Shown in pieces: positions 1-54,235 of a DNA stretch of 54,235 nucleotides; positions within the stretch are counted from its first letter, which is position 1; each line of letters opens with the position of its first letter. Below the pieces are notes generated by a model, which was not told the DNA's origin, did no database searches, and saw nothing but the letters and a program-made list of their open reading frames with translations. Source of the stretch: Chloroflexota bacterium. Its GTDB lineage: Bacteria > Chloroflexota > Dehalococcoidia > Lucifugimonadales > JACPQL01. Both the position numbers and the translations under genes were made by a program. The stretch is from contig JACPQL010000001.1 of assembly GCA_016190445.1 (NCBI GenBank), positions 1 to 54,235 on the forward strand, read 5' to 3'.

Positions 1-395
1 CCCCAGACCCCCGCCAAATGGGCTTCGCCCCACTGGACACCCCTTCTACATCATCCTGTTAGGGCGCACCATGGCATGGCAAGAATGAATCGCGATCAGA
101 TCGGAGAGAGGGCCAGACTCTTGCTTGCTGAATCACAAGTCAGTCAAGCCCTTGGAGGGCTGGAGCAGGACAGGAGGTTCTTGAGTCTGGGCACCAGATC
201 AGGTCTTAGCAAGTTCGAGTGCTATCCACGGAGCCCCACCATATCGTACAGAAGCAAGAACTTTTGAACTTACGTTGAGGCTGTCCGCCTAACCGAGTTC
301 AACGCGGTTGACTGAGATCAATGGCATGCCGATATCACGCTCTCTTTTTAGCAGTCATGCAGCGCGCCTGCCCTTTCCCCTAACTTCAAGACTCC
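1..395. other. Gene-free leader stretch with an interspersed repeat at its start
   Basis: I see no convincing gene here. Bases 1-46 (CCCCAGACCCCCGCC... ending in GGACACCCC) resemble the intergenic element near 46323-46362, which also runs CCCCAGACCCC, a G-rich/C-rich hairpin, then CATCCCC. This suggests one interspersed repeat family. A 63-codon open frame at 76-267 has no ribosome binding site, no recognisable motif and atypical composition, so I do not call it. Bases 268-395 downstream look unstructured and A+T-richer than the surroundings. Confidence 0.5.
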
Positions 396-1100
396 CTACG
401 AGGCCCTCGACAGACTGTAGACCTTCCATCCCAGGACGAGTTGGAAGATGATGATTGCGAAAAAGGTGACCGCCGCAATCGGCGTGGGGGGATCGACGAT
501 ATTGAAAACTGCCGCTGCGAGACCAACTACCCCGAGCACCACGCTCACCCAGCCAAAGCCCTTGCCAAAGGCCGGGGCCCCGAGCATGCCCACCCCGAGG
601 GCAATGAGACCTATCGTCACGACAAAGAACCCTACGGCGAGCAGCGCACCGAATATGCCCCAGGTCGCCTGCCACATAAGGGCAAGTGTCGCCTGCTCCC
701 CGGGGGTTGCTCCGGAAGCGTGATAGAGGTCGGAGAGCGGGGCGGTAGCAACATGCGGGAGAGCTCCGGCCGCGAGCACGACGAGACCCAGAATGCCCAG
801 GACGCTCCCAAAGAGAGCGGACGCAAGGTTCGTCCTCTGAAGAGCCCGATATAAGGCAAGGAAGAGGATGACTCCCAAGATGAGCGCCACCAGGTATAAG
901 CCATTCTCTACGATGCGGGCCGCTCTGATGTCGGGGAAGATGACCCACTCCTCGAGGTCGTCAGGTTCCCGTCCCCCCACGGGACCCGCGATTACTACGA
1001 CAAAGGCGAGAATGTGGAGGACGCCACCCAGCAGGCCGGCCAGACCACCCCATCTCAGAACGCTTTTCTCTTGCTCCATCTTTTGTACATTATTCATCAT
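396..1100 (-). CDS. Small integral membrane protein, DUF4386-like
   Basis: A 234-residue protein with no catalytic motif. A short charged N terminus is followed by a hydrophobic segment (about residues 20-42), a soluble loop rich in Asp/Glu (about 43-60), and four or five further membrane segments (about 62-85, 92-113, 140-165, 168-190, 205-228). The layout, and the repeated small-residue-rich helices ending in a short basic tail, resemble the DUF4386 group of unknown function, but this is recognition by architecture only. It stands alone, read away from the selenoprotein-like gene. The start codon at 1100 is ATG; a second ATG directly follows, so the exact start may be one codon later. An imperfect copy of a 32-bp repeat lies about 38 bases upstream (1138-1168). 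Confidence 0.6.
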   Translation of the reverse strand: MMNNVQKMEQEKSVLRWGGLAGLLGGVLHILAFVVVIAGPVGGREPDDLEEWVIFPDIRAARIVENGLYLVALILGVILFLALYRALQRTNLASALFGSVLGILGLVVLAAGALPHVATAPLSDLYHASGATPGEQATLALMWQATWGIFGALLAVGFFVVTIGLIALGVGMLGAPAFGKGFGWVSVVLGVVGLAAAVFNIVDPPTPIAAVTFFAIIIFQLVLGWKVYSLSRAS

Positions 1101-1427
1101 TTGTCCCCCAGGTGCCGCTTACGTTTCCGAAGTGTCTCACTTTGCGAGTGATTGTGAAACAGGAGGGAAACAAATGCAAGTGGTGCTCCACCAAACTGGA
1201 TTCGAACCTGAGGTGCTAGACGGCTAGCTGAACTGTGAGTTCAAAGGTGGGCTGAGTTCTTGCTATTGTCCACGATGGCCCGCCGTACGGGATTCGAACC
1301 CCGGCGGACAGTCAGAAAGGAGCCATGCTATACTGTTAGTTGCAGTCGGACCTGAAAGGCATGCCTGGTTCTCGCTATTGTCCACGCAGGGGTACTTTCC
1401 CCCAACCCGTTACGGAGGTTATGCCAC
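1101..1427. other. Intergenic region with tRNA-like 3' fragments and a 19-bp direct repeat
   Basis: No protein gene. Read on the minus strand, it contains two T-loop-like pieces (TTCGAAT) at about 1196-1206 and 1291-1298, each followed by a strand ending in CCA. Only the second has the spacing of a true tRNA 3' end (16 nt from loop to CCA). Neither has a complete cloverleaf. The sequence GTTCTnGCTATTGTCCACG occurs twice in direct orientation (1256-1274 and 1368-1386, one mismatch). A TATACT at 1329-1334, with CGGACA 18 nt upstream, could be a weak promoter for the gene starting at 1428. A member of the 32-bp repeat family occupies 1138-1168. Confidence 0.45.
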
Positions 1428-1703
1428 ATGGCTGAGGCAAAGGCGACGATAGACATCACCTACTGCGTGAGCTGAGGGTACCTGCCCACGGCTGCCTGGA
1501 TGGCAGTCGAGTTCTGGGGCGCCTTCGGGCCAGCGGTGTCCGTCTCCCTGACCCCCGCGGCCCAGGGACGCCTGGAGGTATACCTGGACGGCCAGAAGAT
1601 CTTCGACCGCAAGGAAGAGGGTGGCAAGTACCCTGGCCTGGACCGGGTGCGCGAGCTCAAGAAGCTGATCAAGGAGAGGGTCGAGGTGGCATCCGCCACC
1701 TGA
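1428..1703 (+). CDS. SelW/Rdx-family thioredoxin-like selenoprotein (in-frame TGA = Sec16)
   Basis: Translation from ATG 1428 gives 91 residues if the TGA at 1473-1475 is read as selenocysteine. The result begins MAEAKATIDITYCVSU-GY, that is, a CxxU redox motif in the position where SelW/SelT/SelH (Rdx) proteins carry CxxU or CxxC after the first beta strand. The rest matches the family: a small helix, then a strand with GRLEVYLDGQKIFDRKEEGG, then a C-terminal helix around LDRVRELKKLIKE. The length is typical for Rdx proteins. A strong ribosome binding site (GGAGGT, 1414-1419) lies 8 nt before ATG 1428. The in-frame ATG after the TGA (1500) has no such site and would remove the active site. 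A hairpin fitting the bacterial SECIS pattern follows the TGA. The role is presumably thiol/selenol redox chemistry, partner unknown. Confidence 0.85.
1489..1509 (+). promoter_or_regulatory. Candidate bacterial SECIS element of the SelW-like gene
   Basis: Immediately after the in-frame TGA (1473-1475) the mRNA can form an 8-bp stem, CGGCTGCC with GGCAGTCG (one G-U pair), closing a 5-nt loop TGGAT at 1497-1501. A G is the second loop base, and 22 nt separate the TGA from it. Bacterial SECIS elements are known to need an apical loop with a G in the first two positions, roughly 16-37 nt after the UGA. The fold was made by eye and competing structures were not computed. Confidence 0.7.
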
Positions 1704-1744
1704 GGACCAGGCGGCTCTAGGGCGCTGCCGGCCTTGCTCAAAAT

Positions 1745-1803
1745 GTCAGTCTCACGAAAATGGCGGGACTGACCACTTCCTCCCCCGTCGCGGGGGGAGG
1801 AAG
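1745..1803. terminator. Two consecutive hairpins between the selenoprotein gene and xseA
   Basis: A 7-bp stem GTCAGTC/GACTGAC (1745-1751 with 1767-1773) is followed by an 11-bp perfect stem CTTCCTCCCCC/GGGGGAGGAAG (1776-1786 with 1793-1803, loop GTCGCG). There is no T-tract after the second, so it is either a weak terminator for the upstream gene or a structured leader of xseA. Confidence 0.45.
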
Positions 1804-1899
1804 GATCCGTCTGGTCTGCTGGCGGGCACGCCATGCCGAGGGCCGGTGTGGGACAACGAGTGAGACGGGGCCAACCCAGGAGATGAGGTCCAAATAGGC

Positions 1900-3105
1900 A
1901 TGGCCCTCTTCACCGTCAGCCAGATCGCCCAGTACCTGCGGGAGTCCCTGGACAGGGACGACACCCTGCGAGACCTGTGGATCGGCGGCGAGGTCTCCAA
2001 CCTCTCTCGCTCGGCGGCGGGCAACACCTACTTCACTCTAAAGGACGCCGCCGCTCAGCTCCGCTGTGTCATGTTCCGCCGCAACCGCGGCTCAGAGCTG
2101 CTGGCCAACGGCGGGGCGGTGAATGCTCACGGGCGCATCTCTCTCTACGAGGCCAGGGGCGAGGTCCAGCTCTACGTGGACATGGTGCAGCCAGCAGGCC
2201 TGGGCGTGCTGCACCTGGAGCTGGAGCGGCTGAAGGCGCAACTGGAGGAGGAGGGCCTCTTTGACCCCTCGCGCAAGCGGCCCCTACCCCCCTTTCCCCG
2301 GCGCATCGGCGTGGTGACCTCCGAGCAGGGGGCGGTGTTCCAGGACATCTGCCACATCCTGGCCCGCCGCTACCCCATTGGAGAGTTGGTCCTCTGCCCG
2401 GCGTCGGTCCAGGGCGAAAGCGCCGCGCCGGAGATCTGCGACGCCATCAGGACCCTGGGAGAGAAGGGGGATGTGGACCTCATTATCGTGGCCAGGGGTG
2501 GCGGCTCGCTGGAGGACCTCTGGCCCTTCAACCAGGAGTCCGTGGCCAGGGCCATCTTCGCCAGCCCGGTGCCGGTGGTGAGCGCCGTGGGCCACGAGAC
2601 CGACTATACCATTGCAGACTACGTGGCGGACGTGCGGGCCCCCACACCATCGGCGGCGGCTGAGCTGGTGGCGCCCGACATCCGCCACCTTCAGGCCCAG
2701 GTGGCCACCCTGGCACGGCAGGCCCACGCCGCCGTCGCCGCCCACACCGCCAGCCTGCGCCGGGAGGCGGTATCGCTCGTGGCCAGGCTCCCCTCGCGCG
2801 CTCCTAATGTGGCCGCGCTCCGCCAGCGGGTGGACGAACTCACCTCGGCGGGCCGAGACCGCCTGTTCGAGTCGCTGGGGGAGCGCCAGCAGCGGCTGGA
2901 GGAGATGGAGTGGCGCCTGGCATCCCTGAACCCCAGCCGCGTCCTGGCGCGGGGGTATGCCGTGGTCCAGAAGGTGCCCTCGGGGGAGACGGTCTTCCGC
3001 ACGTCACAGGTGGCTACAGGTGACCCGATTCGCATAGCCGTAAGCGACGGCTCGTTCGGCGCCCAGGTGGCGGATGTTGGCCATGGAGATACCGCTGCGG
3101 GATAG
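1900..3105 (+). CDS. xseA: Exodeoxyribonuclease VII large subunit
   Basis: This is the catalytic large subunit of exonuclease VII, which degrades single-stranded DNA into oligonucleotides in both directions together with several XseB subunits. The 401 residues show an N-terminal OB-fold DNA-binding domain (about 1-100, with GEVSNLSRSAAGNTYFTLKD). The exonuclease domain (about 115-330) carries the family motifs VVTSEQGAVFQDI, VARGGGSLEDLWPFN and SAVGHETDYTIADYVADVRAPTPSAAAE. A coiled-coil-prone C-terminal region follows, ending in LNPSRVLARGYAVV. The length is at the usual family size. The gene runs into an ADP-ribosylglycohydrolase gene by overlap, and xseB follows that, so this is an xse operon split by one gene. 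The ATG at 1900 has an AGGAG-like site about 15 nt upstream. Confidence 0.95.
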   Translation: MALFTVSQIAQYLRESLDRDDTLRDLWIGGEVSNLSRSAAGNTYFTLKDAAAQLRCVMFRRNRGSELLANGGAVNAHGRISLYEARGEVQLYVDMVQPAGLGVLHLELERLKAQLEEEGLFDPSRKRPLPPFPRRIGVVTSEQGAVFQDICHILARRYPIGELVLCPASVQGESAAPEICDAIRTLGEKGDVDLIIVARGGGSLEDLWPFNQESVARAIFASPVPVVSAVGHETDYTIADYVADVRAPTPSAAAELVAPDIRHLQAQVATLARQAHAAVAAHTASLRREAVSLVARLPSRAPNVAALRQRVDELTSAGRDRLFESLGERQQRLEEMEWRLASLNPSRVLARGYAVVQKVPSGETVFRTSQVATGDPIRIAVSDGSFGAQVADVGHGDTAAG

Positions 3106-4015
3106 GTTCGCGGGCTGCCTCTTGGGCGTGGCCGTGGGCGATGCCCTGGGGGCGCCTGTGGAGTTCATGACCCGGGAGGCCATTCACCAGCACTACGGCC
3201 GAGTGGAGGGGATGCAAGGGGGAGGGTGGCTGGAGCTGAAGCCGGGCCAGGTGACTGACGACACTGAGATGCTGCTTTGCCTGGCCGAGAGCCTGGTGGC
3301 GAAAGGCGCTTTCGACCCCGCTGACGTGGCCCGGCGGCTGGTGGTATGGTACAGGCAGGGGCCCAGGGACATCGGCATCACCACCGAGGCAGCGCTGAAG
3401 CAACTGGCAGCGGGTGTCCCCTGGGCCGATGCCGGCAGGGCGGCCCATCGGGCGCTCAAGGGACGGAGCGCAGGCAACGGCGGCATGACGCGGGGGATAC
3501 CCCTGGCCCTCCTGGACTACCGGGACGCCGGACGCCTGGTGGAGGATTCCCTGGCGGCATGTCGCATCACCCACTGGGACGATGGCGCTGCCTACGCCTC
3601 GGTGGCAGTCAACGTGGCCATCGCAGGCGTGCTGGTGGGCCATACACTTCGCCAAGCGCTGGAGGAGAGTGTGCGGGTGGTGGGCCCTCATCACGAGCAG
3701 GTGGCCAGGGCCATTGATGCAGCCCTGGACGGGCCATATACTCGCCCGGAGGTCAGCGGCCTGGCGGTGGACACCCTTCAGGCAGCCGCTCGGTGCGTGT
3801 ACCAGTCACGCAGCTTCGAGGATGCCCTGGTGACCGCTGTGAACCTGGGCGGCGATACCGACAGCGTGGGGGCGGTCTGTGGCGCCCTGGCGGGGGCCTA
3901 CTACGGCGTCGGGGCTGTCCCCTCCCAATGGCTCCAGCCGCTGGAGCACCGGGAGCGCCTGGAGCACCTGGCGGGCAGGCTCTTTGCCCTCAGCGGTGCT
4001 GCGGGTGAGAGGTGA
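3074..4015 (+). CDS. ADP-ribosylglycohydrolase (DraG/ARH3-like)
   Basis: The predicted hydrolase removes ADP-ribose from proteins, nucleic acids or small molecules using a binuclear Mg2+ centre. The family signatures are all present: GVAVGDALGAPVEF near the N terminus (about residues 15-28), TDDTEM (about 60-65, Mg2+ ligands), and GGDTDSVGAVCGALAGAYYG (about 257-276, the second set of metal-binding Asp residues). At 313 residues it is full length. The start overlaps the 3' end of xseA. ATG 3083 (MEIPLRDRF) is an equally good choice, and neither ATG has an ideal ribosome binding site. It sits between xseA and xseB, an unusual place that hints at co-expression with a DNA-repair nuclease. Which substrate it acts on cannot be told from sequence. 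Confidence 0.88.
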   Translation: MLAMEIPLRDRFAGCLLGVAVGDALGAPVEFMTREAIHQHYGRVEGMQGGGWLELKPGQVTDDTEMLLCLAESLVAKGAFDPADVARRLVVWYRQGPRDIGITTEAALKQLAAGVPWADAGRAAHRALKGRSAGNGGMTRGIPLALLDYRDAGRLVEDSLAACRITHWDDGAAYASVAVNVAIAGVLVGHTLRQALEESVRVVGPHHEQVARAIDAALDGPYTRPEVSGLAVDTLQAAARCVYQSRSFEDALVTAVNLGGDTDSVGAVCGALAGAYYGVGAVPSQWLQPLEHRERLEHLAGRLFALSGAAGER

Positions 4016-4035
4016 ACTCTGAGTAGCACGGTGCC

Positions 4036-4266
4036 ATGAAAGAAGCGAAGCTCTCCTTTGAGGAGCTGCTGGGGCGGCTTGAGGAGACGGTGCGCGCCCT
4101 GGAGGCCGGGGGCCTCTCCCTGGATGAGGCCACGCGCCTCTTCGAGCAGGGGGTGCATCTGGCTGGGCAGTGCCACCAGATACTTGCCTCGGCGGAGCTA
4201 AAGGTCAGCCGCCTCCAGCGCGCATTCGGCGAGCAGATGTCCCTCATGCAAGAAGAGGAGGAGTGA
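4036..4266 (+). CDS. xseB: Exodeoxyribonuclease VII small subunit
   Basis: A 76-residue all-helical protein, the usual size of XseB, which binds the C-terminal region of XseA to form the active exonuclease VII. The family pattern is clear: LSFEELLGRLEETVRALEAGGLSLDEA (about residues 6-32), then LFEQGVHLAGQCHQIL and an acidic C terminus. It lies 20 nt after the ADP-ribosylglycohydrolase gene. Its last codons, rich in GAG/GAA, also supply the Shine-Dalgarno sequence (AGGAGG, 4256-4261) for the next gene. Confidence 0.93.
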   Translation: MKEAKLSFEELLGRLEETVRALEAGGLSLDEATRLFEQGVHLAGQCHQILASAELKVSRLQRAFGEQMSLMQEEEE

Positions 4267-4268
4267 GT

Positions 4269-4922
4269 GTGCTCCGGGCAGACCTCCATGTACACACCCG
4301 CTACTCTCCCGACGGTCTCTCCCATCCAAAGGCCGTTGTGGCCCGCTGCCAGCGGGTCGGTCTCAATTGCCTTGCGGTGACCGACCATAACACTATTCGC
4401 GGGGCTCTGGCGGTGCGGGAGCTGGCGCCCTTTATGGTCATCGTTGGAGAGGAGATACGCACCAGCCGAGGCGAGGTCACCGGCCTCTTCCTTCAAGAGG
4501 AGGTCCCCTCCGGCCTGGCGCCTGGAGAAGCGGCCCGGCGCGTCAAGGAGCAGGGAGGGCTGGTCTCCATCCCACACCCCTTCGACACCTTCCGCCGGGG
4601 GTCCGCGCTGGACCGCGTGGGTCTGGAGGAGGTCCTACCCTACGCCGACGTGGTGGAGGCGTTCAACGCCCGCAACGTCTTTGCCGAGCACGACCGGGCG
4701 GCGCAGCGACTTGCCAGTGAGCGCGGGCTGCTGGTCTCCGCCGTCAGCGACGCTCACACCCTCGGGGAGCTGGGCCACACCTACGTGGAGATGCCTGAGT
4801 TCGACGGCACCCCCGAGGGGTTCAAGGCGGCGCTGGCCCAGTGCAAGCTGGTGACGCGCCGGGCCAGCAGGCTGGTACACCTGTCCACCACCATCGCCAA
4901 GCTCCGCAGGCTCTGGAGGTGA
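4269..4922 (+). CDS. PHP-domain phosphoesterase
   Basis: A 217-residue stand-alone PHP domain. PHP proteins are metal-dependent phosphoesterases related to the DNA polymerase III/X nuclease domain; small ones include RNase AM-like and nucleotide phosphatases. Metal-binding motifs are visible in order: DLHVHTRYSPDG (HxH), TDHNTIRGA, GEEIRTSRGEVTGLFL, IPHPFD and VSDAHT. I chose GTG 4269 (VLRADLHVHT) because AGGAGG at 4256-4261 lies 7 nt upstream. GTG 4263, overlapping the xseB stop, is possible. The longer open frame upstream is the shifted reading of xseB. The gene is translationally coupled to xseB and probably part of the same operon. Substrate unknown. Confidence 0.88.
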   Translation: MLRADLHVHTRYSPDGLSHPKAVVARCQRVGLNCLAVTDHNTIRGALAVRELAPFMVIVGEEIRTSRGEVTGLFLQEEVPSGLAPGEAARRVKEQGGLVSIPHPFDTFRRGSALDRVGLEEVLPYADVVEAFNARNVFAEHDRAAQRLASERGLLVSAVSDAHTLGELGHTYVEMPEFDGTPEGFKAALAQCKLVTRRASRLVHLSTTIAKLRRLWR

Positions 4923-4926
4923 TGCC

Positions 4927-5763
4927 GTGACACTCCAAATGGGGTGGTTCTCCACAGGCCGGGGCGAAGGCTCCCGCGGCCTGCTCCGTCTGGCCCAGGA
5001 GAGCATCCTGGCCGGGGAGCTGGACGCCCGCATCCAGTTCGTCTTCTGCAACCGCGAGCCTGGGGAGCACGAGGGGAGCGACCGGTACTTCGAGCTTGTG
5101 CGCGGCTACGGCCTGCCCCTGGTCACCGTGTCATCCCGCCAGTTCCGTCGGGCAGTGGGCGGAGACTTTGCCTCCCACCGGGAGGAGTACGACCGGCGGG
5201 TGATGGAGCGCATCGCTCGCTTCTCGCCGGACGTGATTGTCCTGGCGGGGTACATGCTCATCGTCAGCGGCGTCCTGTGTCGCCGGTACGTCATGCTGAA
5301 CTTGCACCCCGCACTTCCTGGCGGGCCAGCGGGCACCTGGCAGGAGGTCATCTGGCAGCTCATCGAGCAGCGGGCCAGCGAGCAGGGGGCCATGGTGCAC
5401 CTGGTCACCGAGGCCGTGGACCAGGGCCCCCCCATCACCTGCTTCAGCTTTCCCCTGAGAGGGGAGCCCTTCGACGGCCTCTGGCGGGCGGTGGAGGGGG
5501 TACCGGTGGCGGAACTGAAGCGTACCCAGGGCGAGGAGTGCCCCCTGTTCCAGGCCATCCGACGGGAGGGGGTGCGGCGCGAGACCCACCTGCTCCTGGA
5601 GACGCTGAAGGCACTGGCAAATCGCCGCGTGCGAGTGGAGGGGGGCCGGGTTCTGGACGAGCGGGGGCGTGAGGTGCGTGGCCGGTGTCTGAACGACGAG
5701 ATAGAGGCTAAGCTGCGAGGGGGTAGGCAGACCGGGGGAGAGGGCAGCGCTGGTGGCTGGTGA
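4927..5763 (+). CDS. PurN-like formyltransferase-domain protein
   Basis: The first about 190 of 278 residues resemble phosphoribosylglycinamide formyltransferase (PurN), which transfers formyl from 10-formyl-tetrahydrofolate. Motifs: FSPDVIVLAGYMLIVS (about 98-113), NLHPALPGG containing the catalytic Asn and His (about 122-130), and VDQGPPI with the catalytic Asp (about 163-169). Differences from PurN are an N terminus without the usual GSGSN phosphate loop (WFSTGRGEGSRGLL instead) and a C-terminal extension of about 70 residues that is basic and Arg/Gly-rich. The true substrate may therefore not be GAR. It starts with GTG four bases after the PHP gene stop, continuing the xse-PHP operon. Confidence 0.75.
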   Translation: MTLQMGWFSTGRGEGSRGLLRLAQESILAGELDARIQFVFCNREPGEHEGSDRYFELVRGYGLPLVTVSSRQFRRAVGGDFASHREEYDRRVMERIARFSPDVIVLAGYMLIVSGVLCRRYVMLNLHPALPGGPAGTWQEVIWQLIEQRASEQGAMVHLVTEAVDQGPPITCFSFPLRGEPFDGLWRAVEGVPVAELKRTQGEECPLFQAIRREGVRRETHLLLETLKALANRRVRVEGGRVLDERGREVRGRCLNDEIEAKLRGGRQTGGEGSAGGW

Positions 5764-5797
5764 AGAGCGAACGCCAGCGGGAAGGTCCGAACCCCCG

Positions 5798-5830
5798 ATG
5801 CCCCACTTGCAAGCGTTTGTGAAACGGGTG
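5798..5830 (+). repeat. Left imperfect direct repeat flanking the restriction-modification pair
   Basis: Begins ATGCCCCACTTGCAAGCG and ends GTGAAACGGGTG. It matches 8541-8572 at about 28 of 33 aligned positions, and a more diverged copy lies at 1138-1168. It sits 46 bases before the endonuclease start. Confidence 0.65.
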
Positions 5831-5875
5831 GGAGCAGTATTGAATTGCTGATAGACACTACCGGAGACCAAAGCT

Positions 5876-6865
5876 ATGCGAAAAAGACAAGTTCACCCGA
5901 GTTGGGAATGCGATGCGTTTGATAAGGTGCTGAGTGCTCCGTCCGAGGATCTGGAATTTGAACTCCGGGCGGCTGGTCCTGTCCCATGGGCGGACTTCTT
6001 CCTAAACCCACGCCGTTTGCGCGGAAGCGATTTCCTGATGCGCTGGTCGCAGGGCGTTTGGAGTGAAGAGAGGATTATTCAAGCTGTCAATGAGTCCAAT
6101 GAATATTTTGCTCTAGCCTACGGGCCAAGTAGCGTGGCGCCAGATGATAATCCTCGAGAGTTTGAGCTTTACTTCGAACGTCTTGAGCGCGCAGGCTTGG
6201 GGAGATTGAAACGACCTGATTTGCTGATTTTCCAGAAAGCTGACCAGCCTATTGTTGATAAGAAACTAAGTGAGGTGGGCGGCTTGAAAGAGTTGCCCTT
6301 CACGCCTGAAGACGAAATGGAAATTCTACTATCCCGAGCTATTCTTGCTGTTGAGTGCGAAAACAGCCTTTGGCGGGCGAGCCAAATGCCGGGCTTTGGC
6401 TCATCGCTAACCCCGCAGAAACGTTTGGGCGGGCTTCCTGGATTGAAAAAGACAGCGGTCGTACCCACCGTCATCATCAAAGAGGAGGACCGAGTGCCGC
6501 TCCTCGAGTGGGAGCGACGATGGAACGTTGACCTTCATGTCTGGCATGTGTTCTACGATATGGCATTCGGACTTTCGTTCATGCAAGCGGAGGAGTTGAT
6601 TGATTCGAGAAGAATCGAACCCACTGACCAGACTTTTCAGGCCCCTGGTGGAGCGACAACCCGAAAAGTGATCTACAAATTTTACTATCATTACGCGTAT
6701 CCTGTCGGCACGGCTGTGGAGGAGCCAAAGCTGGTCCCCGCACAAATTACAGACAACAACGGGCACATACTGCCCTACGTCCGATTCGAGGGAGGTACTC
6801 TCAAACTCAGTCGTGAGGCACTCGGTGTCTTACGAGCGGCAAAGAGAAGAGCTGATGGCAAGTAG
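5876..6865 (+). CDS. AccI-like type II restriction endonuclease
   Basis: A 329-residue protein that I recognise as similar to the AccI restriction endonuclease family. It would cut double-stranded DNA at a specific site protected by the neighbouring methyltransferase. A PD-(D/E)xK-type core is suggested by RPDLLIF (about residues 112-118), followed by ILAVECENSLWRASQMPG (about 156-173). A tryptophan/tyrosine-rich C-terminal half (WHVFYDMAFGLSF, YKFYYHYAYPVG) is probably involved in recognition. AccI itself recognises GTMKAC; specificity here is not shown. It starts at ATG 5876 behind a GGAGA site and overlaps the methyltransferase start by 11 nt. The gene is clearly more A+T-rich than the flanking operons, a sign of transfer. 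Confidence 0.72.
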   Translation: MRKRQVHPSWECDAFDKVLSAPSEDLEFELRAAGPVPWADFFLNPRRLRGSDFLMRWSQGVWSEERIIQAVNESNEYFALAYGPSSVAPDDNPREFELYFERLERAGLGRLKRPDLLIFQKADQPIVDKKLSEVGGLKELPFTPEDEMEILLSRAILAVECENSLWRASQMPGFGSSLTPQKRLGGLPGLKKTAVVPTVIIKEEDRVPLLEWERRWNVDLHVWHVFYDMAFGLSFMQAEELIDSRRIEPTDQTFQAPGGATTRKVIYKFYYHYAYPVGTAVEEPKLVPAQITDNNGHILPYVRFEGGTLKLSREALGVLRAAKRRADGK

Positions 6866-8402
6866 TTCTGGCCAACAGATACCCAGCTCGGGTCCTGAGA
6901 GAGAGATGCTCCGCGAGCGGGGACAGTTCTGGACTCCTGCATGGGTCGCTGAAGCGATGGTTGAGTACGTGCTGGCCGGAGGAGCTTCAACGCTCTTTGA
7001 CCCAGCAGTAGGAGCCGGAGCTTTCTTCCTTGCGGGGAAAAGGGTGGCGACACTCCTAGGACGGAGCATCACACTTCTGGGTACCGAAGTTGATCCGAAA
7101 GCGCTCGAGGAGGCACGCTCCAACGGATTGACAGCCAGTGACCTAGAGCAAGTGCGCATTACCAACTTCCTAATGCATCCGCCAGATGTCAAATTCAAAG
7201 GTATTGTAGCTAATCCACCGTATATACGGCATCATCGGATACCGATAGCAGCCAAGGAGAAGATGCAACAGTTCGGGGCAAGTGTGGTAGGAGAGCCACT
7301 GGATGGACGCGCCGGGATTCATGTTTACTTCCTTGTTCGTGCCCTCCAGCTACTAGACTCCGACGGGAGGCTTGCATTCATCATGCCTGCCGATACCTGT
7401 GAGGGGGTCTTCGCGCCATCCCTTTGGCGCTGGATCACGACACACTATTGCCTTGATGCTGTAGTCACATTCTCTCCGAAAGCATCCCCCTTTCCTAATG
7501 TAGATACGAATCCTCTCATCTTTATGATTAGGAACACCGAACCTGCCCCGCTGTTTCTATGGGCCAAATGTCTTGAGCCGGGAACGGATCTCTTGAAAGA
7601 GTGGACGCGTGCTGGATGTCCGGCTGAAGGCAACCGAACGATCATCGTGCATAGGCGTTTGCTGGCCGAGGGATTAGCCACAGGGCTCTCTCGGTCCCCT
7701 GTCCCTGAAGGCGAACAGGGGCCAGCATTGGGTGAATTTGCCACGGTGCTCCGTGGCATTGCGACCGGAGCAAATGACTACTTTTTCCTTACCAGTAGTC
7801 AGGCTCATGAGATGGGAATACCCCATAGGCTATTGGTTCCTGCTATTGGCAGGACGCGGGACATTGAGGGGGATACGATCACGGCGGAACGGCTGAAAAC
7901 CCTTGACGGGCTTGGCAGACCTACCTGGCTGCTTTCTCTTGACGGTGCGCCGATGGAGAGTTTTCCAAAAGAGGTGCAGGCATATCTCGAGAGAGGGGAG
8001 CAGATGGGGCTTCCAGGGCGACCATTAATCTCATCGCGTAGGCCGTGGTACAAGATGGAGGTTCGGAAAACGCCTCCTATCTTGTTTGCGTACTTGGGCC
8101 GACGTAATGCCAGGTTCATACGGAATCACGCGGGAGTTGTCCCGCTGACGGGCTTTCTGTGCGTGTACCCAGAAAGCGAGGACCCCCAGTTTGTAGAAAA
8201 GCTCTGGCGAGTGCTAAGCTACCCAGGGACTATAGCCAACTTGAGACTGATCGGGAAATCATACGGTGGAGGAGCGATAAAAGTAGAGCCACGTGCATTG
8301 GAAAGACTGCCGCTACCAGAAGCCATCGTATCTGAAGTCAATCTGGTACCGCCTCCACGACCTCATCAGCTACAACTCGATAGCCTACTGTTGGTTAGGT
8401 GA
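6855..8402 (+). CDS. N6-adenine DNA methyltransferase (AccI/Eco57I-TaqI type)
   Basis: A 515-residue gamma-class type II DNA methyltransferase that would modify adenine in the target site of the upstream endonuclease. Motif X/I region: GQFWTPAWVAEAMV (about 23-36) and LFDPAVGAGAFFLAG (about 46-60, AdoMet binding). Motif IV: ANPPYIRHHR (about 117-126), the NPPY catalytic loop. Further: GRLAFIMPADTCEGVF (motif VI region). The C-terminal half (about 290-515), with TGANDYFFL and GRPLISSRRPWYKME, is the target-recognition domain. The start ATG 6855 has AAGAGAAGAG just upstream; an in-frame ATG at 6813 inside the endonuclease gene is less likely. Low G+C relative to neighbours, like its partner. 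Confidence 0.85.
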   Translation: MASSSGQQIPSSGPEREMLRERGQFWTPAWVAEAMVEYVLAGGASTLFDPAVGAGAFFLAGKRVATLLGRSITLLGTEVDPKALEEARSNGLTASDLEQVRITNFLMHPPDVKFKGIVANPPYIRHHRIPIAAKEKMQQFGASVVGEPLDGRAGIHVYFLVRALQLLDSDGRLAFIMPADTCEGVFAPSLWRWITTHYCLDAVVTFSPKASPFPNVDTNPLIFMIRNTEPAPLFLWAKCLEPGTDLLKEWTRAGCPAEGNRTIIVHRRLLAEGLATGLSRSPVPEGEQGPALGEFATVLRGIATGANDYFFLTSSQAHEMGIPHRLLVPAIGRTRDIEGDTITAERLKTLDGLGRPTWLLSLDGAPMESFPKEVQAYLERGEQMGLPGRPLISSRRPWYKMEVRKTPPILFAYLGRRNARFIRNHAGVVPLTGFLCVYPESEDPQFVEKLWRVLSYPGTIANLRLIGKSYGGGAIKVEPRALERLPLPEAIVSEVNLVPPPRPHQLQLDSLLLVR

Positions 8403-8540
8403 GTTGTGCGGACTCTGATGGGAGACGAATGAGCATTTCCAGAACCGGGGCTTCCTCTATTGTTTGCTTGGCATGACTGCCAGGGGGACGTGGCCTGTTC
8501 ACGGCTGAAGAACGATCTCCAAAGTTCTTTTCTGTCCGGT

Positions 8541-8572
8541 ATGGCCCACTTGCAGGCGTTGTGAAAGGCGTG
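8541..8572 (+). repeat. Right imperfect direct repeat flanking the restriction-modification pair
   Basis: Begins ATGGCCCACTTGCAGGCG and ends GTGAAAGGCGTG. Partner of 5798-5830, same orientation; together they bracket the 2.5-kb A+T-rich cassette. Confidence 0.65.
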
Positions 8573-8739
8573 CGACCATGTGTGAGCCCCTTCCTCCCAG
8601 GGCGCCATGCAGCTTGCTGCTAGAGGCCGTTTGGCGTTGCGGTAGTCACAGGAGGGTGCAGGAAGCCTGGGTCCCCTGCCGGGGGTATCAGAGCCTGCCC
8701 TGAGCTTGCCGAAGGGGGGTGTCCCCCTGATACAAACTA

Positions 8740-8754
8740 ATCCCCGAAGGGGAT
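8740..8754 (-). terminator. Possible terminator hairpin of the LLM oxidoreductase gene
   Basis: On the minus strand ATCCCC-TTC-GGGGAT is followed by TAGTTTGT. It lies about 50 nt past the stop of the 8803-9786 gene. Short stem, weak T-run. Confidence 0.4.
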
Positions 8755-8802
8755 ACCTTGAACCCCCCTTGAGGGGGTTGGGGGGTGTTTCTCAGCGGCT
8801 TG

Positions 8803-9786
8803 CTACCTGAAGGCGGGAAGCACCCTGCTCCCCAGCAGCTCCAGGGAGCGGAGGCTCTCCCTCCGGGGCATGCCGGGCCAGTGCATCCGCAGGACCAGCT
8901 CCTGGATGCCCAACTCCTGGTACCGGTGCACCTCCTCGATGCACTCCTGCGGGCTGCCCAGGATGAAGCGGCCTGCCAGCACCTCCTCAAAGGGCACGTC
9001 TATGCGGTCGGCTGTGGGCAGCTCCTGGCTGTGGCCCAGGGCGGCCCTGTCCCGGTATAGGCCCTCCACGTAGGGCCGGATGGTATCCCGGGCCGTGGAG
9101 TGGTCCGGGGCGCAGTAGGCCTCCCGCCAGGCCACGATCTGCCCCTGACGGCCCTGCTCCTTTAGAGCAGCCCAGTAGAGCTGGGCGTGGCGCTTCACCG
9201 TGGAGAAGATGGAACGGGTGCTCACCAGCCAGCCGTCGGCCAGGTGGGCTGCCCGCTTCACGCCGGGGTCGTTGTTGGCGCCGATAAGCAATGGAGGGTG
9301 GGGCTGCTGTACAGGGGGGAGAGCACCCGGAACGTCCTCCAGATGGAAGTGAGTGCCCAAGAAGGTGACCCGCCGCCGGGTCCACAAGAGCTTCAGCACC
9401 TCCAGCGCCTCCAGGAAGCGGGAGAGGCGCTCCCCCTTGGGGACGCCGAAGGCCTGGAACTGGAAGGGGCGCCACCCCAGGGAGAGGCCCAGGGTCAGCT
9501 TGCCCCCGCACAGAGCGTCCAGGGTGGAGGCCTGCTCCGCCAGCTCCACGGGGTGGTGCATGGACAGGAGGAGAAGGGCGCCCATGGTCAGCCCAGGGGC
9601 CTCGGCGGCCATCCGTGCCAGGAGCAGGGTGGGGTGCCACTGGTTGACGAGCCAGCCCTGCCCTGCCCACAGAGAGCGGAACCCCGCCTCTCGCGCCAGG
9701 CGGACCAGCTCCGCCGTCTCGCCCATGGCCACATCCGGGCGCTCGCCGGGGGCCACGCTGCTGGGGACAATAAGACCAAACTGCAT
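8803..9786 (-). CDS. LLM-class (luciferase-like) flavin-dependent oxidoreductase
   Basis: A 327-residue TIM-barrel flavoprotein of the bacterial luciferase superfamily; members use FMN or F420 to oxidise diverse substrates. Family features: MQFGLIVPS at the start, REAGFRSLWAGQGWLVNQWHP (about 32-52), TMGALLLLSMHHPVELAEQASTLDALCGGKLTLGLSLGW (about 68-106), PPLLIGANNDPGVKRAAHLADGWL (about 162-185), and a C-terminal FILGSPQECIEEVHRYQELGIQELVLRMHWPGM, typical of the final barrel strand. The cofactor (F420 or FMN) and substrate cannot be decided by reading. It is a single gene, on the minus strand, not clearly coupled to clpX upstream (103 nt apart). Confidence 0.85.
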   Translation of the reverse strand: MQFGLIVPSSVAPGERPDVAMGETAELVRLAREAGFRSLWAGQGWLVNQWHPTLLLARMAAEAPGLTMGALLLLSMHHPVELAEQASTLDALCGGKLTLGLSLGWRPFQFQAFGVPKGERLSRFLEALEVLKLLWTRRRVTFLGTHFHLEDVPGALPPVQQPHPPLLIGANNDPGVKRAAHLADGWLVSTRSIFSTVKRHAQLYWAALKEQGRQGQIVAWREAYCAPDHSTARDTIRPYVEGLYRDRAALGHSQELPTADRIDVPFEEVLAGRFILGSPQECIEEVHRYQELGIQELVLRMHWPGMPRRESLRSLELLGSRVLPAFR

Positions 9787-9889
9787 CGCCCACTCCCGCC
9801 CATGGTGGAAGGCCAGGAGAAAAGGACCCTAATGGTGAGGTTCTGACTCGCCCCCCAGGGCTGGAAGGCGGGTGCTCTTGCTCCGGCTC

Positions 9890-11185
9890 CTACGCCGTCT
9901 TCTTCTGTTCCTGGGTGAACTGCACAGGGGCGCCGGAGGCGGTGAGCAGTATGGGGGCCTTCTGGCCCATCACCACCTCGCTGTCTATGAGACAGCGCCG
10001 CACCTCCGGCATGGAGGGAAGCTCGTACATCACGTCCAGCAGTTGTTGCTCCAGGATGCTGCGCAAGCCCCTGGCTCCGGTCTTGCGCTTTAGTGCCTCG
10101 TCCGCCGCCGTGTCCAGGGCATCGGGGGTAAAGTTCAGCTCCACCCCGTCCATAGAAAAGAGCTGCTCGTACTGCTTCACCAGGGAGTTCTTCGGCTCGG
10201 TGAGGATGCGCACCAGGTCCGCTTTGTTCAACTCCTCCAAGCTCACCACCAGAGGGAGCCGCCCCACGAACTCCGGGATGAACCCGTAGTCCAGCAGGTC
10301 ATCCGGCATCACCTGCCGCATGTAGTCGTCCTTGGAGGGAGCATCTTCACCGGAGGACCGGTGGAAGCCTAGGGCCCGGGCTCCGGAGGCCACCCGCCGC
10401 TCGATTATCGTCTCCAGCCCCTGGAAAGTGCCGCCGCAGACGAAAAGGATGCCGTCGGAGCGGATCTGGATGAACTCCTGGTGGGGGTGCTTCCTGCCGC
10501 CTTGAGGGGGAACGTTGGCCACACACCCCTCGATGATCTTCAACAGCGCCTGCTGCACGCCCTCTCCAGAGACGTCCCTGGTGATGGAGAGGTTGGGGCC
10601 GCTCTTGCGGGCTATCTTGTCTATCTCGTCTATGTAGACTATGCCCTGCTCAGCGCGTTGAATATCGTAGGATGCAGCCTGAATGAGGCGGAGCAGGATA
10701 TTCTCCACGTCCTCGCCCACATACCCGGCTTCGGTGAGTGAGGTGGCGTCGGCAATGGCAAAAGGGACGTCCAGTATTCTGGCCAGGGTCTGAGCAAGCA
10801 GGGTCTTGCCGCTGCCGGTGGGACCCACCAGCAGGATGTTGCTCTTTTGTAGCTCCACCCCACGGGCTTCGGTGCTGACCCTGCTGCGCTTATAGTGGTT
10901 GTACACCGCTACGCTGAGGACACGCTTGGCCCGTTCCTGGCCCACTACGTACTCGTCTAGGCGATGGCACAGCTCCCTGGGGGGAAGGAGCTTGTCCTGC
11001 TGACGGGAGGGGCGTGCAGTGGCAGGGGAGGACTCCTCGTTAATGATCTGCTGGCACAGGGCGACACACTCGTCGCAGATGAACACTCGACCCGGGCCGG
11101 CGATGAGCCGCTTCACCTGGGCCTGGGGCTTGCCGCAGAAGGAGCATTGGTACTCCCCCCGCGTTACGGGTCTTCCGCTAGGCAT
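9890..11185 (-). CDS. clpX: ATP-dependent Clp protease unfoldase subunit ClpX
   Basis: AAA+ unfoldase that recognises, unfolds and threads substrates into ClpP. 431 residues, all expected parts visible: an N-terminal zinc-binding domain with CSFCGKPQ and ICDECVALC (about 15-43), Walker A GPTGSGKT (about 117-124), the pore loop GYVGEDVE, Walker [11 protein letters not shown], the RKH loop [10 protein letters not shown], and sensor 2 [10 protein letters not shown] near the C terminus. It lies downstream of clpP and tig on the same strand (132-nt gap to clpP), the classic tig-clpP-clpX order. Confidence 0.97.
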
Positions 11186-11317
11186 GGCGTCTTGTTACCC
11201 TCAAAACAGGCCTCCGCCAGCACTCCAGACGTGCCCTGGTAGTCCCTGTACTCTCGCACCCACCCATCACACTACAACCAGTCGGCCAGTATACCACGCC
11301 GCACGGCCCGGGCCCCA

Positions 11318-11956
11318 CTACCCGGGTGTCGAGCCATCAGTGGGTGTCTGCACCTTGGCGCCCAGCACCTCGTCTATCAGCCCATATTCCAGGGCCTGCT
11401 CCGCACTGAGATAGAAGTCCCTGTCCGTATCCCGCGCTATCTTGTCGTAAGGTTGGCCAGTGTGAGTAGAGAGAATGATGCGTATCCTGTCCTGGAGCCG
11501 GAGTATCTCCCTGGCCGCGATCTCAATGTCCGCTGCCTGTCCCTGGGCACCGCCCATGGGCTGGTGCAGGTGGATGGTGGAGTTGGGCAGAGCGAACCGC
11601 TTGCTCTTGGCCCCAGCGCACAGCAACACCGTGGCCATGCTGGCAGCCAGCCCCACACAGATGGTGGAGACGTCGCTCCGTATGAGCTGCATGGTGTCGT
11701 AGATAGCCAGGCCAGCGCTGATCACCCCGCCGGGGCTATTGATATACAGGCTGATGTCCTTCTCCGGGTCCTCACGTTCCAGGTAGAGGAGCTGGGCCAC
11801 GATCAGGTTGGCCACCTGGTCGTTGATGGGCGTGCCCAGGAACACTATGCGCTCCTTGAGCAGTAGCGAATATATGTCAAAGGCACGCTCTCCCCGTGCC
11901 CCGCTCTCAATCACCATGGGGATTATGTTAGTCGCCCGCTCAGCCGGGTTCAGCAT
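11318..11956 (-). CDS. clpP: ATP-dependent Clp protease proteolytic subunit
   Basis: Serine peptidase that forms the tetradecameric chamber paired with ClpX. 212 residues from ATG 11956. The catalytic Ser lies in [11 protein letters not shown], the His in [15 protein letters not shown] and the Asp in [13 protein letters not shown] chose ATG 11956 because GAGGAGG lies 6 nt upstream; the upstream in-frame ATG at 11971 lacks this. The start overlaps the 3' end of tig by 17 nt, so translation is probably coupled. Confidence 0.97.
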
Positions 11957-13286
11957 TCTTTGCCTCCTCACTGGTGGTCTCCGGCGCCTCCTCCTCTTCC
12001 GGCACGGCCCCGTCGCTGGCTATGTGTGCCAGGCGCCGCTGCACTCTCCCGCTCCAGAGGGCACGACGCAGGGAGTCCCGCGCCGCCGCGGAGTCGAAGA
12101 GGCGCCTCACTGCGTCCTCCTGCGCCCCAGCGCGCTTGGCCATAGACTCTATCTCCTGCTGGGCATCTTCCTCCCTGGACTCAATGCCCTCCAGCCGCGC
12201 CACCTCTGTGAGCACTGCGGCGCGCCGGAGCCTGGCCTCGGCGGCGGGTTGCAGTTCGGTGCGGATCTCCTCGGCGGTCTTGCCTGCGTACCCGAGGTAC
12301 TGCTCCATACTCATCCGCTGCCGCCGGAGCGTCTCCTGCTGTTCTTGGAACAGGCGGTCCACCTCGTGCTCCACCATCAGGGGCGATAGCTCCACCTTCG
12401 CCTCCTTCACCACCGCCTCCACCACCTGCTCCTGATGTCGTTCTCGGGCCTCACGTTCCGCCTGTCGGGACAGGTCCTGCTGGACCCTCGCCTTCAGCGC
12501 CTCCAGGCTCTCGTACCCCTGACCGACGGACCGGGCGAACTCGTCGTCCAGCTCCGGCAGTCGCTTGGCCTTGACGCTGTTCATGGTCACGGAGAACTGG
12601 CACTCTCTGCCCGCCAGCGCCCGGTTGCCGAACTCCTGCGGGACGTTGATGGTGAACTCCTTGGAACCGCCTGCCTCCAGTCCCAGCAGCGCCTCGCTAA
12701 AGCCCGGGACCGGGTTCTTGTCGTTCTCCCTGGTCAGATAGTCCACAGAGTCGTTGTCAACGATGGCCTGCCCGCTGGCACTGCCGTGCACCTTCAGGTT
12801 CACCAGGTCACCATACTGCACGGGCCGCTCCACGGGCTCCCAGGGCGCCACCTCCTGGCGGAGACCCTCCACCACACCGGCCACATCCTCATCGGTGACC
12901 GGCTTCTGCTCGAAGGGGACCCGAACGGCCCGGTAGTCTCCCATCTCCACTAGGGGGATGAGAGGCACCGTGGCCTTGATGGTCACTGGGTCTGTGCTCT
13001 CCAGCTCCATATGGGGGGGGGCACCCAGTTCCAGGCCCTCCTGAGTTATGGCGCGGTCGGTGACCTCGGGAACCAGAAACTCCAGCGCCTCGTGCATCAG
13101 GTGCTCGCGCCCCAGGAACCGCTCCACAATCTGCCGGGGCGCCTTACCTTGACGGAAACCTGCAATCTTGGCCCTCTGCACCACCTTGCGGTAGGCCCGG
13201 TCCAGGTACGGCTCCAGGTCCTCTGACTCCAACTCTACTTTCAGCACCACCTCGCGAGGTGGGTGCTCTTCCTTGCTTATCTTCAA
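11940..13286 (-). CDS. tig: Trigger factor, ribosome-bound chaperone and prolyl isomerase
   Basis: Binds near the ribosomal exit tunnel and holds nascent chains. 448 residues: ribosome-binding domain (about 1-120) with the signature [17 protein letters not shown] (about 44-60); FKBP-type PPIase domain (about 150-245) with [10 protein letters not shown] and [17 protein letters not shown]; then the long helical C-terminal chaperone domain (about 260-430). An acidic tail rich in Glu/Ala/Thr ends the protein. It heads the tig-clpP-clpX operon, and a good promoter lies directly upstream (13316-13344). Confidence 0.95.
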
Positions 13287-13315
13287 TGCTTGCTCCCGTC
13301 AGGGCTCAATTTTTA

Positions 13316-13344
13316 ATTATAGCACGGGGCCGCCCTTGTGACAG
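13316..13344 (-). promoter_or_regulatory. Sigma-70-type promoter of tig-clpP-clpX
   Basis: On the minus strand CTGTCA (13339-13344) and a perfect TATAAT (13316-13321) are separated by 17 nt. The tig start is about 30 nt downstream of the -10. Confidence 0.65.
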
Positions 13345-13349
13345 AAGTA

Positions 13350-15158
13350 TCAACCCTTCTCCTCATCCGGAACGACCTTCAGGTGCAACTCCCGCAGTTG
13401 CTCCTCACGCACTGGCGACGGAGCCCCGAACAGGAGGTCCACGGCGCTCTGGGTCTTGGGGAAGGCGATGACGTCCCGAATGGACTCTGCCCCCTCGGAG
13501 AGCAAGACTACCAGTCGGTCTATTCCGGGGGCGATGCCGCCATGAGGAGGCGCGCCAAAGTCGAACGCCTCCAGAAGGTGGCCGAAGCGCTCCTGGATCT
13601 CCGCGTCGCTGTAGCCCAACAGCCGGAGAATCCGCGCCTGGCGGTCCCGACGGTGAATGCGGATGCTGCCGCTGGCCAGCTCGACACCGTTGCACACCAG
13701 GTCGTAGCACTGGGCACGCGCCTTGCCCGGGTCCGCCTCCAGGTGCTCCCAGTACTGCTCCATGGGGGAGGTGAAGGGGTGGTGAGAGGAGTCCCAACGC
13801 CCCTCCGTTTCATTCCACTCCAAGAGGGGGAAGTCCACGATGAAGGCGAAGGCCAGGTGGTTGGGGTCCGCCAGCCCCAGGCGGCGTCCCATCTCCTGGC
13901 GGAGCTGCCCCAGTGCTACGTTCACGGTGCTGGCCGGGCCTGCCGCAATCAGCATCATGTCCCCAACGCCCGCGCCGGTGGCCCTGGCCATCGCCCGGAC
14001 CTCCTCCAGGGAGACGTAGCGGGCCAGGGATGAGGGGATGTCCTCCAGCTTCAGGTCATCCAGGGATGCGGCGGTCCCTCCCAGCGGCACCGTCAGCAGG
14101 CCGGAGGCGCCTCGTTCCCGGGCGAAGTGTGCCAACTCATCGGTCTGACGCCTGGAGTAGCCAGCGATCCCTGGGACGGCGAACCCCTTGACCACGCCCC
14201 CCTGGGCCACCGGATCCCTCAGCACCCTGAACTGGGAGCTGTGGGCGACCTCGGTGAGGTCGGCCAGAGGGAGCCCGAAGCGCAGGTCAGGCTTGTCGGT
14301 GCCGTACTTGGAGACGGCGTCGTCATACCGGACTCGTGGAAACGGCTTGAGGAGCCGCTTCTGGGGCGTCAGCGTCTCCACCAGGGCGATGTACAGCTCC
14401 TCAATCAGTTCCAGGACGTCCTCCTGGTGGACAAAGGCCATCTCCAGGTCAAGCTGGGTGAACTCCGGCTGCCGGTCCGCCCGCAGGTCCTCGTCCCGAA
14501 AGCAGCGGGCGATCTGGTCGTACTTCTCAAATCCACTCACCATCAGCAACTGTTTGAGCTGCTGGGGGGACTGGGGCAGGGCGTAGAAGTGCCCAGGATG
14601 CACCCGGCTGGGCACCAGGTAGTCGCGGGCTCCCTCGGGCGTGCTCTTGATGAGAATGGGGGTCTCTATCTCCACAAAGTCCCTGGCGTCCAGGAAGTCG
14701 CGCATGAACTTGATGACGCGGTGGCGAAGGCGCAGGTTCTCCTGCATGGGCTGGCGGCGCAGGTCCAGGTACCGGTACCTCATGCGGACCATCTCGTCCA
14801 CCTCCACCCCCTCGCCAATGGAGAAGGGCGGCGTCTGAGCGGGGTTGAGCACCAGTGCCTCGGTGGCGTGTACCTCCACCTGCCCCGTGGCCAGGGCCGG
14901 GTTCTCCGTGCCTGGAGGACGTGGCCTCACTTCCCCCGATACCTGGACCACCCACTCGTTGCGGAACTGCTCCGCCACCGTGTGGGAGGTGGGGGAGAGG
15001 TCCGGGTTGAAGACCACCTGGCCTATTCCTTTGCCATCCCGCAGGTCAATAAAGATGATGCCACCGTGGTCCCGACGGCGGTTCACCCACCCTGCCAGGG
15101 TCACCGTGGTGCCCACGTGCTCAGGGCGCAGGTCTCCACAGGCGATGGTCTTATGCAA
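13350..15158 (-). CDS. aspS: Aspartyl-tRNA synthetase (class II)
   Basis: Charges tRNA-Asp (and in some bacteria tRNA-Asn) with aspartate. 602 residues, the bacterial-type length. N-terminal anticodon-binding OB fold (about 1-105, VTLAGWVNRRRDHGGIIFIDLRDGKGIGQVVF). Class II motif 1 around FVEIETPILIKSTPEGARDYLVPSR. Motif 2 FRDEDLRADRQPEFTQLD (about 220-237). A bacterial GAD insertion domain (about 290-430, AHFARERGASGLL). Motif 3 GGIAPGIDRLVVLL near the C terminus. Whether it is discriminating or also charges tRNA-Asn was not resolved. The stop is 63 nt before tig, and tig has its own promoter. Confidence 0.96.
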   Translation of the reverse strand: MHKTIACGDLRPEHVGTTVTLAGWVNRRRDHGGIIFIDLRDGKGIGQVVFNPDLSPTSHTVAEQFRNEWVVQVSGEVRPRPPGTENPALATGQVEVHATEALVLNPAQTPPFSIGEGVEVDEMVRMRYRYLDLRRQPMQENLRLRHRVIKFMRDFLDARDFVEIETPILIKSTPEGARDYLVPSRVHPGHFYALPQSPQQLKQLLMVSGFEKYDQIARCFRDEDLRADRQPEFTQLDLEMAFVHQEDVLELIEELYIALVETLTPQKRLLKPFPRVRYDDAVSKYGTDKPDLRFGLPLADLTEVAHSSQFRVLRDPVAQGGVVKGFAVPGIAGYSRRQTDELAHFARERGASGLLTVPLGGTAASLDDLKLEDIPSSLARYVSLEEVRAMARATGAGVGDMMLIAAGPASTVNVALGQLRQEMGRRLGLADPNHLAFAFIVDFPLLEWNETEGRWDSSHHPFTSPMEQYWEHLEADPGKARAQCYDLVCNGVELASGSIRIHRRDRQARILRLLGYSDAEIQERFGHLLEAFDFGAPPHGGIAPGIDRLVVLLSEGAESIRDVIAFPKTQSAVDLLFGAPSPVREEQLRELHLKVVPDEEKG

Positions 15159-15324
15159 GAGCTTCCTCTCCTTCCATCAGTCCTGAGGCTGCCCCGCCGG
15201 AGCGGGAGCCAGCGCTTTTGCCTAAACACTACGCCTTTCGCAACCTCCAGGCAAGGTGATGGAGTCACTGCCATTGCACTCTGCGCGGCCGTTTGTCTCC
15301 CACGTCCTGGGCGAGGACAACGCG

Positions 15325-15354
15325 TTGACGCAAGAGAGGCCAAAACCGTACAAT
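15325..15354 (+). promoter_or_regulatory. Sigma-70-type promoter of the M16 peptidase gene
   Basis: TTGACG (15325-15330), an 18-nt spacer and TACAAT (15349-15354), about 50 nt before the GTG start at 15405. It lies in the divergent region with aspS. Confidence 0.7.
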
Positions 15355-15404
15355 CATAGCATAGGGGCGTGTAGCCTCAATTTAGTTAAAAGCGTTTTCA
15401 CTCC

Positions 15405-16667
15405 GTGTTTGAGACTACAGTCCTAGACAACGGCTTGCGCGTGCTCACAGCCACTATGGCCCACCTGCGCTCAGTCAGCGTGGGCATATTCATAGGGGCT
15501 GGGTCACGCTATGAGGACGACACCCACGCCGGAATCTCCCACTTCGTGGAGCACATGCTGTTCAAGGGCACCGAACGCCGCCCTCAGCCCAGGGACATCA
15601 GCGCGGCCATCGAGTCGGTGGGAGGGATTATCAACGCCAGCACCGACCGAGAACTCACGGTCTACTGGGCCAAGGTGGCCCGCCCCCATTTCCACATCGC
15701 CTTTGACGTGCTCATGGATATTGTGCGCCACCCCACTCTGGACCCAGAGGCGCTGGAACTGGAGAGGAAGGTCGTTTTCGAAGAGCTGAGCATGACCAAT
15801 GACGAGCCTCGCGAGAAGGTGGACGTCCTGATTGACGGTCTGCTGTGGCCCAACCAACCCATGGGCCGTGACGTGGGCGGGACAAAGGAGTCCGTGGCGG
15901 GCATCACCAGAGAGATGCTGCGGGAGTATATGGCCTGCCAGTACGTGCCTGGCAACGCGGTGGTAGCCGTGGCCGGTAACGTGGCCCATGCTGAGGTGGT
16001 TGATGTCGTTACCCAGAGCCTGGGCGACTGGGCCCCCGGTATCCCTTTGGAGTGGTACCCGGCGGTGGACGGCCAAACGGGGCCGCGCCTCGCCGTGGAG
16101 TACCGCAAGACGGAGCAGGCCCACCTGTGCCTGGCAGTCCAGGGGCTCCCCTCCACCCACCCAGACAGGTATGCCCTGTCGCTGCTCAGCGCCGTCCTGG
16201 GCGAGGGGATGAGCAGCCGCCTCTTTGTGGAGATGCGCGAGAAGCAGGGACTGGCTTACGATGTCCACAGCTCCACCAGCCATTTCCGTGACTGCGGCTC
16301 AGTGGTGGTGTATGCCGGGGTGGACCCCAAGCGGCTGGACCGGGCCGTGGAGACCATCCTGAGAGAGTTGGGGCGCCTGCGGGACGGTGTCCCCGCTGAG
16401 GAGCTGGCCAAGGTCAAGGAGCTGCTGAAGGGGCGCCTCCTGCTCCGCATGGAGGACAGCCGCGCCGTGGCGGGCTGGCTGGGGGCACAGGAGATGCTGC
16501 TGGGCCGTGTGCTTACCCCAGAACAGGTGGTCGAGCGCATAGACAGCGTAACACTCGACGACCTGGCCCGCGTGGCTGGCGGGCTAGTGTTGAATGAGAA
16601 GCTGAACCTGGCAGTGGTGGGCCCCTGCCGCTCACAAGTTCGCTTCCAGCGCATACTGTCGCTCTAG
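15405..16667 (+). CDS. M16 family zinc metallopeptidase (processing-peptidase-like)
   Basis: A 420-residue two-lobed M16 peptidase related to mitochondrial processing peptidase beta and bacterial PqqL/YmxG-like enzymes. The inverted zinc motif HxxEH is present as HFVEHMLFKGT (about residues 46-56), with the distal Glu expected in the helix around LEGKVVFEEL/ELERKVVFEEL (about 122-132). The strand INASTDRELTVYWAKV (about 78-93) is typical. The second lobe (about 215-420) has QGLAYDVHSSTSHFRDCGSVVVYAGVDP and a C-terminal LNLAVVGPC. GTG start at 15405. No partner peptidase gene follows; the next gene is a dehydrogenase read on the same strand but 290 nt away. Confidence 0.92.
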   Translation: MFETTVLDNGLRVLTATMAHLRSVSVGIFIGAGSRYEDDTHAGISHFVEHMLFKGTERRPQPRDISAAIESVGGIINASTDRELTVYWAKVARPHFHIAFDVLMDIVRHPTLDPEALELERKVVFEELSMTNDEPREKVDVLIDGLLWPNQPMGRDVGGTKESVAGITREMLREYMACQYVPGNAVVAVAGNVAHAEVVDVVTQSLGDWAPGIPLEWYPAVDGQTGPRLAVEYRKTEQAHLCLAVQGLPSTHPDRYALSLLSAVLGEGMSSRLFVEMREKQGLAYDVHSSTSHFRDCGSVVVYAGVDPKRLDRAVETILRELGRLRDGVPAEELAKVKELLKGRLLLRMEDSRAVAGWLGAQEMLLGRVLTPEQVVERIDSVTLDDLARVAGGLVLNEKLNLAVVGPCRSQVRFQRILSL

Positions 16668-16954
16668 GCCAGGGGGGACCGGCCCTCGTGGCGCCAGGGG
16701 ATGTCCCCAACTCACCATCCAGCTCCGCAGATGGTATAATCGGGCCGCCGAGCGGCTCGCCGGGCACCCTCACAACTCCAACTCTTTCGACCGAGACGTT
16801 TCCTGGAGTTGCTGACGACCCACACCGGGAGCGCACACCATTGCCTCATGCAATGTGAGTCCGATGCCACCATGTGGTATCGTCCAGGGGAAGACCGTCG
16901 GCTGAAGTCCGGTTGCCGGGATAGGAACGGAGCATTCTCCACTGGGAGGTGAAC

Positions 16955-17881
16955 GTGAACATAGGGTTTATCGGTCTGGGGACCATGGGCGGAAGCATGG
17001 CCTACAATGTGCTGAAGGCCGGCCATAAGCTCACCGTGCACGACATTCGACGCGAGGCAGCAACCCCGCACCTGGAGGCCGGGGCCACCTGGGCAGACAG
17101 CCCCCGCCGAGTCGCTGGGGCCAGCGAGATCGTGTTCACTTCGCTGCCGGGGCCTACCGAGGTGGAGGCAGTGGCACTGGGCGAAGACGGCCTTCTACAG
17201 GGAATGCGCCCGGGGAACGTATACATTGACCTGACCACCAACTCGCCCGCCCTGGTCCGACGAATTCACGCCGTTTTCGCCGCCAAGGGCATCCACGTGC
17301 TAGACGGACCCGTCAGCGGCGGGCCCAGAGGCGCCAAGAGCCGGAAACTCGCCATATGGGTGGGCGGTGATCAGGAGGTGTACCAGCAGTGCAAGCCTGT
17401 CTTGGATGCCATCGGGGACCAGCCCTACTATGTGGGACCCATAGGCTGTGGTTCCATCGCGAAGCTGGTCCACAACTGCGCCGGTTATACCATCCAGTGT
17501 GCCCTTGCCGAGGTGTTCACCATGGGGGTGAAGGCTGGCGTTGAGCCGCTGGCCCTTTGGCAAGCGGTGCGCCAGGGTGCTCAAGGGCGACGCGGCGTGT
17601 TCGAGGGGCTGGCGGAACACCTTCTGCCGGGGAGGTTCGACCCACCATCCTTCGCCCTCCGCTTGGCCCGAAAAGATGTGGCCCTGGCTGTGAACGTGGG
17701 GAGAGAATATGACGTGCCCATGCGCCTGGCCAATCTGGCCCTTGAAGAGATGACGGAGGCGATCAACAGAGGCTGGGGAAACCTTGACTCCCGCGTTGCG
17801 ATGCGCCTACAGGAGGAACGCGCCGGAGTAGAAGTGCGTGCTTCCCAGGAGGCTCTGAGGAAAGTGCTGGAGAACGAGTAA
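16955..17881 (+). CDS. NAD(P)-dependent beta-hydroxyacid dehydrogenase (3-hydroxyisobutyrate dehydrogenase-like)
   Basis: 308 residues with the family layout. A Rossmann NAD(P)-binding motif is right at the start (IGFIGLGTMGGSMAYNVLKAGH). The substrate-binding signature DGPVSGGPRGAKSRKLAIWVGG (about 116-137) follows, then the catalytic Lys region IGCGSIAKLVHNCAGYT (about 165-181, K about 172). The C-terminal all-helical domain has RLARKDVALAVNVGREYDVPMRLA. It oxidises a beta-hydroxyacid, identity unknown. I prefer GTG 16955 because the GGGAGG ribosome binding site (16944-16949) would overlap the alternative GTG 16949. A TATAAT preceded by TGG occurs at 16734-16739, possibly an extended -10 promoter with a long leader. 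Confidence 0.9.
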   Translation: MNIGFIGLGTMGGSMAYNVLKAGHKLTVHDIRREAATPHLEAGATWADSPRRVAGASEIVFTSLPGPTEVEAVALGEDGLLQGMRPGNVYIDLTTNSPALVRRIHAVFAAKGIHVLDGPVSGGPRGAKSRKLAIWVGGDQEVYQQCKPVLDAIGDQPYYVGPIGCGSIAKLVHNCAGYTIQCALAEVFTMGVKAGVEPLALWQAVRQGAQGRRGVFEGLAEHLLPGRFDPPSFALRLARKDVALAVNVGREYDVPMRLANLALEEMTEAINRGWGNLDSRVAMRLQEERAGVEVRASQEALRKVLENE

Positions 17882-18080
17882 CCCGGTGCGCCTATAGCCG
17901 TCCTGTAGTCAGGCTGGGGGCCACGTGTGCTCGCCAGGCTGGGGCGAAGGCCATCGGAAAAGGGCCGCCCTTTGTACTCGGTCTACCCACGATGGTGCAG
18001 CGCTGGGAACGATAGACAGAACTGCACCCCGTCGTTGAAGCTCTGCTTCGTCTCGCCGAGCAAGGAGTCCTGGCTGGTGA

Positions 18081-18912
18081 TCAGCCCACTGCGCGAACGA
18101 TGCTTGCGCCATTGAGCCCTAGCAGCACCAGAGCAAGGATAATGCCGATAACCCGTGCCGACAGGTGACTGGTCAGATAGGCTCCAAGCGGTGCTGTGAA
18201 TAGGCTACCCACAATCAATGCCAGCGGCAGTCGCCAGCCAATGGTCTCCCAACTGAGCCTGGTCAAGATCGTCCCAGAGACAGAAAGCGCCACGAAGACC
18301 TCCGCCGCGTTGACGCTCCCGATGATATAACGAGGGTGACCCTGCACCTTCAGAGCAACAGCCGTTGTCGCGACCGGCCCAAAGGCACCGCTCAGGCCAT
18401 TCACAAACCCGGCCACGAAGCCGATGACTGATAGCCATATCCATAGCGGGAGAGAAAGCAGCACCCCCATCATGGGCCTTCGGCTTTTTCGCGTAGCTCG
18501 TTGCTTCTCCGTTACCTCCGGCAACCGAAGGGTCGGAGTCTGCCTTCAGCATGAAGCGCCGAAGAAGTAACAGCCCCATGACAAAGAGTATGACCGGCAC
18601 CCACACGCGCACCATATCGGTGGGTAGTCCCGTCAACAAATAGGCGGACAGGAATCCCCCAACCATTCCCGGCCCTGCGATCTGCACGACCCAGCGGGGG
18701 CGAACATTTTGCACCTTCCAGTGGGCCAATGCGGAGATGAAGCCGCTGCCGATCTTGGCCAGGCTGACCGTTCCAACCACGATCGCAGGTGCCAAGCCCC
18801 CTGCCAGCATCACCGAGCCAGACAGGCCACCGAACCCCATGCCAGCCACAGTGTCCAGGAACTGGCCTACCGCTCCCGCCACGACGGCTACTGTCCACTG
18901 CCACGGCTCCAT
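18081..18912 (-). pseudogene. TauE/SafE-family sulfite/anion exporter, interrupted by one frameshift
   Basis: The N-terminal part (from ATG 18912) shows the TauE/SafE first half, with QFLDTVAGMGFGGLSG (the duplicated signature) and several membrane helices to about residue 130. The C-terminal half lies in a shifted frame (to 18081), with GFVNGLSGAFGPVATTAVA and GSVNAAEVFVALSVSG. Joined, they give about 275 residues, the normal family length with two mirrored halves. The frames overlap between about 18524 and 18465. A +1 shift within GAAAAAG (about 18484-18488) or GGGGG just downstream would restore one protein. This is either a real inactivating indel or a homopolymer error in the assembly; recoding is less likely. 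A hairpin lies about 36 nt upstream of the start. Confidence 0.75.
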
Positions 18913-18947
18913 TCACTATCCTCCACGGTTGCAGGCACAAAAGAAGG

Positions 18948-18974
18948 CCTCCTCGATTGGTCCGTTCGAGGAGG
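18948..18974. terminator. Terminator-like or attenuator hairpin upstream of the TauE gene
   Basis: CCTCCTCGA (18948-18956) pairs with TCGAGGAGG (18966-18974), 9 bp. TTTTCT follows on the plus strand and CCTTCTTTTG follows on the minus strand. In the minus direction it lies just before the exporter start, so it could attenuate it or block read-through. Confidence 0.5.
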
Positions 18975-19250
18975 TTTTCTGCTTGCCGCAGGTAGGGCCT
19001 CTAGCTGGTCTACCTAGCATCCGACATCAGTACGCAGCATCCCACCCCCTCCGGGGCTGACACTCGATGCAACACTGAGTGGGGAACATCTGAACAAGCA
19101 TCGGGGCAATTCTATCTCATGGAAGTGGGCTGGGCAATGAGAGAGGTCATGGCCTGGTTCAGCACTCTTGGTCCAGCCGACCAGGACGCTTTTCGCGCTA
19201 TCTGGCGGGAAGGTTCCCAGTGCGACCGTGCGTGAAAGATATCTGAGTGC
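18975..19250. other. Gene-poor stretch before the tRNA array
   Basis: No supported gene. A 32-codon plus-strand frame (19138-19236, MREVMAWFSTLGPADQDAF...) looks protein-like but has no recognisable family and no clear ribosome binding site; it may be a gene remnant. No tRNA cloverleaf was found before 19251. Confidence 0.4.
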
Positions 19251-19327
19251 TGGTGGAGCTGAGGGGACTTGAACCCCTGACCTCCCCGATACCCATCGGG
19301 GCGCTCCCCCAACTGAGCTACAATCCC
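19251..19327 (-). pseudogene. Abnormal tRNA-Ala-like copy 1 (8-nt anticodon loop containing GGG, damaged acceptor)
   Basis: The body is that of the intact tRNA-Ala at 19582-19657, including T arm, CAGCTCC acceptor strand and encoded CCA. Two parts differ. The anticodon arm is CCCCGATGGGTATCGGGG, a perfect palindrome that gives a CCCCG/CGGGG stem with an 8-nt loop ATGGGTAT. The 5' acceptor strand is GGGATTG instead of GGGGCTG, leaving one mismatch (A4-C69) and one extra wobble. Its first 10 bases overlap the stop region of the GIY-YIG gene. Probably not a decoding tRNA. Confidence 0.7.
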
Positions 19328-19560
19328 AGGGCCTTCCGCATATAGCCAGGGCTCTTCCATGACTTGATCTGCGCCTCGCGTCTTCTCGCAGCGCTCAGGG
19401 TGTCGGAGGGCTCAATGTACACCAGGCGCCAGGGTCTGGACTGTCTGGTGGCCTTCATCATGCCTGCGTTGTGCTGCGCGAGACGCTGGGCAATGTCCTT
19501 GGTGCTGCCAACGTAGTACCGCCCGCTCTGCTCGCTGCGCAAAACGTAAACGAAGAACAA
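19318..19560 (-). CDS. Small GIY-YIG endonuclease-like protein (UPF0213/YhbQ type)
   Basis: 80 residues from TTG 19560. The GIY-YIG fold is complete: FFVYVL (first strand), GRYYVGSTKDIAQRLAQHN (YVG strand, conserved Arg, Asn), WRLVYIE, and the catalytic Glu in RRREAQIKSWK. These small single-domain proteins are often called UvrC-like or UPF0213; their role is uncertain. A longer reading from ATG 19626 would begin inside the tRNA-Ala anticodon loop and is unlikely. The stop codon TAG (19318-19320) lies within the 5' part of tRNA-like copy 1, and the upstream end abuts the intact tRNA-Ala. The gene therefore fills the space between two tRNA-Ala copies, the arrangement expected of an inserted mobile endonuclease gene. 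Confidence 0.8.
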   Translation of the reverse strand: MFFVYVLRSEQSGRYYVGSTKDIAQRLAQHNAGMMKATRQSRPWRLVYIEPSDTLSAARRREAQIKSWKSPGYMRKALGL

Positions 19561-19581
19561 GGCGGGAAAGCCATGGGAGGG

Positions 19582-19657
19582 TGGTGGAGCTGAGGGGACT
19601 TGAACCCCTGACCTCCTCAATGCCATTGAGGCGCTCTCCCAACTGAGCTACAGCCCC
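19582..19657 (-). tRNA. tRNA-Ala (anticodon GGC), encoded CCA
   Basis: A complete cloverleaf on the minus strand: acceptor GGGGCTG/CAGCTCC with the G3-U70 pair that is the alanine identity element, D arm GCTC/GAGC, anticodon stem CCTCA/TGAGG with loop ATGGCAT (anticodon GGC), and T arm AGGGG-TTCAAGT-CCCCT. Discriminator A and an encoded CCA end at 19582. 73 nt without CCA. It is the only fully regular member of a four-copy array and decodes GCC/GCU. Confidence 0.93.
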
Positions 19658-19695
19658 ACGGGTGCAGGAGGATCCGGCCAATCACAGTATACCAG

Positions 19696-19765
19696 GCTGA
19701 GGGGACTTGAACCTCTGACCTCCCCGATACCCATTGAGGCGCTCTCCCAACTGAGCTACAGCCCC
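19696..19765 (-). pseudogene. tRNA-Ala-like copy 3 (chimeric anticodon arm, no 3' acceptor strand)
   Basis: Same 5' acceptor and D arm as the intact tRNA-Ala, 107 bp away. The anticodon arm combines its 5' strand (CCTCA) with the 3' half of the palindromic version (ATGGGTAT-CGGGG), so it cannot pair fully. The T arm has a mismatch (AGAGG/CCCCT). After CAGC the sequence runs into CCTGGTATACTG, so the 3' acceptor strand is lost. A broken duplicate. Confidence 0.75.
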
Positions 19766-19802
19766 ACGAGCGCAGGAGACCTGGCCAATCACAGTATACC
19801 AG

Positions 19803-19872
19803 GCTGAGGGGACTTGAACCCCTGACCTCCCCGATACCCATCGGGGCGCTCCCCCAACTGAGCTACAGCCCC
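19803..19872 (-). pseudogene. tRNA-Ala-like copy 4 (palindromic anticodon arm, no 3' acceptor strand)
   Basis: 5' acceptor GGGGCTG, D arm and T arm are intact. The anticodon arm is the palindrome CCCCGATGGGTATCGGGG, and the 3' acceptor ends at CAGC followed by CCTGGTATACTG. It is offset by exactly 107 bp from copy 3 and shares its spacer (…GGCCAATCACAGTATACC on the plus strand), so it arose by tandem duplication. Confidence 0.75.
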
Positions 19873-19917
19873 ACGGATGCAGAAGTGTCCAGCCAGCTAT
19901 AGTATAGCAGAAGGCGC

Positions 19918-21690
19918 TCAGCGTCTGGCTAGTGGGGAAAGGAGCTGCCGCCTGGTGGATTCCGCCAGAGCCTGGAGGGCATCGCTCATCTGCCGGAGAC
20001 GCGCCCTGCGGACCTCCTCGAACTCCTTGGCCGCAGAGTCCGCCAGACTCCTCAGCGAGTCGCTCATCTGCTGAATGTGGGCCGCGGCGTTCCCTCGAAG
20101 CTCTTTGCCCACTGAGTCCGCCAGGTTCCTCAGAGAATCGCTCATCTGCTGGATCCTCTGGGACAGGTTGCCTGAAAGGTCGTTGCCTGTGGAATCGGCC
20201 ATCGCTCTCAGGGACTCCACCATCTGGTTGACTCTTGCTGATAGGGTGCTGGCCAGGCCCCTTCTGCCGCCGAGGGGGCTAAATCCTTTGCGTTGCAGGA
20301 CATGGAAGACCCGCTCATAGAGCCTGTCAACAGGGTTGAGCCTGGCATAGTACCTATCGAAGATCTCCCTGGACTCCTGCATGCTCCAGCGGGGGTCCTT
20401 GTGTACAAACTGCTTCCCTGTGTACAGGTGGTACGGCCTGATGGCGCCTGGGCGAAGGACATCGCCGTTTTCGTCCAGGGGCACGAGCGTCTCCCAGTTG
20501 GACGTGGCAGGCAGGGGCGTGAGCCAGTTGGCCGTCTGGTACTTGCTGACCTGCTTCACCCAGTCGGCCATCTGCATTATGGCCTCCTGAGTATCGTAAG
20601 GAAGGCCGATGATGGTCATGGCCACCACAGCGAAACCGGCCCGGTTCAGCGCCACCAGGTCCTGGTGCACCTGCGTCGGGTCCTGGCGCTTTCGCACCGC
20701 CTTCAGGTTCTCAGCGCTGGAGGACTCCACCCCAACGTAGAGCATCTGAATGCCTGCATCCAGCATGGCGGAGTAAAGCTCCGGGTCCTGCCCTATCTCA
20801 GCCCTGGTCTGGCAGATCATGTGCATCCCGTCGGTGTGGCCCTTCCACCCCCTCAGCCTCTCCAGACGTTCGTTCCTGAACTTCACCGCCCGGAGGGGTG
20901 GCGGATGGAGGTCATCGGATATGAAGACACTGAAGCGCCCCTCCCGGTTGGTGTAGATGAGCCCCTCTTCCGCAAGCTGCCGTAGCTGGGCCAGGCGCTT
21001 GAACTCCGTCTCCCTGGCCACCATCCTGTACCCGAGGAACTGCTGGATGACCTGGCAGTAGGAGCAATTCTCCGTACAGCCGCGCACCGTCTCCAGCACG
21101 CCGCCCGCCATCGGCTTCTCAGGAGTCAGGTCGCGGATGGAGTGGAAGTCGGGCAGCTCCACGAAGTCGGGGGCTATGGTGCCGCGGCGTGGCGTCTGCA
21201 CCAGCTTCCCATCCCGCATGAAGGAGATACCGGGTATCTTCAGGAGGGCGTTATCTAGCTCGGCACCCTTATGGGTGAGGAGAACATCGCAGAGCTGGCC
21301 TATGATGTCCTCGCCCTCCCGGTTCACAATAATGTCGAACCGCCCCTCTCGAATAGCCGCATCTGAGAGGGGGCTCATCTGTGGCCCGCCGCCTATGGTT
21401 ATGAGATTGGGATGGTACTGCTTGGCCAGCCTCCCCAGCTCGTAGGCCCGGGGAGTCTCGTTGATCAGGGCCGTCATCATCAGGATGTCGGTGTCCGCCA
21501 GGTCCTTGTCGGGGTCTATCTTCCCGCTGCGGTCCTCAAACCATATCTCGCGCTCGTACAGGAAGGGGCCCCGCCACTGGCGGAGGGCTCCGGAGAGAAA
21601 CAGCATCCCCTGCCTGGGGATGGCCACATACTCAAAGTTGCCACCCACCGATTCCGGCTGAATCAGCGTTACCTTTCTAGTCCTGCCCAA
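19918..21690 (-). CDS. B12-binding-type radical SAM protein with a four-fold repeated C-terminal tail
   Basis: 590 residues. The N-terminal part (about 1-150) has a Rossmann-like layout with LADTDILMMTALINETPRAYELGRLAKQYHPNLITIGGGP, as in B12-binding radical SAM enzymes. The radical SAM core (about 190-400) has the 4Fe-4S motif CTENCSYC (CxxxCxxC) preceded by ETVRG. YVGVESSSAENL and GFAVVAMTIIGLPYDTQEAIM are core barrel motifs. After about residue 485 the protein changes to four 26-residue repeats with consensus QQMSDSLRxLADS, predicted amphipathic helix or coiled coil (19921-20235). The start is TTG 21690, behind AGGAG. Reaction unknown; a membrane- or partner-binding tail is an inference. 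It reads out toward the tRNA-Ala array. Confidence 0.85.
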   Translation of the reverse strand: MGRTRKVTLIQPESVGGNFEYVAIPRQGMLFLSGALRQWRGPFLYEREIWFEDRSGKIDPDKDLADTDILMMTALINETPRAYELGRLAKQYHPNLITIGGGPQMSPLSDAAIREGRFDIIVNREGEDIIGQLCDVLLTHKGAELDNALLKIPGISFMRDGKLVQTPRRGTIAPDFVELPDFHSIRDLTPEKPMAGGVLETVRGCTENCSYCQVIQQFLGYRMVARETEFKRLAQLRQLAEEGLIYTNREGRFSVFISDDLHPPPLRAVKFRNERLERLRGWKGHTDGMHMICQTRAEIGQDPELYSAMLDAGIQMLYVGVESSSAENLKAVRKRQDPTQVHQDLVALNRAGFAVVAMTIIGLPYDTQEAIMQMADWVKQVSKYQTANWLTPLPATSNWETLVPLDENGDVLRPGAIRPYHLYTGKQFVHKDPRWSMQESREIFDRYYARLNPVDRLYERVFHVLQRKGFSPLGGRRGLASTLSARVNQMVESLRAMADSTGNDLSGNLSQRIQQMSDSLRNLADSVGKELRGNAAAHIQQMSDSLRSLADSAAKEFEEVRRARLRQMSDALQALAESTRRQLLSPLARR

Positions 21691-21813
21691 TGCAACTCCT
21701 TACGGGGGTCTGAGATACGACAAAGATAATCGCTATATACGCTAGCACGAGCCCAGCCTGGATGCAAGGTGCTCTCACTGGCAACTGCTTCTCGGCTTCT
21801 AAGAGGAGGACGT

Positions 21814-22977
21814 CTAGCCCAGCAGCACCGGTATATCCACGCGCCCATCACCCCGCGCCACCGTGAGGGTGACCTGGTCATCGGCACTATGCCTTTCCAG
21901 GAGCAGCTTCTGGAGCTGCCAGACCGTGCTCACCTCCTGGCCATTCACAGCCAGGATGACGTCCCTGGAGCGCACGCCTCCCCGCTCCGCAGGACCCCCG
22001 CGAGTCGGGTCCACCACCAGCACGCCCTTGGACACTGAGAGATTCTCCGAGGCGGCCAGGGCGGGCGTGACCGTCATCACCGAGACGCCCAACGATGGCC
22101 GGGTCACCTTTCCCTGTTCCACGAGCTGGCGGGTGATGGGCTTGATCACATCGCTGCTGATGGCGAAGCCGATGCCCTCCGCCTGCTCCCCATTGGGCAG
22201 GGTCCCACGGATGATGCTGGTGTTGATCCCCACCACCTCACCCTCCAGGTTCAGCAAGGGGCCGCCGCTGTTTCCCGGATTGATTACAGCGTCGGTCTGG
22301 ACAAGGTCCGGCAGCGGAGGACTCCCTGTCGCCACTTGCAATGACCGCCCCACGGCGCTCACCACGCCTACGGTCACCGTGTTCTCAAACCCCAGGGCGT
22401 TGCCTATGGCAATGACCCAGTCTCCAGGCCGCACCCTGGTGGAGTCCCCAATGGGCGCCACGGTAAGCTCCACTCCACTGGGAGGCTCCACCTTGATGAC
22501 CGCCAGGTCCGTCTGGGGGTCGGTACCCGCTATGGTCGCGTCCAGGACTTGGCCTGACGCCAGGCTCACCTTCACCTCGGCAGCCCCTTCCACCACGTGG
22601 TTGTTGGTGGCGATGAACCCCCTCCTGTCGAAGATGAAGCCTGTGCCCTGGGCGGTCTCTTGCACCAGCCGGCCGAAGAAGTCCCGTCCCACCGAAGTGG
22701 CCTGGATCGAGACGACCGCCGGCATGACCCTCTCCACTACATCGGCGAAACCCGGCAGTAGCGAGGAAGAGGGAACTGTGGTTGGGGTGAACTCTGGAGT
22801 GGCGGTAGACGTGGGCGACGGCACCGGCACCTGCGCCGGAGTCACCGTTGGGGTAGGAGAAACTGTCGGAGTTGGGAGGGCGCACGCTGCCAGCGTTAGA
22901 GCAGCGGCCAGGGCAGTCGCCCATGGAAAGGCCGCCAAGCAGGCAGAGCGCCGCCGAAACGAGCCAGAGCTAGCCAT
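21814..22977 (-). CDS. HtrA/DegP-like serine protease with one PDZ domain, lipoprotein
   Basis: 387 residues. An N-terminal signal with lipobox LTLAAC (about residues 27-32) predicts attachment to the outer face of the membrane. A Thr/Pro-rich linker (about 33-70, repeated PTPT) follows. The trypsin-like domain has His in ATNNHVVEGA, Asp in DPQTDLAVIK and Ser in INPGNSGGPLLN. A single PDZ domain (about 285-385) has LGVSVMTVTP and GGVRSRDVILAVNGQEV. The predicted function is envelope protein quality control. Upstream are no obvious partners; the radical SAM gene follows 123 nt later on the same strand. Confidence 0.93.
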   Translation of the reverse strand: MASSGSFRRRSACLAAFPWATALAAALTLAACALPTPTVSPTPTVTPAQVPVPSPTSTATPEFTPTTVPSSSLLPGFADVVERVMPAVVSIQATSVGRDFFGRLVQETAQGTGFIFDRRGFIATNNHVVEGAAEVKVSLASGQVLDATIAGTDPQTDLAVIKVEPPSGVELTVAPIGDSTRVRPGDWVIAIGNALGFENTVTVGVVSAVGRSLQVATGSPPLPDLVQTDAVINPGNSGGPLLNLEGEVVGINTSIIRGTLPNGEQAEGIGFAISSDVIKPITRQLVEQGKVTRPSLGVSVMTVTPALAASENLSVSKGVLVVDPTRGGPAERGGVRSRDVILAVNGQEVSTVWQLQKLLLERHSADDQVTLTVARGDGRVDIPVLLG

Positions 22978-23168
22978 TCTTATCAGCAGCGGCCCACCTT
23001 GACGTGTTCCAAGGCCAATGAGGCCACGGGCTGCGCATCACAGAGGCACCATGCACGACTACAGATGCCAAGAAGAGACCCATAACCAAGCATATTCGCA
23101 GGCCACACCGGCGTCAAGCTCGCCTGGGCACGGCGTGACCCTGCCGGGAGCTGACCGTCGCCGTTCGT

Positions 23169-24188
23169 CTACTGGATGAAGTAAAAGGCGCTGATCAACA
23201 GCAGGTACACTGTAAGAAGCTGAGCGCCCTCCAGCCAGTTGCAGTCGCCATCGGCGCAAATATGGTTGAGGATGATGACTGAAACCACCATAGCCACCAG
23301 ATCGTACACGCTGAAGACCAGGCTCAGCGGTTGTCCCAACTGGAACGAGATGAGGACCAGAATGGGAACAGCGAAGAGTGTGATCTGCGTGGCCGAGTTC
23401 AGCCCGATGTTCAGAGAGAGGTCAATCTTGTTCTTCAGAGCATATGTCACTGCGGCGATCTTCTCCGCTATGTTGGTGGCGATGGCGATCAGCACCAGGC
23501 CAATGAACGCTTCACTGATGCCCAGACTTTGAGCCACCGGCTCAATAGCACCCACCAGGATCTCTGACAAGAGCGCCGCGCCCAGGGTCCCCACTATGAG
23601 CACGACAAAAGCCTTTCGTGTTGACCAGGGACTGGCTTCATTCTCAGGTATCCTGTCCACCACAAACGCACCCTTGTGGGTGAAAAGGGTGAACACCAGG
23701 CTAAGGACGTATATCACGCCGAGCGATGTGGAGATGGCCAGGCTCATGGATTCGGCGGGTTGATGGCTGGTCAATCCGAACACGGTGGGTATGGCCAGGC
23801 CGATTATGGCCACCAGCAGCATGCTGGAGGCTATCCCAACGGCCTTCCGGTTGAACTCCTGTTCCTTGTATTTGAACCCGCCGATGAACACGCTCAGCCC
23901 TATCAGGAACAGCACGTTGACCAGGATAGAGCCCGTTATTGATGCCTTCACCACCTGGAGAAGGCCAGCTCGAATGGCAAAAACAGCAATGAAGATTTCA
24001 ATGATGTTCCCTGTGGTAGCGTTGAAGAGGCTCCCTACGGTGGGATTCGTTCGGGCAGACAGGTCTTCCGTGGCCTTTGATAGCAGAAGAGCCAAGGGCA
24101 CGATGGCGACCAATGTGGAGACGAAAACAAGAACGGGCGCCGCCTCCATCAGATCAAGGACGATGGAGACGGGCACAAAAACAAGCAA
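23169..24188 (-). CDS. Ca2+/H+ antiporter (CaCA superfamily, CAX-like)
   Basis: At least 339 residues with about ten membrane segments. Two family repeats are visible: TVGSLFNATTGNIIEIFIAVFAIRAG (about residues 50-75) and IGLVLIAIATNIAEKIAAVTYALKNKIDLSLNIGLNSATQITLFAVPILVLIS (about 228-280). These contain the alpha-repeat acidic/asparagine residues that bind the cation. The N terminus, LLLVFVPVSIVLDLM, corresponds to the usual CAX start region. The only in-frame start is TTG 24188 (or CTG 24203); no ATG occurs nearby, so the true start is uncertain. It expels calcium or another divalent cation using the proton gradient. Convergent or adjacent genes do not inform its role. Confidence 0.85.
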   Translation of the reverse strand: MLVFVPVSIVLDLMEAAPVLVFVSTLVAIVPLALLLSKATEDLSARTNPTVGSLFNATTGNIIEIFIAVFAIRAGLLQVVKASITGSILVNVLFLIGLSVFIGGFKYKEQEFNRKAVGIASSMLLVAIIGLAIPTVFGLTSHQPAESMSLAISTSLGVIYVLSLVFTLFTHKGAFVVDRIPENEASPWSTRKAFVVLIVGTLGAALLSEILVGAIEPVAQSLGISEAFIGLVLIAIATNIAEKIAAVTYALKNKIDLSLNIGLNSATQITLFAVPILVLISFQLGQPLSLVFSVYDLVAMVVSVIILNHICADGDCNWLEGAQLLTVYLLLISAFYFIQ

Positions 24189-24296
24189 AAGGTTGAGGTT
24201 CAGCCAGCGGCGAACGGAGCCTGTACTGATTCGCGTGGCACTACCCCTTGCCTGTAGGCACCCGGCAGCCTCCGCCGGGTAGCCCGGTTGAGTGCC

Positions 24297-24884
24297 CTAC
24301 TGGGCATGGCGCTGGCCCGGGTGCGCCTGAACGGGAGTGGCCAGGACACGGAACGCCTTGACACACTGGGGGTCACCCCATCCCATTTTGCACGTTGCCT
24401 GGTATTGCACGGGCACAGGGAACCCCTGGACAAACCCGTGGAAGAGGGACCTGTCGTGGGAACACACCGCCTCACAGATATCCCTGGTCATGCCATCGGT
24501 CTTGGCGCGCTCCACAAAGGGGCAGCGATGGGTGACCGCTTCGAAGGAAGAGCCATTGGTACGCAGAGTGGTGGGCATGTCCAGGGTCTTGAATGCATAG
24601 ACCATGAGGTCTGCTATGGCCGCAGCCGGGGCGATGGACCCCGCCAGCCACTCAGACCGCCTCCACATCCAGCGGGTCCCCGCCTGGTCCAGGGCCCTGT
24701 CCAGGATGCCTGAGTGCAGGGCGCCCTCGAAGGTGTCCGCCTCCAGAGTGGCCTGAGAGGCAAAGGTCAGCAACTCCCCCACGCCCTTCCACTTGTTCTC
24801 AGAGGGGAGAGGGAGATGACGCATGAGCCGGTACCAGAGGCGTGCCAGGAGACCGCTCATCCAGGACGCCAGGAGAGCCATCAT
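24297..24884 (-). CDS. Uncharacterized cysteine-containing protein
   Basis: 195 residues, no family recognised with confidence. Features: an N-terminal helical region rich in Leu/Trp (about 1-25), then THRCPF (about 117-122), ICEAVC (about 136-141) and a C-terminal ATCKMGWGDPQC (about 166-177). This spacing of CPF and paired cysteines recalls L-2-amino-thiazoline-4-carboxylate-hydrolase-type or metal/FeS-binding sensor domains, but that is only a resemblance. It begins 23 nt after the MFS transporter stop on the same strand, so the two are probably co-transcribed and functionally linked. Confidence 0.6.
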   Translation of the reverse strand: MMALLASWMSGLLARLWYRLMRHLPLPSENKWKGVGELLTFASQATLEADTFEGALHSGILDRALDQAGTRWMWRRSEWLAGSIAPAAAIADLMVYAFKTLDMPTTLRTNGSSFEAVTHRCPFVERAKTDGMTRDICEAVCSHDRSLFHGFVQGFPVPVQYQATCKMGWGDPQCVKAFRVLATPVQAHPGQRHAQ

Positions 24885-24907
24885 TCTGAAAGCCTGTCAA
24901 AAGATAG

Positions 24908-26230
24908 CTAGTTCCGAAATAGCAGCGCCGCGCCTACCAGGACCAGGCCCGCCGCTATCAGAAAAACGATCTCAAAGCCCCCAAGAAGGGACGCCAGCCA
25001 CCCACCCAGCGAGGCCCCCACAATGCCTCCGGCATTGCCCACGGCCATATACAGGACCATGGACTCCTTCCAGCGGCCGGGGACGGCCAGTTGGGCCGTA
25101 GCCTCGGCCCCAGCCACCGCCAGGGCACCTCCCGAGATGCCCCATATCGCCACCAGCGGCAGGACCAGGGGCAGGGCAAGGTTGGCGGGCAGAAAAAAGC
25201 CCACCGCCGCAACGCCCACTATAGCGGCGCCGCGTACCAGAGACGCCACGCCCTGAATTTGCAGAGGCAGCAACTGCGCCATGCCATGGCTGAACGGTCG
25301 AGATACCAGATAGCTGGTCACCTTGAACCCGAGGACCGCCCCCATGGCTAGGGCCAGGGGGGCCCTCAGGTCCCGCACCAGATAGGTGTGAAGGCCAGAG
25401 AAGGACATGCCCATCCCTGCGAAGAGGATGAAGCTGAAGAGGAGGTAGTACACCAACTGGTCAGAGAGGAGTGGCAGTGGCCTGCGAGCAACACCGTAAA
25501 ACCCGGATATCTTTGTAGAGAGCATCAAGGAGGCATCTCTCTGGGTTACAGCAGACTGGTGCTTGCCGGCAGTTGCCAGGCATCGGCGGCTGTACATTGC
25601 ACCCACAACAGCAACCGCACCTATGATGCCGAACAGCAGTCTGATGGACATATCAGGCGGCCCAAACCGCCCGGCAGCGGCCAGCCACACCGCCGCCGCC
25701 GCCATCCCTATCGCCCCCCCGAGGGATGAGACCCTGTTCAGATGGCTGAACGCCTCGCTCCATCGGGAGCGAGGGACACCGCTGGAGGCCATTATGGGAG
25801 CAAGGGCCGTGGAAGGCGCCAGAAGAAGACCAAACAGCACCGCCAGGGTCAACGCCAGAAGGGTGCTGCTCACAGTGGCGAAAAGGGCCAGAGTGAGACC
25901 AACCCCTACCACTGAAAAGATGAAGAGGTTGTTGCTGTGGGACATGCGTGGGACAAGAAAGACGAGTGCCAGTATGCCGAGAGCAAATGCGATGCTGCCC
26001 ACCGCATCCAGCAGCCCGACCATGGCGGGCGACATGCCCAACACCGCCGCTCCCCAAAGGAGTGTCAGGCTGTCTCCTGATACCGCGCTTCCCTGGAACA
26101 GCCCGTAGCCGTACATCCACCGCGGCACTTTCAGTGGGCCGTCCTTGGACGCCGCTGGCCGCGCCTGGGTGGCGGGTGGCGCATCAAGGGCCGCCTGGGG
26201 CCTTGGCCTAATGAGGGTCTCAGTAGACAT
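24908..26230 (-). CDS. Major facilitator superfamily transporter
   Basis: 440 residues with about 12 predicted membrane helices, starting after a 35-residue Pro/Ala-rich cytoplasmic N terminus. The N half includes GYGLFQGSAVSGDSLTLLWGAAVLGMSPAMVGLLDAVGSIAFALG, and loop 2-3 carries VPRMSHSNN. The two halves are separated by a soluble loop around residues 215-235. It resembles the YNFM/multidrug-type MFS group; the substrate cannot be predicted. It has a strong promoter 60-90 nt upstream with overlapping inverted repeats, and the Cys-containing protein gene follows in the same operon. Confidence 0.85.
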   Translation of the reverse strand: MSTETLIRPRPQAALDAPPATQARPAASKDGPLKVPRWMYGYGLFQGSAVSGDSLTLLWGAAVLGMSPAMVGLLDAVGSIAFALGILALVFLVPRMSHSNNLFIFSVVGVGLTLALFATVSSTLLALTLAVLFGLLLAPSTALAPIMASSGVPRSRWSEAFSHLNRVSSLGGAIGMAAAAVWLAAAGRFGPPDMSIRLLFGIIGAVAVVGAMYSRRCLATAGKHQSAVTQRDASLMLSTKISGFYGVARRPLPLLSDQLVYYLLFSFILFAGMGMSFSGLHTYLVRDLRAPLALAMGAVLGFKVTSYLVSRPFSHGMAQLLPLQIQGVASLVRGAAIVGVAAVGFFLPANLALPLVLPLVAIWGISGGALAVAGAEATAQLAVPGRWKESMVLYMAVGNAGGIVGASLGGWLASLLGGFEIVFLIAAGLVLVGAALLFRN

Positions 26231-26862
26231 GCCGACCGGCTTCCATAAGGCACAACCTTCCAGGCAAAAGTGTATGCGAGCGAACAGCCGGAGTCTAGTA
26301 TTAGTCTAAGACTTTGTCAAGGACTTTTACCTCTTTCTACAGGGCGTTTTTACCCTCTCCTTTAGCGCTAGCGAGGGGGTAGGCGGCTCAGGACCAGATG
26401 CCCAGAACTCGCCTCCCCTATCCCAGATCCTTCGTCGTCCCGATGGTTCGAGGTCCTCACCACAGGCTCCGGGGGGACGTGGCAACCTGGCGGTGTGGTG
26501 GTGCGTCCCGTCCCCGCCAGATTGCTTCGCTCGCCCACTCGCTCGCAATGACGAGGCGCTGCCCTGGAGCAGGCGCATTTAGCTCCCCATGCAAGTCCCC
26601 GCAAAAGACCATGTCACTCTTCACACAGGGCCTTTGGGGTTATCCAAGGTCGGGTTTCCCACCCACCCTAACGTTGTCGGGAAGCTCAGAGGTAGCCCCC
26701 ACCCCAAGACTGGGAAAGGGCAAGATGAACAAATGTTCCTAGAACTGCGCTCTAGACCCCGCGCACTGGGAGCCGCAGGTGCTTGTGACGACAATAGCAA
26801 TGTTCTTGGCGTCTTCCCACGCCTGACGTGAAAAGCGCGTGGGAAAAGGGAGGCATAGCGAC
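26231..26862. other. Intergenic region with promoter/operator DNA and interspersed repeats
   Basis: 632 bp without a convincing gene. The left end has the MFS promoter (26292-26320). From about 26421 to 26575 it carries repeat DNA: CCCAGATCCTTCGTCGTCCC (26425-26444) is close to the inverse of the palindromic element at 53988-54101. AGATTGCTTCGCTCGCCCAC (26519-26538), followed by TCGCTCGCAATGACGAGG, is another common intergenic repeat. The remainder, 26580-26860, leads to the DUF5666 gene and shows GAAAAGCGCGTGGGAAAAGGGAGG with the ribosome binding site. Confidence 0.5.
26292..26320 (-). promoter_or_regulatory. Promoter of the MFS operon with possible operator
   Basis: On the minus strand a perfect TTGACA (26315-26320) is 17 nt from TAGACT (26292-26297). 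The spacer and -10 contain overlapping inverted repeats (AGTCTTAGACT; TAGACTAATACTAGACT), which could bind a repressor. Confidence 0.6.
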
Positions 26863-29298
26863 ATGAGACCGGAGCGATGGATGTCCAGGGTAAGAGTGAC
26901 CACATGGGCAGTGGCCCTGGCGGCCGTCCTGTTGCTGGGAGCGGCCTGCAAGGCCCAGGTCACAACCCAGGAGATGGAGGGCCTGCTCCAGGCCGTGGAC
27001 GGCAAACAGTTGGTGATAGCCCTGGACGACGGCACAAAGGTGCGTGTGGAAGCTGAGCAGTCCACCGACTCCGCTCAGGCGATGGTAGGACTGGACGTAC
27101 GGGTGAAGATCAGGACCGGGGACGACAACCCCAAGCTGGTCGAGATCCAGAGGTCCCCTCGTCAGGCCCTTGCGGTCCCTGGCATTCAGGTGGCCCCGGA
27201 GGACCTTCACGCCTCGGGCGCCATCGAGTCCATGGGCGCTGATGCGTGGGTAGTTGGCGGCAAGACCTTCAGGGTCAACTCAGCCACCACCCTGGACCAG
27301 GGGCTGGCCATGGGCGTGGCGGCGAAAGTGGAGTACATCACGCTCTCGGACGGCTCTCTGTTGGCCACCGAGATCGAGACCCAGGTCTCTGGCAAAGAGG
27401 TCGAGCAGGAGATGGAGGGCCGGCTCCAGGCAGTGGACGGCAAGCAGGTTGTGATAGCCCTGGACGACGGCACAAAGGTGCGACTAGAAGCTGAGCAGTC
27501 CGCCGATGCTGCCAGGGCGATGATAGGACAGGACGTGCGGGTCAAGGTCAGGACGGGCGACGATAACCCCAAGCTGGTCGAGATCCAGAAGTCGCCTCGT
27601 CAAGCCCTCGCAGTCCCTGGCATTCAGGTGGCCCCAGAGGACCTTCATGCCTCGGGCGCCATCGAGGCCATGGGCGCCGACGCCTGGGTAGTCGGTGGCA
27701 AGACCTTCAGGGTCAACTCGGCCACCATGCTGGACCAGGGGCTGGCCATGGGCGTGGCGGCGAAAGTGGAGTACATCACGCTCTCTGACGGCTCTCTGCT
27801 GGCCACCGAGATCGAGACCCAGGTCTCCGGCAGAGAGGCAGAGCATGAGATAAGGGGCAAACTCCAGGCAGTGGACGGAAAGCAGGCGGTGATAGCCCTG
27901 GACGACGGCAGCAAGGTGCGCGTGGAGGTCGAGAAGTCCTCCGGCGACCTGGAAGAGATGGTAGGAGAGGACGTGCGGGTCAAGATCGAGGCGGGCGACG
28001 ACAACCCCAAGCTCGCCGAGATCGAGAAGTCCTCTGACGACGCCCTTGACATCCCGGGGCTGGAAGCAACCCCCGAGGACTTTCATTTCTCGGGCGCCAT
28101 CGAGTCTATGGGCGCCGATGCCTGGGTAGTCGGTGGCAAGACCTTCAGCGTCAACGCGGCCACCATGCTGGACCAGGGGCTGGCCATGGGCGTGGCAGCA
28201 GAGGTGGAGTTCATCATGCTCTCTGATGGCTCGCTTCTGGCCACCCAGATCGAGACCCCGGCCTCTGACGATGCACTCACAGGGACAGGAGAGGTGGCTG
28301 AGGACTTCTCCCTCACCGGCGTAATCCAGTCCTTGACGGCGGACCAGGTGGTCATTGGAGACAAGAGCCTAAGGATGGACGCTAACACCGTCCTGGATAT
28401 GGGGCTCGGTGTTGGCATGCTGGCCAGGGCGGAGTTTGTGGTGCAGGCCGACGGCTCGCTCCTCGCCCTGGAGGTGGAGACCGATACCCCTGGGCTGGCG
28501 GAGTTGGAGCAGGAGAATTTCACCGCCACCGGGCCTCTTGAGTCCATGCAGTCCGGCATGGTCATGGTGGACGGCAGAAGCTTCAAGACCGATGCCACCA
28601 CAATCCTTGACAACGGCCTGGCCCAGGGTGTGCTGGTCAAGGTGGAGTTCGAACTTCTGCCCGATGGCACGATGCACGCCCTGGAGGTGGAGACGACGGG
28701 GATTGACGAAGGGACGGACCTCTACTTCTCCGGAGTCATCCAGTCCATGGGTGCCAGCGCCTTCGTCATCGGCGGCAAGACCTTCACCGTGGACGCCGCC
28801 ACCGTCCTGGACCAGAACCTGGCAGTGGGGGTGCTGGTCAACGTGCAGTTCGTTGTCCAGCCAGACGGCTCCCTGCGGGCACTCGAAATAGAGGACACCG
28901 GTTTTGAGTTCACCGGGCTGCTCCAGGTGGTGTCGCCCAACGCCTACACCATCGGCGGCAGGACATTCCAGGTGGGCGCGGCCACCCTCATTGACCGCGG
29001 CCTCAAGGTGCGGAAGCTGGCAAAGGTCCACTTCACCATGCAGCCTGACGGCTCCTTCCTGGCCCTAGAGATCAAGACCGTCAAGAGCAAGGTGCAAGGC
29101 TTCTCCTTCAAGGCGGTGGTGCAGTCCATGAGCGCCACCTCCCTGGTGGCCAGCGGACAGACCTTCCAGATTGACGCCACTACCACCATCGGCGCGGGCG
29201 TCGCCGTAGGGATCGAGGTAGACGTCCATTTCGACATCAAACCGGGCGGCACCCTGGTCGCTCTGTCAGTCCAGAAAGCGGGGGTGACTAAGAAGTAG
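26863..29298 (+). CDS. Large repeat-built DUF5666-domain lipoprotein
   Basis: 811 residues from ATG 26863, with GGGAGG 10 nt upstream (an in-frame GTG at 26839 precedes that site). Signal peptide with lipobox LLGAAC (about residues 23-28) predicts a lipoprotein. The rest consists of DUF5666-like beta domains. A type-A unit (LQAVDGKQxVIALDDGTKV...DDNPKLVEI) plus a type-B unit (SGAIESMGADAWVVGGKTF...SDGSLLATEIET) is repeated three times almost identically, with an exact 438-bp period (26971, 27409, 27847). Five more diverged type-B units follow. In total there are three A and eight B units. The function is unknown; surface adhesion or binding is conceivable. Near-identity of the first three units shows recent tandem duplication. 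Confidence 0.85.
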   Translation: MRPERWMSRVRVTTWAVALAAVLLLGAACKAQVTTQEMEGLLQAVDGKQLVIALDDGTKVRVEAEQSTDSAQAMVGLDVRVKIRTGDDNPKLVEIQRSPRQALAVPGIQVAPEDLHASGAIESMGADAWVVGGKTFRVNSATTLDQGLAMGVAAKVEYITLSDGSLLATEIETQVSGKEVEQEMEGRLQAVDGKQVVIALDDGTKVRLEAEQSADAARAMIGQDVRVKVRTGDDNPKLVEIQKSPRQALAVPGIQVAPEDLHASGAIEAMGADAWVVGGKTFRVNSATMLDQGLAMGVAAKVEYITLSDGSLLATEIETQVSGREAEHEIRGKLQAVDGKQAVIALDDGSKVRVEVEKSSGDLEEMVGEDVRVKIEAGDDNPKLAEIEKSSDDALDIPGLEATPEDFHFSGAIESMGADAWVVGGKTFSVNAATMLDQGLAMGVAAEVEFIMLSDGSLLATQIETPASDDALTGTGEVAEDFSLTGVIQSLTADQVVIGDKSLRMDANTVLDMGLGVGMLARAEFVVQADGSLLALEVETDTPGLAELEQENFTATGPLESMQSGMVMVDGRSFKTDATTILDNGLAQGVLVKVEFELLPDGTMHALEVETTGIDEGTDLYFSGVIQSMGASAFVIGGKTFTVDAATVLDQNLAVGVLVNVQFVVQPDGSLRALEIEDTGFEFTGLLQVVSPNAYTIGGRTFQVGAATLIDRGLKVRKLAKVHFTMQPDGSFLALEIKTVKSKVQGFSFKAVVQSMSATSLVASGQTFQIDATTTIGAGVAVGIEVDVHFDIKPGGTLVALSVQKAGVTKK
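26971..28284 (+). repeat. Three tandem 438-bp repeats inside the DUF5666 gene
   Basis: Units begin at 26971, 27409 and 27847, each opening with GAGAT(G/A) and coding for one A plus one B domain (146 codons). The first two are the most similar, the third more diverged. The in-frame period allows copy-number change without frameshift. Confidence 0.9.
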
Positions 29299-29323
29299 CC
29301 CCAAGCTTTCCTGGGAGACACTC

Positions 29324-29362
29324 AAAGCCCTGAAGGGGGACTCTGTCCCCCTTCAGGGCTTT
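29324..29362. terminator. Strong bidirectional terminator between the DUF5666 gene and corA
   Basis: A perfect 17-bp stem, AAAGCCCTGAAGGGGGA (29324-29340) with TCCCCCTTCAGGGCTTT (29346-29362), loop CTCTG. The stem starts with A's and ends with T's on both strands, fitting two convergent genes. Confidence 0.85.
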
Positions 29363-29441
29363 CTCGTGGGGGAGCTGACGGCAACGCCCGGAGAAGAAAA
29401 CAGGTGCAGAGAGCAACCAGAGCAGCGGGGCGGAGAGTGTC

Positions 29442-30404
29442 CTACACCCATCTCCGAAGGCGGAAGAAGGCCAGGAGCGCCAGAGAGAGTATCCCCATGA
29501 TGCCCAGGAGCACCAGGAAAGCCCACGGGCTGCCGCCCATGGGCAGGTGCACGTTCATGCCGTAGAGGCTGGACACTACCAGGAAGGGGAGTATCAAGCT
29601 GGCAAAGACGGTGAGAATGCGCATGACCGTGTTGGTCATCTGCGAGGTCAGCGAGTCGTAGGTCTCGTGCAGGCCGTCCACCACCTCCCACAGGTCCTCC
29701 AGCTCCACCCGTAGCTTGCGCATGTGGTCCGCCAGGTCCCCGAAGTAGACCTCCTCCTCAACTTTGAGAGAGGGGTACTCCTTGGCCTCCATGGCCTCCA
29801 GCACTTCGATCTGGGGCCGGACGATGCGCCGATAGGCCAGTATGTCCCGACGCAGCAGGGCCAGGTCGCGCAGAACGGCCCCTTCCCTGCGGTCGAACAT
29901 CCGCCCCTCCACCTGGTCCACACTGCCGATGATCGCGTTCAAGATGGGAAAACAGTGGTCCACCAGAACGTCCAGGATGTGGTACAGGAGCAGGCCAGAG
30001 CCGCGGCCCATGGTCTGCCCTCGCCGCTCATCGCTCATGCGGCAGTCCTGGAACAACTTGGCCAGCGGGCGCAACTCACCGCCGTGGACGGTCACCACGT
30101 AGGTGGCCCCGACGAAGATGGACACTTGCCTGGGCCTGGTCAGGCGCACGCCGTGGTCGAATTCGGGGAAATGCATCACCAGGAACAGATGATCGGAGTG
30201 CTCGTCTAGCTTTGGGAGCTGCACCCAGCTAAGGCAGTCGTCCAGGCTCAAAGGGTGAAACCGGAAGCGTTCGCTGAGATACGACATCTCCGCCAGGGTG
30301 GGGCGTTCCACGTTTACCCACGTGAGCCCCTGGTGGTCAATGGTCTGGATACTGAGAGGGCGCCCCGCTGCGTCGGTGGCTTTCATGGTGAAGCCCGCTT
30401 CCAC
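29442..30404 (-). CDS. corA: CorA-family Mg2+ transporter
   Basis: 320 residues. A large cytoplasmic N-terminal domain (about 1-255) with VNVERPTLAEMSYLSERFRFHPLSLDD is followed by the long stalk helix (about 200-260, LRKLRVELEDLWEVVDGLHETYDSLTSQMTNTVMRILTV). Two C-terminal membrane helices have the diagnostic YGMN motif (SSLYGMNVHLP) in the loop between them. A short basic end (RLRRWV) completes the protein. It forms a pentameric channel for Mg2+ (possibly Co2+ or Ni2+). Monocistronic, converging on the DUF5666 gene. Confidence 0.94.
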   Translation of the reverse strand: MEAGFTMKATDAAGRPLSIQTIDHQGLTWVNVERPTLAEMSYLSERFRFHPLSLDDCLSWVQLPKLDEHSDHLFLVMHFPEFDHGVRLTRPRQVSIFVGATYVVTVHGGELRPLAKLFQDCRMSDERRGQTMGRGSGLLLYHILDVLVDHCFPILNAIIGSVDQVEGRMFDRREGAVLRDLALLRRDILAYRRIVRPQIEVLEAMEAKEYPSLKVEEEVYFGDLADHMRKLRVELEDLWEVVDGLHETYDSLTSQMTNTVMRILTVFASLILPFLVVSSLYGMNVHLPMGGSPWAFLVLLGIMGILSLALLAFFRLRRWV

Positions 30405-30560
30405 GGCGCGGGCGCAAGCATTGTACGTACCGGTGGCGTGCCCTGCAAGGCCGCGCCACCGACTCTAAGAGCAGGACTGCTGCAAGAACCGCCGCCAAAT
30501 TGGGGTGCTGCCCGCCACCAACGGGGTCTTGCTCTTGGAAATCACCCCTTGGGGGCGATG

Positions 30561-31193
30561 CTACCCCCTCTCCGCATCCAACCACGGGCCCACCCGCGAC
30601 CATACCTGACGGGACACCTGGCGGGGAGGGAGGCTGGCGTCAACCATCAGCCACAACTCTGGCGCAAGCCTGGCCTGAGCAAGGTACCCCTCTCTGACCC
30701 TGCGATGGAACTCCAGATGAGCCCGCTCAAACCGGTCGGGCACCCCCGCCTTGCGCTGGAGGCCTAGCTCCGGTGCAACATCCATATATACCGTCAGGTC
30801 CGGGGCCAGCCCGCCAGTGGCCATGTCACTAATCTGGGCCGCCGTGCTGGCCCCCAGCTCGCGCCCGTACCCCTGATAGGCGATGGTTGAAGCGCTGAAC
30901 CTATCACAGATGACGATGCGGCCCTCCGCTAGAGCGGGGCGTATGACCTGGTCCACCAGAAGGGCCCGGGAAGCAGCGAAGAGGAACAACTCCACCCTGG
31001 GGCTCAGGGTGTGGGAGGACCGGAGCAACCGCCGGATGGCTTCGCCCCCGGGGGTGCCGCCCGGCTCCCTGGCCACCACCACCGAGTAACCACGCCGAAT
31101 AAGGCGTCTCCGCAACGCTCTGACCTGGGTGGTCTTACCGCTGCCTTCGCCCCCCTCGAAGACGATGAAGCGCCCAGCCACAGCCCACTTCAC
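30561..31193 (-). CDS. tmk: Thymidylate kinase
   Basis: Phosphorylates dTMP to dTDP. 210 residues from GTG 31193: P-loop FEGGEGSGKTTQ (about residues 10-21), REPGGTPGGEAIRRLL (dTMP-binding region), CDRFSASTIAYQGYGRELG (the DRF/Y motif), and the lid/late motif PDLTVYMDVAPELGLQRK. It ends with the expected Asp-containing strand (LWLMVDASLP). The longer reading from 31295 would add 34 Ser/Thr/Pro-rich residues overlapping the upstream gene, so I reject it. The start is 1 nt after the R3H ATPase stop, so this is the last gene of the pdxS operon. Confidence 0.93.
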   Translation of the reverse strand: MKWAVAGRFIVFEGGEGSGKTTQVRALRRRLIRRGYSVVVAREPGGTPGGEAIRRLLRSSHTLSPRVELFLFAASRALLVDQVIRPALAEGRIVICDRFSASTIAYQGYGRELGASTAAQISDMATGGLAPDLTVYMDVAPELGLQRKAGVPDRFERAHLEFHRRVREGYLAQARLAPELWLMVDASLPPRQVSRQVWSRVGPWLDAERG

Positions 31194-31194
31194 A

Positions 31195-32709
31195 CTACGG
31201 GCGGTAGATGGTGACCCGGCGGTTGGGGTCACGCCCGGTGCTTTGGGAGCGGAGACGGTGCCGCTCGGCGACGTGGTGCTGGAGACGCCGGACAAAGGCG
31301 CTCTGGGGTCTCAACTCCACCGACGTCTCTCCGTTCAGCACCCGCTCTGCCGCCTCTTCAGCCTCCGCCAGAGGGGCTGGAAGCGTCTCCGTGCTCTCCC
31401 CCTGGGACATCTCGCGAGCGAACTGCTCCAACTGGGGCACCGTGTTCCTGCGCAGCACAAAGACGGGCTTGCCCTTCTCCTTGGCCTCGTGCAGCAGCCT
31501 GGAGCCCCGCCGAAAATGCGCCTTGGTGGTCAGGAGCACGTCCGCCTCTCCCAGGTCCTCCACCACCTCAACGGAGAGACGAGCGCTGCGGGCCGCCTCC
31601 TCCAACCTGGCCCTGCTCACGCCAAAGGCGTGGACCCGGGTGCGGGCCACCCCGCCATTACCTGCGGCGGTGGGTGCCGCAACCTCAGGAGGGGAGACCT
31701 CCTTGGCCTGGAGGCCGGCACGATGGACCTTTCCTCCGGCATCCACCCAGCGGACCTCTGGAGCGGCGGGCACGCCCCGTAGCATGCGGTCAACTGTATG
31801 GGCCACGTCCTGGTGGACTGCAACCCTGTCCCAGCTCTGGATCTCCACCAGGATATCGAAGGTAGGAGGCGCCTTGCGCTCCAGGATGCTCTTTTGAGTA
31901 CGGCGGCGCCTGGCCTCTTCATCGCCCAGGGTAACGGTCTGGATACCGCCCACCAGGTCACTCAGGGTGGGGTTGACGATCAGGTTCTCCAGAGTGTTGC
32001 CGTGAGCGGTGGCGATGAGCTGCACCCCCCTTTCAGCTATGGTGCGGGCAGCAGCAGCCTCCAGTTCAGTGCCCATCTCGTCTATGATGATCACCTCAGG
32101 CATGTGGTTCTCCACCGCCTCGATCATCACCGCGTGCTGAAGGGATGGGGTGCGCACCTGCATGCGGCGCGCGCGCCCTATGGATGGGTGGGGGATGTCC
32201 CCGTCCCCGGCGATCTCATTGGAGGTGTCCACGATGATGACCCTCTTCCGGGCCTCATCGGCCAGCACTCGCGCCGCCTCCCTGAGCATGGTGGTCTTGC
32301 CCACACCGGGGCGCCCCAGCAGCAGGATGCCGCGACCGGAGAAGATCAGGTCTTCCACCACCTTCATCGTCCCGAAGACCGCCCGCCCTACCCGGCAACT
32401 GAGGCCAACGATCTTTCCGCTGCGATTGCGGATGGCGGAGATGCGGTGGAGCGTCCGCTCGATGCCGGCGCGGTTATCGTCACCAAAGGCGCTGAGGCGC
32501 GAGACCACGTATTGAATGTCCTCCTCCGTCACCTCCTGGGAGCCCAGGCAAACGTCCTTCGCCACGAATCGCGCCTCGGGCAATCGCCCCAGGTCCATCA
32601 CCACCTCCAGGAGTTCCTCTCCACCCTTATATCCGGCCAGCTCCCGCTTTATCCGTGGTGGCAGTCTCTCCAGCAGCGCTTGAAGGTCATCCACAATCGT
32701 CTTTTGCAT
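31195..32709 (-). CDS. AAA ATPase with C-terminal R3H nucleic-acid-binding domain (Ycf45/SpoIIIAA-like)
   Basis: 504 residues. The N-terminal helical part resembles stage III sporulation protein AA (about 1-80). The ATPase domain has Walker A LLGRPGVGKTTMLREAAR (about 131-148), Walker B EVIIIDEMGTELEAAAA, and IATAHGNTLENLIVNPTLSDLVGG. A variable linker (about 330-450) follows. A C-terminal R3H domain has FVRRLQHHVAERHRLRSQSTG (RxxxH motif, about 471-491). Such proteins occur in cyanobacteria, plastids (Ycf45) and Chloroflexota. Role in single-stranded nucleic acid binding is predicted, cellular process unknown. It precedes tmk by 1 nt. Confidence 0.9.
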   Translation of the reverse strand: MQKTIVDDLQALLERLPPRIKRELAGYKGGEELLEVVMDLGRLPEARFVAKDVCLGSQEVTEEDIQYVVSRLSAFGDDNRAGIERTLHRISAIRNRSGKIVGLSCRVGRAVFGTMKVVEDLIFSGRGILLLGRPGVGKTTMLREAARVLADEARKRVIIVDTSNEIAGDGDIPHPSIGRARRMQVRTPSLQHAVMIEAVENHMPEVIIIDEMGTELEAAAARTIAERGVQLIATAHGNTLENLIVNPTLSDLVGGIQTVTLGDEEARRRRTQKSILERKAPPTFDILVEIQSWDRVAVHQDVAHTVDRMLRGVPAAPEVRWVDAGGKVHRAGLQAKEVSPPEVAAPTAAGNGGVARTRVHAFGVSRARLEEAARSARLSVEVVEDLGEADVLLTTKAHFRRGSRLLHEAKEKGKPVFVLRRNTVPQLEQFAREMSQGESTETLPAPLAEAEEAAERVLNGETSVELRPQSAFVRRLQHHVAERHRLRSQSTGRDPNRRVTIYRP

Positions 32710-32773
32710 CGCTCCCGGCCACTCCTATGTTTGGATCGAGCCATGCCAGGTGTTCCGGGTGGCGTTTTCTCCC

Positions 32774-33691
32774 TCACACGTTGGCTGGCACCAAGAGAGT
32801 TTCCCGTACTCGCTCCGTCATTGATTTGACCAGGACAAGTAGCCGCGCCGTTTCGCGGAACCCATTTTTCTTCAGCAAAGTGGAGACGGACGTCTGGTAT
32901 TCGGGGGTAGGCCACACCACCACACCCTTGGGCCCCGCCTTCCGTCGGACGAAGTCCGTCAGCGCTGGCGCTGCCCACGGCGTCTCGGGGTGCACCAGCG
33001 CCTCCACAGTGGCAGCCCTGCCCCGTCTGCTCATGCGCGCCAGAGCTACCACCTTCCCCTCATGCTCCCAGACGCACTCGCAAGGCCGTTCCACAAGGGG
33101 CTCCTGGGCATCCCGCCACTGCTCCAGGGTCAGGCCATACGCGGAGCGCACCTGAGGCGGTGTGGTGGCATTGTAGAGGCGGAAAATGGCGTGGTCGTCC
33201 CCAGGCGCCCTGGGGCGTAGCTCCCCCTGTGCCGGGGCCGCCGAGGAGGCAATGCCCTGCCCTTCATACACCACCTCAGCCACACTGGAAAAGAAGCCCG
33301 AACGGTGTGCCACCGCCGTTAGCGGACTATCCTCGCGCAGCCTGAGAAAGAGCCTCTCTGCTCCCTGTGTGGCAGCATAGGCGCTGCAATGCTCCAGCAA
33401 CTCAGAGCAGCTATCCCAAGCCTCCTGCGAGACGCGGAGGTGTGTGAGTTCCCAGGCACGTGGCCCACTGCGGCGCTGCACCGTGGCGACGGCCAGGAGC
33501 CGCAGGCCTGCCACCAGGGCGAGGGCGTGCAGCCTGCGGTTGGGGGCAAGACCATCTCGGACCAGGTGGGCCAGGAACAGTCTCCCCACCCCGGATGGAG
33601 GCCCGCGCCTGGTGCACACCAGGTCTGGCCCCTTCGGCCCGCCCGTCAGGACCTGCCCGGGCAGATCGCTCAGTCGGAGAGTACGGATCAT
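32774..33691 (-). CDS. GNAT-type acetyltransferase-like protein
   Basis: 305 residues from ATG 33691, whose start overlaps the pdxT stop by 4 nt (ATGA). It probably contains two GNAT-like halves: an N-terminal one around LTHLRVSQEAWDSCSELLEHCSAYAATQGAERLFLRL (about 85-121), and a C-terminal one around EGKVVALARMSRRGRAATVEALVHPETP (about 220-247). The acetyl-CoA loop is not well conserved, so activity is uncertain. Acetylation of an unknown acceptor or a purely structural role are both possible. Coupling to pdxT suggests shared transcription only. Confidence 0.72.
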   Translation of the reverse strand: MIRTLRLSDLPGQVLTGGPKGPDLVCTRRGPPSGVGRLFLAHLVRDGLAPNRRLHALALVAGLRLLAVATVQRRSGPRAWELTHLRVSQEAWDSCSELLEHCSAYAATQGAERLFLRLREDSPLTAVAHRSGFFSSVAEVVYEGQGIASSAAPAQGELRPRAPGDDHAIFRLYNATTPPQVRSAYGLTLEQWRDAQEPLVERPCECVWEHEGKVVALARMSRRGRAATVEALVHPETPWAAPALTDFVRRKAGPKGVVVWPTPEYQTSVSTLLKKNGFRETARLLVLVKSMTERVRETLLVPANV

Positions 33692-34281
33692 GAGCCTCGG
33701 CCGAAAGCCTTCACCATCTCCACGAAGTAGCGGTGAAGCCGAGTGTCTTGGGTCAGCTCCGGGTGAAAGGCGGTTGCCAGAAAGGACCCCTGGCGCACCG
33801 CCACTACCCGGCCATCCTCCAGGGCAGCCATTGTCTCTACCCTCTCTCCCACCTGGCACACTATCGGGGCACGGATGAACACCGCGGGGAAGGGCTCAGG
33901 CCCAATGGCGGGCACAGGGAGGTCCGCCTCAAAGCTGTCCGTCTGGCGCCCGAAAGCGTTACGCTGCACCTGGATATCCACAAGCCCCAGAGGAACGACG
34001 CTATTGTCCTTCACTACCTCCCTGGCCAGCATGACGAGGCCCGCGCAGGTGCCAAAGAGAGGCATCCCTTCTCGGGCCCGCTGCACCAGGGGACTCCGAA
34101 GCTCGTACACATCCACCAGCCGGGAGATGGTTGTGCTCTCCCCCCCTGGGATGATCAGGCCATCAACCTGCACCAGGTCAGCAGGCAACCGGACCTCGCT
34201 GGTGCTCACCCCCATTCGCCGGAGCACCAGCAGGTGCTCCGCGAAGTCACCCTGAAGCGCGAGCACGCCAACTTTGGTCAC
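33688..34281 (-). CDS. pdxT: Pyridoxal 5'-phosphate synthase glutaminase subunit
   Basis: Class I glutaminase that releases ammonia from glutamine for PdxS. 197 residues. GVLALQGDFAEHLLVLRRMGV at the start and GGESTTISRL (about 47-56) are PdxT signatures; GTCAGLVMLA contains the catalytic Cys (about 78-87). The His/Glu pair is in TAFHPELTQDTRLH (about 170-183). GTG start, 6 nt after the pdxS stop. Works as a 12+12 complex with PdxS to make vitamin B6 from ribose 5-phosphate, glyceraldehyde 3-phosphate and glutamine. Confidence 0.96.
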   Translation of the reverse strand: MTKVGVLALQGDFAEHLLVLRRMGVSTSEVRLPADLVQVDGLIIPGGESTTISRLVDVYELRSPLVQRAREGMPLFGTCAGLVMLAREVVKDNSVVPLGLVDIQVQRNAFGRQTDSFEADLPVPAIGPEPFPAVFIRAPIVCQVGERVETMAALEDGRVVAVRQGSFLATAFHPELTQDTRLHRYFVEMVKAFGRGS

Positions 34282-34287
34282 TGCCCT

Positions 34288-35169
34288 CTACCAGCCCCGG
34301 GTGGCTAGCAACTCCTGCGGTTTCAGTGAGCGGACGTCCAGGCCCGGCATGGGTTCTCCCAGGCCCTTGGAGGCCTCTGCTATCGCTGCGGGGTTGTTAT
34401 AGTGAGTGGTCGCCTGGACAACGGCACGGGCCCGGGCCTCCGGGTCGCTGGACTTGAAGATGCCCGACCCCACGAACACGCCGTCGGCGCCCAGTTGCAT
34501 CATCAGGGCTGCGTCGGCGGGGGTGGCCACGCCACCGGCGGCAAAGTTGACCACCGGCAGCCGGCCCAGCTCCTTTACCTGCTGCACCAACTCCAGCGGC
34601 GCCCCCAGCGCCTTGGCCTCGGCCACCAGCTCTTCCTCAGGCATCCCCTGGACCTTGCGGATTTCGTCCATGACCGCCCGCATGTGGCGGACAGCCTCCA
34701 CAATATTGCCGGTCCCCGCCTCGCCCTTGGTGCGGATCATGGCCGCCCCCTCGGCGACGCGACGGAGCGCCTCCCCCAAATCGCGGCAGCCACAGACAAA
34801 GGGTACCTTGAAGGTGTGCTTCCAGATGTGGTGGCTTTCGTCCGCGGGAGTGAGCACCTCGGACTCGTCTATGTAGTCCACCCCGATGGCCTCCAGCACC
34901 TGGGCCTCCACAAAGTGCCCTATGCGGCACTTGGCCATCACGGGAATGGTCACCGTCTCCATGATGCTGACGATCCGTGCCGGGTCCGCCATGCGTGCCA
35001 CGCCACCGGCAGCTCGGATGTCCGCCGGGACCCGCTCCAGGGCCATTACAGCGCAAGCCCCAGCCTCCTCCGCTATCTTGGCGTGCTCAGGGGTGACCAC
35101 GTCCATGATCACCCCGCCCTTGAGCATCTGGGCCAGGCCCGCTTTCACCCGCCAGGTGGCCGTCTCCAT
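34288..35169 (-). CDS. pdxS: Pyridoxal 5'-phosphate synthase lyase subunit
   Basis: 293 residues from ATG 35169, the usual PdxS length. I chose this start because GGAGGA lies 7 nt upstream, inside the longer reading from 35184. Motifs: [55 protein letters not shown] (residues about 8-61, including the Schiff-base Lys region), [32 protein letters not shown] and a phosphate-binding [31 protein letters not shown]. Makes PLP with PdxT. First gene of the pdxS-pdxT-GNAT-R3H ATPase-tmk operon, with a near-consensus promoter upstream. Confidence 0.97.
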
Positions 35170-35210
35170 GGACAATTCCTCCATAACTGGATACAGAAAA
35201 GTAGTATCTC

Positions 35211-35239
35211 ATTATACTTTAGCCTGCCGAATGGGGCAA
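35211..35239 (-). promoter_or_regulatory. Sigma-70-type promoter of the pdxS operon
   Basis: Minus strand TTGCCC (35234-35239), 17-nt spacer, perfect TATAAT (35211-35216), about 40 nt before pdxS. It lies back-to-back with the trkH promoter. Confidence 0.8.
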
Positions 35240-35259
35240 CTGTAGGCCCACGGCGGAGA

Positions 35260-35288
35260 TTGACAACCCAGCCAGCCGACCGTACAAT
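35260..35288 (+). promoter_or_regulatory. Consensus sigma-70 promoter reading toward trkH
   Basis: Perfect TTGACA (35260-35265), 17-nt spacer, TACAAT (35283-35288). About 195 nt separate it from the chosen trkH start, leaving a long untranslated leader. Confidence 0.8.
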
Positions 35289-35482
35289 CCACGTCGAATT
35301 GGCAGCGTCCAGCAGCCACCCCCTACCGTGCCGTGGGCTGCGCGCTTGTCCCCCCACCAACTTCAAGCTCCCACTGCACCCTGGTAGCCATCCGACGGCA
35401 CGTGAGATGGCTTCGGAAGGGCCTTCGGCATACCCGCAGGAGTTCTAGAGTAGCTAGCAGGAAAGGCTGCACGGAGTCTAGA

Positions 35483-36934
35483 GTGGCGCAGCAGTGGCGA
35501 CGCCGGCTTGGCGACCGCGTAGTGAGGCGCCCCCGGCTGCGGGAGATCAGCCCTGTGCGGCTGGGACCGCAGCGGGAGCGGCCTGGGGCTATACCCGCCT
35601 CCAAGTACCTCCTGTTCTGGCTCGTCGCCGGGTTTCTCGCGCTTATCCTGATGGGCGCCGGGCTGCTCCTCCTTCCCGTGGCCAGCACGGGGGAGGGCCC
35701 CGCCCCCTTTCTGACCGCCCTGTTTACCGCCACCTCCGCTGTCACCGTGACCGGCCTGGTGGTGGTGAGCACGGGTACGTACTGGACAGTCTTCGGCCAG
35801 GCGGTAATACTGGTCCTCATCTTCATCGGCGGCTTGGGCTTCATGAGCGCAGGCACGCTGCTCTTTATCATCATTGGCCGCCGCGCCACCTTGGGCCAGT
35901 TGTTGTTGCTGCGCGAGTCGCTGGGTGAGATGCACATGGGGCGCTTGGTGAGCCTGGTGTGGCGTATCGTGCTCGTGGCCATGGGCATCCAGGTCTTAGG
36001 ATTCGCCCTGCTGCTTTTCCACTTCAGCGGGATGTTCGACGGAGCTAAGGCCACGTGGCAGGCGCTGTTCCACGCGGTGTCCGGTTTCAACAACGCAGGC
36101 TTCGACCTCATGCCCGGCACCTCCAGCCTGTCGGACTTTCGCCAGGACTACACCGTTCTGGCGATTATGGGTGCGCTGATAGTGCTGGGAGGCATTAGCT
36201 TTACAGTGATGGTGGACTTGGTGAGGGAGAGACGTTTCCGGCGGCTCACCCTGGACACGCAACTGGTCCTGGTGACCAGCCTGGTCCTGTGGCTGGTAGG
36301 CGCGGTGGTGGCCTTTGCCTTTGAGTACCGCAATTCATCTACCCTTGGAGGGTTGCCTGTGGCGGGACAGGTGGCCAACTCCTTCTTTCACTCCATAACC
36401 GCCCGCACAGCGGGCTTCAGCACTTTTGACGTGGGCTCCGCTCAGCAGCAGACCAACGTCTTCTACACCGTGCTCATGTTCATAGGGGGGGCATCTGGGT
36501 CGGCCGCTGGCGGCATAAAGGTAAACACCCTGGCCGTTATTGCAGTGGCTGTGTTCGCCACGCTGCGGGGTAGAGGCAGGGCAGAGGTGTTCCGGCGGGA
36601 GGTGCCGGATGTCCAGGTATTCCGCGCCATGTCGGTGGTCGCGCTCGCTCTGTCCTCGATCTTCGTGGTAGCCCTTTTACTGACCATCACCGAGCAGACG
36701 GTGATGTCTGGAGGCGTGGGGTTCATAGACCTTCTGTTTGAGACCTTCTCCGCCTTCGCCACCGTAGGCCTCTCCACGGGGATCACCAGCAAGCTCACCC
36801 CGGGGGGCCAGTGGCTCATCATGCTCACCATGTTCGTGGGACGCCTGGGGCCGCTGACCCTTGCCCTGGGCCTGGCTATGAGAGAAAAACGGCCCGTCTA
36901 TCGGTACGCACAGGAAAGGGTTAAAATAGGCTAG
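35483..36934 (+). CDS. trkH: TrkH/KtrB-type potassium transporter membrane subunit
   Basis: 483 residues with four membrane-pore-membrane units. The four selectivity-filter loops can be read: ATSAVTVTGL, AVSGFNNAGFDL, SITARTAGFSTF and FSAFATVGLSTG, each with the conserved Gly that coordinates K+. The start is uncertain: I prefer GTG 35483, with GGAG 6 nt upstream, over the longer reading from 35333, whose first 50 residues are Arg/Ser-rich and unlike the family. It imports K+ (or Na+-coupled K+) and is gated by RCK proteins such as the next gene. First gene of the potassium operon. Confidence 0.93.
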   Translation: MAQQWRRRLGDRVVRRPRLREISPVRLGPQRERPGAIPASKYLLFWLVAGFLALILMGAGLLLLPVASTGEGPAPFLTALFTATSAVTVTGLVVVSTGTYWTVFGQAVILVLIFIGGLGFMSAGTLLFIIIGRRATLGQLLLLRESLGEMHMGRLVSLVWRIVLVAMGIQVLGFALLLFHFSGMFDGAKATWQALFHAVSGFNNAGFDLMPGTSSLSDFRQDYTVLAIMGALIVLGGISFTVMVDLVRERRFRRLTLDTQLVLVTSLVLWLVGAVVAFAFEYRNSSTLGGLPVAGQVANSFFHSITARTAGFSTFDVGSAQQQTNVFYTVLMFIGGASGSAAGGIKVNTLAVIAVAVFATLRGRGRAEVFRREVPDVQVFRAMSVVALALSSIFVVALLLTITEQTVMSGGVGFIDLLFETFSAFATVGLSTGITSKLTPGGQWLIMLTMFVGRLGPLTLALGLAMREKRPVYRYAQERVKIG

Positions 36935-37008
36935 ATTTCAAAGGGGCTCACGGGTTTCGGTTACGGAAGACGGTGCCACACCGCTTCTAGTGGAGGGGAG
37001 GCGCGGCG

Positions 37009-37671
37009 ATGCCCAAGCAGGTTGCAGTCATTGGCCTGGGGCGCTTTGGTGGCGCCGTGGCCCGCGAGCTCTATCAAATGGGGCACGACGTTCTGGCCAT
37101 TGACAGGGACGAGCGAGTCACTCAGGACCTCGTCGGGCAGGTGACCTACGCCGTGGCCGGGAATGCCATCAGCGCGGAGTTCCTGGAAGAGGTGGGCATC
37201 AAGGACGTGGACGCCGCGGTGGTGGCCGTAGGGGTGGACATTCAGTCCAGCGTGCTTATCACCGTACTTTTGAAGCAGCGCTTCCACGTAAAGAAGGTGG
37301 TGGCCCGCGCCAATGATGACCTGCATGGGCAGGCGCTACAGGCGGTCGGCGCCGACCGGGTGGCGTACGTGGAGCAGGAGGCAGGCCGCCGGACGGCCCA
37401 TAGCCTGTTCTATGAAGAGGTCATCGAACACATGGACCTGACACCAAGGTTCGGCTTCAGCAAGATCGTGGCCTCATCCCACCTGGTGGGAAAGAGCCTG
37501 GAGCAGGCCGGCTTCAGCGGGCTGCGGGACAAGTACGGAGCGTCGGTCATTGCTATCAAGCGGGGCAGAGAGCCGATCCTGGCGCCATCCAAAGAAGAGG
37601 TCATACAGCCTGGGGACGTGCTGGTGATAGCCGGCTGGGAAGAGGTGCTGGAAAAGGTGCGTGCGGGATGA
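37009..37671 (+). CDS. TrkA/KtrA-type RCK regulator of potassium uptake
   Basis: 220 residues. RCK_N domain (about 1-125) with VAVIGLGRFGGAVARELYQMGHDVLAID, an intact GxGxxG NAD(H)/ATP-binding site. RCK_C domain (about 140-218) with LVGKSLEQAGFSGLRDKYGASVIAIKRG and IQPGDVLVIAGWEEVLEKV. Length matches KtrA rather than the duplicated E. coli TrkA. It lies 74 nt after trkH and should form the ring that gates it. Confidence 0.92.
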   Translation: MPKQVAVIGLGRFGGAVARELYQMGHDVLAIDRDERVTQDLVGQVTYAVAGNAISAEFLEEVGIKDVDAAVVAVGVDIQSSVLITVLLKQRFHVKKVVARANDDLHGQALQAVGADRVAYVEQEAGRRTAHSLFYEEVIEHMDLTPRFGFSKIVASSHLVGKSLEQAGFSGLRDKYGASVIAIKRGREPILAPSKEEVIQPGDVLVIAGWEEVLEKVRAG

Positions 37672-37730
37672 GATAGTGGGCCTGCTCCTCTCTACGGCGT
37701 TCCTATCCTCTGTGGGCCACTGACAACAAT

Positions 37731-38204
37731 ATGAAATCTAATCACATTCTAGTGCCAGTGAAGGGGAGGAGGGTGGATGAGGAGGCGTTGCGCCTAGCCT
37801 GCCGCCTTGTCAGGGAGGGCAAGGGGGCGGTACACGTCTTGTACGTGATTGAGGTGGCCCGGAGCCTACCGCTGGATGCGGAGATCCCGGCGGAAACGGC
37901 AAAGGGCGAAGAGGCGCTGGCACGCATGGAGGAGGTGGGCAAGGAGTGCAAGTGCCATGTGGAAGGGGCGATCCTCCAGGCGCGAGAGGCCGGACCCGCA
38001 GTGGTGCAGGACGCAGAGGAAAGGGGGGTGGACCTGATTGTCATGGGGATGCCCTACGAAAGGCTCTATGGCGTCTCCAGTCTGGGACACACGGTGCCCC
38101 ATGTCCTGAAAAACGCCTCATGTCCCGTTCTGGTGTGGCGCGAGGGGATGTCCCCAGAGGCTGAGGCCCATGCCAACGCCTCAACGCGAGAGCAGACTCC
38201 ATGA
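37731..38204 (+). CDS. Universal stress protein (UspA family)
   Basis: 157 residues of UspA fold: ILVPVKGRRVDEEALRLACRLVREG at the N terminus, VHVLYVIEVARSLPLDAEIPAE, and a C-terminal VDLIVMGMPYERLYGVSSLGHTVPHVLKNASCPVLVWR (about 103-140). The nucleotide-binding G-2x-G-9x-G(S/T) motif is partly altered (GMPYERLYGVSSLGHTV). No good ribosome binding site precedes ATG 37731. It sits inside the potassium cluster between RCK genes; UspA proteins are known partners of some transporters, so a signalling role on K+ uptake is plausible. Confidence 0.85.
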   Translation: MKSNHILVPVKGRRVDEEALRLACRLVREGKGAVHVLYVIEVARSLPLDAEIPAETAKGEEALARMEEVGKECKCHVEGAILQAREAGPAVVQDAEERGVDLIVMGMPYERLYGVSSLGHTVPHVLKNASCPVLVWREGMSPEAEAHANASTREQTP

Positions 38205-38599
38205 AGGTGCTCATCATGGGATGTGGGCGGGTGGGCGCCATGGTGGCCACCCAACTGGCCGAAGAGGGCCACGAGGTCACCATAATGGACCCCAACCCGG
38301 AGAGCTTTCGGCGCCTGCCCCAGAATACCGGGGTCGTGGCCCTGGCTGGAGACGGGACAGACCATGAGGTGCTGCGTCGGGCGGGTATCGAGAGTATGGA
38401 TGTCTTCGTGGCTGTGTCCAACCGGGACACCCTGAACGCCTTGGCCGCCCAGATAGCCCGCTTCACCTTTCACACACCGCGGGTGGTGTGCCGCCTCAAC
38501 GACCCAACGCGCCAGGAGATCTACCAGGAGCTGGGCCTGGAGGCGGTGAGCCCCACCCAGCTCGTTTCTCAGATGATCCTGGACGCCATCCATCGGTAA
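38201..38599 (+). CDS. Short RCK_N-only potassium-uptake regulator
   Basis: 132 residues consisting of a single NAD(H)-binding RCK_N domain (MKVLIMGCGRVGAMVATQLAEEGHEVTIMD). It ends at QMILDAIH with no RCK_C domain. Its ATG overlaps the UspA stop by 4 nt. The next gene, 6 nt later, is a full RCK_N+RCK_C protein. A two-gene pair like this resembles the actinobacterial CeoB/CeoC arrangement, and the two probably form a hetero-oligomer. Confidence 0.85.
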   Translation: MKVLIMGCGRVGAMVATQLAEEGHEVTIMDPNPESFRRLPQNTGVVALAGDGTDHEVLRRAGIESMDVFVAVSNRDTLNALAAQIARFTFHTPRVVCRLNDPTRQEIYQELGLEAVSPTQLVSQMILDAIHR

Positions 38600-38605
38600 G
38601 GTCTC

Positions 38606-39271
38606 ATGTACATTATCGTTGTGGGCTGCGGCAAGGTGGGCTATCCACTGGTCCGGGGGCTTCTGGCCAGTGGGCATGAGGTGCTGGCCATCGAGCGAGA
38701 CTCCCACCGTGCGGAGGAGGTCTCCGAGCGGTTGGGCAGCGTAGTCCTGAGTGGCGACGGCTCGGAGGCCACGGCCCTCGCCGAGGCGGGCGCCAAGCGG
38801 TGCGATGTTCTCATAGCCGTCACAGGGCTGGATGAGGACAACCTGATGGCCTGCCAGGTGGCCAAGCACAGGTTGGGCGTAAAGCGGACCATCGCCCTGG
38901 TGAACGACCCCCAGAACGAGACCCTCTTCAAGGCGCTGGGCGTGGACGTCACCGTTAGCCACACGGACTTCATCCTGGCCCAGATTGAAGAGAAGCTGCC
39001 CACCCAACCCCTGGTGCACGTGATGCCCCTCAGGGAACGCGGGCGGCAGATAGTTGACATCAGGATACCACCAGACGCCGCAGTAGTTGGAAAGCAGCTT
39101 TCGGAGCTGGAGTTGCCGCCGGATATCCTGATCTCCCTGGTCATTGGCAAGGATGGGACGCCACGTCTTCCCAATGGAGACACACCCATCGAGAGTGGAG
39201 ACGAGGTAGTGGCTGTAACTCCCATTCACCAGGAGGAGGCGCTGCTGGACGCCCTCACCCAGGCGAGGTAG
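38606..39271 (+). CDS. TrkA-type RCK_N + RCK_C regulator (second complete copy)
   Basis: 221 residues: MYIIVVGCGKVGYPLVRGLLASGHEVLAIERD (RCK_N, about 1-120) and an RCK_C domain (about 135-218) with RIPPDAAVVGKQLSELELPPDILISLVIGKDG and SGDEVVAVTPIHQEEALLDAL. Only about 6 nt separate it from the short RCK gene. Together with the gene at 37009 this gives three RCK proteins for one TrkH in this cluster. Confidence 0.9.
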   Translation: MYIIVVGCGKVGYPLVRGLLASGHEVLAIERDSHRAEEVSERLGSVVLSGDGSEATALAEAGAKRCDVLIAVTGLDEDNLMACQVAKHRLGVKRTIALVNDPQNETLFKALGVDVTVSHTDFILAQIEEKLPTQPLVHVMPLRERGRQIVDIRIPPDAAVVGKQLSELELPPDILISLVIGKDGTPRLPNGDTPIESGDEVVAVTPIHQEEALLDALTQAR

Positions 39272-39355
39272 AGGCAACCCCCAAGTCCCCCGCTAGGGGT
39301 GGGGCTACACCCGTCAGCGACACGGACTCCACACCAGCTTCCAGGAAGAGGAGAG

Positions 39356-40201
39356 ATGAGCAAGCGTGTTGCCTACCTGGGCCCGGCAGGTACCTTCACC
39401 GAGCAGGCGACCCTCAAATACGCTGCGGATGCGCAGTTGCTCCCCTTTGCCAGCATAACCGCAGTGGCTGCGGCGGTGGGCGCGGAGGTAGCTGAGGAGG
39501 GCGTGGTGCCCATCGAAAACAGCCTCCAGGGCTCGGTGACGGAGACCCTGGACCTCCTCATCCACGGGCCACCCATTTTCATCCGCCACGAGCTGGCCCT
39601 GCCCATCGAGCACTACCTGATGGGCAAGCCAGGCGTAGAGGTGGAGAAGGTGCAGGTGATCTACTCGCACCCCCAGGCGCTGGCCCAGTGCAGGAGCTTC
39701 CTGGAGCGGTGCTTCCCCAAGGCACAGATGGTGGCCGCCCTCAGCACCACGGGGGCGGTGGAGCAGATGCAGCAGAGCCCCACCCCTGCGGCGGCCATCG
39801 CACCCCTGCGGGCGGCGGAGCTGTACGGTGCGGAGGTGCTGGCCCGCCACATTCAGGACAACCCCAACAACGTGACCCGCTTCGTGGTCTTGGGGCATTC
39901 GGACCACAATCCCACGGGCGGGGACAAGACCTCCATCTGCTTCTCCTTCGCCGAGGACCGGCCCGGGCTCCTGTACGCGGTGATGGGCGAGTTCGCCCGC
40001 CGCAACATCAACCTCACCAAGGTGGAATCCAGGCCCACGCGCCAGGTGCTTGGGGAGTACATATTCCTGGTGGACCTGGAAGGGCACAGGGAGGACACCA
40101 CGGTGCGCGATGCCCTGGAACAGGTGAGAGGCATGACCTCCATGTTCAAGGTGCTGGGCTCTTACCCTCGCATGCGCACCAACCCCCACCCAAAGGGCTA
40201 G
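39356..40201 (+). CDS. pheA: Prephenate dehydratase (phenylalanine biosynthesis)
   Basis: Converts prephenate to phenylpyruvate. 281 residues: PDT catalytic domain (about 1-180) with VAYLGPAGTFTEQATLKYA, GVVPIENSLQGSVTETLDLL and the catalytic Thr region LSTTGAVEQM. The ACT regulatory domain (about 195-270) has FAEDRPGLLYAVMGEFARRNINLTKVESRPTRQ, whose ESRP motif is the phenylalanine-binding site for feedback inhibition. ATG 39356 follows an AGGAAGAGGAGAG site. Monofunctional (no chorismate mutase domain). Next to, but not coupled with, the RCK gene. Confidence 0.95.
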   Translation: MSKRVAYLGPAGTFTEQATLKYAADAQLLPFASITAVAAAVGAEVAEEGVVPIENSLQGSVTETLDLLIHGPPIFIRHELALPIEHYLMGKPGVEVEKVQVIYSHPQALAQCRSFLERCFPKAQMVAALSTTGAVEQMQQSPTPAAAIAPLRAAELYGAEVLARHIQDNPNNVTRFVVLGHSDHNPTGGDKTSICFSFAEDRPGLLYAVMGEFARRNINLTKVESRPTRQVLGEYIFLVDLEGHREDTTVRDALEQVRGMTSMFKVLGSYPRMRTNPHPKG

Positions 40202-40411
40202 TGGCGTCGCCTGCCTCACCCGCTGAGCTTGTGGGTAAATCGTCTGGCCCTCATGAGTTCCGGCCTCCGCCGGAATGACGGTGATGGGTCGCGCCGTTGG
40301 TTCGCAAACTCTCTGGGCCAGGTGGTGCCGGTTGGAGCGCCGTGCCAGCGCCATCTCCGCCCTCCCGCACAGGTGTGCTGTATAGCTGTATAATGGGGGC
40401 GAGGGCTCGCA

Positions 40412-41596
40412 GTGACTACACCCAGGCGGACCGGAATAGCCCACCTGCCGCTGCACGGCGGCAAGGCCCCCGCGTGGCTCTTTCAGCGCATGACTCGCCT
40501 GGCCAAGGCCATGTGCATCGCCCTGGTGGAGGAGAAGGGGCCGGAGGATGTCCTGGAGCGTCTCTCCCACCCTTACTGGTTCCAGGCCCTGGGGTGCGTC
40601 CTGGGCTTCGACTGGCACTCCAGCGGGGTCACCACTACCGTGTGCGGCGCCCTGAAGGAGGGCCTCCGCGATATCCAGGACTCCCTGGGCCTCTACGTGG
40701 CCGGCGGCAAAGGGGCCACCTCCCGCAAGACTCCCGCCGAGGTCCGGGCTGTAGGGGAGCGCCTGGGCCAAGACCTCTCGGGGCTGGTGTACGCCAGCCG
40801 CATGGCCGCCAAGGTGGACACCGCCGCCCTCCAGGACGGCTATCAGCTCTACCACCACACCTTCCTCTTCACCTCCCGCGGGCTATGGGCGGTGGTGCAG
40901 CAGGGCATGAACGAGGAGACCCGCTACGCACGCCGCTACCACTGGCTGGGCAGCAGGGTGACGGACTTTGTCTGCGAGCCCCACAACGCCGTATGCTCGG
41001 AGGCCACGGGCACGGTGCTGAACCTGGTGGCCCAGGAGAGCGCCGAAGCCCGCGCAGCCATCACCCATGTGGACACCCAGGAGCGGCCAGAGCAGGTGGT
41101 GGGAGAGCTGCATCGCCTCCAGGCCCTCGACCTGCCCGCACGCCACCACCTGGCCCTGGAGGACATCCACCCAGAGCACATCGTTCGGGCCCTTCTGAGC
41201 AGCTACGAACGCAAGCCCTCCAACTTTGAGGGGCTTCTGGCGCTGGAGGGGCTGGGGGCCAAGACGGTCCGCGCCCTGAGCCTGGTGGCGGAGCTGGTGT
41301 ACGGCGCCCCGGCCAGTGTGAGAGACCCCGCCCTGTACAGCTTTGCCCACGGGGGCAAGGACGGCCACCCCTATCCGGTGGACCGTCGCACCTACGATGC
41401 GACCATCGCCTTCATGGAGACAGCCCTGCGGCGGGCCACCATGGGGGACCGGGACAGGGTGGAGGCGCTGCGCCGCCTGTATGCCATGTGGGAGAGGGAC
41501 AGGGACGTTGACACACCCCCCAGAGCCGGTACCATGGACATAGGTACCCTCGCTCCACCGGGGCGAGAGGCCAATTCGGGTGAGGGGCTGAAATGA
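40412..41596 (+). CDS. DUF763-domain protein
   Basis: 394 residues of the DUF763 family (uncharacterised, found in archaea and some bacteria). Features: TGIAHLPLHGGKAPAWLFQRMTRLA at the start, SHPYWFQALGCVLGFDWHSSGVTTTVCGALKEGL (about 47-80), and TSRGLWAVVQQGMNEETRYARRYHWL (about 155-180). A late EGLLALEGLGAKTVRALSLVAELVYG (about 274-299) resembles a helix-hairpin-helix motif. DNA binding is therefore plausible. Start GTG 40412, only 18 nt downstream of a perfect TATAAT (40389-40394), implying a very short leader. Its stop overlaps the next start by 4 nt. Confidence 0.85.
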   Translation: MTTPRRTGIAHLPLHGGKAPAWLFQRMTRLAKAMCIALVEEKGPEDVLERLSHPYWFQALGCVLGFDWHSSGVTTTVCGALKEGLRDIQDSLGLYVAGGKGATSRKTPAEVRAVGERLGQDLSGLVYASRMAAKVDTAALQDGYQLYHHTFLFTSRGLWAVVQQGMNEETRYARRYHWLGSRVTDFVCEPHNAVCSEATGTVLNLVAQESAEARAAITHVDTQERPEQVVGELHRLQALDLPARHHLALEDIHPEHIVRALLSSYERKPSNFEGLLALEGLGAKTVRALSLVAELVYGAPASVRDPALYSFAHGGKDGHPYPVDRRTYDATIAFMETALRRATMGDRDRVEALRRLYAMWERDRDVDTPPRAGTMDIGTLAPPGREANSGEGLK

Positions 41597-42993
41597 GAGG
41601 TAACAAGCCACAGACTGTCGGAGCGCTTGCAGCCAGCGGCCATGAAGTGTTGCCTGTGCGGGCCGAGCTGCGCCGGAACCTTATGCGGAAGATACAAGCC
41701 AAGGAGACGCTGTTCCCGGGCATTATCGGTTTCGAGGACACCGTAATTCCCCAGTTGGAGAACGCCCTCCTCTCCGGCCAGGACATGATCCTTCTGGGGG
41801 AGCGAGGCCAGGCCAAGAGCAGACTCATTCGCAGCCTGGTAAGCCTGCTGGAGGAAGAGGTCCCCTTCATCGCCGGGTGCGAGATCAACGACAACCCTTA
41901 CGCGCCCATCTGCCGGGCCTGTAGGGACAAGGTGGCCGAGCAGGGCGAGAATACTCCCATCTCCTGGCTGCCCCGAGAGCAGCGGTACGCGGAGAAGCTG
42001 GCCACGCCGGACATCTCCATCGCCGACCTCATCGGTGAGGTGGACCCCATCCGCGTGGCCGAGGGCCGCTATCTCTCCGACGAGCTGACCATCCACTACG
42101 GCCTCATCCCCCGCACCAATAGGGGTATCTTCTCCATCAACGAGCTACCGGACCTGGCGGAGCGCATCCAGGTGGGGCTGTTCAACCTGATGGAGGAGCG
42201 GGACGTCCAGATAAAGGGGTACCGCATCCGGCTGCCCCTGGACGTGGTGGTGGTGGCCAGCGCCAACCCGGAGGACTATACCAACCGCGGGCGCATCATT
42301 ACGCCACTGAAAGACCGCTACGGCGCCCTGGTGCGCACCCACTACCCCACCACCCTGGCAGACGAGATCACTATCATGGAGCAGGAGAGGTCCCGCTTCC
42401 AGGACGCGGAGGAGAGGGTGCACGTGCCACCCTATATGCGTGAGATCATAGCTGAGTTCACCTCCCTTGCACGCCACAGCCCGGACATCAACCAGCGCTC
42501 CGGCGTCAGCGTGCGCGTCTCCATCGCCAACTACGAAAGCATCATCGCCAACGCCCTGCGTCGCGCCCTGCGCCTGGGTGAAAGGGGAGCAGCGCCCAGA
42601 ATAAGCGACCTTCGGGCCATGGTCACCTCCACCGTCGGCAAGATCGAGATGGAGAGCATCGAAGAGGGCCGGGAGGGCCGGCTCATTGAAGACCTGACCA
42701 AGAAGGCCGTGCTCAACGTGTTCGGTCGCTACTTCAACGTGCGGCAGTTCGACTCTCTGGTGCAACAGTTCGAGCAGGGGCTTACCATGGAGACCGGCGA
42801 GGACATGACCTCCACGGAGTATGTGAAGAGCGTGGCACGCCTGGAAGGCATCTCCCAGGCTGCTCGCCGCTTGGGCGCAGGGGAGAGCGCGGAGCTGGTG
42901 GCCTCCGCAGTGGAGTTCGTGCTGGAGGGTCTCCACCTCAACCGCCGCCTCAACCGCGACCGGGTGGAGGGCGGGTACCGGTACAAGGGGTAG
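41593..42993 (+). CDS. MoxR/magnesium-chelatase-like AAA+ ATPase
   Basis: 466 residues. Walker A GERGQAKSRLIRSL (about residues 75-88; the GQAKS form is typical of this subfamily), Walker B-like FSINELPDLAERIQVGLFNLMEERDVQ (about 180-206), sensor 1 LDVVVVASANPEDYTNRG, and arginine finger region ITPLKDRYGALVRTHYP. A helical C terminus with repeated Glu/Arg (about 355-460) follows. It is homologous to ChlI/BchI, but no chelatase H subunit is nearby. ATG overlaps the DUF763 stop by 4 nt, and the VWA gene starts 9 nt after its stop, so the trio is one operon. MoxR-VWA pairs usually act together as a chaperone or activation system. Confidence 0.9.
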   Translation: MRGNKPQTVGALAASGHEVLPVRAELRRNLMRKIQAKETLFPGIIGFEDTVIPQLENALLSGQDMILLGERGQAKSRLIRSLVSLLEEEVPFIAGCEINDNPYAPICRACRDKVAEQGENTPISWLPREQRYAEKLATPDISIADLIGEVDPIRVAEGRYLSDELTIHYGLIPRTNRGIFSINELPDLAERIQVGLFNLMEERDVQIKGYRIRLPLDVVVVASANPEDYTNRGRIITPLKDRYGALVRTHYPTTLADEITIMEQERSRFQDAEERVHVPPYMREIIAEFTSLARHSPDINQRSGVSVRVSIANYESIIANALRRALRLGERGAAPRISDLRAMVTSTVGKIEMESIEEGREGRLIEDLTKKAVLNVFGRYFNVRQFDSLVQQFEQGLTMETGEDMTSTEYVKSVARLEGISQAARRLGAGESAELVASAVEFVLEGLHLNRRLNRDRVEGGYRYKG

Positions 42994-43002
42994 GTCGGCG
43001 CA

Positions 43003-45027
43003 ATGCTGCACCACAGGTACTCCCGCTGGGATGGCAGCCAGGAGGTGTTCCCCATCCGCGAGGACGAGCTGATGGACCACCTCTCGGACCACCTCCTCAA
43101 CCACGGCGATCTCTCCACCGCCCTGCACTCCCTGATACAGAGAGGGGTCCAGGGACGGGACGGCCAGCGCCTGGTCGGCCTTCAGGAGCTGCTCCAGCGC
43201 CTGCGCCAGCTCCGCCAGGAGGTCCTGCAACGGTACGACCTGGACTCCCTTGTCCAGGACATCCAGCGTCGCCTGGACTCGGTGGTCCAGCAGGAGCTGC
43301 AAGGCATGGCCCGCAGGCTGGAGGAGGCGCGGCAACGGGCCGGGGAACAGGGACTGGCCCGCGAAACGGAGGAGGGCCTTCTATCTCTGCTGGATCGCAT
43401 GGTGGAGCGTAACCGCCAGGTCCTTCAGGCCCTCCCTACCGATGTGGCGGGGGCCATACGTAGCCTGCAAGAGTACGAGTTCATGGACGCCGAGGCCAAA
43501 GCCCACTTCGATGAGCTCGTGGACTCCCTTCAGGGCCGGGTGCTGGACGCTCACCTGCGCGACCTGACCCGGCGGCTCCAGGGTCTCACGCCCCAGGACC
43601 TGGAGCGCGCCAGGCAGATGCTCCACGACCTGAACCGTCTGCTGCGAGACACCGACCACGGGGATTGGGCCACCTTCCAGCGGTTTGTGCAGCAGCACGG
43701 GGAGATGTTCGGCCCCAACCCTCCCGCCAGCCTGGAGGAGCTGGTAGAGCGCCTCCAGCGCCAGGTAGCGCAGATGGAGTCCCTGTTGCGCAGCATGTCC
43801 CAGGAGCAGCGCCAGCAACTGCGCGACATCCTTGACTCGGTGTTCAGGAACCAGGAGCTGCGGCGGGAGCTAGCGGAGCTGGCGCTGGCCCTGGAGCGGA
43901 TGCACGGCCCGGGAGACCTGGGCCAGGACTACGACTTTGTGGGCCAGGAGCCCGTTACCCTGGACAAGGCCATGGACCTGGTGCGGCGACTCCAGGAGAT
44001 GGGTGAGCTGGAGAAGCAGCTCACCCACACCCAGCACGGCGGCGGCCTCTCCAGTGTGGACTCCAGGAGTGTGCGAGACCTGCTGGGGGTGGAGGCGTAC
44101 CAACATCTGGAGCAATTGAAGGAGATGGTGCAGCGGCTGGAGGAGGCGGGCTACATCCAGCCCATCGGTGCCCGGCACGAACTCACCCCCAAGGGCATGC
44201 GCAGGATCGGGCAGAAGGCCCTGGGCGAGATATTCGTCCTCATCAAGAAGGACAGGGCCGGCAGCCACGCGGTGCGCCGTCATGGCTTAGGCGGCGAGCG
44301 AGTGGAGGAGACCAAGCCCTACCAGTTTGGGGACGCCTTTGAGCCACACCTGCCACGCACCCTCATGAACGCGGTCCAGCGCCAGGGCGCGGGGTGCCCG
44401 GTGAGCCTGGAGCCCGGGGACTTTGAGGTGTATCGCACTGAGCAGACCTCGCAGTCCAGCACGGTGTTGATGATAGACCAGAGCCTCTCCATGGCCATGC
44501 GCGGCAACTTCCTGGCGGCGAAGAAGGTCGCCCTGGCCTTGGACAGCCTCATCAGGACCCAGTTCCCCAGGGACTCGCTGCACATCGTGGGGTTTTCCAC
44601 TTATGCCAGAGAGGTGGAGGCCGAGCAACTGGCCTACCTGAGATGGGATGAGTTCGACCCCTACACTAACATTCAGCACGGCCTGGCGCTTTCGCAGAAG
44701 CTACTGGCAAGGGTCTCTGGGGGGACCAAGCAGATCATCATGGTCTCCGACGGCGAGCCCACGGCCCACATGGAGACGGGCGAGCTATTCCTCCAGTACC
44801 CACCCAGCCCGCGCACCATCCGCCAGACGCTGCTGGAGGTGCAAAAGTGCACCCGCAGGGGAATCGTCATTAGCACCTTCATGCTGGGGAGGAGCCCGTA
44901 CCTGAACGGGTTCATGGACCAGATGACCCGCCTCAACCGGGGGCGCGTCTTCTACACCAGCCCCGACCGCCTGGGGCAGTACATCCTTGTGGACTACGTC
45001 ACCAGCAGACGGCGGGTCATAGGGTAG
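43003..45027 (+). CDS. von Willebrand factor A domain protein, partner of the MoxR-like ATPase
   Basis: 674 residues. A long Arg/Gln/Leu-rich, coiled-coil-prone N-terminal part (about 1-440), with many QRL and LRQL stretches, is followed by a C-terminal VWA domain (about 480-670). The MIDAS is complete: DQSLSM (DxSxS, about 489-494), a conserved Thr region in SGGTKQIIMVSDGEP (the DGE is the fourth motif), and EYDPYTN-like FDPYTNIQHG. This is the ChlD/CoxE-like companion of the preceding ATPase and would couple metal-ion-dependent binding to ATP hydrolysis. Client unknown. Confidence 0.9.
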   Translation: MLHHRYSRWDGSQEVFPIREDELMDHLSDHLLNHGDLSTALHSLIQRGVQGRDGQRLVGLQELLQRLRQLRQEVLQRYDLDSLVQDIQRRLDSVVQQELQGMARRLEEARQRAGEQGLARETEEGLLSLLDRMVERNRQVLQALPTDVAGAIRSLQEYEFMDAEAKAHFDELVDSLQGRVLDAHLRDLTRRLQGLTPQDLERARQMLHDLNRLLRDTDHGDWATFQRFVQQHGEMFGPNPPASLEELVERLQRQVAQMESLLRSMSQEQRQQLRDILDSVFRNQELRRELAELALALERMHGPGDLGQDYDFVGQEPVTLDKAMDLVRRLQEMGELEKQLTHTQHGGGLSSVDSRSVRDLLGVEAYQHLEQLKEMVQRLEEAGYIQPIGARHELTPKGMRRIGQKALGEIFVLIKKDRAGSHAVRRHGLGGERVEETKPYQFGDAFEPHLPRTLMNAVQRQGAGCPVSLEPGDFEVYRTEQTSQSSTVLMIDQSLSMAMRGNFLAAKKVALALDSLIRTQFPRDSLHIVGFSTYAREVEAEQLAYLRWDEFDPYTNIQHGLALSQKLLARVSGGTKQIIMVSDGEPTAHMETGELFLQYPPSPRTIRQTLLEVQKCTRRGIVISTFMLGRSPYLNGFMDQMTRLNRGRVFYTSPDRLGQYILVDYVTSRRRVIG

Positions 45028-45097
45028 GCGCCTTCGCAAGTGCTCCGAGGCACCGCCCCCTTCCGGCAGGGGCCCAAAACGAGTTTTGGCATAGCTT

Positions 45098-45328
45098 CTA
45101 GTTAATCCACGGGCAGGTGACGGTGTTGGTGACGCCGCGGATGGTGCGGATTTTCTGGCGCAAGATCGCGGTAATATCCTCCGGGGTGTCGGTCTCCAAC
45201 TCCACAACTATGTCGTAGGGGCCGAGCACCTCGTGTACCACCGCCCTAGGGATAGTGCGCAGTTGCTCAATCACCACCTGAGTCCTTGCAGGCTCCACAC
45301 TGATCAGAATATAAGCGTTTGCCGCCAT
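45098..45328 (-). CDS. Small Lrp/AsnC ligand-binding (RAM) domain protein
   Basis: 76 residues with only the RAM/ACT-like effector domain of Lrp/AsnC regulators (AYILISVEPARTQVVIEQLRTIPRAVVHEVLGPYDIVVELETDTPEDITAILRQKIRTIRGVTNT). There is no helix-turn-helix. Such stand-alone RAM proteins are known to bind amino acids and may modulate other regulators. Single gene, convergent with the VWA gene and divergent from the DUF169 gene. Confidence 0.88.
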   Translation of the reverse strand: MAANAYILISVEPARTQVVIEQLRTIPRAVVHEVLGPYDIVVELETDTPEDITAILRQKIRTIRGVTNTVTCPWIN

Positions 45329-45535
45329 TGCACTACCTCCATCAGCCCCTCCTTCGTCCCCGGGGCTGTCTGTAGTCCAGTCAATAGATGCCCAAGTATA
45401 GCCACCCCCCTCGTGCAGGACAAGTGGATGTCTTTCTCACCAAGCCCGAGTGTGGCGAGCCCAGCCGACATGGATTATACTTCCCCGCAGCCGGGGACGA
45501 CGGGAGCCGTTACTGGCTCCTGGGAAGGAGCGACC

Positions 45536-46246
45536 ATGACCTGGGAGGAGATGCGGCAGGAGTTGGCGAACTTGAAGACGGCGCTATCGCTGGACCACAC
45601 GCCCATAGGCATCGCCTTTGTGCCTGAGGCGCTTTCCGGCCTCTCCCGGCCTGACCGCCCGGTGCCCTCGGGCTGTTCCTTCTGGCGGATGGCGGAGCGA
45701 GATGTCATCTTCACGGCGCCTGAGGACCACAACTGTCCCATAGGGGTGATGACCATGGGGTTCCAGCTAGCGCCGGAGAAGGAGCCCGAGGCCAAGGCGC
45801 TCCTGGACCTGATGTGCGACTGCGCGTACATCAGCCCCGAAGAGCTTTCGCAGATACCAGGTGTGGAGCGGTCCCACTACGGCATCGTCTACGGCCCCCT
45901 GGGCCAGATGCCGGTGGAGCCCGACGTGGCCTTCTTCGTCTGCCGGCCAGGCCAGGCCATGATGCTGGCCGAGGCCATGGGGAGTGTGGCGTGGAAGGGT
46001 GGCCCGGGTACCCCCGCCTTTGGGCGGCCCGCTTGCGCCACCATACCAATGGCCCTGAAAACCGGGGTGCCCAGCATGAGCCTGGGTTGAATCGGCTCAC
46101 GCGTGTACGCGTCCCTTGAGGACGACGAGATGCTGATGGCTATCCCGGGCTCAGGGCTGCACGGCCTGGCAGAGAGGGTACGCGTGATCGTCCAGGCCAA
46201 CAGCACCCTGGAAGAGCTACATGTGGGGAGACGGGCCCAGTTCTAA
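45536..46246 (+). CDS. DUF169-family protein with an in-frame TGA, candidate selenoprotein
   Basis: Reading from ATG 45536 (GGAAGGAG 5 nt upstream), the frame meets TGA at 46088-46090 (codon 185) and then stays open, with no stop, to TAA 46244-46246. This gives 236 residues, the usual DUF169 length. The N-terminal part fits DUF169 (PIGIAFVPEAL, CSFWRMAERDVIF, CPIGVMTMGF, DVAFFVCRPGQAMMLAEA, TPAFGRPACATIPMALKTGVPSMSLG). The TGA falls in the family's conserved motif SLG-C-xG, and it is followed by IGSRVYASLEDDEMLMAIPG, matching the family's SLGCxGxR...DDEMLxxIP. TGA therefore replaces a conserved cysteine, which suggests selenocysteine. A stop-codon mutation with loss of the last quarter is the alternative. 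Function of DUF169 is unknown. Confidence 0.7.
46099..46124 (+). promoter_or_regulatory. Possible SECIS-like hairpins after the TGA of the DUF169 gene
   Basis: Two mutually exclusive small hairpins are seen. ACGCG-TGTA-CGCGT (46099-46112) has a G at loop position 2, but only 14 nt separate the TGA from that G. CGTCC-CTTGA-GGACG (46110-46124) is better spaced but has its G at loop position 4. Neither meets the textbook SECIS pattern fully. Confidence 0.3.
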
Positions 46247-46260
46247 AGGCTATTCGGAAA

Positions 46261-46370
46261 ACCCTCACCCCCTCGGTCCCCCTCTCCCGACGGGAGAAGG
46301 GGAAGAAGAGAGTTTCTGGGGACACCCCAGACCCCGGCAGGGGGCGGAGCCCCTGCATCCCCAAGGATTT
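46261..46370. repeat. Interspersed hairpin-rich intergenic repeat
   Basis: Contains CCTCTCCC-GAC-GGGAGA (46285-46301) and CCCCAGACCCCGGCAGGGGG (46326-46345), the latter related to bases 1-46 of the window. Such elements could act as terminators for the converging genes. Confidence 0.55.
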
Positions 46371-46388
46371 CAACAGAGCCAGTAGTCT

Positions 46389-48449
46389 CTATCTGGGGAA
46401 GGCGTCCCTCAGGCCCCCGTCCACCGCCAGCACCGCCCCCGTGGTCTTGGAGGAGCGAGCACTCGCAAAAAAGAGGGCCACCTCCGCCACGTCCTCAGGG
46501 GTCACCCGCTGGCGCAGCAGGTTCCGCTGCCGGTAGAACTCCTCCAGCTCCTCCACGGGTATGCCGTGGGCCCTGGCCCTCTGCTCCCTGACCTCCGGGG
46601 ACCAGAGGCTGGAGTCGCGGAACACCGCATCCGGGTTGATGATGTTGCAGCGTATGCCAAACTCGCCGTTCTCGATGGCCAGGACGCGGGCCAACTGGGT
46701 CTCCGCCGCTTTGGAGGCGCTGTAGGCCCCGAACTCGGCGCCTGGGGCGGGCACGTTCTTGGTGCCAATGAACACGATGCTACCGCCCATGCCTTGCTCC
46801 CTCATCAGCTTCACCGCGTGTTGAGCAACCAGGAAGTGGCCTGTGGCGTTCACCTCCATGGCCCGCCGCCACTCTGACGGTGGGAGCTCGTGCAGGGCAC
46901 CAACGGGCGCCACTCCCGCGTTGGACACCAGGACGTCCAGCCCGCCGAAGGCCAGGCGCGTCTGCCGAAAGGCGTCAGCCACAGCCTGCTCGTCGGTCAC
47001 ATCCATCGGGCAGGCCAGGGCCCGCCCCTCACCGTAGCCCACCGTCAGCTCCTCGGCCACCAGCCTGGCACCCTCCAGGTCAATGTCGGTGACCACCACA
47101 TGGGCCCCCTCGGCGGCAAACCGCCGGGCGATGGCCCGCCCTATTCCCCTTGCCCCGCCTGTGATCAGCGCCACCCGGCGGGCCAACTCCCTCTCCGGGG
47201 GTGCAAGGGTGAGCTTGTATAGCTCCGAGGGCCAGTACTCCACGTCAAAGGCATCCTGTGGGCTGAGGGAGACGTAGTCGCCCAGGGCGTAGGCGCCACC
47301 CATCACCGCCACGGTGTGGCGGTACACGTCGGCACTGGTTCGGGCGTAATGGGCATCCCGGCCGGTGGTCCACATGCCTACCCCCGGCACCAGAATGACC
47401 CGTGGATAGGGGTCCAGCATGGGCTCCTGGCCTGTGCGGTGCTCTCTGTACCAGGCGGCATACTCCTTGGCGTACTGCTCCACGCCCTGGCGAAGCGCCG
47501 CCAGCAGAGCGGGGACGTCCTCCGGGTCCTCGGCGGAGAGCCACAGGGCCCTGGGCTTGGTGTGGAGGATATGGTCAGCGGTGGCGGGGCCTGCGGCGCA
47601 AAGGTCACGGCCAACGCCAGAGTTGACGAACTCTAGCACTTCGGGGCTGTCATCGTAGCGCAGCACCACTATCTGCTGGCGGCTCACCGCGCCCCGCAGG
47701 GTGGGGGCCAGGGCTGCGGCGACCCGATGGCGGTGTTCGCTCTCCGGAAGGCGCTGCTTCATACCTCCAAAGAGAGGTCTGCCCATGGAGCGGTTGCTTA
47801 GCAGCTCCTCTGCCCGGCGCACCATCTCAATGTGCGTCTCGTACGCTTGCTTTGGCGTCGCGCCCCAGGTGACCAAGCCGTGGTTCATGAGCACCAGTCC
47901 GCTGCCCATGGGGTTGGTCATGGCCCTCCGCGCCGCCTCCTTGGCCAGAAGGAAGCCGGGGCGTTGGTATCCCACCACCGCCACGTCACGGCCATACAGC
48001 GACTTGAGCAGGTCCTGGGAGCGTCGGGTGTTTGTAAGCGCCAGGATGGCGTCGGCATGGGTGTGTACAACGCTCTTATGTGGCAGGAAGGCGTGCAGCA
48101 GCGTCTCAATGGAGGGTCGAGGGGAGTCGGGTCCCATCAGGCACCGGGCCAGATAGCTCAGCACCTCCTCGTCGGACATGTCCTCTTTGATGAACAGGAG
48201 ATGCAGGTCGTCCAGCCGCAAGCCGGGGAAGTGGAGGCGCTGAGCGGCCTTCATATCGGCCCCGGAGGCCTTGATGCGGAGCACCTTGATCTCCCGGCCC
48301 CGGAAATCGCGCTCTTGGGTCTTGAGGGAGGTGTTGCCACCCCCCCAAACGACCAGAGAAGGGTCTTGCCCGATGATCTGGCTCTGGTGCACCAGGAGGT
48401 CCAAGTCATCCATCCCGACGACATCGTCGTCGGACCACCGGTTTTCCAT
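46389..48449 (-). CDS. Bifunctional class II aldolase / short-chain dehydrogenase
   Basis: 686 residues. An N-terminal class II (fuculose/rhamnulose-type) aldolase domain (about 1-410) has WGGGNTSLK, VVHTHADAILALTN (metal-binding His) and LMNHGLVTWG. A C-terminal SDR domain (about 425-686) has TGGARGIGRAIARRFAAEGAHVVVTD (NAD(P) site), LVSNAGVAP, and the catalytic YSASKAAE (YxxxK). The architecture matches the RhaD/YuxG-like bifunctional rhamnulose-1-phosphate aldolase/lactaldehyde dehydrogenase, used for L-rhamnose or related sugars. No other sugar genes are adjacent, so the natural substrate is not established. Confidence 0.92.
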   Translation of the reverse strand: MENRWSDDDVVGMDDLDLLVHQSQIIGQDPSLVVWGGGNTSLKTQERDFRGREIKVLRIKASGADMKAAQRLHFPGLRLDDLHLLFIKEDMSDEEVLSYLARCLMGPDSPRPSIETLLHAFLPHKSVVHTHADAILALTNTRRSQDLLKSLYGRDVAVVGYQRPGFLLAKEAARRAMTNPMGSGLVLMNHGLVTWGATPKQAYETHIEMVRRAEELLSNRSMGRPLFGGMKQRLPESEHRHRVAAALAPTLRGAVSRQQIVVLRYDDSPEVLEFVNSGVGRDLCAAGPATADHILHTKPRALWLSAEDPEDVPALLAALRQGVEQYAKEYAAWYREHRTGQEPMLDPYPRVILVPGVGMWTTGRDAHYARTSADVYRHTVAVMGGAYALGDYVSLSPQDAFDVEYWPSELYKLTLAPPERELARRVALITGGARGIGRAIARRFAAEGAHVVVTDIDLEGARLVAEELTVGYGEGRALACPMDVTDEQAVADAFRQTRLAFGGLDVLVSNAGVAPVGALHELPPSEWRRAMEVNATGHFLVAQHAVKLMREQGMGGSIVFIGTKNVPAPGAEFGAYSASKAAETQLARVLAIENGEFGIRCNIINPDAVFRDSSLWSPEVREQRARAHGIPVEELEEFYRQRNLLRQRVTPEDVAEVALFFASARSSKTTGAVLAVDGGLRDAFPR

Positions 48450-48539
48450 CTACGCCCTCCCCAGTGGCCCCGAAGCCTGACGCCTCGGCTGCGACTTGCA
48501 CCGTATTTTGAGGTAAGCGAGGGCCGCCCGCAAGGGTGC

Positions 48540-49277
48540 TCAGGCTTCTCCCCTACGGCGCTGTTCGGCAATCATCCGGGCAACATCGGCTGCCGATGTC
48601 TGCCCCAGTCTTGCCATCTCCTTCATGCGTGCAGCCCGGGAGGCCAGCTCCTCGGCGCCAGCCTGCAGCAGTTGAGACCCGGCCACCGCCTCAAAGCGGT
48701 CGCCCTCCTCCACCCAGCGGTGAAGGAGACGCCCCACAGGGCGGCCTCCCTCCACACGGTCAATCTCATGGACCTCGGCCAGGCGGCGCCAGAGGGTATC
48801 GTGCCCACTGCCAAAGCGCCGGAGGTACAGCACCAGCCGGATGCAGGAGGCCTGCTCATCAGTGACGCCGTTGCCCAGGCAGATGGCGTCGAAAGTCTCC
48901 TGAAGGCCGGGGGCGTGGAGGGCTGTGGCCAAGGAGTATCCCACGGTCAGGGTATCGAAGAGGCGATGCACGGGAGCACCCCATATGTAAGTGGGCACCG
49001 GCGCCTGGCTGAACTCGCCCACCACCAGATAGCCACCCGTGGCCGCCCTCTTGAGACGCACCATCTCCTCCTCATCCCCCCGAAGGCTGTGGACCGGCAC
49101 CTCTGGAGGCAAGAGGGCCAGCATGGCGTTCAGCACCGTGGTCTTGCCCGCCAGGCGTGGGATGGCGACGACAACGAAAGACCATCGCTCGTCCACCGCG
49201 GCCCAAAGGGTGGCGGCCATCTCGGCGCTCATGGTCCCGTTACGGACGAGCTCCAGAATGGTGGGGGCTTCGGACAA
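48540..49277 (-). CDS. P-loop ATPase resembling type II/IV secretion (CpaF/PilT-like) ATPases
   Basis: 245 residues. FVVVAIPRLAGKTTVLNAMLALLP (about 34-57) is a variant Walker A (xxxxAGKTT). LVVGEFSQAPVPTYIWG resembles the Walker B/Glu box, and ATALHAPGLQETFDAI resembles the TLHA-type His box of secretion ATPases. The C-terminal half (about 175-245) is helical, Arg/Glu-rich, ending in RRRGEA. It is shorter than CpaF, lacks the N-terminal domain, and no pilus genes flank it, so its role is unclear. Divergent from the 49352 gene. Confidence 0.65.
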   Translation of the reverse strand: MSEAPTILELVRNGTMSAEMAATLWAAVDERWSFVVVAIPRLAGKTTVLNAMLALLPPEVPVHSLRGDEEEMVRLKRAATGGYLVVGEFSQAPVPTYIWGAPVHRLFDTLTVGYSLATALHAPGLQETFDAICLGNGVTDEQASCIRLVLYLRRFGSGHDTLWRRLAEVHEIDRVEGGRPVGRLLHRWVEEGDRFEAVAGSQLLQAGAEELASRAARMKEMARLGQTSAADVARMIAEQRRRGEA

Positions 49278-49351
49278 GGAGGACCTCTCAGAAGGCTACG
49301 CACACCTGATGCAGGTATAATACCAGTATGTGGCTGTAGGGGTGCGACGGA

Positions 49352-49855
49352 ATGTTCAACTGGCTGCGTCCGCTGCGCGTGGAGCTCCTTCTCCAGGGCC
49401 ATCCATACAGGCTGGGCGAGACCATCAATCTTGCCGTTGAGCTGCACGCCAGAGGTCCCGTGCATATAAGGGAAGGCCGGGTGGACCTGGTGTGCCAGGG
49501 CCGCTGGGTGGAGGTCTACACCCTCATGGTGCCCGTGTACCCCAGGCTCATGCCGCAGATCAGGGGGATGACAGAGTCACTGCGCAAGGAGAGAGTGCCC
49601 AAGCAAGTGACGGAGGACGTCAAGGCGAGCTATGTGCACAGCAGCGTGGTGTTTGGTGCCGACGACCGCCTGGCTGCGGGCGACATCGCCAGGTATACTG
49701 TCAGCTTGGAGACCCGGCCTGCGAGGCCGCGTCATGTGCCGGCAGCCAGGCTCCGCTGGCTGCTGATCGCCTGGGTGGACGTTGCTGGTGCCAGGAACGT
49801 CAGCTCCAGGCGGCTGGTCACCGTGGCACTTCCGGGAGGTGCGGACAACCTGTGA
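49352..49855 (+). CDS. Uncharacterized beta-rich protein, arrestin/Spo0M-like fold suspected
   Basis: 167 residues, no confident family. The N-terminal pattern VELLLQGHPYRLGETINLAVELHARGPVHIREGRVDLVCQGRW alternates beta strands and turns, as in arrestin-like Spo0M proteins, and the C-terminal part continues with strands (ARYTVSLETRP, LRWLLIAWVDVAGARNV). ATG 49352 with GGTGCGACGGA upstream; a perfect TATAAT at 49316-49321 lies about 30 nt before it. Divergently oriented with the secretion-like ATPase, so the two may share regulation. Confidence 0.55.
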   Translation: MFNWLRPLRVELLLQGHPYRLGETINLAVELHARGPVHIREGRVDLVCQGRWVEVYTLMVPVYPRLMPQIRGMTESLRKERVPKQVTEDVKASYVHSSVVFGADDRLAAGDIARYTVSLETRPARPRHVPAARLRWLLIAWVDVAGARNVSSRRLVTVALPGGADNL

Positions 49856-50025
49856 GTGCTCCATGAAACGGGGCCTCCGCCAATCCGGCACGAAAATCCG
49901 CCTGCGCCCACCGGAGGCGGGCTCAGGCCGGACGGCCACTTTCTTAGCAGTTCCGATATTATCCGGTGGGGAGGAAACCAAGGAGACGGACTGGCAACCC
50001 TTCGGGCCGCAACGACAGAATCGAA

Positions 50026-50102
50026 TGGTCGGGGTGGCCAGATTTGAACTGGCGACCCCCTGCACCCCATGCAGGTGCGCTACCGGGCTGCGCCACACCC
50101 CG
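50026..50102 (-). tRNA. tRNA-Pro (anticodon GGG), encoded CCA
   Basis: Complete cloverleaf: acceptor CGGGGTG/CACCCCG, D arm GGCGCAGCCCGGTAGCGC, anticodon stem CCTGC/GCAGG with a regular 7-nt loop ATGGGGT (anticodon GGG), T arm GCCAG-TTCAAAT-CTGGC, discriminator A, encoded CCA. Decodes CCC/CCU. Confidence 0.95.
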
Positions 50103-50361
50103 ACGCAGCCCAAGAATAGCACGCGGCAGCGCCCCCTTCAAGGCCACGTGTGGTTCTTAGGCAGTCTCTCCTCCGTTGACGGTGTAGTGGCGTCAACCGT
50201 ACCATAGACCCACAGGCCCGAATTCGTCTTTCTCCCCGAGGACAACCACCCTGCCTGGGGACCGTAGCGGAGGCCGCGTATCGGAGGTTTCCCGCTAAGG
50301 ACAACCAGGGGAAGGCTTCGGGCAAGCCTGTGGGGCCCAGGTCAGGGGAGAGGGAGGCACT

Positions 50362-52806
50362 ATGGATATTGAGCAGCACCGAGTGCCCGTTGACAGGCTG
50401 ACCAGCCGGTGCCAGCCAGAAGAGATGGGGTTCCGGTCCACGGAGGAGGTGGAGCCACTGGAGGGGACTGTGGGCCAGGAGCGGGCAGTCCGCGCCCTAG
50501 ATTTTGGGCTCGGGATCCGCACCGCTGGATACAACGTTTTCGTGGCTGGTTTTCCTGGCACGGGGCGCAACACCACGTTGGCGGCCTATCTAAGGCGCGT
50601 CGCGGCGTCCCTGCCTGTGCCGGACGACTGGTGCTACGTGCACAACTTTGCCGAGCCCTCGCGCCCCATGGCCTTGAGGCTGCCCGCGGGCACGGGATGC
50701 AGGCTAGCCGCTGATATGGAGGAGCTTGTAGCTCTGTGCAAGCGGGACATCCCTGCTTGCTTCGAAGAGTCGGAGTACCAGCGCCGGTTGGAATCGGTGA
50801 TGCATGACATACAGGAGCAGCGCAACAGGCTCTCTCAGGAGATGGAGGAGGAGGCCAAGCGGCGCGGCGTGGCTCTGAACTTCACTCGCATGGGCGTGAT
50901 GACCGTGCCCCTGAAGCCAGATGGTTCCCCCATGGGGCGGGAGGAGTTTGAAGGGCTTCCTCCTGAGGAGCGGGAGCGCCTGATGAAGGCGGGCGAAGAG
51001 TTGCAGTCCTACATTGCCACGAAGGGGGCTGAGGTGCGGCGCCTGGAGAAGGATGCCACCCAGAGGCGTGCCGAGGTGGACCGGGAGGTGGCACGCCTGG
51101 CCACCGAACCAACCTTTACCGACCTGCGGATAAAATACCAGGACCTCCCCGGACTCCTGGAATACCTGAACCAGGTCCAGAGCGACATGGTGTCGCGCGT
51201 GGAAATCTTTCGCACCCATGACCAGCAAGGTGAGCAGCCCCCGGTGCCGGAGGAGGAGTTCCTCCGGTACAAGGTGAACGTGATGGTGGACAACTGCAAC
51301 GCCACCAGCGCCCCGGTGGTGTTCGAACACAGCCCTACCTACTATAACGTCTTCGGGCGCGTGGACTACCGGGTGCGCATGGGGACTCCCGTGACCGACC
51401 TCACCATGATCCGGCCGGGCTCCATCCACCGGTCCAACGGAGGCTTCCTGGTGGTGCAGGCCAGGGATGCCCTCTCCAGCCCCCTGGTGTGGGACACCCT
51501 GAAGCGGGCCCTTCGAAGCCGCGAGGCCCGCATTGAGAACCTGGGAGAGCAGTGGAGCGCCATACCCACCTTTACCTTGAGCCCTGAGCCTATTCCCCTG
51601 GAAACCAAGATAATCATGGTCGGCAACCCGCTCCTCTACCGGATGCTCCAGCTCTATGAGGAGGACTTCAGGAAGTTTTTCAGGGTGAAGGCTGACTTCG
51701 ACGTGGTCATGGAGCGCACGCCGGAGAACATCCGCAGGTATGCCGCCTTTGTGGTGAACCGCGTGCGCGAGGAGGGGCTGCGCCACTTTGACCAGAAGGC
51801 GGTGGCCAGGCTGGTGGAGTACTCCTCCCGCCTGGTGGAGCACCAGAACAAGCTCACCGCCCGTTTTGCCGACATCGCCGACCTCATCACCGAGGCCAAC
51901 TACTGGGCCGACCGGGAGGACGTAAGCCACCTGGTTGAGGGAAGGCATGTGGAGCAGGCTATTCACGAGAAGGTCTATCGCTCCAACTTGCCGGAGGAGC
52001 ATATCCAGGAGTACATCCGGGATGGCACCATCCACATCCAGACCGAGGGCTCCACAGTGGGCCAGGTGAACGGCATCTCGGTGCTGGACCTGGGGGACTA
52101 CACCTTTGGCAAGCCAACCCGCATCACCGCCCGCACCGCAGTGGGGCGTGGGGAGGTGGCCAACATCGAGTATGAGACCCGCATGGCGGGCCGCATCCAT
52201 AACAAGGGGTTCATGACGCTGGTGGGCTTCCTCATGGGCAGGTTCGGTCGCGATAGGGTCCTCCCTCTGAGGGCCAGCATCGGCCTCGAGCAGACCTACG
52301 ACGAGATAGAGGGCGACAGCGCCTCCTCGGCAGAACTCTATGCACTCCTCTCCAGCGTGGCCGATGCCCCCCTCCGCCAGGACCTGGCGGTGACGGGCTC
52401 GGTGAACCAACACGGCGAGATCCAGCCCGTGGGGGGCGTGACCAGGAAGGTCGAGGGCTTCTTTGATGTATGTAAAGCAAAGGGCTTTACCGGCACCCAG
52501 GGGGTCATCATCCCCAAAGACAACGTGGCTAACCTGGTGCTCAGGTCAGACGTGGTGCAGGCGGCTCAGGAGGGCAGGTTCCACGTGTACGCCGTCAGCA
52601 CCATAGACGAGGGCATGGAGGTTCTCACCGATATGCCCGCCGGAACGCTCAAACCCGACGGCACCTACCCCGAGGGCACCCTGAACGCCACAATAGAGGC
52701 ACGGCTGCGCCGCATGGGGGAGCAACTGCGGGAGCAGGGACAGTCAACCGACGGCGCCAGGAACAGGCGACGCCGCGCCAGCCACAACGACGAGGCCGCC
52801 ACCTAG
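50362..52806 (+). CDS. Lon-related AAA+ protease (YcbZ/LonH-like)
   Basis: 814 residues. The N-terminal part has VGQERAVRALDFGLGIRTAGYNVFVAGFPGTGRNTTLAAYL (about 38-78), a modified Walker A with Arg in place of Lys. A long coiled-coil insertion (about 130-260) follows. A second nucleotide-binding region contains GGFLVVQARDALSSPLVWDTLKRALRS (about 364-390). The C-terminal S16 peptidase domain (about 560-790) has the catalytic dyad Ser in EGDSASSAELYALL (about 650-663) and Lys in GGVTRKVEGFFDVC (about 690-703). This is the YcbZ/LonH group of Lon-like proteins. It likely degrades selected proteins; ATPase function may differ from canonical Lon because of the Walker A change. DUF1786 follows 2 nt later. 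Confidence 0.93.
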   Translation: MDIEQHRVPVDRLTSRCQPEEMGFRSTEEVEPLEGTVGQERAVRALDFGLGIRTAGYNVFVAGFPGTGRNTTLAAYLRRVAASLPVPDDWCYVHNFAEPSRPMALRLPAGTGCRLAADMEELVALCKRDIPACFEESEYQRRLESVMHDIQEQRNRLSQEMEEEAKRRGVALNFTRMGVMTVPLKPDGSPMGREEFEGLPPEERERLMKAGEELQSYIATKGAEVRRLEKDATQRRAEVDREVARLATEPTFTDLRIKYQDLPGLLEYLNQVQSDMVSRVEIFRTHDQQGEQPPVPEEEFLRYKVNVMVDNCNATSAPVVFEHSPTYYNVFGRVDYRVRMGTPVTDLTMIRPGSIHRSNGGFLVVQARDALSSPLVWDTLKRALRSREARIENLGEQWSAIPTFTLSPEPIPLETKIIMVGNPLLYRMLQLYEEDFRKFFRVKADFDVVMERTPENIRRYAAFVVNRVREEGLRHFDQKAVARLVEYSSRLVEHQNKLTARFADIADLITEANYWADREDVSHLVEGRHVEQAIHEKVYRSNLPEEHIQEYIRDGTIHIQTEGSTVGQVNGISVLDLGDYTFGKPTRITARTAVGRGEVANIEYETRMAGRIHNKGFMTLVGFLMGRFGRDRVLPLRASIGLEQTYDEIEGDSASSAELYALLSSVADAPLRQDLAVTGSVNQHGEIQPVGGVTRKVEGFFDVCKAKGFTGTQGVIIPKDNVANLVLRSDVVQAAQEGRFHVYAVSTIDEGMEVLTDMPAGTLKPDGTYPEGTLNATIEARLRRMGEQLREQGQSTDGARNRRRRASHNDEAAT

Positions 52807-52808
52807 CC

Positions 52809-53903
52809 ATGCGCCTCCTGGCCATAGACGTGGGCAGCGGCACCCAGGACATCCTTCTCCTGGACACTTCGAGGCCGGTGGAGAACAGCCCCAAGATGGT
52901 CATGCCCTCGCCCACGGTGGTGATGGCCGCCAGGATTCGGGAGGCTACCCGCCGGGGACAGGATGTGCTCCTCACGGGGAGCCTCATGGGAGGTGGGCCC
53001 TGCGCCTGGGCCGCCGAGGCCCATCTGAAGGCGGGGTACCGGGTGTTCGCCACCCCAGCGGCGGCGCGTACCTTCAACGACGACCTGGCCGAGGTGGAGC
53101 GTATGGGGGTGAAGGTGGTCTCGGAGGAAGAGGCCCGTTCGCTCCACTCCTGCCGGGCCATAGTCATGAAAGACCTGGACATGGAGGCCATTGGTCGCGC
53201 CTTCCAGGTCATGGGCGTGCCTTGCGAGCCGGACGGCCTGGCCGTTGCCGCCCTGGACCACGGGGAGGCACCCCCTGGCTACAGCGACCGCCTTTTCCGG
53301 TTTGACCATTTCCGCCGTGTGCTGGCGCGGCGCTCCGACCTCTATGCCTTCGCTCTCCTTCCTGAGGAGCTTCCCGCATACCTGACACGCCTGAAGGCTG
53401 TGGGCCAGGCCGCCGGAGAAGGGAGGCCGCTGCTCCTGCTGGACACGGGGGTGGCGGCGGCCCTCGGCGCCCTGGAGGACCCCATGGTGGGAAGGCGCCG
53501 CAATGCTCTACTGGTGAATGTGGGGAACATGCACACTCTGGCGATGCACGTTGCCAGGGGCAAGGTGCTGGCCTTTGCGGAGCACCACACGGGGTTCATG
53601 GGCCAGCCGAAGCTGGACGACCTCCTCTCCCGCTTTATGGCGGGCTCGGTCTCCCACCAGGAGGTCTTCGACGACCAGGGGCACGGCGTGCTGTACCTGG
53701 ACCGGGACGTCGCGCGGGGGAGGCCCTTCCTCTCAGTCACGGGGCCGCAGCGCCAGCTCATGGCGCGCTCCTCCCTCAGGCCGTACTTCGCGGCCCCCCA
53801 CGGCGACATGATGCTGGCAGGCTGTTTTGGCCTGGCCCGCGCCTTCGCCCGCCGCTTTCCCCAGTGGCGCGAGGAGATAGAGACGGCCCTTTTCTCAGGG
53901 TAG
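52809..53903 (+). CDS. DUF1786-domain protein
   Basis: 364 residues of the DUF1786 family, sometimes annotated as pyruvate-formate-lyase-activating-enzyme-related but with no radical SAM cysteines. The start LLAIDVGSGTQDILLLD resembles an actin/hexokinase-type (ASKHA) phosphate-binding loop. Others: LLTGSLMGGGPCAWAAEAHLKAGYRVFATPAAARTFNDDL (about 55-94), LLDTGVAAALGALEDPMV (about 210-227), NVGNMHTLAMHVARGKVLAFAEHHTGFM. Function unknown; an ATP-binding sugar/metabolite kinase-like fold is possible. It is coupled to the Lon-like gene by 2-nt spacing. Confidence 0.88.
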   Translation: MRLLAIDVGSGTQDILLLDTSRPVENSPKMVMPSPTVVMAARIREATRRGQDVLLTGSLMGGGPCAWAAEAHLKAGYRVFATPAAARTFNDDLAEVERMGVKVVSEEEARSLHSCRAIVMKDLDMEAIGRAFQVMGVPCEPDGLAVAALDHGEAPPGYSDRLFRFDHFRRVLARRSDLYAFALLPEELPAYLTRLKAVGQAAGEGRPLLLLDTGVAAALGALEDPMVGRRRNALLVNVGNMHTLAMHVARGKVLAFAEHHTGFMGQPKLDDLLSRFMAGSVSHQEVFDDQGHGVLYLDRDVARGRPFLSVTGPQRQLMARSSLRPYFAAPHGDMMLAGCFGLARAFARRFPQWREEIETALFSG

Positions 53904-53987
53904 CCTCACGGGTGAACCTCCCCTCAGGGCCGTTTGGTTCTCGTGTCTTGGGCCGTCAGGAAACGCGCAACGTGCTTCCCCCTGTCA

Positions 53988-54101
53988 CTCTGAGGAGTCC
54001 CGATGCAATCGGGACGACGAAGAGTCTGGGGTGGGGTACGCTAGCCTCTGGTTGAAGCCACCAACCCCAGATGCTTCGTTCGCCTGCGGGGGGACTCAGA
54101 G
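53988..54101. repeat. Palindromic MITE/REP-like element
   Basis: An about 114-bp imperfect palindrome. The outer arms CTCTGAGGAGTCCC (53988-54001) and GGGGGACTCAGAG (54089-54101) are inverted. GTCCCGATGCAATCGGGAC (53997-54015) is a perfect 8-bp hairpin. Inner arms CGACGAAGAGTCTGGGGT and its inverted counterpart ACCCCAGATGCTTCGTTCG pair across the centre. Related sequence occurs around 26425-26444. Confidence 0.75.
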
Positions 54102-54189
54102 CCTGTGATTTTTTGATGTGGTCGGAGAGCAATTGTCCCAACGGTAGGAATGGGTACAATAGCTTCAAGTATTTCTTCTGGGAGGCAAC

Positions 54190-54235
54190 ATGAGCCAGCA
54201 ATCCACCTTCCCTGGTATACCCGAGCCCGTCGAGC
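54190..54235 (+). CDS. 5' end of an unidentified gene, cut by the window edge
   Basis: GGGAGG followed 5-6 nt later by ATG 54190 and 15 codons (MSQQSTFPGIPEPVE) without a stop. Too short to identify. A good ribosome binding site supports it being real. Confidence 0.6.
   Translation, partial: MSQQSTFPGIPEPVE

What the first reader, a model, noticed from the sequence alone, without database searches (positions are those of the whole stretch)
45536..46246. DUF169 gene with TGA at a conserved cysteine: candidate new selenoprotein family
The frame from ATG 45536 hits TGA at 46088-46090 and then remains open in the same frame for 51 codons to a TAA. The residues on both sides match the DUF169 motif SLG-C-xG-R...DDEM-IP, with TGA exactly at the conserved Cys. 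A random nonsense mutation would not be expected to pick that codon, and the downstream part shows no decay. A second gene in the window shows the same pattern with a better SECIS. I do not know of a published selenocysteine-containing DUF169 protein. The hairpins after the TGA are not textbook, which is the main weakness.
Basis: partly seen in the sequence, partly recalled or inferred. Interest (0 to 1): 0.9.

Follow-up and report, generated by a model that had tools for sequence, protein, structure and literature searches.

The report
Selenocysteine version of DUF169 protein
A gene of an uncharacterised protein family carries a UGA codon exactly where its relatives have a conserved cysteine, and the best reading is that this bacterium inserts the rare selenium amino acid selenocysteine there, which would add a family to the list of selenium proteins.

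Summary
Frame 45536-46246 is a full-length DUF169 (PF02596) gene with one TGA, at residue 185. In 63 distinct sequences of the nearer DUF169 clades the codon there is TGC (46), TGT (14) or TGA (3). The bin has tRNA-Sec, selB and a selD with its own in-frame TGA at the Sec site; another gene in the window (1428-1703) is a SelW/Rdx protein with CxxU. selA was not found (bin 81% complete). New evidence: two species of another lineage of the class (G577, G492) carry TGA at the same codon, while their genus mates G311 and G365 have TGC. The tree needs two separate changes. Between G577 and G492 no amino-acid change follows the TGA. All three genomes have selB and tRNA-Sec, and TGA is otherwise a normal stop. 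A selenocysteine-containing DUF169 is the best explanation (0.82). The weak point is the SECIS: no hairpin in either lineage beats shuffles, unlike SelD and SelW of the same genome. A 2026 catalogue of 119 prokaryotic selenoprotein families has no DUF169. The biochemical function is unknown; the predicted fold (pLDDT 95) matches no solved structure.

The parts
45536..46246 (+). DUF169 gene with one in-frame TGA, 236 residues if the TGA is read through
46088..46090 (+). TGA at the conserved Cys185 codon; proposed Sec codon
45525..45530 (+). AAGGAG, likely ribosome binding site
   Evidence: read
46099..46112 (+). best simple hairpin after the TGA, ACGCG-UGUA-CGCGU, loop 13 nt after the TGA; weak SECIS candidate only
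   Evidence: not better than chance by folding of longer segments
1428..1703 (+). SelW/Rdx gene with TGA at 1473-1475 in a CxxU motif: a member of a known selenoprotein family in the same window
1489..1509 (+). strong hairpin after the SelW TGA (8 bp, loop UGGAU), used as comparison for the DUF169 SECIS

Best explanation
The gene encodes a DUF169 protein in which selenocysteine replaces the conserved Cys185. SelB carrying Sec-tRNA(UCA) decodes the UGA at 46088, so that a 236-residue protein is made; without selenium a 184-residue stub lacking the end of the SLG-C-xG-R motif would result. Shown: the open frame, a TGA at a site that otherwise reads only Cys in the nearer clades, Cys/TGA interchange within one genus elsewhere in the class, two separate changes on the tree, conserved coding after the TGA, and tRNA-Sec, selB and a Sec-type selD in the genome. 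Inferred: actual Sec insertion, the mRNA signal that directs it (not a canonical bSECIS), and the role of the residue. Cys47, Cys67, Cys167 and residue 185 each lie at or next to the start of a helix in a confident model, from which I infer a Cys-rich redox or metal site with Sec as the reactive or ligand residue; which of the two is open.
For: PF02596 match across the TGA. Codon at the site in 63 distinct sequences: TGC 46, TGT 14, TGA 3. Two further species with TGA at the same codon, genus mates with TGC. Two changes forced by well-supported branches of a 61-row tree. G577 against G492: 14 synonymous and 4 nonsynonymous differences before the TGA, 2 and 0 after it. tRNA-Sec, selB, selD with TGA in Cys-Ala-Gly-TGA-Ala-Ala-Lys, 386 bits when read through, SelW in the same window. 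G577 and G492 also have selB over cut-off and tRNA-Sec. Best coding score of 569 window TGAs.
Against: No SECIS beyond chance: z +0.83, -0.71, +0.14, -0.13 for four window segments and -0.11, -0.10 for G577, against -3.21 and -2.13 for SelD and -2.56 for a 43-nt but only -1.31 for a 58-nt SelW segment. My approximate bSECIS scan gives the window -6.9 kcal/mol, short of -7.5, and 45% of 60 Cys homologs pass it. selA not found. No species close to the window's has a TGA form; its own family holds only this genome. Identity to the nearest Cys relatives is somewhat lower after the TGA (23-25 of 51) than before it (97-109 of about 183), against 28 of 52 after the site between Cys relatives of similar distance. 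Genomes with the Cys form mostly have the Sec machinery too, so its presence is only a necessary condition.
Confidence: 0.82

Rival explanations
1. Chance nonsense mutation: the TGA is a recent stop and the gene is a pseudogene or makes a truncated protein.
For: The codon is one of 14 that are one base from TGA, so chance would pick it in 4-7% of cases. No SECIS beyond chance. Internal stops do occur elsewhere in DUF169 genes: G345 (TGA away from the Cys site) and G569 (TAG). Slightly lower identity after the TGA.
Against: The same codon is TGA in a second lineage, shared by two species that differ at 20 bases of the gene, with no amino-acid change after it. Coding bias after the TGA is strong, and only Cys and TGA occur at the site.
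Confidence: 0.08
2. Sequencing or assembly error at 46088 in a Cys-form gene.
For: One assembly of a metagenome bin supports the window's TGA; reads were not available. TGC to TGA is one base.
Against: G577 and G492 show the same TGA in two separate assemblies. An error landing on this site in a Sec-decoding genome would be a coincidence.
Confidence: 0.03
3. The UGA is decoded as Cys or another residue by a suppressor tRNA or by Sec machinery charged otherwise, not as Sec.
For: Cys insertion at UGA by a non-canonical tRNA-Cys is described (recalled; a reference title was seen). selA, which makes Sec on the tRNA, was not found.
Against: A typical tRNA-Sec (71.5 bits), selB and a selD with TGA at its own Sec site point to Sec. 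TGA ends 66 of 220 sampled genes, so general suppression is unlikely. No search for suppressor tRNAs over the whole genome was made.
Confidence: 0.04
4. Programmed truncation: the UGA is a functional stop and the short form is the product.
For: UGA is a normal stop here and no strong SECIS follows.
Against: The part after the TGA holds family-conserved residues such as R189 and P204 and stays conserved between G577 and G492.
Confidence: 0.03

Closest known systems
DUF169 family (Pfam PF02596, COG2043), Cys form
   Same: Same domain over nearly its whole length, and the other conserved Cys residues 47, 67 and 167 are present. Nearest rows are 53-57% identical.
   Different: TGA in place of the Cys185 codon. 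The family's function is unknown.
SELENOW-like (Rdx, PF10262) and Sec-type SelD of the same genome
   Same: In-frame TGA at a site that is Cys in homologs of those families (the Cys forms recalled, not aligned here); presumably the same SelB and tRNA-Sec.
   Different: Their TGAs are followed by strong hairpins with loops UGGAU and GGU; that of DUF169 is not.
DUF523 and other computationally predicted bacterial selenoprotein families (PMC12013277, passages; PMC13188914, Table 1)
   Same: Same kind of evidence: Cys/TGA pairs in a family of unknown function in Sec-using bacteria.
   Different: DUF169, PF02596 and COG2043 are not in that table. For DUF523 the paper's table lists no TGA-bearing homolog elsewhere; for DUF169 two were found here.

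Membership tests
DUF169 (PF02596) | Profile match over the curated cut-off | tested here: met
   106.1 bits against 27, profile 2-208 of 209; G577 form 63 bits
DUF169 (PF02596) | Other conserved Cys residues (47, 67, 167) | tested here: met
   all three present; C47 and C167 invariant and C67 at 90% or more in 63 rows
Bacterial selenoprotein | In-frame TGA aligned to a conserved Cys, with homology on both sides | tested here: met
Bacterial selenoprotein | TGA-bearing homologs in other organisms | tested here: met
   G577 and G492; no further ones among listed rows, of which the lists of 39 and 43 were cut
Bacterial selenoprotein | tRNA-Sec, SelB and SelD encoded in the genome | tested here: met
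Bacterial selenoprotein | SelA encoded in the genome | tested here: inconclusive
   no match, but the bin is 81.1% complete and tRNA-Sec lies 664 bases from a contig end
Bacterial selenoprotein | Canonical bSECIS hairpin after the TGA (spacing 16-37 nt, G in the loop's first two positions, -7.5 kcal/mol or lower) | tested here: not met
   window -6.9 by my approximation; the G577 form passes at -10.0, but so do 45% of 60 Cys homologs; folding z near 0. The review says that a subset of selenoprotein genes does not fit this model, so I treat it as usual, not as defining
Bacterial selenoprotein | Selenium in the protein at residue 185 | not testable with these tools
   needs 75Se labelling or mass spectrometry

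The most novel reading that the evidence does not exclude
DUF169 gained selenocysteine at least twice in one class of Chloroflexota, and its UGA is recoded without a canonical bSECIS, by a short hairpin close behind the codon: both lineages carry CG-UGUA-CG with the loop 13 or 11 nt after the TGA, a string absent from 60 Cys homologs. That would be a distinct class of bacterial SECIS. The motif was noticed after the fact, and in G577 this hairpin has a positive free energy.
Probability: 0.2. Interest if true: 0.7.

Novelty: new member of a known kind. Interest (0 to 1): 0.55.

Why it matters
It would add a selenoprotein family to a list of about 119 and point to the reactive residue of a family of unknown function, since selenocysteine usually sits at an active or metal-binding site. 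The Sec/Cys interchange within one genus gives a natural test pair. The lack of a canonical SECIS makes it a useful case for the open question of which mRNA signals bacterial SelB proteins accept. Annotation by the standard code would truncate these genes.

Tried and rejected
SECIS by folding statistics: rejected as support. An approximate bSECIS scan did not discriminate. In a stricter scan for contiguous hairpins, 5 of 60 Cys homologs do as well as the window and 10 of 60 as well as G577, against 0 of 60 for SelW and SelD. A looser post-hoc hairpin search finds one in all 3 TGA genes and in 3 of 60 Cys genes; I use it as a lead only. Rfam on 46080-46170: nothing.

The idea that TGA is nearly unused as a stop (18 long window ORFs: TAG 16, TAA 1, TGA 1) was rejected on a wider sample: TGA ends 66 of 220 genes. 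Small samples with crude gene calls show TGA stops in G577 (10 of 24), G492 (24 of 34), G311 (3 of 9) and G365 (15 of 36).

G345's TGA-bearing DUF169: by eye the TGA is near the N-terminus, away from the Cys site, so it was not counted as Sec.

Rows left out of the codon tally: L019, L036, L057-L059 and L065-L094 (distant subfamily or partial).

Function: no solved relative by sequence (one unrelated hit at E 0.088), no PDB fold match at E 0.001 or better, none among viral models. Relatives in viral contigs: none. Literature leads not followed: a DUF169 gene beside a TauE-like gene in Desulfovibrio G20 with a nitrate fitness effect (PMC4001038, one passage) and a STRING link of DUF169 to the proposed Se transporter YedE (PMC5322559, section 10).

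Literature on novelty: 16 held papers contain DUF169, 2 of them also 'selenoprotein'; passages of both were read and neither describes a DUF169 selenoprotein. Four of the 16 were opened at all. The COG2043 searches were capped and say little. PMC13188914: passages, section 6, and parts 1 and 2 of 3 of section 7, which hold all of Table 1. PMC12013277: passages. PMC12828279: one passage. The groundwater-MAG study cited in the review was not found in the library, so a DUF169 candidate there cannot be excluded. Other papers: listing only.

Full report
Observation. The frame from ATG 45536 meets TGA at 46088-46090 and runs 51 more codons to TAA. With the TGA read as a residue the product is a DUF169 protein, 106 bits against a cut-off of 27, over nearly the whole profile. 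It is the only DUF169 match in the bin G000 (2.02 Mb, 52 contigs, 81.1% complete). Residue 185 is Cys in 16 of 16 aligned rows, the query's TGA having been entered as C. In 63 distinct sequences (78 hits) from the nearer clades among the fetched loci the codon is TGC 46, TGT 14, TGA 3. With seven rows of a distant subfamily added, the column is conserved at 90% or more, not invariant. Of 569 TGAs in the window with at least 15 open codons on each side, 46088 ranks first on two-sided coding bias, strong after the TGA (16.5) and weak just before it (1.9). A random TGA would fall on this codon in about 4-7% of cases, because only 14 codons of the gene lie one base from TGA; for the G577 gene the figure is 5-10%.

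Sec machinery. tRNA-Sec with anticodon TCA is on C28 (71.5 bits). selB is on C7 (348 bits). selD is on C46 with an in-frame TGA in Cys-Ala-Gly-TGA-Ala-Ala-Lys and reads 386 bits as one protein. selA was not found. The window has another likely Sec gene: 1428-1703 is an Rdx/SelW protein with Cys-Val-Ser-TGA, 61.8 bits. The codon is not reassigned in general: TGA ends 66, TAG 130 and TAA 24 of 220 genes called in about 322 kb of the genome.

Relatives. In the same order 13 of 250 genomes have DUF169, and only this one shows a stop inside. In the class, 158 of 393 genomes match the family and 121 of the same 393 match the protein; both match lists were cut, so weaker rows were not seen. Among the listed rows, stops inside occur in G000, G577 and G492 (TGA at the Cys site), in G345 (TGA elsewhere) and in G569 (TAG). 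G577 and G492 are two species of one genus in a different order; their proteins are 30% identical to the window's. Both read SVG-TGA-QLSRVRTG where their genus mates G311 and G365 read SVG-TGC-QLSRVRTA. In the family of G577, 17 of 44 genomes match and TGA occurs in these two only; the one other stop listed, a TAG in G311, is at the end of that gene. Across the phylum 76 of 400 genomes match, with no TGA besides the window's. On a tree of 61 rows the TGA label needs two changes, which well-supported branches force, though the window's branch is long (0.55). Between G577 and G492 there are 14 synonymous and 4 nonsynonymous differences before the TGA and 2 and 0 after it, with none from codon 165 to 212. 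Identity of the window's protein to its three nearest Cys relatives is 53-60% before the site and 45-49% after it; between Cys relatives of similar distance it is 58-60% and 54%. selB is over cut-off in 27 of 34 and tRNA-Sec in 27 of 34 chosen genomes, among them all three with TGA. Genus mate G311, with the Cys form, has both; in G365 selB but no tRNA-Sec was found. The machinery is thus a necessary condition, not a discriminating one.

Recoding signal. SelD has a strong hairpin after its TGA (z -3.21 for 43 nt, -2.13 for 57 nt), and SelW has one too (z -2.56 for 43 nt; -1.31 for 58 nt). The DUF169 segments do not: z +0.83, -0.71, +0.14 and -0.13 for four window segments, -0.11 and -0.10 for G577. 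By my approximation of the published bSECIS model (constraints from passages of PMC13188914) the best window structure is -6.9 kcal/mol, short of -7.5, and 45% of 60 Cys homologs pass. The best simple candidate is ACGCG-UGUA-CGCGU at 46099-46112, -5.4 kcal/mol, loop 13 nt after the TGA, shorter than the usual 16; 5 of 60 Cys homologs do as well. Both TGA lineages share the string CGTGTACG there, in different reading frames. It is absent from 60 Cys homologs, and 8-mers shared at similar places occur in 3 of 675 cross-clade Cys pairs; but the window also shares a 10-mer with 1 of 15 Cys genes of the other clade. This was seen after the fact, and the G577 hairpin is not stable by itself, so it is a lead. 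The review states that some bacterial selenoprotein genes do not fit the model.

Structure and role. AlphaFold on a 63-row alignment gives pLDDT 95.4. No solved structure matches at E 0.001 or better. Residue 185 follows a strand (180-182) and precedes a helix (186-191); Cys47, Cys67 and Cys167 are also at or next to helix starts (46-52, 68-73, 166-176).

Lineage. Three homologous contigs of genomes of the same order (G040, G153, G154) have the lengths of named records titled Dehalococcoidia or SAR202 cluster, so the window most likely comes from a SAR202-related member of the Dehalococcoidia (Chloroflexota). This is inference.

Novelty. Of 16 held papers that contain DUF169, two contain 'selenoprotein', and neither describes a DUF169 selenoprotein in the passages read. 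Table 1 of PMC13188914 (119 families or subfamilies) has no DUF169, PF02596 or COG2043. NCBIfam gives no match for either TGA form. A groundwater-MAG survey cited there was not found in the library and could list it. I file the gene as a predicted new selenoprotein family, with the usual SECIS criterion unmet and the protein unverified.

Noticed in passing
window 1428-1703 (+): SelW/Rdx selenoprotein gene with Cys-Val-Ser-TGA and a strong hairpin after the TGA; its own stop codon is TGA as well.
   Followed up: partly
L060:1121-2164 (+) (G000:C46): selD with an in-frame TGA at its Sec site and an 8-bp hairpin with loop GGU.
   Followed up: partly
window, 18 long ORFs: Stop use is TAG 16, TAA 1, TGA 1, and TAG also leads in a wider sample of the genome (130 of 220), which seems odd to me at 64% G+C.
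   Followed up: partly
L095:3761-4387 (+) (G345:C7): DUF169 gene of another subfamily with a TGA near its N-terminus, not at the Cys site.
   Followed up: partly
L177:173-1990 (-) and L018:4004-4570 (-): Two other frames of G000 with one TGA and coding bias on both sides (minimum scores 4.5 and 3.2, above the 2.1 of the DUF169 gene in that scan); not examined.
   Followed up: no
window 19251-19327 (-) and 19798-19873 (-): ARAGORN reports two tRNAs with a four-base anticodon (gggt) near tRNA-Ala and tRNA-Pro genes; Rfam scores both as tRNA.
   Followed up: no
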